A stretch of DNA of 33,586 bases from Kofleriaceae bacterium (lineage in GTDB: Bacteria > Myxococcota_A > Polyangia > Haliangiales > Haliangiaceae): assembly GCA_024762925.1 (NCBI GenBank), contig JANTGM010000060.1:1-33586 (forward strand), read 5' to 3'. How positions within the stretch are numbered: the stretch's first letter is position 1; each line of letters opens with the position of its first letter. The notes under the pieces were generated by a model. It searched no databases. It saw nothing but the letters and a program-made list of their open reading frames with translations, and was not told where the DNA came from. The position numbers and the translations under genes were made by a program. This document shows, piece after piece, positions 1-33,586 of this stretch.

Positions 1-78
1 CTGCAGACGCCAGAACTGCAGACGCCAGAACTGCAGACGCCAGAACTGCAGACGCCAGAACTGCAGACGCCAGAACTG
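1..78. repeat. 15-bp tandem repeat array at window edge
   Basis: Five perfect copies of the 15-bp unit CTGCAGACGCCAGAA run from base 1 to 75, and the first bases of a sixth copy (CTG) follow. The array continues off the left edge, so its full length is unknown. It ends directly beside the stop codon (79-81) of the minus-strand regulator gene. As 15 is a multiple of three, every frame stays open through it: the plus strand reads as repeated LQTPE and continues open to a stop at 223-225; the minus strand reads as repeated FWRLQ. Whether any of this is translated cannot be decided here. Confidence 0.95.
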
Positions 79-567
79 CTAGGAGGACCAGAGCCCGTGC
101 TTCTTCATTCGATCTTGCAGTGTTTGCCTCGGCAACTGCAGCTGCCTAGCCGCTGCACTCCGGTTTCCGTGCTGCTGCTTGAGAGCTGCTCGAATCACGG
201 CGGCCTCGATTTCGGCCATCGCTGAGTCCAAGCTCCGCCCAGAGGCAATCACTTCAGCGACGATCTTGGCAAGAGTTGAGGTGCCTGTGTCTGCAATGCC
301 CTGCCCGGCTTCCAAATGACGAGCCAATACGCCGCCTGTGCGTAGATTGGCTCCGTTGCCGGCAGTGCCATTACTGGGCGGCACACGGCCAACATCATTG
401 GCGCCAATAAGCACATCGAACTCCTGCGAATTCAGGATTTCTTGGGCAGCCTCGTGTGATGCAGCAAGCGAGATCTCAAACTCCTCACTGAGGCAGCGTT
501 GAAACTGCTGCCCTCTGGTCTGGTCGTCATCTACGACAAGTACACGAACTTTTCCCGAACTGGCCAT
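79..567 (-). CDS. Degenerate receiver / Fis-type HTH regulator
   Basis: A protein of about 162 aa, taking the ATG at 567; an in-frame ATG at 681 would add 38 residues that do not look like a receiver N-terminus. Residues 6-15 (KVRVLVVDDD) match the first strand and acidic pair of a CheY-like receiver. The strand that should carry the phosphoacceptor reads DVLIGAND, with Ala56 or Asn57 where Asp is expected. The receiver also looks shortened, passing through a Gly/Asn/Pro-rich stretch at about 60-78. Residues 120-157 form a Fis/NtrC-type helix-turn-helix with the family pattern GNRSAAARQLQLPRQTL. No sigma-54 AAA+ domain lies between them. Known for the family: Fis-type HTH domains bind DNA as dimers. 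Inference: a phosphorylation-independent regulator or a remnant of an NtrC-like protein. No partner kinase is adjacent. Confidence 0.75.
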   Translation of the reverse strand: MASSGKVRVLVVDDDQTRGQQFQRCLSEEFEISLAASHEAAQEILNSQEFDVLIGANDVGRVPPSNGTAGNGANLRTGGVLARHLEAGQGIADTGTSTLAKIVAEVIASGRSLDSAMAEIEAAVIRAALKQQHGNRSAAARQLQLPRQTLQDRMKKHGLWSS

Positions 568-786
568 CCACAACTTCTTTCGCAAGAGGAAGGTATTGCA
601 CTGACCTGAGTTGACCAAGAGTGTGTCGACTCTGCTGAGTGCTTCGAAAGAACTACGCGACTCCCAGGGAGAGGTCCACACTCAAACGCTCAAAACAGGG
701 CTCTAGAGGCCAATGTGCGCATTCTGCGGATCAAAAATGCGAGTTTTACTGAGTGTCCGCGCTACTGGCGGGGTAATTTCCGTGAG

Positions 787-990
787 CTACGAAACCATTT
801 TTTTGTTTCGTGCTTCCTGCCAACGCCGAATGGCTTCTTCCTTGGCAGGCTGAATCAACTCCACGACCGCCGCCATATCGGACTCATCACCGCCAGGAAC
901 AAACGCGTTGGGTGAGCACAACACAAATGCCAACACATCGATGGTATCCAGTGGATTTGGTTGAAAACCAGATGAGTAGACAGGGGTCAT
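787..990 (-). CDS. Doubtful small hypothetical protein
   Basis: This ORF of 67 codons starts with ATG at 990. The residues are plausible for real protein, with a helical, charged C-terminus (KEEAIRRWQEARNKK), but there is no Shine-Dalgarno-like sequence upstream; the AAGGAG nearby is on the other strand. An in-frame stop four codons before the ATG separates it from another open stretch in the same frame (1000-1200), so it could also be the tail of a decayed longer gene. No family recognised. Confidence 0.3.
   Translation of the reverse strand: MTPVYSSGFQPNPLDTIDVLAFVLCSPNAFVPGGDESDMAAVVELIQPAKEEAIRRWQEARNKKMVS
789..811. repeat. Inverted repeat ACGAAAC / GTTTCGT
   Basis: Seven-base perfect arms (789-795 and 805-811) flank a 9-base T-rich loop. 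It sits at the 3' end of the doubtful ORF 787-990. It could be an RNA hairpin or a protein-binding site; no terminator-like T-run follows the stem on either strand. Confidence 0.5.
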
Positions 991-1021
991 AAGGAGAACC
1001 TAGCGATCGCCGATCCAGGTG

Positions 1022-1042
1022 GCAATTTTTTGATCAAATTGC
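1022..1042. repeat. Inverted repeat GCAATTT / AAATTGC
   Basis: Perfect 7-base arms (1022-1028 and 1036-1042) around a 7-base spacer, in an AT-rich patch about 140 bases upstream of the membrane-protein pair at 1185. The geometry suits an operator for a dimeric regulator, but no regulator is known for it. Confidence 0.45.
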
Positions 1043-1184
1043 GTTGAAGTTCGGATCGTCGGTTCCGCTAAGGGATCGAATCTACTGACTTGGGTCGGTT
1101 TGCTCGTCGCTGAGTCGAAGGCGAGTCGACTACGTCTTGGTCCTCCACCATTGGCCACAAACGAAGTTGGTAAGCTCCTCATAG

Positions 1185-1649
1185 GTGGATCGACAGGCAA
1201 TCAAGGGGCGACGCCGGGTGGGTGCGGCAAAGGCCTTGCTACTTGCGTTGGGAGTGCTGATTCCCCTCTTGGGAGCGCTTGTGCATCTCATTGCCGATCG
1301 GCCGCTCGCGGTGGAACTGAGCCTCTCCCAAAAAGTTCTGAGTGCCGCCGTGTTCGCGGGTGTGCCCGCTGCGGTCGTTTTTGCAGGCATTGGAGCCAGG
1401 CTCGCTAGCCGGCCTGCTTCGCTCTCACTAAAAGACGCTGTGCGCATCGGGGCCACCAAGGGAGCCTTGACAGGGCTCGGGCTTGGGCTCTTGGTCGCCA
1501 TCCCAATCGGTGCGCTTGCACACTCGGTAGCAGGATGGATTCCTTTGCTTCTGGCTGCAGCCTTTGCTGGCGGCGCGATCGGCGCTCTGGCGGCCTACTG
1601 GATTCGGCGTGCTCCCGAGGAAGACCACAGCACGAACGCTTCAGCGTGA
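1185..1649 (+). CDS. Small multi-pass membrane protein, unknown function
   Basis: A protein of 154 aa with a GTG start. After a short basic N-terminus (KGRRR) come about four hydrophobic segments, near residues 17-38, 50-70, 92-112 and 115-141, rich in Ala, Gly and Leu; a polar tail (RRAPEEDHSTNAS) follows. I do not recognise a family. The gene ends 12 bases before the M50B-type protease gene on the same strand, so the two are probably co-transcribed and may act together in the membrane. The GTG is the first start in the frame and has only a weak ribosome site. Confidence 0.7.
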   Translation: MDRQAIKGRRRVGAAKALLLALGVLIPLLGALVHLIADRPLAVELSLSQKVLSAAVFAGVPAAVVFAGIGARLASRPASLSLKDAVRIGATKGALTGLGLGLLVAIPIGALAHSVAGWIPLLLAAAFAGGAIGALAAYWIRRAPEEDHSTNASA

Positions 1650-1661
1650 TACCTTGAGACA

Positions 1662-2444
1662 GTGCTCAGAGTCGGTTACCAAAGGCAACGTGCCCTCATT
1701 TTGGCCCTACTCAGTTCACTCTTGTTGTGGAACCTGCCCTTTGGTGGCTTGGTGCTCTACCCCTTCAAGCTGTTGGCAACCTGGCTTCATGAGATGTCTC
1801 ATGGAGCAGTGATGCTGCTCTCTGGAGCGGGCTTCGAGCATCTAAAGATCTTCAGTGATACGTCGGGCATTGCCCAGGCGCAGCACAGCGTTGGCGTTGC
1901 GGGCCGGGCGGCAATTCACAGCGCTGGCTACATGGGCACCTCGCTCTTTGGGGCGGTACTTCTCGTCCTTGGTCAAACCCGCCCAGGTGCTCGCTCGATT
2001 CTGGCAGCGCTCGGAGCGGCGCTGGGGCTCTCGGGGGTTATCTGGATCGAAAATTCCTTTGGGCAATCTGTGGCTTACATTGGCTGCGCCATCTGTGTTG
2101 CGATTTCGCTCGTGCCTTCAGAGCGGGTTGCGATCTTGGTGACCAACTTTGTCGCAGTACAGGCGTGCATCAATTCGGTGCTCGACATCCGAGTTCTGTT
2201 TCGAACAGATATGGTGATTAACGGCCAAGTGGCGGGTGCTTCCGACGCGCACAACATGGCGGCAGCAACGTTTGGAAGCCACTGGCTGTGGGCGAGCGTT
2301 TGGCTCGCTTGGTCTTGCCTGTGCTTCTATGTCGCTCTGCGGGTGATTCTCCTGCGTCATGTAGAACACGAGGATCACGCTGTGCACGCCGCCGCCCGCT
2401 CGCAAGCCATAGCGGTGAGCAACGACCCTCAGCCAGACTCGTAG
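1662..2444 (+). CDS. M50B-like membrane metalloprotease
   Basis: A protein of 260 aa, GTG start. The zinc-binding motif HEMSH is at residues 43-47 inside a hydrophobic segment, in the setting YPFKLLATWLHEMSHG that is typical of the M50B-like integral membrane peptidase family. A second conserved-looking patch, WIENSFGQS, lies near residue 130, and further hydrophobic segments follow up to about residue 235. The C-terminal tail is His/Ala-rich and probably cytosolic. Known for the family: HExxH plus a distal Asp coordinates zinc for intramembrane or membrane-proximal cleavage. The M50B-like group is poorly characterised, so the substrate cannot be named. It follows the small membrane protein at 1185-1649 at 12 bases, which suggests an operon. 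A hairpin at 2501-2519 follows. Confidence 0.8.
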   Translation: MLRVGYQRQRALILALLSSLLLWNLPFGGLVLYPFKLLATWLHEMSHGAVMLLSGAGFEHLKIFSDTSGIAQAQHSVGVAGRAAIHSAGYMGTSLFGAVLLVLGQTRPGARSILAALGAALGLSGVIWIENSFGQSVAYIGCAICVAISLVPSERVAILVTNFVAVQACINSVLDIRVLFRTDMVINGQVAGASDAHNMAAATFGSHWLWASVWLAWSCLCFYVALRVILLRHVEHEDHAVHAAARSQAIAVSNDPQPDS

Positions 2445-2500
2445 GCCGCACCGCGTTGACAGGCTAGAGCGTATCTCACTCGTCTTCTCGCCCGCTGGAG

Positions 2501-2525
2501 AGACTGGCTCTGCCAGTCTTCTTCG
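2501..2525 (+). terminator. Hairpin terminator candidate after M50B gene
   Basis: Perfect 8-base arms AGACTGGC and GCCAGTCT (2501-2508, 2512-2519) with a 3-base loop, followed by a T/C-rich run. It lies between the convergent ends of the protease gene (2444) and the rhomboid gene (2625), so it may serve the plus strand; the minus-strand side lacks a T-run. Confidence 0.55.
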
Positions 2526-2624
2526 TTGTTCCTCGGTCGCTTGCCCCAGCAAACTTCCTCTTCCCGCCTCGCCAGCAAACGAGCTGACTTCGCGATCACG
2601 AATCAACTTCCATGGATCACGTCT

Positions 2625-4838
2625 CTAGTGCGCAGCGACGTCATCGGAGCTCATCGAGTTGAGAGCCTCCAGCAACACCGGCTCGATACTCTTTGTGAGC
2701 GCTGCAGGATGGTAGAAAGCGCCAAGCCAAATCTCGGTCTCAACCACACGGCCAAACACCACAAGCCGAAAGCGCTGCAAGCCCGACGCACCATCGACGC
2801 TCACGTCCAACTCGCCACTACGCCAAGGCTCCGGCAAGTTGAGATGACTGCGGGCCGAAGGCTTCGCACGGTCAAACCCCGCCCGAAGCGCACCACCGAG
2901 ATACTCTTCCTCGAGACGCTTGCTGATGCTCGCATCGAGTCCTTCAGAAGCTGGTAATCGACGCAGATCGAGCTGCACACCCACTCCAGGATCGTAGAGT
3001 TCGCGAGGAGAGACTTTGCTCCAAGCATTGGGCACGGTGATGCGCAACCCGCCGATGCTCTGTCGTTCTTGAGGATAGCCGCGAAGCGTTTGCGTGTAGT
3101 CGCTGGTGGCGACGGAAAAAGCCGCGAAGCCCAGCGCGCTGAGCGCCCCGGTTGCGATCAACACCGCACTGTACTTGCGAAGTTTTCCTAGTGACGTTGC
3201 GTTGCGAGACAGCAAGATTGTCGTTAGGGCGCCGCCCACGAATCCGCCAACATGCCCCCACTGATCGACAATCGGATAGAAAAGCCCGACTGCGAGTTGA
3301 GCAGCTGACAGCAGTAAGAGCACGCCAAAGAGAGGCCGCGCCCACGCTCTCGGATAGTGGCTTCGGTAGACGCCGAGTTCAGCGACCGCTGCTCCCATCA
3401 AACCAACCACGGCTCCTGAGGCTCCTACTGCGGTCGCGGCACCACCGAGATACGTGGATGCGATGGCTCCTGCAAACCCCGAAACCGCGTAGATGGCCAG
3501 GGTGCGCAGGGTTCCCTGCATTTGCTCAACGAGCCGCCCCAAGACCCAAAGACCGTAGACATTCAGCACGAGATGGGCGACACCGACATGCAAGAACATG
3601 GACGTGACCAAGCGCCACCACTCACCCGCAAGGCTCGCCGATTTGAGGTTGGCGCCAGCGGCAATCAGGCTACCAAGGTCGGTGATGCTGCCAAAGAGCA
3701 AGTAGACCGCCACTGAGGCGAGAATGTTTGCTGCGGCCATCACAGCGGTAAATGGCATGACCGAGAGAGGCACACTTGAGAGCCTCGGGAGAGCTCGCCC
3801 CGCGGGCTCGGAGCCGCCCTGCGAGTGCTGCGCTTCCGAGGCGCTCACGGTGAGGCGATCGGCCAATTCGGCAACTGCCAAGGGGACCGAGTGCGGACCG
3901 ACCTCACCCGGCCTATCCAAGCGCTTCAAGTGGGCCTTGGCGAGGTCGCTAGCCCGCTCATCGTCTTCGGTGAGTCGCACAGCCTCGCTAAGAGAAATTC
4001 TGGCCCCCGCCGAATCGCCCGCGTTCAGCCTGGCAATGCCGGACCAATAGTGGCGAGCTGCTAAGGGCATTTTGGCTAAGGGGCCGTCGGGGCCCACGAG
4101 CGCCTCAACCGGTCCTGTCCTCCCCAAAAAGGCCAAGAACACCATACGTGCGCGCGCCACCAAGGTTGCCAATATGGGTTCTTTCGCCAGTGGTGATTCC
4201 TCGATCCGGGTCATCAAGGTGGCAGCTTCTTCTAGGTCGCCATTTTCGCAATAGGCCCTCACCATCTCGACCACGAGCTGCGGCGAGCCTGGCCGTTCGT
4301 GGCGCCCTCGCATTCGCTCATAGTCCTCGATTGCCGCAGCCCAGCGTTGCGCGTAGAGATAGGTCATCACAACGCGCTCTTCGAGAATGCGACGCCCCAC
4401 AGCGTCATCCACTTCTGCCTTGCGAGCCTTGAGCGCATCGACGATGTCCTGCTCGCGCCCTTCGCGAACGGCCAGGATCGTTTCGATGAGTTCGATCTCA
4501 CTGGTGGCGCCCATGCCGGGCTGCAGAAGCTCCCGTAGTTCGGCCAGTATCTTTGCGATGCGGAGCCGGTCTTGCGCCATAAAGCGTCGCCCAAGATCGC
4601 GCACCATCGCCGGTAGCATCACCAAGCAGAACGCAGCGCCAATTGCCACTGTTCCTACCGTGCTCGAGATTGAACTCGGCCCGTTGGTGGCCCGATCCAC
4701 AAACGCCACGAGGGCCAACACAAGATCGGCTAGGAGCATCAAGCCGTAGACCCGCTGGTGAGGCCCAAAGCGGCGGAGAATGGTGGGTCCGAGGTAGCCG
4801 GTCGACACCACCACGGAGAGCAGCAAGAGCTCAAACAT
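2625..4838 (-). CDS. Rhomboid protease with helical-repeat and C-terminal soluble domains
   Basis: A 737-aa membrane protein. An N-terminal pair of hydrophobic segments (1-20, 30-48) and a third (60-80) precede a soluble helical-repeat region resembling TPRs at about 90-310. The rhomboid core spans about 360-575: the HxxxxHxxxN motif (H417, H422, N426) after GEWWRLVTSMF, the catalytic serine in GASG (S474), and the catalytic histidine in QWGHVGG (H529). A soluble domain of about 155 residues follows (583-737), predicted to be mostly beta. Rhomboids cleave transmembrane substrates; here Ser474/His529 predict an active enzyme. It starts 5 bases after the accA stop, so it is the last gene of the mutL-miaA-accA operon. 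The helical repeats may recruit substrate; that is inference. No substrate with a recognisable rhomboid site is seen nearby. Confidence 0.9.
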   Translation of the reverse strand: MFELLLLSVVVSTGYLGPTILRRFGPHQRVYGLMLLADLVLALVAFVDRATNGPSSISSTVGTVAIGAAFCLVMLPAMVRDLGRRFMAQDRLRIAKILAELRELLQPGMGATSEIELIETILAVREGREQDIVDALKARKAEVDDAVGRRILEERVVMTYLYAQRWAAAIEDYERMRGRHERPGSPQLVVEMVRAYCENGDLEEAATLMTRIEESPLAKEPILATLVARARMVFLAFLGRTGPVEALVGPDGPLAKMPLAARHYWSGIARLNAGDSAGARISLSEAVRLTEDDERASDLAKAHLKRLDRPGEVGPHSVPLAVAELADRLTVSASEAQHSQGGSEPAGRALPRLSSVPLSVMPFTAVMAAANILASVAVYLLFGSITDLGSLIAAGANLKSASLAGEWWRLVTSMFLHVGVAHLVLNVYGLWVLGRLVEQMQGTLRTLAIYAVSGFAGAIASTYLGGAATAVGASGAVVGLMGAAVAELGVYRSHYPRAWARPLFGVLLLLSAAQLAVGLFYPIVDQWGHVGGFVGGALTTILLSRNATSLGKLRKYSAVLIATGALSALGFAAFSVATSDYTQTLRGYPQERQSIGGLRITVPNAWSKVSPRELYDPGVGVQLDLRRLPASEGLDASISKRLEEEYLGGALRAGFDRAKPSARSHLNLPEPWRSGELDVSVDGASGLQRFRLVVFGRVVETEIWLGAFYHPAALTKSIEPVLLEALNSMSSDDVAAH

Positions 4839-4843
4839 GTGAG

Positions 4844-5842
4844 CTATTTGCTCGTCGCTGCCGCTTCGCGAAACGCACCAATGCGGCGGTACTTCTCGTA
4901 GCGCTGATCGATGAGTTCGGTTCCCGTGAGCTTCAGAATATCTCCGAGATGCGATTTGAGCGCGGCCCGCACACTATCGGCGGTGGCCTTTGGATCGCGG
5001 TGTGCGCCACCGGTTGGTTCACGAATGATTTCATCGCAGATCTTGAGGTTGTGAAGATCGCGTGCCCGAAGCTTCAGCTGTGAAGCTGCATCGGCGGCTT
5101 TGCCCTGGTCGCGCCAGAGAATCGATGCGCAGCCCTCCGGCGTAATCACCGAATAGGTTGCGTACTCGAGCATGAGAATGCGATCGGCGACACCAATTGC
5201 CAGCGCTCCACCAGAACCGCCCTCGCCAATCACAGTCGAGATGATGGGTGTCTTCAGGCGCGTCATCACTTCGAGAGACTTTGCAATGGCCTCGGCCTGC
5301 CCTCGCTCCTCGGCACCGATTCCCGGGTAGGCACCGGGTGTGTCAACGAAACAGAGAATCGGTCTCTCAAAGCGAGCCGCCATTTCCATGAGGCGAATGC
5401 ACTTACGGTAGCCCTCGGGACGAGACATTCCGAAGTTTCGCTTGACGTTGTCCTTGGTGTTGCGACCCTTCTGATGCCCGATGATGAGCACTTCCTCGCC
5501 TTCGAACGTTGCCATGCCACCGAGAATTGCAGGGTCGTCGCGAAATGCTCGGTCACCATGTAGCTCCATGTAGTCATCGAAGATCAGGGAAACGTAGTCC
5601 AGGGTGAAAGGTCGAGACGGATGCCTTGAAAGCTGAACTTGCTGGTGTGGACTGAGGCCTGAGAAGACTTCTTCCTGAAGCTTCACCGCTTTTTGTTGCA
5701 GCTTCTTTATCTCGGAAGAGAAATCGACACTGGCTGTCGACATGCTGCGGAGCTCTTCGATCTTCCTTTCGAGATCGGCAATTGGCCGTTCAAATTCAAG
5801 GACATGCATGAGCTTGGTCTCGCCTCGCGCTTCTTCAATCAT
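4844..5842 (-). CDS. accA: Acetyl-CoA carboxylase carboxyltransferase subunit alpha
   Basis: A 332-aa protein with full-length similarity to AccA: the FERPIADLERKIEELR start region, GDRAFRDDPAI, IGHQKGRNTKDNVKRNFGM, FVDTPGAYPGIGAEERGQ, GEGGSGGALAIG and PEGCASILW. AccA and AccD transfer the carboxyl group from biotin to acetyl-CoA, giving malonyl-CoA for fatty-acid synthesis. accD and the biotin subunits are not in this window. The start at 5842 is chosen because its ATG overlaps the miaA stop as ATGA, which suggests translational coupling; an ATG at 5809 would give a start closer to that of E. coli AccA. The rhomboid gene follows at 5 bases. Confidence 0.97.
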   Translation of the reverse strand: MIEEARGETKLMHVLEFERPIADLERKIEELRSMSTASVDFSSEIKKLQQKAVKLQEEVFSGLSPHQQVQLSRHPSRPFTLDYVSLIFDDYMELHGDRAFRDDPAILGGMATFEGEEVLIIGHQKGRNTKDNVKRNFGMSRPEGYRKCIRLMEMAARFERPILCFVDTPGAYPGIGAEERGQAEAIAKSLEVMTRLKTPIISTVIGEGGSGGALAIGVADRILMLEYATYSVITPEGCASILWRDQGKAADAASQLKLRARDLHNLKICDEIIREPTGGAHRDPKATADSVRAALKSHLGDILKLTGTELIDQRYEKYRRIGAFREAAATSK

Positions 5843-6756
5843 GGTGCAGAGGCTAGGTATCTCCCAAGCTCCCCAAGGTCAACCTCCGATGGCCCCGCGT
5901 GCCACACAACATCCTCTTGTCCGCGGTACCAACTCAGCTGTCGCCGGGCATAACGCCTGGAATTTCGCTGAATTAGCTCGACAGCCGCACTTTCGGAGCT
6001 CCTGCCAGCAAGGTGATCATGAAGCTCGGAATATCCGATGGCCTGTTGGGAGCGCAACTCGGGACCATAGCCTTGCGCTCGCAATCCGGCCACTTCCGCC
6101 AGAAGGCCGGCCTGCATCATGCCGAGAACCCGTGCATTGATTTTCTCGTAGAGCAGCTCGCGATCGGGCCCAAGCCCCACCACCTTGGCGACATAACGAT
6201 CGGGCTCAGCCTGATGTCGGCGGTGATGCTCAGAGAGTGGAATGCCGGTCTTCGTATGAACTTCCAAGGCGCGAATGATGCGCCGTTGATCCGTCTTGTG
6301 AATGGTTTCAGAACTATTCCTATCAACGAGGGCCAGCTCTTCCCAGAGAGACTCCAGTCCTTCGTGTTGAGCGCGTTTGGTGAGCGCGGACCGATATTCA
6401 GGGTCTGCGGGAGGCCCCTCGAATAGCCCGCGGAGAAGCGCCCGTACATAGAGCATCGTGCCGCCGGCCACCACAACAGGTTTGCCTCTGCCCTGCACCT
6501 CTGCGATAGCCGCGTCCGCAAGTTCTACAAAACGCGCGGCGGTCATCTCCTCATCGGGCGATAAGACATCGAGCAAGTGATGAGGCACACGAGCCCGCTC
6601 GTCCGCGCTGGCCTTGCCTGTTCCAATGTCCATGCCGCGGTAGACCTGCTGAGAATCCGCAGAGACAATCTCGCCCCCGACTGATTCGGCGAGGCGCAGG
6701 GCCAACTCGGTTTTCCCGGAACCCGTTGGGCCGACGATAACTAGCAGTGGAGTCAA
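5839..6756 (-). CDS. miaA: tRNA dimethylallyltransferase
   Basis: MiaA adds the dimethylallyl group to adenosine 37 of tRNAs that read UNN codons. All family motifs are present: the P-loop GPTGSGKTELA at the N-terminus, ADSQQVYRGMDIGTGK, GGTMLYVRALLRG, QAIGYSE and the C-terminal RRYARRQLSWYRGQ. The start is chosen as the TTG at 6756 (reading LTPLLVIVGPTG), which gives 305 aa, close to the 316 aa of E. coli MiaA. The open frame extends further upstream to 6927 but that part overlaps the end of mutL and has no family similarity. A GAGAAG sequence overlapping the mutL stop is the probable ribosome site. The gap to mutL is 8 bases, and the stop overlaps the accA start. Confidence 0.95.
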   Translation of the reverse strand: MTPLLVIVGPTGSGKTELALRLAESVGGEIVSADSQQVYRGMDIGTGKASADERARVPHHLLDVLSPDEEMTAARFVELADAAIAEVQGRGKPVVVAGGTMLYVRALLRGLFEGPPADPEYRSALTKRAQHEGLESLWEELALVDRNSSETIHKTDQRRIIRALEVHTKTGIPLSEHHRRHQAEPDRYVAKVVGLGPDRELLYEKINARVLGMMQAGLLAEVAGLRAQGYGPELRSQQAIGYSELHDHLAGRSSESAAVELIQRNSRRYARRQLSWYRGQEDVVWHAGPSEVDLGELGRYLASAP

Positions 6757-6764
6757 CAGACTTC

Positions 6765-8705
6765 TCAGCGACCAAAGCGACGCGCGATTTCCGAGATACC
6801 AATGCGCAACAGGACCGGTCGCCCGTGAGGAGCGGCCCCGCGAAAATCGACAGAATCCATTGCCACCAGGAGCGACTGCACTTCTTGCGCGCTGAGCGTA
6901 TCGCCGGCACGGACAACCGAGTGGCACGCAACGGTTGCCAGCAGGTTCTCAACGATCTCGTCGATGGCGCGCCCCTGGCCGGTTCGCACAAGCTCATCCA
7001 ACACGCTCCGAAGTACGGCTTCCGGCTCGGCATTGCGCAGGCCAGAGGGCACAGCTTTGAGGGCGTAGGTCATGGTTCCGCCGCCGTCGCCAAAATCATC
7101 GAGTTCGAAGCCCAATGCCGCAAGCTGCTCGCCATGTGCCTCGGCTGCTGTGGCCTGCTTTGCATCCAGTGCGATGGTCTGCGGAAAGAGCAGTTTCTGC
7201 ACGGGCATGGTGCCTTCGCGATATCGGGAAAGCAGCTTATCAAGTTCGACGCGCTCGTGAGCCGCGTGCTGATCTAGCATGACAAGCTCACCATCGGCCT
7301 CGCAAAGAAGGTACGTCCGATCGAGCTGGCCGAGGTAGCGAAGCGAACCGAAAAACTCTGATCCGTGCTCGGGGGTGGCAGAGCCCTTGCCCGCTGTTGG
7401 CAGAGGCATCTCGGTTGCAGAAGCCTTCACTTCAACTTCCTTGGGCGCGTTTGCGACCAAAGCGTTCTGGGAGGGCCCCGACCCCTTTGACCGAACGGCG
7501 CGCGGAGCGGGTGGAGCTTCGTCGCGGACTTTGCGCCCCCACGGCAGCATGAGCTTGGCGTGCTCGCGGGCATAGCTCTTGGCTAACGCCGATGCCTCTT
7601 GCGGCATGTCCCCCCGAAGTCCCGGCGGCGTTTTCGAGGCGATAACCCGCATCTGCCCTCCCTCGGCCGCAGTTGCATCGGGCTTGCCCCATGGAGCATG
7701 CAAAACGCCTTGGCGGACAACCTGCCGAACGGCAGCATAGACGAGCTGCGGGTCGGAGAAGCGCACTTCGAGCTTCTGTGGATGCACATTCACGTCGACC
7801 TCGGATTTCGGGGTCTCGATCAGCACGACGGCAACAGGGTAGCGCCCGCGCGGAATGAGTTCATTGTAGCCCTGCATGATGGCGTGCAGAATCCCTCGAT
7901 CACGTATCGGCCTCTTGCCAACGAAGATTTGCAACCCTCTTGTCGTGCTCTGGGCCAAGTCGGGCGCTCCGAGAAACACCTGGACGGCAACGCCGCCATA
8001 CTCGCCGCAAACTGGTTCGATTTGAGCTCCGAGACGTGTGCCCATCACGGCCTGCACCCGGTCTTCGTAGTTGGTGTGCCCTGGCGCGTTCAGTGTTGTG
8101 CGTGAGCGGTTCTTCAGACGAATGTGAACACTCGGATTCGCAAGAGCCAGTTTGCTTACAACATCGGTGATGTGCGAAGTCTCGGTTGCTTCCCCCTTCA
8201 GAAATTTTCTGCGTGCAGGAACGTTGAAAAGCAAATCCGCCACCTCAATGCAGGTACCGACTGGGGCGCCAACCTGTGCTCTCTCGACAATGGTGCCGCC
8301 CTCGATTCGAATTTGATTGGCCGCAATCGTGCCATCCCCTCGTTCCCGGGTGGTAAGTGTCATCTTTGAGACTGAGGCAATCGAGGGAAGTGCCTCTCCG
8401 CGAAAGCCAAATGTTCCCAGGCCAAAGAGGTCTTCGATGGCGCGAAGCTTGGACGTGGCATGTCGCTGCAGAGCCAATTCGGCAGCACTCGCCGACATTC
8501 CCACCCCATTGTCGAGCACTCGAATTCGCGTCTTGCCGCCCCCCTCAATCTCAACCGAAATATGTGAGGCGCCCGCGTCGAGAGCATTCTCTACGAGTTC
8601 CTTAACTACCGAGGCGGGACGTTCGACGACCTCCCCTGCGGCAATCTGATTGACGAGCACATCCGGTAGAACCTGAATTTCCCTTTGCACTTCATTGCCC
8701 GCCAT
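6765..8705 (-). CDS. mutL: DNA mismatch repair protein MutL
   Basis: A 646-aa MutL. The start is the ATG at 8705, preceded by GAAGGGAG; the frame is open further upstream but without similarity. The N-terminal GHKL ATPase is intact: ELVENALDAGA, DNGVGM, ATSKL and GFRGEALPSIASV. A variable linker spans about 350-455. The C-terminal dimerisation domain carries DQHAAHERVELD at 478-489, ACHS at 593-596 and APHGRP at 625-630, ending in FGR. In MutL proteins with endonuclease activity the motifs are DQHA(X)2E(X)4E, ACxxA and CPHGRP; here the final Glu is Asp489 and the Cys is Ala625. MutL links mismatch recognition by MutS to strand incision. First gene of an operon with miaA, accA and the rhomboid gene; divergent from the gene at 8892. 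Confidence 0.96.
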   Translation of the reverse strand: MAGNEVQREIQVLPDVLVNQIAAGEVVERPASVVKELVENALDAGASHISVEIEGGGKTRIRVLDNGVGMSASAAELALQRHATSKLRAIEDLFGLGTFGFRGEALPSIASVSKMTLTTRERGDGTIAANQIRIEGGTIVERAQVGAPVGTCIEVADLLFNVPARRKFLKGEATETSHITDVVSKLALANPSVHIRLKNRSRTTLNAPGHTNYEDRVQAVMGTRLGAQIEPVCGEYGGVAVQVFLGAPDLAQSTTRGLQIFVGKRPIRDRGILHAIMQGYNELIPRGRYPVAVVLIETPKSEVDVNVHPQKLEVRFSDPQLVYAAVRQVVRQGVLHAPWGKPDATAAEGGQMRVIASKTPPGLRGDMPQEASALAKSYAREHAKLMLPWGRKVRDEAPPAPRAVRSKGSGPSQNALVANAPKEVEVKASATEMPLPTAGKGSATPEHGSEFFGSLRYLGQLDRTYLLCEADGELVMLDQHAAHERVELDKLLSRYREGTMPVQKLLFPQTIALDAKQATAAEAHGEQLAALGFELDDFGDGGGTMTYALKAVPSGLRNAEPEAVLRSVLDELVRTGQGRAIDEIVENLLATVACHSVVRAGDTLSAQEVQSLLVAMDSVDFRGAAPHGRPVLLRIGISEIARRFGR

Positions 8706-8891
8706 GGCTCCCTTCGTACCACGCCCCAATGACACCCTTCGAAGCTCGGTAACATACAGGGATCGCCGTCGTGCAAACACACAAACAAACACTGCGCGTC
8801 GTCGAAGAGGTTGCGCACGCGTCGTTCCTCGCGAACTCTGAGTGTCGATCCAGAAGGACCATGAGAGGTATTCTGATTTCAAGCCTGGCCC

Positions 8892-9152
8892 ATGAGCACA
8901 GGAGAACGTATCGGTCAATTGAACTCTATCGACACAAAGACGGGTGCTGGCACATACTTCGAAGTCGTGGAAGCGAGCGACATCGGCAACGATGGCCTCA
9001 TCGAATTCGTGGATACCGAACGAGCCCTACAGCGTCACCGATTTGGCAGGGACTATCACGCCCGTGTTTCCCCAGAAACGCACTGCGAACACAATTCATC
9101 GCCGCGTATTTTCTTGCGCACCTTGCACCGAGGAGCTAGCTTCCCTGTGTAA
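8892..9152 (+). CDS. Small hypothetical protein, coupled to SDR gene
   Basis: An 86-aa protein starting with ATG at 8892. No family recognised and no obvious membrane segment or signal. The first 60 residues have ordinary protein-like composition (for example GTYFEVVEASDIGNDGLIEF); the last 25 are more basic and less convincing. The main support for translation is its stop codon, which overlaps the next start as TAATG (9150-9154), the same arrangement as at the next junction. There is no good ribosome site ahead of its ATG. It is divergent from mutL across 186 bases. Confidence 0.5.
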   Translation: MSTGERIGQLNSIDTKTGAGTYFEVVEASDIGNDGLIEFVDTERALQRHRFGRDYHARVSPETHCEHNSSPRIFLRTLHRGASFPV

Positions 9153-10177
9153 TGAGTGACGCACCCAAGCCCGCCCCCGCAGTCGTTGCTCTCACAGGTG
9201 CGTGCACCGATTTGGGGGTAGAGACACTTCGCCGACTTAGCGACGATCCAACGATCGAAACCCTCATCGCACTCGATGTATCGGCTCCTGATGTCATCAG
9301 CGACAAGGTGAAGTTCGTCCATCTCGACCTGAGCCAACCTGGTGCCGGAATGCGAATCGCTGATGTACTTGAGGAGTACAAGCCAGACACGTTTGTGCAT
9401 GCAGCATTCCTGAGCGCCCCAACACACGACGGTGCATGGGCCCACGAACTTGAGGACGTCGGAACCATGCATGTGCTCGATGCGTGTGCGCGCCAGCAAC
9501 CGCAACGCTTGGTGTTGTTCTCAACGACTCTGGTGTATGGGGCCAAGCCAGATCAGCCAGCCTATCTTCGTGAAGACGCGAAGCTTGGCGGCGTGACAGA
9601 ATCTCGCTTCATCAACGATCGCATTCGCGCCGAAGAACAGGTTCTGCGCTTTGCCCGCAATCATCCGAACATCGACGTTTGCTCGCTGCGATTCGCAAAA
9701 TTGCTGGGACCCAACTCAGACAACCTCTTCACGCGATTTTTGTCGCGCCCAGTGGCTCCCACTCTCACAGGATTCGATCCGTTAATGCAGTGTGTTCACG
9801 AGGACGATGCGATTCGAGCCATACTCTTGGCGATTCGAAAGAGCGCCCGCGGGGCCTTCAACATCGTCGGCAAGGATGTCTTGCCCTATACCACCCTGCT
9901 GGCACTACTCGGTCGGCTTCCGCTCCCGCTGCCAAAGGGGTTTGCGAAGTTCATCGGAAAAGCCATGTGGGCGACCAAACTAAGTGAAGTTCCTAGTACG
10001 ATGATCGATCACTTGCAGTACAGCTGTGTTGCCGATGCGACCAGAGCCCGCGAAACACTGGGATTTGAGGCAAAGTACGACATTCGACAAACCTTGGCGG
10101 AGTTTCTTGGCATGCCCATGGAACCCGAAATGCACTCGCCCAAACCTGCCACTCGCACTGCAACCTGGATGAACTAA
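9152..10177 (+). CDS. NAD-dependent epimerase/dehydratase-like (extended SDR) protein
   Basis: A protein of 341 aa with an extended short-chain dehydrogenase fold. Near the N-terminus VALTGACTDLG matches the glycine-rich nucleotide-binding motif, followed by LDVSAPD and FVHLDLSQ where the cofactor acidic residue and the conserved Asp are expected. VHAAFL and LVLFSTTLVYG match strands 4 and 5 with the catalytic-site Ser/Thr. Where YxxxK should occur the protein reads SRFINDRIRAEE, so Tyr is Phe and Lys is Arg. RFAKLLGP and VHEDDAIRAI match the substrate-binding half. Known: YxxxK is the proton donor pair in SDRs, so ordinary redox catalysis is doubtful. The gene overlaps its neighbours on both sides by TAATG and probably works with the acyltransferase downstream in lipid metabolism; that is inference. 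Confidence 0.8.
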   Translation: MSDAPKPAPAVVALTGACTDLGVETLRRLSDDPTIETLIALDVSAPDVISDKVKFVHLDLSQPGAGMRIADVLEEYKPDTFVHAAFLSAPTHDGAWAHELEDVGTMHVLDACARQQPQRLVLFSTTLVYGAKPDQPAYLREDAKLGGVTESRFINDRIRAEEQVLRFARNHPNIDVCSLRFAKLLGPNSDNLFTRFLSRPVAPTLTGFDPLMQCVHEDDAIRAILLAIRKSARGAFNIVGKDVLPYTTLLALLGRLPLPLPKGFAKFIGKAMWATKLSEVPSTMIDHLQYSCVADATRARETLGFEAKYDIRQTLAEFLGMPMEPEMHSPKPATRTATWMN

Positions 10178-11199
10178 TGTCGGACTCCAAGCAAGAAAAA
10201 CACTCCAAAGCTGCAGGCACCCCGGCCCCAAGAAACGCCGCCGAATGGGGCGACGAAGACAGCTTTCTCGGTGCGGAAGCGGCGTTGCCACCGGGCGAGT
10301 ACGGGCAGACGATTCCTTCGCACCTGCCCGACCCAATCGCACAAGCTCGCGTCCTTCGAGAGCTTCAGCGACGGGTGCGGTCAACGCTCTCGCCCGCATT
10401 CCCTGTGGAAGTAAAGAGGCCACTGCCTGGTGCCGCACTACTTGCGGGCTATCGCCACTTTGCGTTGCGCTCGCGATCGTTGGTGGTTGATGAGTTTGGC
10501 CGAGACCCCGACTACTGCGAGATGGCAAAGCCCACCTTGGATCTTCTCTACCGGCACTGGCTTCGAATCAAACTCGAAGGCCTCGAGAACCTGCCGACCG
10601 ATGGTGGTGCGATTCTCGTCTGCAATCACACCGGAACGCTCCCATACGACGCAACAATGCTCATGCATGGTGTTGCAACCGAACACCCCCTGCACCTCCA
10701 AGTGCGCCCGCTTCTCGAAGATCGTCTCGCGCGAAAAGCCTTTCTCGGAGTTGGACTTCGCAAGCTGGGAGCAGTTCGCGCATGCCAGGAGAATGCCACC
10801 AGGCTGCTCGATCGCGGTTCCCTGGTTGCCGTCTTTCCCGAAGGTCGCCGTGCACTTCTCAAAGAGCCAACCTCTCCCCAAAACTTGCAGCGCTTTGGTC
10901 GCGGAGGATTTGTCCGACTCGCCCTCAGAACTGGTGCTCCACTGGTGCCTGTGGCGATTGTGCCCCGCCCCACTCGATGGCTGCCAGATTCGGCCGCGAG
11001 GCGCATTCACGCAACCGCCCGGCTCGCACTTTTTCCCACTCCCGGTCCATGGACGATTCAGATTGGCAAACCCGTTGATCTCAGTGCGAAACTCCCAGAA
11101 TCAGACCGCGAAGAACGGGTTCTTGTGGCGGAAGAAGCACAGCAAATCAGGATGCAAGTTATTGCAATGATTAACCAAAGTCTAACTTCAACCACTTAG
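10177..11199 (+). CDS. Lysophospholipid acyltransferase family protein (MGAT-like)
   Basis: A 340-aa protein. After a polar N-terminus of about 110 residues, the PlsC-type acyltransferase domain begins near GLENLPTDGGAILVCNHTG. The catalytic His is in NHTGTLPYDA, which is the longer-spaced form seen in the MGAT-like branch of the family, not the usual HX4D. The substrate-binding block is VAVFPEGRRALLKEP, followed by FGRGGFVRLALRTGAPLVPV, a stretch characteristic of the same branch. Such enzymes transfer acyl groups from acyl-CoA or acyl-ACP to glycerolipids at the inner membrane. The ATG overlaps the stop of the SDR-like gene (TAATG), so the pair is translationally coupled. The TPR gene follows after 53 bases. 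Confidence 0.88.
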   Translation: MSDSKQEKHSKAAGTPAPRNAAEWGDEDSFLGAEAALPPGEYGQTIPSHLPDPIAQARVLRELQRRVRSTLSPAFPVEVKRPLPGAALLAGYRHFALRSRSLVVDEFGRDPDYCEMAKPTLDLLYRHWLRIKLEGLENLPTDGGAILVCNHTGTLPYDATMLMHGVATEHPLHLQVRPLLEDRLARKAFLGVGLRKLGAVRACQENATRLLDRGSLVAVFPEGRRALLKEPTSPQNLQRFGRGGFVRLALRTGAPLVPVAIVPRPTRWLPDSAARRIHATARLALFPTPGPWTIQIGKPVDLSAKLPESDREERVLVAEEAQQIRMQVIAMINQSLTSTT

Positions 11200-11252
11200 C
11201 TGCACGACTCCAAAGCGCTAGCGCACAGATAGCATTCCCGCTAGCATGATCC

Positions 11253-11816
11253 ATGGAACTCAAAGCCATGGAAACCCCAGATCAGAGCCAATCGCAGTTT
11301 GAGGCGACACTCGATGAAGCACGGGCCCTGCTCGCCGGGGATTGCGAGAATCATGACGCCACTGTGGCGAACGCGTTGGTGACTCGAGCGCTGTCTCTGC
11401 GCCCTGAGTCATGTTCCGCATGGACGCTCAAGTGCCAAGTGCATTCCACGCTGGGTGACGATACTGCCGCGCTTGCCGCCATTGAGATGGCGATTCGATT
11501 CAACCCAACATCCGCGGAAACCCTGTACTGGCGTGCAGCTGTTCTCTCTGATCTCGGTCGCCACTCCGATGCGCTTAAGACCATTCATCGCTGCTTTCGC
11601 TATGTGCAGAGTGACGACGCATGGCTGCTTGAGGACTTGTACTGCGAGAAAGCGATGGTCCTAAACGCAATTGGTCGCGACGATGAGGCTGTTGCAACCT
11701 ACGAGGCCGGGCTTCGGCGATGCCCGCGTTCGTCCTTGCTCAAAGCGGGGCTTGCACCGCTGCGTCGCGCCACCGCTCGTGAGAGCTTGACCTTGCTTCA
11801 GGGCGGCACGCGCTAA
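11253..11816 (+). CDS. TPR-repeat protein
   Basis: A 187-aa soluble protein with no signal peptide. Three to four tetratricopeptide repeats can be read: ALVTRALSLRPESCSAW, ALAAIEMAIRFNPTSAE, ALKTIHRCFRYV and AVATYEAGLRRCPRSS, each with the helix-turn-helix pattern and terminal proline. TPRs mediate protein-protein contact; no partner is known. Starts are possible at ATG 11253 or at ATG 11268. It may be the last gene of the 8892-11816 string, but the 53-base gap, with a small palindrome GCGCTAGCGC at 11215-11224, could hold its own promoter. Confidence 0.75.
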   Translation: MELKAMETPDQSQSQFEATLDEARALLAGDCENHDATVANALVTRALSLRPESCSAWTLKCQVHSTLGDDTAALAAIEMAIRFNPTSAETLYWRAAVLSDLGRHSDALKTIHRCFRYVQSDDAWLLEDLYCEKAMVLNAIGRDDEAVATYEAGLRRCPRSSLLKAGLAPLRRATARESLTLLQGGTR

Positions 11817-11867
11817 ACCGCGCGACAAGACAAGATGTAGCCGCGCGAACCGAGCGCCATCAAACCA

Positions 11868-11897
11868 CAAAGAACCTACACCGCAAAGAACCTACAC
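11868..11897. repeat. Two-copy 16-base-period direct repeat over a stop codon
   Basis: The 14-base sequence CAAAGAACCTACAC occurs at 11868-11881 and again at 11884-11897. The second copy contains the stop codon (11892-11894) of the minus-strand histidine kinase; the first lies just beyond it. A local duplication, possibly slippage. Confidence 0.8.
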
Positions 11898-13097
11898 AGG
11901 CGCCGAAACGCTGAGATCGTCAGCTGGAGGGTTTGCCTTGGCGTGCTCGTCCAGTACCGAATCGGGAAGACGCAGAACAAAACATGCTGGCAAGGCAGGC
12001 CTCTCGGTGACGGAAATGCTGCCCCGATGGGCCACAGCCGCGAGCCGACAGAAGTACAGCCCTAAGCCTCGGTTTGCGCGTGCCCCTTTGCGGCGCCCTT
12101 CAAGCCGATAGTAGCGCTCAAACATGCGCTCGCGTTCTGCTTCGGGAATCGCGGGCCCATTGTTGCCCACCTCGACAATCAAGTCTGCGCCGTCAGCAAA
12201 CACCGAGAGGGCGACCTGGCCCTTGCGCGGAGCGTAGCGAACTGCGTTGTCGAGAAGGTTCTCCAGAATGCGGCCAATCAATTGTCGGTCAAATCTCGCT
12301 TGCAAGCCAACTGGGCATGAGACATCGAGCGAGAGTTTTCGCGCCGCGGTTGCCGTCTTGTAAAAGGTTGGCATGCGGCCGACGAATTTGTGCACGTCAA
12401 TGTGCTCTGGACTCGCCTGCAAGAGACCACCTTCAAACTCCTCCACATCCAAGAGCCCTGCCACCATGCTTAGAGTTCGCGAACTAAGCTCCGAGAGGTC
12501 GGTAAGGCATTGTCCTGCCATCGGATTCGCTGTGTCCTCCAAGGCCTCCTCAAGCAGTTGCACATTGCCGACAATGGCCGACAACGGATTGCGAAGGTCG
12601 TGCACAATCAGGGCGGCAAGGGTACGGCGGCGCTCTTGCTCGCGCTCAAGTTCGGCATTCAGATTGACAAGGTCTGCCTGAACTTGCTGCCTGGCGATGA
12701 GGGCAGCAACTCGCACGAGAAACTCTTTGGGCGAAACCGGGGTAGCCACGAAGTCATCGCAAGCACCGGCAAAGCCCTCCACCTCGGCCTCGATGCGATG
12801 CCGGTCTCCAAACGCAATAACCGGCAAGAATGCCTGCTTTCCTGCCCGTTCTTTGAGTTTCTGACCAAGCTCAATCGAACTCGGTGCCGTCAAATCCAGA
12901 CTCACCACAGCAGCTCCCAACAGGGACGGCTCACAGTGCGCTAGGGCTTCCTCGCCGCTTGTGAACACAGCGCAGTGATAGTTCATCTGCTCTAGCGCAC
13001 TCACTAGGAGTTGCACTTCCTCAGATTGCGGCTCCTTGTGAACCACGACAACTTTTGCGCCGGCTCCGGTGTCTTCAGGGGGCGGACTCTTGCTCAT
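11892..13097 (-). CDS. Receiver-histidine kinase hybrid
   Basis: A soluble kinase of 401 aa taking the ATG at 13097; a TTG at 13115 would overlap the upstream gene by 8 bases. Residues about 14-136 are a receiver. The strand with the phosphoacceptor keeps Asp (SLDLTAP, about D68), but the acidic pair is replaced (VVVVHKEP) and the conserved Lys is replaced (VATPVS, Thr for Lys). A coiled coil (about 137-160) leads to the HisKA motif VHDLRNPL with His166, then the ATPase domain: N-box ENLLDNAVRYAP, G1 variant NNGPAIP, F-box FERYYR and G2 GLGLYFC. Histidine kinase activity looks possible. No transmembrane segment is seen, so it is likely cytosolic. It lies 10 bases after the FHA-GGDEF gene and is probably co-transcribed with it. 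Confidence 0.88.
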   Translation of the reverse strand: MSKSPPPEDTGAGAKVVVVHKEPQSEEVQLLVSALEQMNYHCAVFTSGEEALAHCEPSLLGAAVVSLDLTAPSSIELGQKLKERAGKQAFLPVIAFGDRHRIEAEVEGFAGACDDFVATPVSPKEFLVRVAALIARQQVQADLVNLNAELEREQERRRTLAALIVHDLRNPLSAIVGNVQLLEEALEDTANPMAGQCLTDLSELSSRTLSMVAGLLDVEEFEGGLLQASPEHIDVHKFVGRMPTFYKTATAARKLSLDVSCPVGLQARFDRQLIGRILENLLDNAVRYAPRKGQVALSVFADGADLIVEVGNNGPAIPEAERERMFERYYRLEGRRKGARANRGLGLYFCRLAAVAHRGSISVTERPALPACFVLRLPDSVLDEHAKANPPADDLSVSAPV

Positions 13098-13107
13098 CTC
13101 GATACGA

Positions 13108-13998
13108 CTATCCAATTACCCGGTTCCGGCCCTGCTCTTTGGCGAGGTAGAGTTTTTCATCTGCCAGCTTCACCAGATCTTCTGGGGCTTGCAACTCTGG
13201 AGTTAGGCACGCCACACCAACAGAGACCGTCAGAGGAATTCTTACGTCCTCAAATTCGAAGACAGTGCGTTCAACCAGCATACGCACCTTCTCGGCAAAG
13301 GCTGTTGCGTTTGCCGTGTCAATCTCGGGAAGTACAATCGCAAACTCCTCACCACCATATCGAGCGAGTATATCCTCACGGCGAATGCGAGTTTTGATCG
13401 TAGCCGCAAGCTGTCGCAAGATGTGATCGCCTGCAAGGTGACCGTGGGTATCGTTGATCTCCTTGAAGTGATCAATGTCGAACATGATCAGCGAGAGGTT
13501 TCGCCGATAGCGATGTGCGCGACCAATCTCACGCTCGAGAGTTTCCACGAAGTAGCGCTTGTTGAAAATCTGCGTGAGGCCGTCGATGGTCGTGAGGCGA
13601 TAAATCTCCTCGTGGTAGGCGTTTTCGATATTGGTGCCGACGAGGAACTTGAAGATGCACCGCCCAACCTTGATGAAGTCGCCATCGCGGAGCACGTACT
13701 CATCCACGAGTTCATCGTTGACATACGTGCCATTTGTGGACCCAAGGTCGCGCAGGAGCACAGTCTGCCCCGTGTTGATGAGTTTGCAGTGGTTGCGGGA
13801 AACCGACTCTTGATCAATTTGCACATCGGCACTGGAAGACCTGCCAATGGAAACGTTTTTCTGGTCGACGTTGTACTTCTTGCCGAGGTCCAACCCGTAG
13901 ATCACCACAAGGCAAGCGTCTCGCGTTGCGGCAGGTTTCGCTGCAACGTTCGCGATGACGGTGACGACCGTCTTATTTCCCACTCCCGTGTCACTCAA
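13108..13998 (-). CDS. FHA-GGDEF diguanylate cyclase
   Basis: A 296-aa protein. Residues about 28-118 form an FHA domain, which binds phosphothreonine: [22 protein letters not shown] and [12 protein letters not shown]. Residues about 135-296 form a GGDEF domain that makes cyclic di-GMP from two GTP: metal site [15 protein letters not shown], active-site motif GGEEF (215-219) and product-inhibition site RRED (206-209) at the correct five-residue spacing. Catalysis and feedback inhibition both look intact. The start is uncertain: the frame begins at a TTG (13998), with a GTG at codon 6. The histidine kinase gene follows after 10 bases. A Ser/Thr kinase that would supply the FHA ligand is not in the window. 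Confidence 0.93.
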
Positions 13999-14052
13999 AA
14001 CGAAACCACCACCAACGATACTAGATGCCGCGCCATTATCCTAGTGGCCGAC

Positions 14053-14568
14053 CTACCGCTCATGGGGTTCTTCTGACGCACATAGGAGCCGGTCATCGCC
14101 GTCTTGCCGACATAGCAGTACGTCCTCAAGGTGATAGCCACCATGAACATAGCGGTAGTTTTGCACCAAGAAGCGGCTCCCTTTGCCCATGCGCCACCAC
14201 ACCCGCAATGGCGAAAATCCGGCCTCGCCTTGGCCCGCAACTACCTCGAGTGTCGAGCCTGCGATGGTGCCTATGTAGCGCGAACATCCGTCATTGTCGG
14301 TAAAGAGGTTCCACGAGCAATTGCCTGCATTGCACAGGCGGCGATCTGCGAAGACACGTTCCTTGTGCCCGTCCCCGTTGAGATCTCGGTGTGCTGGCTT
14401 CAGACTTGGATCGTCGGAGAGCACACCGGCGGTCTTTGGGTTGGCGCAACTGCCAATTGCCAAATTGGCAGCTACCGTGGGTCGACGTTTTGCTGGCCCA
14501 CCGCAAGCGCCAAGCGCAACAAGTGGAACGAGGGCCCCGTGTAACCCCCGATAAATTCCGAATCTCAT
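14053..14568 (-). CDS. Lipoprotein with DxNxDG motif, unknown function
   Basis: A 171-aa protein starting with ATG at 14568, with GAAGG about 8-12 bases upstream. The N-terminus is a lipoprotein signal with lipobox LGAC at about residue 21. The mature part carries HRDLNGDGHKER, a calcium-binding-like DxNxDG loop as in FG-GAP/VCBS repeats, and several cysteines (CNAGNCSW, DNDGC). It is probably membrane-anchored and extracytoplasmic. The gene precedes the FHA-GGDEF gene by 54 bases on the same strand, so it may share the transcript. It is divergent from the penicillin-binding protein at 14699. No named family is recognised. Confidence 0.78.
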   Translation of the reverse strand: MRFGIYRGLHGALVPLVALGACGGPAKRRPTVAANLAIGSCANPKTAGVLSDDPSLKPAHRDLNGDGHKERVFADRRLCNAGNCSWNLFTDNDGCSRYIGTIAGSTLEVVAGQGEAGFSPLRVWWRMGKGSRFLVQNYRYVHGGYHLEDVLLCRQDGDDRLLCASEEPHER

Positions 14569-14698
14569 TCGGTTGGCCTTCTACTTCTTGCGCGTCCCAC
14601 CGCAACTCGTTTGGAGTGATTCATTTTCAGCTTGCGCAGTATGCACCTTTTTTGCGACTCACTGGGCTCCGCGGGACAATGGTCGTCCGCAACCTCCT

Positions 14699-15952
14699 AT
14701 GTTTCGTCTCTCAAGATCTGCTCGCAACTCTCTTCTGGCTGTCGGTGCCGTCTTGGCACTCTTTGTGGCATTCAAGTCGGATGCCGATGGAGGCGCCCCC
14801 GCAGCGCACGTCCCTGCCGCAAAGCGTCGTTCGGTGAGCAAGCCAAAGCCCAAGCCCGAACCACGAAACGACCAGCTCATTGGCGACGTCTCTCTTCAAG
14901 GCCAGCTAGACCTCACCAAGCAGCGTCTGGTCGGCGATCACTACGAGACAAGACTGCCCGATGGTGCGCAAGCTGTGCTCACTCTCGACCCGAGTTGGCA
15001 GAAAGCCGCAGAACGAGTCTTGGGGCAAGCAAAGGCTGTGCAAGCTTCGATTGTCGTCATGAAGCCAGACGGCACACTACTGGCGCTGGCTGGAGGCCGG
15101 TATCAGAACAATTCTCTGCAACCCGATCCAAGCTTGGGGCTATCCACCTGGGCACCTGCAGCTTCCGTCTTCAAGGTCGTGACTGCATCCTCGCTCTTGG
15201 CAAACGGCCTCCCTCCTAAGAAAGAGGTTTGCTATCACGGTGGCGTGCGCTCGGTGGAGCCGAGCAATCTCATCGACATTCCAAAGGCCGATGGCACCTG
15301 CAACTCCCTCGAATACGGTCTAGCCAAGTCACAGAACGCTCTCATGGCCAAGCTGGTGACAAAGTTTCTGAAGCACCCTGAGCTCAAAGCAACCGCAAAG
15401 GCCTTTGGCTTTGGCAAAGCCCCCGAGTTTGCTCTCAGGGCCCAGGCTGCAACACTTGAATTGCCGACCGAATCTTTGGCATTCGCACGGGTTGCTGCAG
15501 GGTTTTGGCAAAGCCGAGTTTCCGCGCTTAGCGGAGCCCTCATCGCCAATACGATTGCCTCTGGTGGTTTGGCGGTCACTCCACGAATTGTTTCTGAGGT
15601 ACGTGAGCCAGGGCGAACCATTCCTGTGGTCGCACCCGAGCCTGAGCGGGTCTTGAAAAAGAGACTCGCCAAGACCGTGGCAAACATGATGGGTGCCACG
15701 GTGCGCTATGGCACGGCGAAGAAGGCATTTCGCGATCGCAGAGGGCGTCCCTACATGAAGGACACATCAATTGCCGGAAAGACCGGGAGCCTAAGCCGAA
15801 CTTCTCCAGACTACTTGGGGTACTCATGGTTTGTGGGCTTTGCCCCAGTTGAAGAGCCCGAAGTTGTGATTGCGGTCCTGCTTGGCAACCCTGCCAAATG
15901 GCATCTCAAGGCCCACACGGCGGCTCGCCTAGTACTCGACTCACACTTCTAG
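14699..15952 (+). CDS. Penicillin-binding transpeptidase-domain protein
   Basis: A 417-aa protein starting with ATG at 14699; the open frame upstream to 14573 has no signal-like sequence. A membrane anchor (about 8-25) is followed by a Pro/Lys-rich linker (41-56) and then the transpeptidase domain. The three penicillin-binding motifs are present: S156-V-F-K, S211-Q-N and K361-T-G, the last in SIAGKTGSLSRT. The usual N-terminal dimerisation domain of class B proteins is missing: only about 90 residues lie between the anchor and the transpeptidase. It acts in the periplasm on peptidoglycan stem peptides; whether it cross-links or is a carboxypeptidase-like enzyme cannot be decided. No rodA/ftsW partner is adjacent. 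Confidence 0.88.
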   Translation: MFRLSRSARNSLLAVGAVLALFVAFKSDADGGAPAAHVPAAKRRSVSKPKPKPEPRNDQLIGDVSLQGQLDLTKQRLVGDHYETRLPDGAQAVLTLDPSWQKAAERVLGQAKAVQASIVVMKPDGTLLALAGGRYQNNSLQPDPSLGLSTWAPAASVFKVVTASSLLANGLPPKKEVCYHGGVRSVEPSNLIDIPKADGTCNSLEYGLAKSQNALMAKLVTKFLKHPELKATAKAFGFGKAPEFALRAQAATLELPTESLAFARVAAGFWQSRVSALSGALIANTIASGGLAVTPRIVSEVREPGRTIPVVAPEPERVLKKRLAKTVANMMGATVRYGTAKKAFRDRRGRPYMKDTSIAGKTGSLSRTSPDYLGYSWFVGFAPVEEPEVVIAVLLGNPAKWHLKAHTAARLVLDSHF

Positions 15953-16109
15953 CGATCGTTTGCCAACAGCCGAAACCAAAGCTGCGCGACTGTGGACGAG
16001 GGGCCGCGCACATGCGCTTCGTCCATTCTTTGGTAGGATGGTGGTCTAGCTTGGCCCGGCCCTTGATTGCGTCAGTTGTTGAAAGAGCCATGGGTGAATA
16101 GAGAGTGTG

Positions 16110-17303
16110 ATGAAGAAACAACTACGAGTAACTCTGCTGTCCGCACTCTGTGCGACAGGATTTGTGACGGCCTCTGCAGGCCCAAGTCTGGCGCAACCCG
16201 CAAAGGATGCCGATGCACATAACACCGCTGGCAAGGAGCTCTTCAAGGAGCGGCGCTACCTTGAAGCCTATCGGCGTTTCAAGCAAGCCGCAGCGCTTAG
16301 CCCCGAAGGTCGCTTCTACTTCAATATCTGCTTCTCACTAAACTACCTTGAGCGCTTTCAGGAGGCCATTGAAGCCTGTGAGCAGGTGGAGCCCAATGGC
16401 GCCGATGCCGCCCTTGTGAAGAAGACGAACGCTGTTCTTCAGGCCCTTCGTGCAAAGGTTCCCGCGCCCGCAGATCCAAACACCGGAGCGCCAACCGATC
16501 CAAACACCGGAACGCCAACCGATCCAAACACCGGAGCGCCAACCGATCCAAACACCGGAGCGCCAACCGATCCAAACACCGGAGTGCCAACCGATCCAAA
16601 CACCGGAGTGCCAACCGATCCGAACACCGGAGTGCCAACCGATCCGAACACTGGAGTGCCACCTAACACAGGTCCCGCCACGGTTCCCGGACTCGATCCG
16701 TTTGCGCCGAAGCAGCCCACAGGCGAGTACGCCTGGGCCCTCGGCATTACTGCAAGCCCAATCGTGAACTTTGGACTCGGTGACAACGGAGACATCGCGG
16801 CCTACGCTGGTGGGGGCTTTGGTGTGAACATCTTCGCCAACTTCATGTACAAAGCCGAGCAACAGATCGGCCTACAAGGGTACGTGGGGTTCGCGAACGT
16901 GCCGCCCGAGAACGACGCGCTTGGCATCGTGGATCCGCTTAGCATCCTCGATCTTGGCGGTGCGGTCTACAAACACATTTCGATCAACGACAAAATCGAC
17001 ATCAGTCCTCTTGTTGGTGTTCACGTGAGTCTGATGCAGCCTGAGGCCAGCCTCGACGAAGGTCTGCTGGCAGTGGGATTGCGGCTCCAACCTTCGATCG
17101 ACTACCACTTGGGAGCCAAGAAAGAGCACGTCATCAGTTTCGCCCCAGCGCTCAATCTCTACAGTGCAGCGTCTAGCAGCTCTGCGCTCTTCGCCGAAGA
17201 CTATGGGTTGGATACAGGCGGAGCGACCTTTGAAATCGGATTTGGCTACCAGTATCGATTTACCACACCATTCGGCTCAGGTCCGCTCTTCACCCTCGAG
17301 TAG
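16110..17303 (+). CDS. Secreted TPR protein with TDPNTG-repeat linker and C-terminal beta domain
   Basis: A 397-aa protein; the ATG at 16110 is chosen over the GTG immediately before it. A signal peptide ends at about SLAQPA (residues 1-30). A short TPR-like region (about 38-110) resembles the N-terminal domain of many myxobacterial periplasmic proteins (ELFKERRYLEAYRRFKQA). The linker of eight 8-residue units (D-P-N-T-G-A/V/T-P-T) follows, encoded by 24-bp DNA repeats. The C-terminal 190 residues are rich in Gly and alternating hydrophobics (YAWALGITASPIVNFGLG, FEIGFGYQYRFTTP) and look like a beta-barrel or a beta-sandwich. Likely a periplasmic or outer-membrane protein; the linker may span peptidoglycan. 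Function unknown. It follows the penicillin-binding gene by 157 bases. Confidence 0.82.
   Translation: MKKQLRVTLLSALCATGFVTASAGPSLAQPAKDADAHNTAGKELFKERRYLEAYRRFKQAAALSPEGRFYFNICFSLNYLERFQEAIEACEQVEPNGADAALVKKTNAVLQALRAKVPAPADPNTGAPTDPNTGTPTDPNTGAPTDPNTGAPTDPNTGVPTDPNTGVPTDPNTGVPTDPNTGVPPNTGPATVPGLDPFAPKQPTGEYAWALGITASPIVNFGLGDNGDIAAYAGGGFGVNIFANFMYKAEQQIGLQGYVGFANVPPENDALGIVDPLSILDLGGAVYKHISINDKIDISPLVGVHVSLMQPEASLDEGLLAVGLRLQPSIDYHLGAKKEHVISFAPALNLYSAASSSSALFAEDYGLDTGGATFEIGFGYQYRFTTPFGSGPLFTLE
16473..16664 (+). repeat. Eight-copy 24-bp coding repeat
   Basis: Eight 24-bp units of the type GATCCAAACACCGGAG, ending in a variable NCGCCAACC-like tail, run in frame and encode DPNTG(A/T/V)PT. Units 1-4 carry mostly Ala, with Thr in unit 2; units 5-8 carry Val, and the last two or three have synonymous changes (CCG for CCA, ACT for ACC). 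The pattern indicates recent duplication with some drift. Confidence 0.95.
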
Positions 17304-17321
17304 CAACCAGGCGCGCGAGCA

Positions 17322-17336
17322 CCGAGAACGTCTCGG
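17322..17336. terminator. Weak hairpin between convergent genes
   Basis: Six-base arms CCGAGA and TCTCGG with a 3-base loop, in the 81-base gap between the stops at 17303 (plus) and 17385 (minus). No strong T-run follows on either strand, so terminator function is uncertain. Confidence 0.35.
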
Positions 17337-17384
17337 CTGCGTCGGTAGTTTACCTAGGTGGGGTATTCGCCCTGCCCGGAGCCG

Positions 17385-18305
17385 CTATCGGTCTGGAGAG
17401 ACGACTTTGGGGGCCGGCGTCTCGCGCGCCATGCGCTCATTCTGTCGCGCCGCCCGCAGGATTTGTGCAGCCTTACGTCTCGCCATTTGCGCGAAACGGT
17501 GGTTTGGGTGCTTTGTTGCGAACTTTAGGAAGGCTTGGCGTGCCTCGGGAAGACTGCCCGCCTTCACCAGCGTATTTGCCAAGTGCAGGCGCGCATCGTC
17601 GATCCCCGCCTGATCCACCCTGCCCTCAATTGCCTTCTCAAGCTGCTCAATGGCCTCAGGCTGGGACCCTTGGCTCGAGAGCGAGATGCCAAGGTAGTAG
17701 CGCATCTCGGCCATTCGATGGCCCTCCTCGGCATAAGCGAGTCCCCGGCGCAGTTCCGCGGTCGCCGCCTCAAAGTCGTTGCGACGAAATGCCTCCACAC
17801 CAGCAAGAAACCCCGCCTCGACCATTTCAGCCCGAGCATTCTTGAGACCATCGACAAAGACCTCTCGCTCCGTCTCCGACAGCTCGAGCTCTTCCAGAGC
17901 GTCGTACCCCGCAATGACCTCGCTGCTGCGACCTTCGCGAATCAGGCGATAGTACTCCGCAGCAGCCCGAGCAGAGCGCTTGCGGTCGACCTGAGAGTCC
18001 TGCAAATCCCGAGCGCGAGCCCGGGCTTCCTGTGCTGATTCCAACGCCTCATCTCGCGTCTTGGTAAGTGCTGCAGACCGGCTCTGATAGAGAACGTAGA
18101 ACGCCCCACCGAGAAGCACGGTGAAAAGCACATAGGCCACGAAGGAATTGAGTTGCTGGGCTCGATTTCGGCTCTTCGTTCGTTGCGCCAGAACCTCCAT
18201 TGCTCGAGCAATGTGGGAGCTCGCCTCCAGAGTCTTGTCGATGGCCTCCGTGTGGTCCTCGACGACTTCTCTTAACTCTTTGATTTCTCGCTGCATTTCA
18301 TCCAT
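17385..18305 (-). CDS. Membrane-anchored coiled-coil/TPR protein
   Basis: A 306-aa protein starting with ATG at 18305, where family-like sequence begins; the open frame continues upstream to 18434 without support. An acidic helical N-terminus (1-45) is followed by one transmembrane segment (about 54-73), a charged coiled coil (75-115), and helical TPR-like repeats up to about 290, including MRYYLGISLSSQGSQPEAIEQLEKA and ARLHLANTLVKAGSLPEARQAF, similar to the YbgF/CpoB type. The repeat side is probably periplasmic by the arrangement, but the orientation is not certain. Neighbours on both sides are in the opposite orientation, so it is probably a single-gene transcript. Function unknown. Confidence 0.75.
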   Translation of the reverse strand: MDEMQREIKELREVVEDHTEAIDKTLEASSHIARAMEVLAQRTKSRNRAQQLNSFVAYVLFTVLLGGAFYVLYQSRSAALTKTRDEALESAQEARARARDLQDSQVDRKRSARAAAEYYRLIREGRSSEVIAGYDALEELELSETEREVFVDGLKNARAEMVEAGFLAGVEAFRRNDFEAATAELRRGLAYAEEGHRMAEMRYYLGISLSSQGSQPEAIEQLEKAIEGRVDQAGIDDARLHLANTLVKAGSLPEARQAFLKFATKHPNHRFAQMARRKAAQILRAARQNERMARETPAPKVVSPDR

Positions 18306-18556
18306 GCCCCAGGATTCCTGAAGGTCGCTAATTATCTCGAAGCGCGCCTTGGTGCAAGCGAATCTAGAGGTCTGGTGATTTTCCACGAGCCACCCGCCCA
18401 ACCGGTGGTGGTGCTTCGATGAGCGCTTAGGCAAGAGATCCCACCACTAGTCGGATGAGAATGACGTCCCTGCCTTGTTCGGCGCCACGGCCGACTGTTA
18501 CCCTTGAGCCGCTCTCGCTCCACCCTGAGATTGGATAGTTAGGTAGCAATCAAACC

Positions 18557-20020
18557 ATGACTCTGCTCTACGATTGGCTAAAAACCACGGCCAAAAAACG
18601 CGGCAATGCAAAAGCCGTGGTCTATCGCGACAACTATCTTTCTTGGAGGGGCCTTTTGCACCGGGTTGACCGGCGTGCCCAAGAATTCAAGAGCATGTCG
18701 ATTTCCGAGGGTGCTTGGGTTGGGCTCATGCTCGGCAACGTCCCCGATTTCGTGATTTTGGCCCTGGCGTTGAGCAAACTTGGTGTGACCGTGGTTCCGA
18801 TCGATCCCACAACGGGAACTCGGGAGCTCGAACTCATCATGCAAGCTGCACCACTTCGCGCACTTGTTACGCGACCACGGGGTTCCGATGCCACGACAGG
18901 CAAGGACGACGAAGAGAACGAGGAGGAAGTACCCGAAATTCGACGACGCCTGCAAGGCACCCTGCTCACGTGCAGCGTCTTCAAGCGCCCCAACCCCGAC
19001 CTCGCCGCCAAGCCGCTTTGCGTGATCTTCACAGCAGACTCTCATGGCGATCCCAAGGGGGTTCTACGCACCCGCGAGAACTACGAGCACATGGCTCAGA
19101 ACCTAGTCGACTCGCTTGGCATCGTACAAGAGTCTCGCATCCTGGTCGCAGTCCCTCTCTTTCACGCATATGGCTTCGATCTGGGTCTCCTGCCGACCCT
19201 TGTGTCAGGGGCGACGATGTTCCTCGAAGAGGAGATTTCAGCGCGTCGTGTTGCCAAGCTGATTCGTGACCACACCATCGACATCATGCCGGGCACTCCG
19301 CTCATGTATGGAGAACTCACCAAGCTTCCAACCGCCAAGCCAGTCAAGGCCGAGAACCCGCGCTTTCTCTGTGGTGGTTCGCCCCTTGAGCCCGAGGTCG
19401 CGGAGGCGATGCTGCAGCACTACGAAATTCGCCTCATGTCCTGTTATCACAGCACAGAAACCGGCGTTGTCTCGATTGATCTTCCGGGGAAGAATCCTGC
19501 CACGGTAGGAAAAGTTCTGGAGGGAAGCGAAGTGCGCTTCACCAAGGTCAAGGGCAGTAAGTCTCGTTCGACCAAAGCTGGAGCAATCTGGGTGCGAAGT
19601 CCCGGACTCAGCCCTCTGAGCATTGGCCCATTTCAAGAAATCGATGCAGAGGCCCACAAGGCCGACCTTCTGGCTATTGGCGCAACAGACGACGAAGGCT
19701 GGTACCACACTGGCGACATCGGCAAACTCGACCGCAGCTCTCGCCTAAGTCTTGAAGGCCGCGAAGACGACATTGTCAAGATTGAAGGCAAGCGCGTCGC
19801 TCTTGGCGAAGTCGAAGGTTGCTTGGAGTCATTTCCCGCCATCCGCGCGGCTCAAGCACGCCTGCTTAGCGATCCATATACCGGATCAATCGTCGTTGCT
19901 CGGGTGGTGGTCATCGACCCAGAAGAAGAGATCGAACCAGAAGAGATTATCGATCACTGTGCACGGAATCTCGCGCCGTACAAAGTTCCTCGCCGGGTCG
20001 AGTTCTGCGAAAAACTCTGA
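18557..20020 (+). CDS. AMP-forming acyl-CoA synthetase/ligase, lacking the A10 motif
   Basis: A 487-aa adenylate-forming enzyme. Core motifs: A3 FTADSHGDPKGV at 158-169, a variant of the usual TSGSTGxPKG; A4 FHAYGFD at 202-208; A5 HSTETG at 298-303; A7 YHTGD at 383-387; the hinge GREDDIVKIEGKR from 401; GEVE at 417-420. The C-terminal part reaches APYKVPRRVEF and stops at once. Known: the family continues into A10, P-x4-GK, whose Lys catalyses adenylation; that segment is missing in this frame. An out-of-frame stretch after the stop (20026-20040) reads LKTAS, similar to the usual PKTASGK, but lacks GK. So it is either truncated or a divergent ligase. Substrate unknown; a fatty or other carboxylic acid is likely. 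Confidence 0.85.
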   Translation: MTLLYDWLKTTAKKRGNAKAVVYRDNYLSWRGLLHRVDRRAQEFKSMSISEGAWVGLMLGNVPDFVILALALSKLGVTVVPIDPTTGTRELELIMQAAPLRALVTRPRGSDATTGKDDEENEEEVPEIRRRLQGTLLTCSVFKRPNPDLAAKPLCVIFTADSHGDPKGVLRTRENYEHMAQNLVDSLGIVQESRILVAVPLFHAYGFDLGLLPTLVSGATMFLEEEISARRVAKLIRDHTIDIMPGTPLMYGELTKLPTAKPVKAENPRFLCGGSPLEPEVAEAMLQHYEIRLMSCYHSTETGVVSIDLPGKNPATVGKVLEGSEVRFTKVKGSKSRSTKAGAIWVRSPGLSPLSIGPFQEIDAEAHKADLLAIGATDDEGWYHTGDIGKLDRSSRLSLEGREDDIVKIEGKRVALGEVEGCLESFPAIRAAQARLLSDPYTGSIVVARVVVIDPEEEIEPEEIIDHCARNLAPYKVPRRVEFCEKL

Positions 20021-20058
20021 GTTCGCTGAAGACAGCCAGCAACCCCCAGCCAGCAAAC

Positions 20059-20077
20059 CGGCCGAAGCCCTCGGCCG
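20059..20077. terminator. Hairpin in convergent gap
   Basis: Perfect 7-base arms CGGCCGA (20059-20065) and TCGGCCG (20071-20077) around a 5-base loop lie in the 62-base gap between the ligase stop and the lipoprotein stop at 20083. A bidirectional terminator is plausible; T-runs are short. Confidence 0.45.
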
Positions 20078-20082
20078 AATCG

Positions 20083-20421
20083 CTACGGCAGCCGCTTAGC
20101 CAACTCGACTCGCACCGTGTGTCGAGTGCCCGCACCAACGCTTAGCTCGTAGTACATTGAGTGATAGTCGTCATGGCGAACCTCGATGCGGTGGTCCCCA
20201 GCGCGAAGGCGAAACGCCCCGCTCAGCTCCCTCACCTCTCGGAAGTACCGACCATCGACCCAAACCTCCGCATCGGCAACGTCGCACTGCAGAGAAACAA
20301 TCCCGCGGGCCTCCTGCTTCACAGTTGGCGTGCCGCCTCCACAAGCGCTCACAAAGGGCGCTAGGATAAGAGCCCCCACGACCACACCAAAGTGAGAAAA
20401 CTTGAGCATCGGGCTAGCCAT
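20083..20421 (-). CDS. PEGA-domain lipoprotein
   Basis: A 112-aa protein. The signal ends at the lipobox VSAC (Cys27 if counted from ATG 20421), then a Gly-rich start. The mature part contains ADAEVWVDGRYFREV and LRAGDHRIEVRHDDY, the pattern of a PEGA-like beta domain, which is common in surface lipoproteins. The ATG at 20421 overlaps the upstream gene by 8 bases; ATG 20409 is a shorter alternative. It is the last gene of the string starting with guaA. It probably sits on the outer-membrane inner leaflet; function unknown. Confidence 0.8.
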   Translation of the reverse strand: MASPMLKFSHFGVVVGALILAPFVSACGGGTPTVKQEARGIVSLQCDVADAEVWVDGRYFREVRELSGAFRLRAGDHRIEVRHDDYHSMYYELSVGAGTRHTVRVELAKRLP

Positions 20422-21280
20422 TGGTGACTGGGGGAAGAATCGGCGAGGATTTCATAATAACTCGTACGGCCAAAGAGGAGCCCGACAACTGAACCGACAA
20501 GCTACCGTTGTGAATGCGAGCGCGACGAAGACTGTCAACGACCTGTGCAGCGCCCTGTCGACTTTCGAGCGACAACACGACGCGCCCTGGGCCAATCTCC
20601 AGCGCGTGAAGCGCAGTGACCCCTCGAGTTGCAGCAAGACTGCGAAGAATACTAGCAACCGAACGCCAGCTCTCAGCTCCGCGAATCGATAGCGAGAGGT
20701 GCCCTTGTGACTTGCTTGGGGCAGGCCAGTGCAGCATAAGCTTGGCTTCGAGACCTCGTGTTGCTTTCGCAACGGCCTTGGAACTCGCAACCGATCGGGC
20801 GAGCTGGGCTTCGGCCCCATAGGCTGCCGCTTTTGCTTTGCTCTCGAAGATCGCCTGTCCGGAAGCAACATCGATCACGCGAACTCGCACTTGGACGCGC
20901 TCGCCAACAAATGATGTCGCACGCAAGCGACCATCACTCGCTGCCGATACGCCAACGACAATTGCCACGCTGGCACCAACTCCTCGAGCGATAGCGCTCG
21001 CTGCCGCATCGTCTAGCGGCAAGCCTTTCGGTGCGCTTGTGCTGGTGGGGATTGCGACATCTTTTGCTGACAGCATCGAGATGCCCGATGAGGCAAATGG
21101 GGCCTGCACCAATCGAGAGAGTGGACCTTGCTCTTGGGCGTCTCGACCAAAGGTCACAACGGTTCCCGAATCACTCTTGGCCGCCAGGAGCAGGACCGCT
21201 TTCGCCGACTGAGCCCGGGCGGTTGTCGCGACCAGGACCGTGGGCAGCACAAGAGCCAAAAGTACGAAAACACGCCTCAT
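20414..21280 (-). CDS. Secreted TolB/FlgT-like envelope protein
   Basis: A 288-aa protein with a clear signal peptide (about 1-23, ending TTARAQS). Residues about 25-175 resemble the nucleotide-binding-like fold of TolB N-terminal/FlgT middle domains: start of strands AVLLLAAKSD, SSGISMLSAKDV, AIARGVGASVAIVVGVSAA, VRVRVIDVASGQAIFES. The rest (190-280) contains another alpha/beta unit with LSLSIRGAES and VTALHALEIGPGRVVLSLES. This is a resemblance, not a proven match. It starts by ATGA overlap with the LPP20-like gene, so they are translationally coupled. FlgO/FlgP/FlgT proteins form flagellar outer rings in Vibrio, but other systems use the same folds; no flagellar gene is in the window. Confidence 0.7.
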   Translation of the reverse strand: MRRVFVLLALVLPTVLVATTARAQSAKAVLLLAAKSDSGTVVTFGRDAQEQGPLSRLVQAPFASSGISMLSAKDVAIPTSTSAPKGLPLDDAAASAIARGVGASVAIVVGVSAASDGRLRATSFVGERVQVRVRVIDVASGQAIFESKAKAAAYGAEAQLARSVASSKAVAKATRGLEAKLMLHWPAPSKSQGHLSLSIRGAESWRSVASILRSLAATRGVTALHALEIGPGRVVLSLESRQGAAQVVDSLRRARIHNGSLSVQLSGSSLAVRVIMKSSPILPPVTNG

Positions 21281-21954
21281 TGAGACTGTGAGTACAACAC
21301 TACGACAAGCGGTACGCCAGAAGTGTCTGCCTTGAAACCATCTTTGAGACGGAGAACGCCCAGCTTCGCGCTCTTTGCGCGTACTGCATGGACAGCGTTT
21401 CCAAGCAGGGCACGTGCGCTTGTCTCATCGCGAAAAAACAGCACTGGGCCATGATACACAGCCCCCTCAACCTCGACGCCAACTCCGATGGTGGGAGCAA
21501 TCTTCAGGGAGCGAGCGTCCACCAAGATCGGCGTGGCCTGCGCAGCCTTTGCGGGCCGATCTGCTCCAACGTGCAAGGTGCGCAAGCGATCGATGGGAAG
21601 AGCCATCGTGACAACAACCGAACCATCGCTCCCCTGGTCGGTCTTGAGGGGAATGAGACCAATTTCTGCACTCACAAGAGTTTCGCCAAGAGAGGCTCCA
21701 GCGGTTTTCCCAGAGGCCATTGGCAGGGACGAGGCTGCCTTCCTTAGCAAAGCACTACATCGCTTGATGGCAATCCGCTCGGCCTTGACTCGGGCAAGCT
21801 GAGTCGTTGGTGAGCGCAGGTCGGCTGGAGCGGCTGCTGTTGCGACAAGCAGCCCTCGCTCCCAATCAACTTGAGGTCTTGCGCTCGCCGTAGAGGCTCC
21901 CATGCAGAGCGCTATCAGAATACTTCCAACAACGCGAAAGAGTGCTACTCCCAC
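21277..21954 (-). CDS. LPP20/FlgP-like secreted protein
   Basis: A 225-aa protein. The GTG at 21954 overlaps the end of guaA by 10 bases and gives a good signal peptide ([18 protein letters not shown], cleavage near STASARP). Residues about 45-120 resemble the LPP20 domain: [21 protein letters not shown], then [15 protein letters not shown]. Residues 140-175 read [20 protein letters not shown], with VYHGP, a block seen in FlgP/LPP20-type proteins. Its mature N-terminus has no lipobox cysteine. Its stop overlaps the next start as ATGA. Likely periplasmic or outer-membrane-associated; its function here is unknown. Confidence 0.7.
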
Positions 21955-23495
21955 TCAATTGTCCCGGGAGGTTTTGACGTGATGTCGTAGACAACGCGAT
22001 TGATTCCCCGCACCTCATTAATGACGCGCGTTGAGATCTTGCTGAGAAGCTCGTAGGGCAAGTGCACCCAGTCCGCGGTCATGCCGTCGACGGAGTGCAC
22101 TGCACGGATCGCAAAGACCTCAGCATACGTGCGCTGATCGCCCATCACGCCAACCGTCTTCACGGGGAGCAGGACGCCAAAACTCTGCCAGATGTCGTCG
22201 TAAAGCCCTGCAGCCCGAATCTCGTCGTCGACGATCTTGTCGGCTTCGCGGAGCGTGTCGAGACGGGTGCGGTGCAAATCGCCCAGACATCGTACCGCCA
22301 ACCCTGGCCCAGGGAATGGTTGTCGCTTGACCATCTCTTCGGGCACGCCGAGCTCGCGACCGAGAATGCGAACCTCGTCTTTGAACAGCTCCCGCAACGG
22401 CTCAACGAGCTCAAGGTCCATGTCCTCAGGCAAGCCGCCGACATTGTGGTGGGACTTGATGACCGCCGACGGGCCTTTAAACGACACCGACTCAATCACA
22501 TCGGGATACAGCGTGCCCTGGGCAAGCCACTTCGCATTCTCGATGCTTCCCGATTCTTCCTCGAAGATCCGAATGAACTCGACGCCGATGATCTTGCGCT
22601 TGCGTTCGGGATCCGTCTCGCCGTGGAGCTTTTCCAAGAAACGGTCTGCGGCATCAATTACGCGAAGGTCGACATGAAAGTGGTCGCGAAATACTGCCTC
22701 GACGTACTCGCGCTCGCCTGCGCGCAGCAGTCCGTTGTCGACAAAGATGCAGGTGAGCCTATCGCCAATAGCCTTGTGAAGAAGAGATGCCAGCACTGAC
22801 GAATCCACTCCTCCAGAGAGGCCGCAGATAATGCGCCCTTCGTCGCCGACCTGCGCTCGCACCGTCCCAACTGCTTCATCGACAAACGATGCCATTGACC
22901 ACGTTGGTTCGAGTTTCGCAATTCGGAAGAGAAAGTTTGCCACCACCTCAGATCCTCGGGGGGTGTGCGCAACCTCCGGATGAAACTGTACACAGTAGAT
23001 TTGGCGCCGCTCACAAGCAAAGGCTGCTGCGGGAGAATTCTGAGACTTGCCGACCAGATGAAAGCCATCTGGCAAAGTGTGAACTCGATCGCCGTGGGAC
23101 ATCCAAACTTCGAAACCTTCACCAGCCTCAAATCCTTCAAAGAGATCCACCGACTTAAGTGGCGCCAGCTCGGCTCGCCCATACTCGTGCTTTTCGCTGT
23201 ACTCCACTTTGCCACCCAAGAGTTTGGCGGTGAGCTGCGCCCCATAGCAGATGCCGAGTACCGGTACGCCAAGCTCGTAGATCTCGGCGGAGATGGTTGG
23301 TGCGCCCTCTTCGATGCACGAGGATGGGCCACCTGAAAGCACGATGGCAGCGGGAGCCAACTCGCGGATGCGCTCCATTCCAATGTTGTAAGGATGAATT
23401 TCGGAATACACCGATTGCTCGCGTATGCGGCGGGCTATGAGCTGGGTGTACTGTGAGCCGAAGTCGAGAATGAGGACCGTCTGGCGACTGGACAT
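21945..23495 (-). CDS. guaA: GMP synthase (glutamine-hydrolysing)
   Basis: A 516-aa, full-length GuaA, converting XMP to GMP with ATP and glutamine. The N-terminal class I glutaminase has its nucleophile in GICYGAQL (C83) and the His/Glu in FHPE (H172, E174). The ATP pyrophosphatase domain has its P-loop SGGVDSS at 227-233. The C-terminal dimerisation domain includes [25 protein letters not shown] and the terminal [13 protein letters not shown]. All key residues are present. The gene leads a string of three overlapping envelope genes. It is divergent from the antiporter gene across 88 bases. Confidence 0.98.
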
Positions 23496-23583
23496 TGCGA
23501 GGCGACCTTAACAAAGCGAAGAGGCCTCGTCCCTGCTCCCGCGCGTTGTCTGCAGCGGCAATTGCCTCTATGGTGCCCAGGTC

Positions 23584-25470
23584 ATGCAGATATTGATTGC
23601 GGTCGCCATGCTGCTCTGCGCGCCAGCAGATCACTTCGAAATTGAGAGCACCCAGAACTATCGGGTCTCAGGCCTTCCCATCTCGCTGACGATTACCGCG
23701 GTGGATGCGGACGGAAATGTGAATCCGAACTACTGTGGCGCCGCGGATCTCGAAGGAGTGTCCAGGCCAACTGCCACGGAAGTTAAACCGCTCACCAAGA
23801 CCGACGTCTTTGCCGCGGGCACCGTGGCGCTCGAAAACGTGATCATCGCGAAAGATGGAATGACGGTTCGTTCCGGTGACGCCAGCGGAGTGTGGAAATC
23901 CAACCTTCGCACCCTACCCGGTTGGCTCTCGATCCTGCCTCCGCTCGCGGCAATCCTTCTCGCGCTTGTCACTCGGCAAGCGCTCATCGCGCTCTTCTCG
24001 GGCGTGTACCTTGGTGCACTTTTTGTCTACGACTACAATCCTCTCAGTGCACTGCTGCGCGTCTTTGACACCCACCTGGTTGCGGCTGCGGGCGATCCGG
24101 ACCATGCAGCGATTCTGCTCTTCACCATGGCGCTCGGAGGCATGGTCGGCATTCTTGCAAAGAGCGGGGGGACCAACGCTCTCGTCGCAGTCATGTCCAA
24201 ACGGGCACGCACCAAACGCTCTGGCATGGTCATGGGTTGGCTCACGGGCTTGGTGGTGTTCTTCGATGACTATGCGAACTGCCTCCTAGTCGGAAACACC
24301 CTACGGCCCTTCACTGACAAGCTCAAAATCTCTCGCGAGAAACTCAGCTACATCGTTGATTCCACTGCAGCTCCCATCACAAGCGTCGCGCTCATATCCA
24401 CTTGGGTTGGCTACCAGCTTGGCCTCATCGAAGACCTTGCCGGGCCAGACTCTTCCGCCTACGACCTATTCTTAAACATGCTGCCCTATAGCTTCTACAG
24501 CTTGTTTACGATGTTTTTCGTGCTCAGTATCGCGGTGACGTGTCGCGACTTTGGCCCCATGCTCGCCGCAGAAAAGCGGGCCGCTGGTGGCAAGATGCTG
24601 CGAGATGGCGCCAGTCCCATGATGGACAGAGAACTCACCGACATGGAGCCACCGAGTGACCGCACTCCGCACTGGAGCTTGGCCGTTGTCCCGATTGTCT
24701 CGGTAATTCTCATTGTCGCCATTGGCCTCTACGCCAGTGGAGTGCAGGCTGTTGGCGCCGATGCAGGCCTTCGCCAAATTATCGCTAGTGCCGACTCGTA
24801 TGCTGTGCTGCTCTGGGCAGCCTTTGGTGGAAGTCTCATAGCCGCTGGATACGCGGTGGCCAAGCGCAACTTAGCTGTCAGTGAGACGGTCGATGCTTGG
24901 GTTACCGGCTGCAAAGCCATGGTCATCGCAGTGCTCATCTTGGTGCTGGCCTGGACGATTGGCGACATCTGCAAGGTCTATCTGCAAACCGGTCCTTGGG
25001 TAATTTCGCAGTTCTCGCCAAGCCCACAATGGATACCCGCGATGACGTTTGTGCTTTGCGCGATCATCGCTCTTGCCACAGGTTCATCATTCTCAACCAT
25101 GGCGATCGTCATTCCGATTGCGGGCCCAATGGCTTGGGCCGCGACCGGCGATACAAGTGGTCTCGATCCGGCCGTGGGTGAGAGCATTCGACTCGCCACT
25201 CTAAGCTCGGTTCTTGGTGGTGCGGTCTTTGGGGACCACTGCTCGCCCATCTCGGACACAACGATCATGTCCTCAATGTCGTGCGCTTCGGATCACATCG
25301 ACCATGTGCGCACCCAAGCGCCCTATGCACTCGTTTGTGGTGGCGCGGCCATTGTCATCGGCTACATTCCTGCGGGGTTTGGTGTTTCTCCACTCGTAAC
25401 ACTGCCGTTGGGAATGCTCGCTCTTGGTGCCCTTGTACGCTTCTACGGCAAGCTAAGCACAGAAGAATAG
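23584..25470 (+). CDS. NhaC-family Na+/H+ antiporter with N-terminal Ig-like domain
   Basis: A 628-aa protein. A signal or first membrane segment (1-14) is followed by a soluble domain (about 15-110) that looks like a bacterial Ig-like domain: LPISLTITAVDADGNVNPNYCG and GTVALENVIIAKDG. The transport part (about 112-625) has about eleven hydrophobic segments. Family features include MALGGMVGILAKSGGTNAL, VVFFDDYANCLLVGNTLRP, and VDSTAAPITSVALIS, then FGDHCSPISDTTIMSS near 555. Known: this family (NhaC/MleN-like) exchanges Na+ or organic ions with H+ across the inner membrane. The Ig-like domain would lie in the periplasm; its role is unknown. It is divergent from guaA; the small lipoprotein gene follows. 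Confidence 0.9.
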   Translation: MQILIAVAMLLCAPADHFEIESTQNYRVSGLPISLTITAVDADGNVNPNYCGAADLEGVSRPTATEVKPLTKTDVFAAGTVALENVIIAKDGMTVRSGDASGVWKSNLRTLPGWLSILPPLAAILLALVTRQALIALFSGVYLGALFVYDYNPLSALLRVFDTHLVAAAGDPDHAAILLFTMALGGMVGILAKSGGTNALVAVMSKRARTKRSGMVMGWLTGLVVFFDDYANCLLVGNTLRPFTDKLKISREKLSYIVDSTAAPITSVALISTWVGYQLGLIEDLAGPDSSAYDLFLNMLPYSFYSLFTMFFVLSIAVTCRDFGPMLAAEKRAAGGKMLRDGASPMMDRELTDMEPPSDRTPHWSLAVVPIVSVILIVAIGLYASGVQAVGADAGLRQIIASADSYAVLLWAAFGGSLIAAGYAVAKRNLAVSETVDAWVTGCKAMVIAVLILVLAWTIGDICKVYLQTGPWVISQFSPSPQWIPAMTFVLCAIIALATGSSFSTMAIVIPIAGPMAWAATGDTSGLDPAVGESIRLATLSSVLGGAVFGDHCSPISDTTIMSSMSCASDHIDHVRTQAPYALVCGGAAIVIGYIPAGFGVSPLVTLPLGMLALGALVRFYGKLSTEE

Positions 25471-25580
25471 AGCGCAATACAGATTAACAAAAGGTGTACG
25501 TTGCCAGGATTCCCGCCTGGTCTTGCCAGGGAAGTGTGTCCCTCCCCTGCGAAGCGGCCTTTTCCGCTACGCTTGCGCCC

Positions 25581-25928
25581 ATGAAATACAAAATTGGAAT
25601 GTGCGCGGTGGGGCTAAGCCTTGCCCTCATGGGTTGCGGTTCAGGCGGAGATATCGAAGAGTTTGTGAAGCTCGATAACAGCAAGGGGGTTGCCTTCGCT
25701 GCGGGTGGAGACGACTGTGCGGCAAAAGCCAAGAGCGTGGGCGACTGGCGCAAGAAAAACACCAAGCGCTATAAGGAACTGCGCAAATCGCTGGGCGAGA
25801 AGTACAAAAAGGGGCCACCCGAGAAGTACAAGGACGACCTCACCAAGAACAAGAAAGCCGTCATGGACGCAATGATGAAGTGCAGCAATGATCCTGCCTT
25901 CGGAAAAATGATGGACGAGACTGAGTAG
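25581..25928 (+). CDS. Small Lys-rich lipoprotein
   Basis: A 115-aa protein starting with ATG at 25581; the open frame upstream is not needed. The signal ends at the lipobox LMGC. The mature part has a short Gly-rich linker, then a charged, Lys-rich helical domain (WRKKNTKRYKELRKSLGEKY) with two Cys (DDCAAKAK and MMKCSNDP) that could pair. I recognise no family. There is no clear Shine-Dalgarno sequence. A weak hairpin, CCAGG/CCTGG at 25504-25520, lies between it and the antiporter gene; it probably has its own promoter. Confidence 0.75.
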   Translation: MKYKIGMCAVGLSLALMGCGSGGDIEEFVKLDNSKGVAFAAGGDDCAAKAKSVGDWRKKNTKRYKELRKSLGEKYKKGPPEKYKDDLTKNKKAVMDAMMKCSNDPAFGKMMDETE

Positions 25929-25962
25929 GCGTCCCCCAGCACGAACGCTCCGAAGCCGCAGG

Positions 25963-27711
<1,749 letters not shown>

Positions 27712-29004
27712 GTGAATCGGAAACTACTTAGCTCATTCTTATTTGGCAGCCTAGCCCTGGGCAGCGCTGGTCTCACCGCCTGTGTTGGCGAAGCTCCTGG
27801 TGAAAACGAGGGAACCGAAGCCGATGCTGGCGCTGGAGCAGCAGACGCGGCCCCTGAAGCTGATGCGGGTGAAGAAATCCCCACAGAACTAGCGGTGTCG
27901 GGAAAGGCCATCGACTACTTTGCCGCCAACCTCGGCGGAACACCGGTTGTCGCAAATGCAAGTCTGGCGACAGAAGGACTCGATCCAGTTGTTGAGACAC
28001 TCGCCGATGCACTTGGCGTCTTCACGATGGATGTCTTGCCAGCAAGTTTGTTCTACGTGACTGCAACGGCACCAGGCTACGCACCTTCACGCAACGCCTC
28101 CACACAACTTCTAGACGAGCCATTGGAACAGGATCAGTACCTCGGTTCGCTCCCGGGTATTGCACGGCAGTACGCCGGTGCAGGTGGTCTTGCGCCCATC
28201 GTTCCAACACCAGGCAATGGCATCATCATGGTCAACTTGCTTCGCAACAACGGCGAGCCAGCGATTGACGTGCCTGTTGCAGACATTGTGCTCGCGAGCC
28301 TTGAGGCTCCCGAAGTCCCAATCGGCACAGCCTACCTCGTCGATCCACTCACAACGGATTTGTCTCCAATCGATGTGACACTTGTGAGTGCTGTTGATGG
28401 CAACAACACCGCACGTGCCGGTTTCCTCGACGTTCCTCCTGGCGACTACACCATCACCACAACGATTCCTGGTGGCGGCGGCGGCGGCGGTGGCGGCGGC
28501 GGCGGTGGCGGCGGTGACATCCAGACCACGCAAGTCACGGTTAGCACTGACGGCATCACGTTTGCGCGTAGCGTTGGCGAGGGCGGCGGAGGCGGAGGAG
28601 GTGGTGGAGGCGGCGGTGGTGCAGCAACCATAATCCTCGATCCAAACGCCCCACTCGGCTTCACTGAGGACATCTACCCCATTCTTCAGACGGTGGCCAC
28701 AGGTGGCGATGGCTGTGTAGGCTGTCATGATGCTCTGCATCCTCTGCCCTTCACGGGAACCCCTGAGGATACTCTGGCGCTCCTTCTTCTCGATGCTATC
28801 GACCCAGCTGGTGTTCCACGCATCAACCTACTTGAGCCAGCGCTCTCACCGTTCGTGACAAATCCTGTCTACGAGGCCATTCCAAACCATCCAAATGCCT
28901 TTTGGACCGTGAACTCCAACCACTACCAAGGAATCCTGGCGTGGATTGCCCAAGGCGCCGCTCTACTTCGTGCTGATGCTGTTCTGCCGGAACCTCCGGC
29001 CTAG
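27712..29004 (+). CDS. Lipoprotein with polyglycine tracts and c-type haem motif
   Basis: A 430-aa protein. The start is the GTG at 27712, chosen for the GGAG nine bases ahead and because the signal follows directly. The lipobox is LTAC with Cys24, followed by an Ala/Asp/Gly/Glu linker (to about 65). A beta-rich region covers about 65-250, with carboxypeptidase-regulatory-like features (FLDVPPGDYTITTTI). Two polyglycine tracts (254-268, 15 residues; 291-303, 13 residues) flank a short beta segment. The C-terminal 125 residues contain C335-V-G-C-H339, a covalent haem c site, in a context FTEDIYPILQ...CVGCH and ILAWIAQGA seen in many myxobacterial extracytoplasmic proteins. No distal Met ligand is obvious. 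Probable outer-membrane, redox-linked or structural lipoprotein; partner unknown. Confidence 0.85.
   Translation: MNRKLLSSFLFGSLALGSAGLTACVGEAPGENEGTEADAGAGAADAAPEADAGEEIPTELAVSGKAIDYFAANLGGTPVVANASLATEGLDPVVETLADALGVFTMDVLPASLFYVTATAPGYAPSRNASTQLLDEPLEQDQYLGSLPGIARQYAGAGGLAPIVPTPGNGIIMVNLLRNNGEPAIDVPVADIVLASLEAPEVPIGTAYLVDPLTTDLSPIDVTLVSAVDGNNTARAGFLDVPPGDYTITTTIPGGGGGGGGGGGGGGGDIQTTQVTVSTDGITFARSVGEGGGGGGGGGGGGGAATIILDPNAPLGFTEDIYPILQTVATGGDGCVGCHDALHPLPFTGTPEDTLALLLLDAIDPAGVPRINLLEPALSPFVTNPVYEAIPNHPNAFWTVNSNHYQGILAWIAQGAALLRADAVLPEPPA
28471..28515 (+). repeat. Polyglycine tract 1 (GGC/GGT codons)
   Basis: Fifteen consecutive Gly codons, of which eleven are GGC and four GGT. The near-trinucleotide repeat makes this locus prone to length change by slippage in steps of one codon. 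Confidence 0.95.
28582..28620 (+). repeat. Polyglycine tract 2 (mixed Gly codons)
   Basis: Thirteen consecutive Gly codons using GGC, GGA and GGT. The mixed codons argue against simple slippage expansion and suggest that the amino-acid tract itself is maintained. Confidence 0.95.
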
Positions 29005-29014
29005 CTATAGCTAG
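29001..29014. repeat. Perfect 14-bp palindrome over a stop codon
   Basis: CTAGCTATAGCTAG reads the same on both strands and includes the TAG stop (29002-29004) of the polyglycine lipoprotein gene. It may be a protein-binding site, or chance. Confidence 0.6.
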
Positions 29015-29035
29015 GGGCGCAACCTATCCAGATTT

Positions 29036-29070
29036 GAAGGGTCTCCGCGTAGGGGGCCCTTCTTGTCGTT
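29036..29070 (+). terminator. Rho-independent terminator candidate
   Basis: GAAGGG (29036-29041) pairs with CCCTTC (29057-29062) around a 15-base loop, followed by a T-rich run TTGTCGTTT. It lies 32 bases after the lipoprotein stop and before the membrane-protein gene at 29170. Confidence 0.6.
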
Positions 29071-29169
29071 TCGGGAGGCAATTTGGGGTTCCGATAGACC
29101 TCAGATGGCCCACAAGCGTTTGAGCAAGGGAATACGAGGCAACAAACTCTCGTTACGAAAGCAGAACCC

Positions 29170-30597
29170 ATGCAGACTCCAGATGACGCTCATCCCTTCC
29201 GTGACTCTAGCGCTGGCGTAAATGCCAAGCGAGACAAACTCTTAGGCGCGAGGCGGGCGGACCTAGCCTACATGTCGCACGCGATTCGCCGTACCTTCGT
29301 CGGCCGCAGTGCGCGAATTGGAGCCAGCGTGGCACTGTTTCTCGGCGGAGCAGTCGTTCTAGCCGCAACCGTCTCATCGGACTTTGCAGAGTTTGTTGCC
29401 TCCCTTCTTCCAGGAGAAGCTCCTGCGCCACTGGCCAACCTTCTCTTTGGCACATGGATCATCGCGGTGCTCGGTGGCCTCATGGCTCGCAGCATCTCAG
29501 AGCGTCGCTTCACCCTAGCGATGTCAAAGGCTGTGCTGCCCTCTGCGGATGCACACCAAGATGTTGCTAGGCTTGCACATGAGAGCCCAGATGCGGTGGG
29601 GCGTCGTATGGCACATCGCCAGGGTCGAATCGGCCGAGCAGTGCCAGTTCTGGCAGCAGGCTTCGTGCTTCCCGCGACGGCGATCGCTGGCAAACTCGCC
29701 ATCGATGCAGGTGGCTACCCAAGCCTCGATGCATTTGAGTTCCTCTTGCCGAGTGCAGCTTCCCTGGCGGTTGGATTCGCAAGCCTCGCAACACTCTTTG
29801 CCGCAGTCCTATACTACAAGCCAAAGCGCGCGCCTTTGGCACTCCCCGTACTCACGGTGGTGCATGCGGCGTTCGTAGGATCACAACACTGGCCGTACCT
29901 CGTTGTTGGTGCGATAGCGCTTGCCGTGATGGCGTGGCGAATCCAGCAGCGTCAGCTACACGAGGAAATCGTGCTTGGAGAGGATGGCGCCCCGCTCCCA
30001 AAGCCCCTCTATCTTCGCAAACGACTGCGCAGCACCTTGAGCCGCACCCTCGCCCGCCTAAGAGATCTTCGGAACTTCCGACCTCGTCGCGTGCACGCTC
30101 TTGGGCTTGGCCTTGTTGCTGTCGCTGGTGCGTCCCTGTACTTGCACACCTCTGCGCAAATTGCCGAAGCGCGCCCAAAAGCGCATCTAACGCCCATTGA
30201 CAGCATCGTGGTAAACAGCCAACCGGGAGATATCCAATTGCTTGAATCTGGCGACGGCCTCACGGTGAAGTTTGACTTCATGGGCCAGACAACGGGACTT
30301 GAGGCTGGATACCTGCTGGACGGCGCCGTCATACCTCCGGGCTGGCGCGCCACGGTGACTGCGTACAATCTCGATGCAAGTGGCGCATTCACTCTCTCCT
30401 TCTTTGGAGACGAAGCGCCGCCCCGACATCTCTCCCACGATCAGGGCACGCTCACTGTGCTGCACGACAACTGCACCACAGAGCCCTTGCCGCTGCAACT
30501 CACAGCGACGCCCTATGGGACCCAAGAATTCGACTCTCAAGGAGCCGAGCTCACCATGCGATACAAGGTGACGCTAGAGCTCATCAATGAGTGCTAG
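29170..30597 (+). CDS. Multi-pass membrane protein with C-terminal extracytoplasmic domain
   Basis: A 475-aa protein with ATG at 29170. A charged cytosolic N-terminus (1-48) is followed by hydrophobic segments near 50-68, 88-105, 155-172, 190-212, 220-258 and 310-327. A charged stretch (about 262-308, rich in Arg) lies before the last one. The final 150 residues are soluble and beta-rich (IQLLESGDGLTVKFDFMG; GAFTLSFFGDEAPP) with Cys pairs near the end. No family recognised. A terminator-like hairpin separates it from the lipoprotein upstream. Its TAG stop overlaps the stop of the opposite-strand copper-protein gene (both in CTAG at 30594-30597). Confidence 0.75.
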   Translation: MQTPDDAHPFRDSSAGVNAKRDKLLGARRADLAYMSHAIRRTFVGRSARIGASVALFLGGAVVLAATVSSDFAEFVASLLPGEAPAPLANLLFGTWIIAVLGGLMARSISERRFTLAMSKAVLPSADAHQDVARLAHESPDAVGRRMAHRQGRIGRAVPVLAAGFVLPATAIAGKLAIDAGGYPSLDAFEFLLPSAASLAVGFASLATLFAAVLYYKPKRAPLALPVLTVVHAAFVGSQHWPYLVVGAIALAVMAWRIQQRQLHEEIVLGEDGAPLPKPLYLRKRLRSTLSRTLARLRDLRNFRPRRVHALGLGLVAVAGASLYLHTSAQIAEARPKAHLTPIDSIVVNSQPGDIQLLESGDGLTVKFDFMGQTTGLEAGYLLDGAVIPPGWRATVTAYNLDASGAFTLSFFGDEAPPRHLSHDQGTLTVLHDNCTTEPLPLQLTATPYGTQEFDSQGAELTMRYKVTLELINEC

Positions 30598-31553
30598 AAA
30601 ATGCAGGCGAAACCAAAGGCGCTTGAAGGCGCCTTTGGATAGCGGTACATGCCAGCGAAGCACATCTCTTCCTCAGAAGAATCCCCAAACCCTACCATCT
30701 GTCCAGTTGTGTTGTTGTAGCCACAGGTAACGCGGATCTTGTCACCTTGACTTAGCGAGACTGGAGGGATTTCATAGAGCTTCTGGTCGTAGAAGTCGTA
30801 GGCCTCATCGTGCAGCATCTCAACACTGTTGCCACGAAGCGCTTCGACTTTCATGTGGGAACCGAGCTGGTGCATATGCGGAGCAACCGTTAGCAAGGTG
30901 AAGTCTTGTGACATAGTGCACGTCCCAATTTGCTCGGTTGGCCCTGGAACTACCTGCAGGCCGATCGCCTTTCCCATGAGCACAGACTCCGCCTCATACT
31001 CGATGTTCGAAGCAGTTGTGAGCTGGACATCGGTCCCCGACGTGCCTGTGATGGCAGTGTCTGAAACATTAAACAGGTGCAGGTTGAGGACAAGTTGTTG
31101 CCCCGCGGGAATCTTTACGCCAATGCCCTCGGGAAACTGAAACAGGGATTCGCCAATACCCGAACCAAAGATCATTTGGTTGGCATTGGTGCCCGCATCG
31201 CAATCTGTGATTCCGTCAGGACCGCTGGGCTCGCCAACTGTGAGCACAGTGTGATGAGTGCCAACCGGCCCAATCGACTTGAATGCCGAGATGTACATGT
31301 CCTCTTGCACGGTGAGTCGTACGCACTTGTAAAACTCGGTGGCTGCGGGGATTTCCCACGTTCCATCGACAAGGCGCGTCCACTCGCCATTGACCTCACC
31401 TCCATCAGCACTTCCTGCAGCCCCAGCATCTGCTGTGGCATCGGCGCCACCATCGGCGCCATTCCCTTGCTGCTGATCATCCCCGCCACCACATGCGGCG
31501 AACGTGAACACAAGTGCGACCAAAGAACTGCGGAAGGTGGTGGATCTTGACAT
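30594..31553 (-). CDS. PHM-like copper type II monooxygenase-domain lipoprotein
   Basis: A 319-aa protein with ATG at 31553. The lipobox FAAC has Cys21, followed by an Ala/Asp/Gly linker (22-55) of the myxobacterial type. The rest resembles the two-domain core of copper type II ascorbate-dependent monooxygenases (peptidylglycine alpha-hydroxylating). Candidate CuH ligands: His100-His101 in GTHHTVL and His159 in LNLHLFN. Candidate CuM ligands: His226 and His228 in APHMHQLGSH and Met297 in GDSSEEEMCF. The set is complete, so copper binding is predicted. The substrate of bacterial members is mostly unknown. It lies 40 bases downstream of the M17 aminopeptidase gene on the same strand and may be co-transcribed. 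Confidence 0.8.
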   Translation of the reverse strand: MSRSTTFRSSLVALVFTFAACGGGDDQQQGNGADGGADATADAGAAGSADGGEVNGEWTRLVDGTWEIPAATEFYKCVRLTVQEDMYISAFKSIGPVGTHHTVLTVGEPSGPDGITDCDAGTNANQMIFGSGIGESLFQFPEGIGVKIPAGQQLVLNLHLFNVSDTAITGTSGTDVQLTTASNIEYEAESVLMGKAIGLQVVPGPTEQIGTCTMSQDFTLLTVAPHMHQLGSHMKVEALRGNSVEMLHDEAYDFYDQKLYEIPPVSLSQGDKIRVTCGYNNTTGQMVGFGDSSEEEMCFAGMYRYPKAPSSAFGFACIF

Positions 31554-31593
31554 TGGTCCCATTGTGCACGCCGATGGGGCTCTTCGCCAAAGA

Positions 31594-32946
31594 CTACTTT
31601 CGTGCAAATGCGCCAATGAGGCTCCGAAGGGGAGCACCAGTAGCGCCATAGCCCGTACCCGGTGCCTCGCCTGACCAATTCCACGTCGAGGCAAAGATGT
31701 CGAAATGACACAGTGGCGCGTTCGCAAACTCTAATAAGAAGTGAGCTGCATTACGAGAGCCGGCGCCCGCAGATGCATTGCCTGGCAGGCGAGCAGTGTT
31801 TCGCAGATCCGCTTCTTTGTCTACATTGGCGATTGTGTGCCAGAGGCGCTTTGGAAAGAAGTGAAAGTCCTCGCCCATGGCAGCCCCGGAGTTCTCGATG
31901 CGGGTCTGCAAGTCGCTGTTGGCGAAGTGCACAGGCGTGGCAAAGGGACCGTAGGCATTCAGCGCAGCGGTTGTGAGCGTGGCAAAGCAAAGGTATTCCG
32001 CCGGGGCGTAGGTGTCCCCCGCATACGCAAGGGCGTCGGCGAGCACCAGGCGGCCTTCTGCATCCGTGTGATCGATGCGAACCGTCTTTCCAGAATAACT
32101 CTCAACCAACGCACCGGGTCGCATCGCCTTTTCACCAACCGCGTTCTCGCAGGTGGGCACGACCAAGAGCAGAGGTTTGTCGTAGCCGCTCTCTACCAGC
32201 GATTCAAAGAGTGCACAGGCGATTGCCGCTCCCCCCATGTCGTTCTTCATCATCGAGACAAAGCTCGCGTACGGCTTCACGTTGATGCCGCCAGTGTCAA
32301 AGGTAATGCCCTTGCCGACAATGGCCAGTGGTGCTTCCGTGGCCCCTTTGGGTCGGTACTCTGCCAGGACGAGGCGTGGTGGGGATTGCTCACTGGCACC
32401 ACCGACAGCAAGAAGAAGGCGCAAGCCCTTCTCGTGCAGCTCGTCTTCCTCGAGAACGGTGACCTTGACGTCGTCATGATCGGCAGCCCACTTGCCGACG
32501 TCGTTGGCGATCTGAATGCTGGTTCGGATACTTGGATCTTCGTTCACCCAGCGCCGGTACAGATCTTCTGCGCGGGCGATGCGCTCCATCTCAGCTTGAA
32601 TCTCCGCGTTCTCCGGGATGCTCACCCGCCCCTTACTGCGATGGTGGAGATCGAGAGCCACAGTCAGCAGTGTCGGGTCAGCGATTTCCGAACCGTCGAG
32701 AACAACGTCGCCCACCCGCACCATCCCGCCCAGGGCCTTGATCAGCTGGTCTACGACATAGCGCAGCTCGGTGGTAGCCAAGTCGGGCAAGGCCACCTCA
32801 ATTCGAGCGCCACCATCCGCCAATTCGAGCTTGGCGTGGGCACCACCAGTCGCTTTGACCTCGGTGCCTCCGCCCAATTCGGCGGACTCTGGGCGCAGCT
32901 TCACATACAAACTCAATTCTTCGATGGGGGACTCTTGCTTGCTCAC
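31594..32946 (-). CDS. Leucyl aminopeptidase family (M17) metallopeptidase
   Basis: A 450-aa protein. The frame is open upstream to 33411, but that part overlaps the divergent gene at 32996, so the GTG at 32946 (VSKQESPIEE) is chosen. The N-terminal domain is about 170 residues and diverged; the catalytic domain has VGKGITFDTGG (K212, D217), MKNDMGGAA (D236), and the signature HTDAEGRLVLADAL (D295, E297, R299), which has His where most members have Asn. These residues bind two metal ions and the substrate. M17 enzymes are cytosolic hexamers that remove N-terminal residues from peptides. The divergent start at 32996 leaves only 49 bases for both promoters. Confidence 0.92.
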   Translation of the reverse strand: MSKQESPIEELSLYVKLRPESAELGGGTEVKATGGAHAKLELADGGARIEVALPDLATTELRYVVDQLIKALGGMVRVGDVVLDGSEIADPTLLTVALDLHHRSKGRVSIPENAEIQAEMERIARAEDLYRRWVNEDPSIRTSIQIANDVGKWAADHDDVKVTVLEEDELHEKGLRLLLAVGGASEQSPPRLVLAEYRPKGATEAPLAIVGKGITFDTGGINVKPYASFVSMMKNDMGGAAIACALFESLVESGYDKPLLLVVPTCENAVGEKAMRPGALVESYSGKTVRIDHTDAEGRLVLADALAYAGDTYAPAEYLCFATLTTAALNAYGPFATPVHFANSDLQTRIENSGAAMGEDFHFFPKRLWHTIANVDKEADLRNTARLPGNASAGAGSRNAAHFLLEFANAPLCHFDIFASTWNWSGEAPGTGYGATGAPLRSLIGAFARK

Positions 32947-32995
32947 CCGTCGAGGGTAGCCGACAACGCGAGCCTCTGTGTATGCTCCGCACACA

Positions 32996-33586
32996 ATGTC
33001 CAAGAGTTCTAGCTTTGCCCTCTCCCAGTTCTTGCTTTCGGCAACCGCCGGACTCGCAGCGATTTGCCTCCCGCAGCACGCTTGGGCCCAAGGTGAGCCC
33101 GAGCCCGAGCCCGAGCCCGAGGAAACCGCTCCTGCTGGCGACGAAGTCGAGCTCTCTGATGAAGGCATCGCCGACGAGTCTGACGATTTGGATTTCAGCT
33201 CAGATACGGGCGCCGACGAAAACCCCGGCGATCCCAACTCGACATTCAGCGCAACAGATGATGACAAGCCAAAGGTCAAGGCGTCCAAAGCGGAGAGCGG
33301 GTATCCAACACGCTCCATTGATAGGCCGCTGAATCTACCTGGCGGTATGGTACAGGTCGCCCTGGAAATTCCTGTGGCCGTCGATCCGTTCGCGGTTGCT
33401 GGCACGCTCACAGGAAGTTACGGAATCACCCGCGATGTTGAGATAGGCCTGCAGTACAGCCCGGGGCGATACGCGGATGAGTTCTCGGTTGGTCGTGCGG
33501 TTGCCATCGAAGCGCAGTACTTGGTCACCGACTTCATTGCGGCAGAGCTCTCGATTCCTCTCTACCTCGATCCCTTCGCGATGGGC
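32996..33586 (+). CDS. Probable outer-membrane protein, 5' part only
   Basis: The frame runs from ATG 32996 to the window edge without a stop (197 codons seen). A signal peptide (about 1-32, ending QHAWAQ) is followed by a Glu/Pro repeat (EPEPEPEPEE) and an Asp/Glu/Ser-rich linker to about residue 100. From about residue 115 (GGMVQVALEIPVAVDPF) alternating hydrophobic strands begin: GTLTGSYGITRDVEIGLQYS and AIEAQYLVTDFIAAELSIPL, as in outer-membrane beta-barrels. The rest is off the edge. It is divergent from the M17 gene. Confidence 0.8.
   Translation, partial: MSKSSSFALSQFLLSATAGLAAICLPQHAWAQGEPEPEPEPEETAPAGDEVELSDEGIADESDDLDFSSDTGADENPGDPNSTFSATDDDKPKVKASKAESGYPTRSIDRPLNLPGGMVQVALEIPVAVDPFAVAGTLTGSYGITRDVEIGLQYSPGRYADEFSVGRAVAIEAQYLVTDFIAAELSIPLYLDPFAMG

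Follow-up and report, generated by a model that had tools for sequence, protein, structure and literature searches.

The protein encoded at positions 30594-31553 of the window (the whole stretch of 33,586 nucleotides that was analysed) is probably a dicopper C-H hydroxylase of the PHM/DBH type and not a peptide amidator, judging from its sequence and a predicted structure. PHM and DBH are textbook animal enzymes that use copper in the production of peptide hormones and noradrenaline. The reading that we consider rather likely is a lipid-anchored extracytoplasmic dicopper monooxygenase of the PHM/DBH superfamily, which would hydroxylate a C-H bond of a non-peptide, mostly nonpolar small molecule with the help of a periplasmic electron donor. 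Both sets of copper ligands, a two-domain beta fold, the disulfide cysteines, a lipobox and the loss of the peptide clamp are seen in the sequence or in the model.

Gene, lipoprotein signal and copper ligands

The open reading frame ran from 31553 to 30594 on the minus strand and was translated into 319 aa, with the ATG at 31553 and the stop codon at 30594-30596. On the plus strand over 30594-31553, reading in frame 1 was interrupted by stops. The original prediction had placed here a lipoprotein of 319 aa with all the HH, H, HxH and M ligands, and this was confirmed, the gene being on the minus strand. The features were as follows.

30594-31553, minus strand: predicted PHM/DBH-type dicopper monooxygenase lipoprotein, 319 aa (translation, PF03712, PDB profile matches, AF2 and fold comparison)
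31491-31553, minus strand: putative lipoprotein signal peptide with lipobox FAA-C21, residue +2 Gly (sequence, cysteine column)
31383-31490, minus strand: Asp/Ala/Gly-rich linker, residues 22-57, mostly of low pLDDT (sequence, AF2)
31251-31256, minus strand: H100 and H101, predicted CuH ligands, PHM H107 and H108 (alignment, 112/112)
31077-31079, minus strand: H159, predicted CuH ligand, PHM H172 (alignment, 112/112)
30882-30884, minus strand: A224 at the place of PHM R240 (alignment; no R or K in 112/112)
30870-30878, minus strand: H226-M227-H228, the His pair being predicted CuM ligands, PHM H242 and H244 (alignment, both His 112/112)
30783-30785, minus strand: Q257, equivalent to the active-site glutamine Q272 of PHM (alignment, 112/112)
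30663-30665, minus strand: M297, predicted CuM thioether ligand, PHM M314 (alignment, 112/112)
30651-30659, minus strand: F299-A300-G301 at the place of PHM N316-L317-Y318 (alignment)
31594-33012, minus strand: neighbouring M17 aminopeptidase, 40 nt upstream on the same strand, start codon uncertain, a divergent gene beginning at 32996
29170-30597, plus strand: neighbouring convergent gene for a 475-aa protein with four hydrophobic segments, stop codons overlapping (CTAG), no Pfam match

The alignment named A4 comprised the protein and 47 relatives from named contigs (48 rows), and its loci were retrieved with sequence patterns containing HH or EMC. Six of the 53 named loci stayed outside it, namely L066 (start unclear), L079 (no usable frame) and the partial matches L081, L084, L085 and L087. 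The main alignment joined these 48 rows with 64 further Myxococcota proteins from 60 loci, which were among the best Pfam scores of the phylum, giving 112 bacterial proteins (108 distinct sequences among the aligned cores) plus PHM and DBH. A separate set of 33 rows, the protein included, was obtained from whole-genome protein and family searches with no selection by HH or EMC patterns. The profile A2 was built from 28 relatives, with L004, L012, L021, L023 and L031 omitted.

The N-terminus carried a lipoprotein-type signal, MSRSTTFRSSLVALVFTFAA/C/GGG, followed by the low-complexity linker rich in Asp, Ala and Gly. The lipobox cysteine column held C in 33/33 rows (longest open reading frames, with the protein and its own-genome paralogues included) and in 48/48 A4 rows, the A4 starts having been picked using a lipobox pattern. 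By its signal peptide and lipobox cysteine, the 319-aa protein is a putative bacterial lipoprotein. It would be held by a lipid anchor, and the Gly at +2 points to an outer-membrane site.

In the alignment, H100, H101 and H159 of the CuH site matched PHM H107, H108 and H172, and H226, H228 and M297 of the CuM site matched PHM H242, H244 and M314. These six columns were identical in 112/112 Myxococcota proteins, the protein itself included, as well as in PHM and DBH, which is an upper estimate of conservation because the HH/EMC patterns and the top Pfam scores shaped the sampling. The six ligands were also kept in all 33 rows of the set chosen without these patterns. Moreover, Q257, E296, C277 and C298 (PHM Q272, E313, C293 and C315) were identical in all 112 bacterial proteins, PHM and DBH. 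The cysteines C77/C118, C212/C317 and C277/C298 aligned with PHM C81/C126, C227/C334 and C293/C315, which we take to be the disulfide pairs of PHM, and PHM C114 and C131 had no counterpart in the aligned protein. For DBH, the disulfide pairs C232-C283, C390-C503 and C466-C488 are given in part of the text of PMC4846438.

Homology to PHM and DBH and the predicted fold

The Pfam domain PF03712 (Cu2_monoox_C) was matched by the protein with an E-value of 3e-10 (40.2 bits versus a cut-off of 23) and by 48/48 A4 members at E<=0.01. The N-terminal Pfam copper domain, PF01082, had no match in the protein at E<=0.1 and matched just 1/48 A4 members at E<=0.01; its best match in the same genome was the paralogue on contig C154, at 5.5e-4 and below the cut-off. 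Despite this Pfam result, the N-terminal CuH domain was present by predicted fold (model residues 55-319 on 6ala_A 60-336) and by profile alignment. When the PDB was searched with the protein by phmmer, PHM was the best match (E=1.1e-5, residues 71-309), and the matches at E<=1 were exclusively PHM chains (12 distinct sequences). With the A2 profile, PHM was reached at 2.1e-23 and human DBH at 2.6e-15, and the 14 distinct sequences matched at E<=1 included no other protein. The matches to PF03712, by phmmer and by the A2 profile indicate that the copper-ligand set represents true homology and not chance histidines, and the PHM-type kinship originally proposed for it held. Homology, ligands, disulfide cysteines and predicted fold together support the membership of the protein in the copper type II monooxygenase (PHM/DBH) superfamily.

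A Peptidase_A4 Pfam match in the protein (E 0.037, below the cut-off, and found in 2/48 A4 members) was dismissed as chance. When the single sequence of L004, the haem-fused paralogue, was searched against the PDB, no copper enzyme was returned, and TIM-3 chains alone appeared at E 0.7 and above.

The AlphaFold2 model computed on A4 had a pTM of 0.79 and a mean pLDDT of 88.1, the averages by block reaching 94-98 across residues 61-310. By VIA-align, the model matched PHM 6ala_A with a Z of 26.2 (2.6 A, 256 residues) and DBH 4zel_A, tied with it for first place, with a Z of 25.6 (2.5 A, 261 residues), and the first unrelated fold, PNGase F, reached a Z of 8.6. A comparison with the PHM structure had been proposed at the outset, and ligands lying too far apart for two copper sites had been named as the finding that would speak against the assignment; as far as the superposition on 6ala_A and 4zel_A (256-261 residues, 2.5-2.6 A) tells, the predicted ligands are not so placed.

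The open PHM entries gave a Z of about 22.5 at 3.6 A with the same model. Foldseek TMq values were 0.68 for 4zel_A and 0.67 for 6ala_A versus 0.58 for the open 4zel_B and 0.55-0.63 for the open PHM entries, and by E-value the open 4zel_B ranked first, nearly tied. A second model, that of the distant clade member L076, gave Z values of 26.2 for 6ala_A, 24.8 for 5wja_D, 24.6 for 4zel_A and about 22.5 for open PHM. According to part of the text of PMC6123673, the H108A-PHM of 6ala, with citrate, has a closed conformation and a domain rotation of about 18 degrees, and the copper sites of wild-type PHM are 11.7 A apart. The portion of PMC4846438 concerned with 4zel describes chain A as the closed DBH chain, with copper sites 4-5 A apart. 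Both predicted models, which contain no copper, came nearer to the closed conformers (6ala_A and 4zel_A, Z 24.6-26.2) than to open PHM, which is a hint of a closed arrangement.

Substrate pocket and gene neighbourhood

The PHM residues R240, N316 and Y318 are presumably those that hold the peptide carboxylate, and none of them was retained in the aligned protein, which had A224, F299 and G301 in their columns. Neither R nor K occupied the R240 column in any of the 112 bacterial proteins. N was present in the N316 column in one of the 112, and Y in the Y318 column in 9/64 non-A4 Myxococcota proteins. DBH had Q, V and Y at the three columns; since it lacks both R240 and N316 and its substrate is different, the loss of these two residues accompanies a non-peptide substrate in one known case. 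In addition, a Q170-Q272-H108 water network in PHM is possibly required for peptide binding, as stated in a portion of PMC6123673. The Q170 column held N157 in the protein, N in 43/48 A4 members and Q in 49/64 of the others, with Q272 and H108 kept. The signature formed by the R240, N316 and Y318 columns was W-F-G in 15, S-F-D in 9 and A-F-G in 5 of the 48 A4 members; it falls into sets within A4, which looks like substrate diversification. A glycine-extended peptide is most probably not the substrate, because a mostly nonpolar set that varies between lineages has taken the place of the peptide-carboxylate residues. The lost residues suggest instead a small and mostly nonpolar compound, located either in the envelope or outside the cell.

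Peptide amidation, possibly in company with the M17 aminopeptidase, was the explanation considered first, and it was rejected for the lost carboxylate residues and for synteny limited to the genus. That the protein is a true peptidylglycine alpha-hydroxylating enzyme is highly improbable, although PHM is one of its closest solved relatives, the full ligand set and the Q272 equivalent are kept, and M17 lies directly upstream on the same strand in 3/3 genus members (gaps of 40, 39 and 104 nt for the start codons adopted). PHM R240, N316, Y318 and Q170 were all changed (to A, F, G and N), the protein was not sister to PHM in the tree, where PHM formed a long branch, and no PAL-type lyase was recognised, one of the three NHL proteins of the genome having been compared with the PDB. 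That NHL protein was nearest to the NHL domains of Thin/TRIM71, and PAL 3fvz came 36th at 1.7e-9, below TRIM/Thin and designed propellers; no PAL was fused to the protein itself. Furthermore, no hydrophobic segment was found in the M17 neighbour. Of the original interpretation, the PHM/DBH-type dicopper assignment stood on homology, ligands, cysteines and predicted fold, whereas the peptide-processing part did not stand, given the lost R240/N316/Y318, the partial test in which no lyase partner was recognised and an M17 gene shared with just two congeners.

These congeners, L035 and L036, had both the M17 gene (68-70% identical) and the 475-aa neighbour, which were not found in the other 51 of the 53 named loci at E<=1e-8, some loci ending near the gene. 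A four-gene block of the divergent gene from 32996, M17, the monooxygenase and the 475-aa protein was common to 3/3 genus members, the divergent gene being 58% identical to that in L036 and 51% to that in L035. Plain recent synteny can explain this genus-only block, because further genes seem, by eye, to be common to L035 and L036. Genes next to the monooxygenase were called in 16 of the 53 named loci, L037 yielding no usable calls. An APP1/HAD-like gene was found next to both the C95 paralogue and L047 (56% identical), Band_7 lay two genes away from the monooxygenase in L044, and chemotaxis-like genes adjoined L052 and L054 (by eye only). Neighbours thus recurred only inside small locus groups and differed between the groups, so the neighbourhood gives no substrate. 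As a guide to the substrate it was rejected, since no common partner emerged across the locus groups.

Under the preferred reading of a C-H hydroxylase acting on a non-peptide molecule, the CuM site (H226, H228 and M297) would bind O2 and the substrate, and the CuH site (H100, H101 and H159) would pass on the second electron, possibly with domain closure. The predicted product is the substrate hydroxylated at a C-H bond by monooxygenation, copper binding being presumed. The electrons might be supplied in the periplasm, for instance by a c-type cytochrome, instead of by ascorbate. A cytochrome-type donor is preferred over ascorbate because most of the sampled relatives outside the clade of the protein carry a fused haem-c domain; the donor is nevertheless a guess, since the protein itself lacks a haem domain and no redox gene was seen as a conserved neighbour.

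Family, haem-c fusions and known systems

Four family members were found in the same genome (6.8 Mb, 246 contigs), on contigs C60 (the protein itself), C95, C32 and C154. In the taxonomic family, 29/30 genomes (this one included) had matches, 3 to 14 each. PF03712 occurred in 156/283 genomes drawn from Myxococcota and in 0/14 control genomes. At E<=1e-78 to the A4 profile, a rough cut for the clade of the protein, matches were found in 11/283 genomes among those listed (8 candidates scored per genome). The 53 named loci came from Kofleriaceae, Polyangiaceae, Polyangia, Sandaracinus, Myxococcales/Myxococcota and delta-proteobacterial MAGs, together with one "uncultured bacterium" and one "Proteobacteria bacterium".

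Such bacteria are presumably predatory in lifestyle, and 3 to 14 family matches per genome would then fit digestive or surface roles. With a lipoprotein on a linker, and with an Abhydrolase_2 protein, among the few neighbours that had an annotation, encoded two genes upstream of the monooxygenase in L046, oxidation of a cell-surface or prey macromolecule in a predatory or saprophytic lifestyle, either of a polysaccharide in an LPMO-like manner or of protein side chains, could be considered. We regard it as very unlikely: a Pfam scan of the protein found no carbohydrate-binding domain (few neighbours were scanned), and a closed site, if real, would leave a polymer little room.

A CxxCH motif was present upstream of the HH pair, 127-215 residues away, in 48/64 of the fetched Myxococcota members, which may be a low count because the 16 proteins lacking it include L129, cut by a contig end, and L088, which starts at the edge of its stretch. 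In all 48 an MP motif followed within 95 residues after CxxCH, as MPP in 39. When 4 of these CxxCH proteins were scanned, the haem region corresponded to Pfam Cytochrome_CBB3 in all 4, and one match exceeded the cut-off. The C154 paralogue, counted apart from the 64, also had CxxCH upstream and the MP motif. No CxxCH was found in any of the 48 A4 rows, the protein included.

A quick maximum-likelihood tree of 119 rows was computed with SH-aLRT support only and a midpoint root for drawing only. The protein and its two congeners grouped with an SH-aLRT of 100, inside a group of 59 rows (SH-aLRT 97) that contained no haem-fused member and was separate from PHM and DBH. DBH grouped with other haem-less bacterial proteins, L088-L091 and L098 (SH-aLRT 91), and PHM was placed elsewhere; both PHM and L098 formed long branches. 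By this placement, the protein looks like a cousin and not an orthologue of PHM or DBH. A DBH-like role, the beta-hydroxylation of phenylethylamines or similar aromatic amines, is quite unlikely for it. DBH does equal PHM by fold (Z 25.6) and by identity to the protein (51/241 versus 51/244 columns), and it shares the lack of R240 and N316; however, DBH branches with the L090/L091/L098 types, it has Y at the Y318 position where the protein has G, and no DOMON match was found in the protein at E<=0.1, residues 22-57 being a short linker.

A non-catalytic copper-binding lipoprotein that has kept its ligands, such as a copper or redox sensor, a scavenger or a chaperone, is unlikely. It would agree with the A4 rows having no haem domain, the varying pocket residues and the lack of conserved catalytic neighbours among the loci seen, but a mere copper binder would not obviously need Q257 and E296, which are invariant with all the ligands over the 112 proteins, and the paralogue expansion with differing pocket signatures looks like substrate diversification.

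A wider proposal is tentative, and we hold it to be doubtful. In the Myxococcota, dicopper hydroxylases of the envelope would be numerous and diverse, usually taking their electrons from a built-in cytochrome c and not from ascorbate. In the haem-less lipoprotein branch, to which the protein belongs, the copper sites would come together and act as a single coupled binuclear centre, and the variable three-residue signature (W-F-G, S-F-D, A-F-G) would determine the non-peptide substrates.

The fold and the family are already known, such proteins having a place in Pfam under the copper type II name. In the open-access literature, by title or abstract start among the matches listed, no bacterial PHM-like lipoproteins or cytochrome-c fusions were found, nor any functional description or biochemistry of bacterial members or mention of the lost clamp. 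For the animal enzymes, the parts of PMC6123673 and PMC4846438 that deal with it leave open whether the copper pair works at 11-14 A (open) or at 4-5 A (closed). A bacterial branch that is compact, needs a single gene and keeps these ligands, in a family with many copies per genome, would be a tractable system for this question, and it would be a source of new C-H hydroxylases. It also suggests a haem-based electron supply replacing vitamin C.

Among the closest known systems, one from the same genome was the C95 paralogue (L003), 44% identical and alike in architecture and ligands; it differed in belonging to another subclade, in having W and Q at the PHM R240 and Q170 columns and in its neighbours. 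The haem-c-fused Cu2_monooxygenases of Myxococcota, such as L094 and L004 (the latter from the same genome), had the same dicopper core and ligands and carried CxxCH and MP, whereas the A4 set had no CxxCH. Rat PHM (1opm, 6ala) was identical in 51 of 244 aligned columns and shared the two-domain fold, the six copper ligands, Q272, E313 and three cysteine pairs. The protein differed from it in the replaced R240/N316/Y318 and Q170, the absent C114/C131, its lipoprotein nature and the lack of a recognised PAL partner. Human DBH (4zel), with 51 of 241 columns identical, had the fold and all the ligands in common with the protein, whose predicted conformation was nearer to the closed chain A than to the open chain B (TMq 0.68 versus 0.58). 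Unlike DBH, the protein was shorter, gave no DOMON match, had no C-terminal dimerisation part and occupied a separate branch of the tree.

Genes flanking the monooxygenase and elsewhere in the window

Two genes accompany the monooxygenase and the M17 aminopeptidase gene at this end of the window:
29170-30597, plus strand: protein of 475 aa containing roughly four hydrophobic segments, its C-terminal part being soluble
32996-33586, plus strand, truncated at the edge of the window: gene for an apparently secreted protein that contains EPEPEPEP, oriented divergently to the M17 gene

The 475-aa protein had no Pfam match, and its position beside the monooxygenase was conserved within the genus. The CTAG at 30594-30597 was common to the convergent genes of the monooxygenase and the 475-aa protein, so that their stop codons overlap. 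The EPEPEPEP protein possessed 51-58% identity to the same-position genes in the loci of two congeners (L035 and L036).

Farther away, the window held the following genes:
2625-4838, minus strand: 737-aa protein with a rhomboid protease domain and an N-terminal TPR region
13108-13998, minus strand: fusion of an FHA domain with a diguanylate cyclase (GGDEF) domain
27520-29004, plus strand: protein of 494 aa whose matches, to CarboxypepD_reg and to glycine-rich models, fall under the respective cut-offs

The FHA-GGDEF gene was adjoined by a histidine kinase gene with a weak receiver match (11892-13115).

Genes at other loci, in the own genome and beyond

The following genes were found at other loci:
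L148:943-1962, minus strand (contig C6 of the own genome): NHL-propeller protein, possibly carrying a lipobox
L003:453-1487, plus strand: APP1/HAD-like gene adjoining the own-genome paralogue on contig C95
L047:5675-6805, minus strand: APP1/HAD-like gene adjoining the L047 monooxygenase

The two APP1/HAD-like genes shared 56% identity, and the NHL-propeller protein showed likeness to the NHL domains of Thin/TRIM71.

Haem-c fusions and haem-less relatives

Among the 64 fetched Myxococcota proteins, the dicopper core was preceded by a fused cytochrome c domain (CxxCH, then MP) in 48, with examples at L094, L095, L100 and L102. The own genome also encoded such a fusion (L004:433-1857). The fused domain is possibly a built-in electron donor in place of ascorbate.

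Further members of the family were:
L069:7038-10062: tandem array of three lipoprotein-type dicopper monooxygenase genes in a single genome
L090:1942-3024, plus strand: haem-less bacterial dicopper protein

The bacterial proteins of L088, L089 and L091 were likewise haem-less; those of L088 and L089 carried, ahead of the core, several hundred residues that gave no Pfam match, and the frames of these two are perhaps over-extended. The match of the L090 protein to human DBH (phmmer, 1.4e-29) was far closer than that of the window protein.
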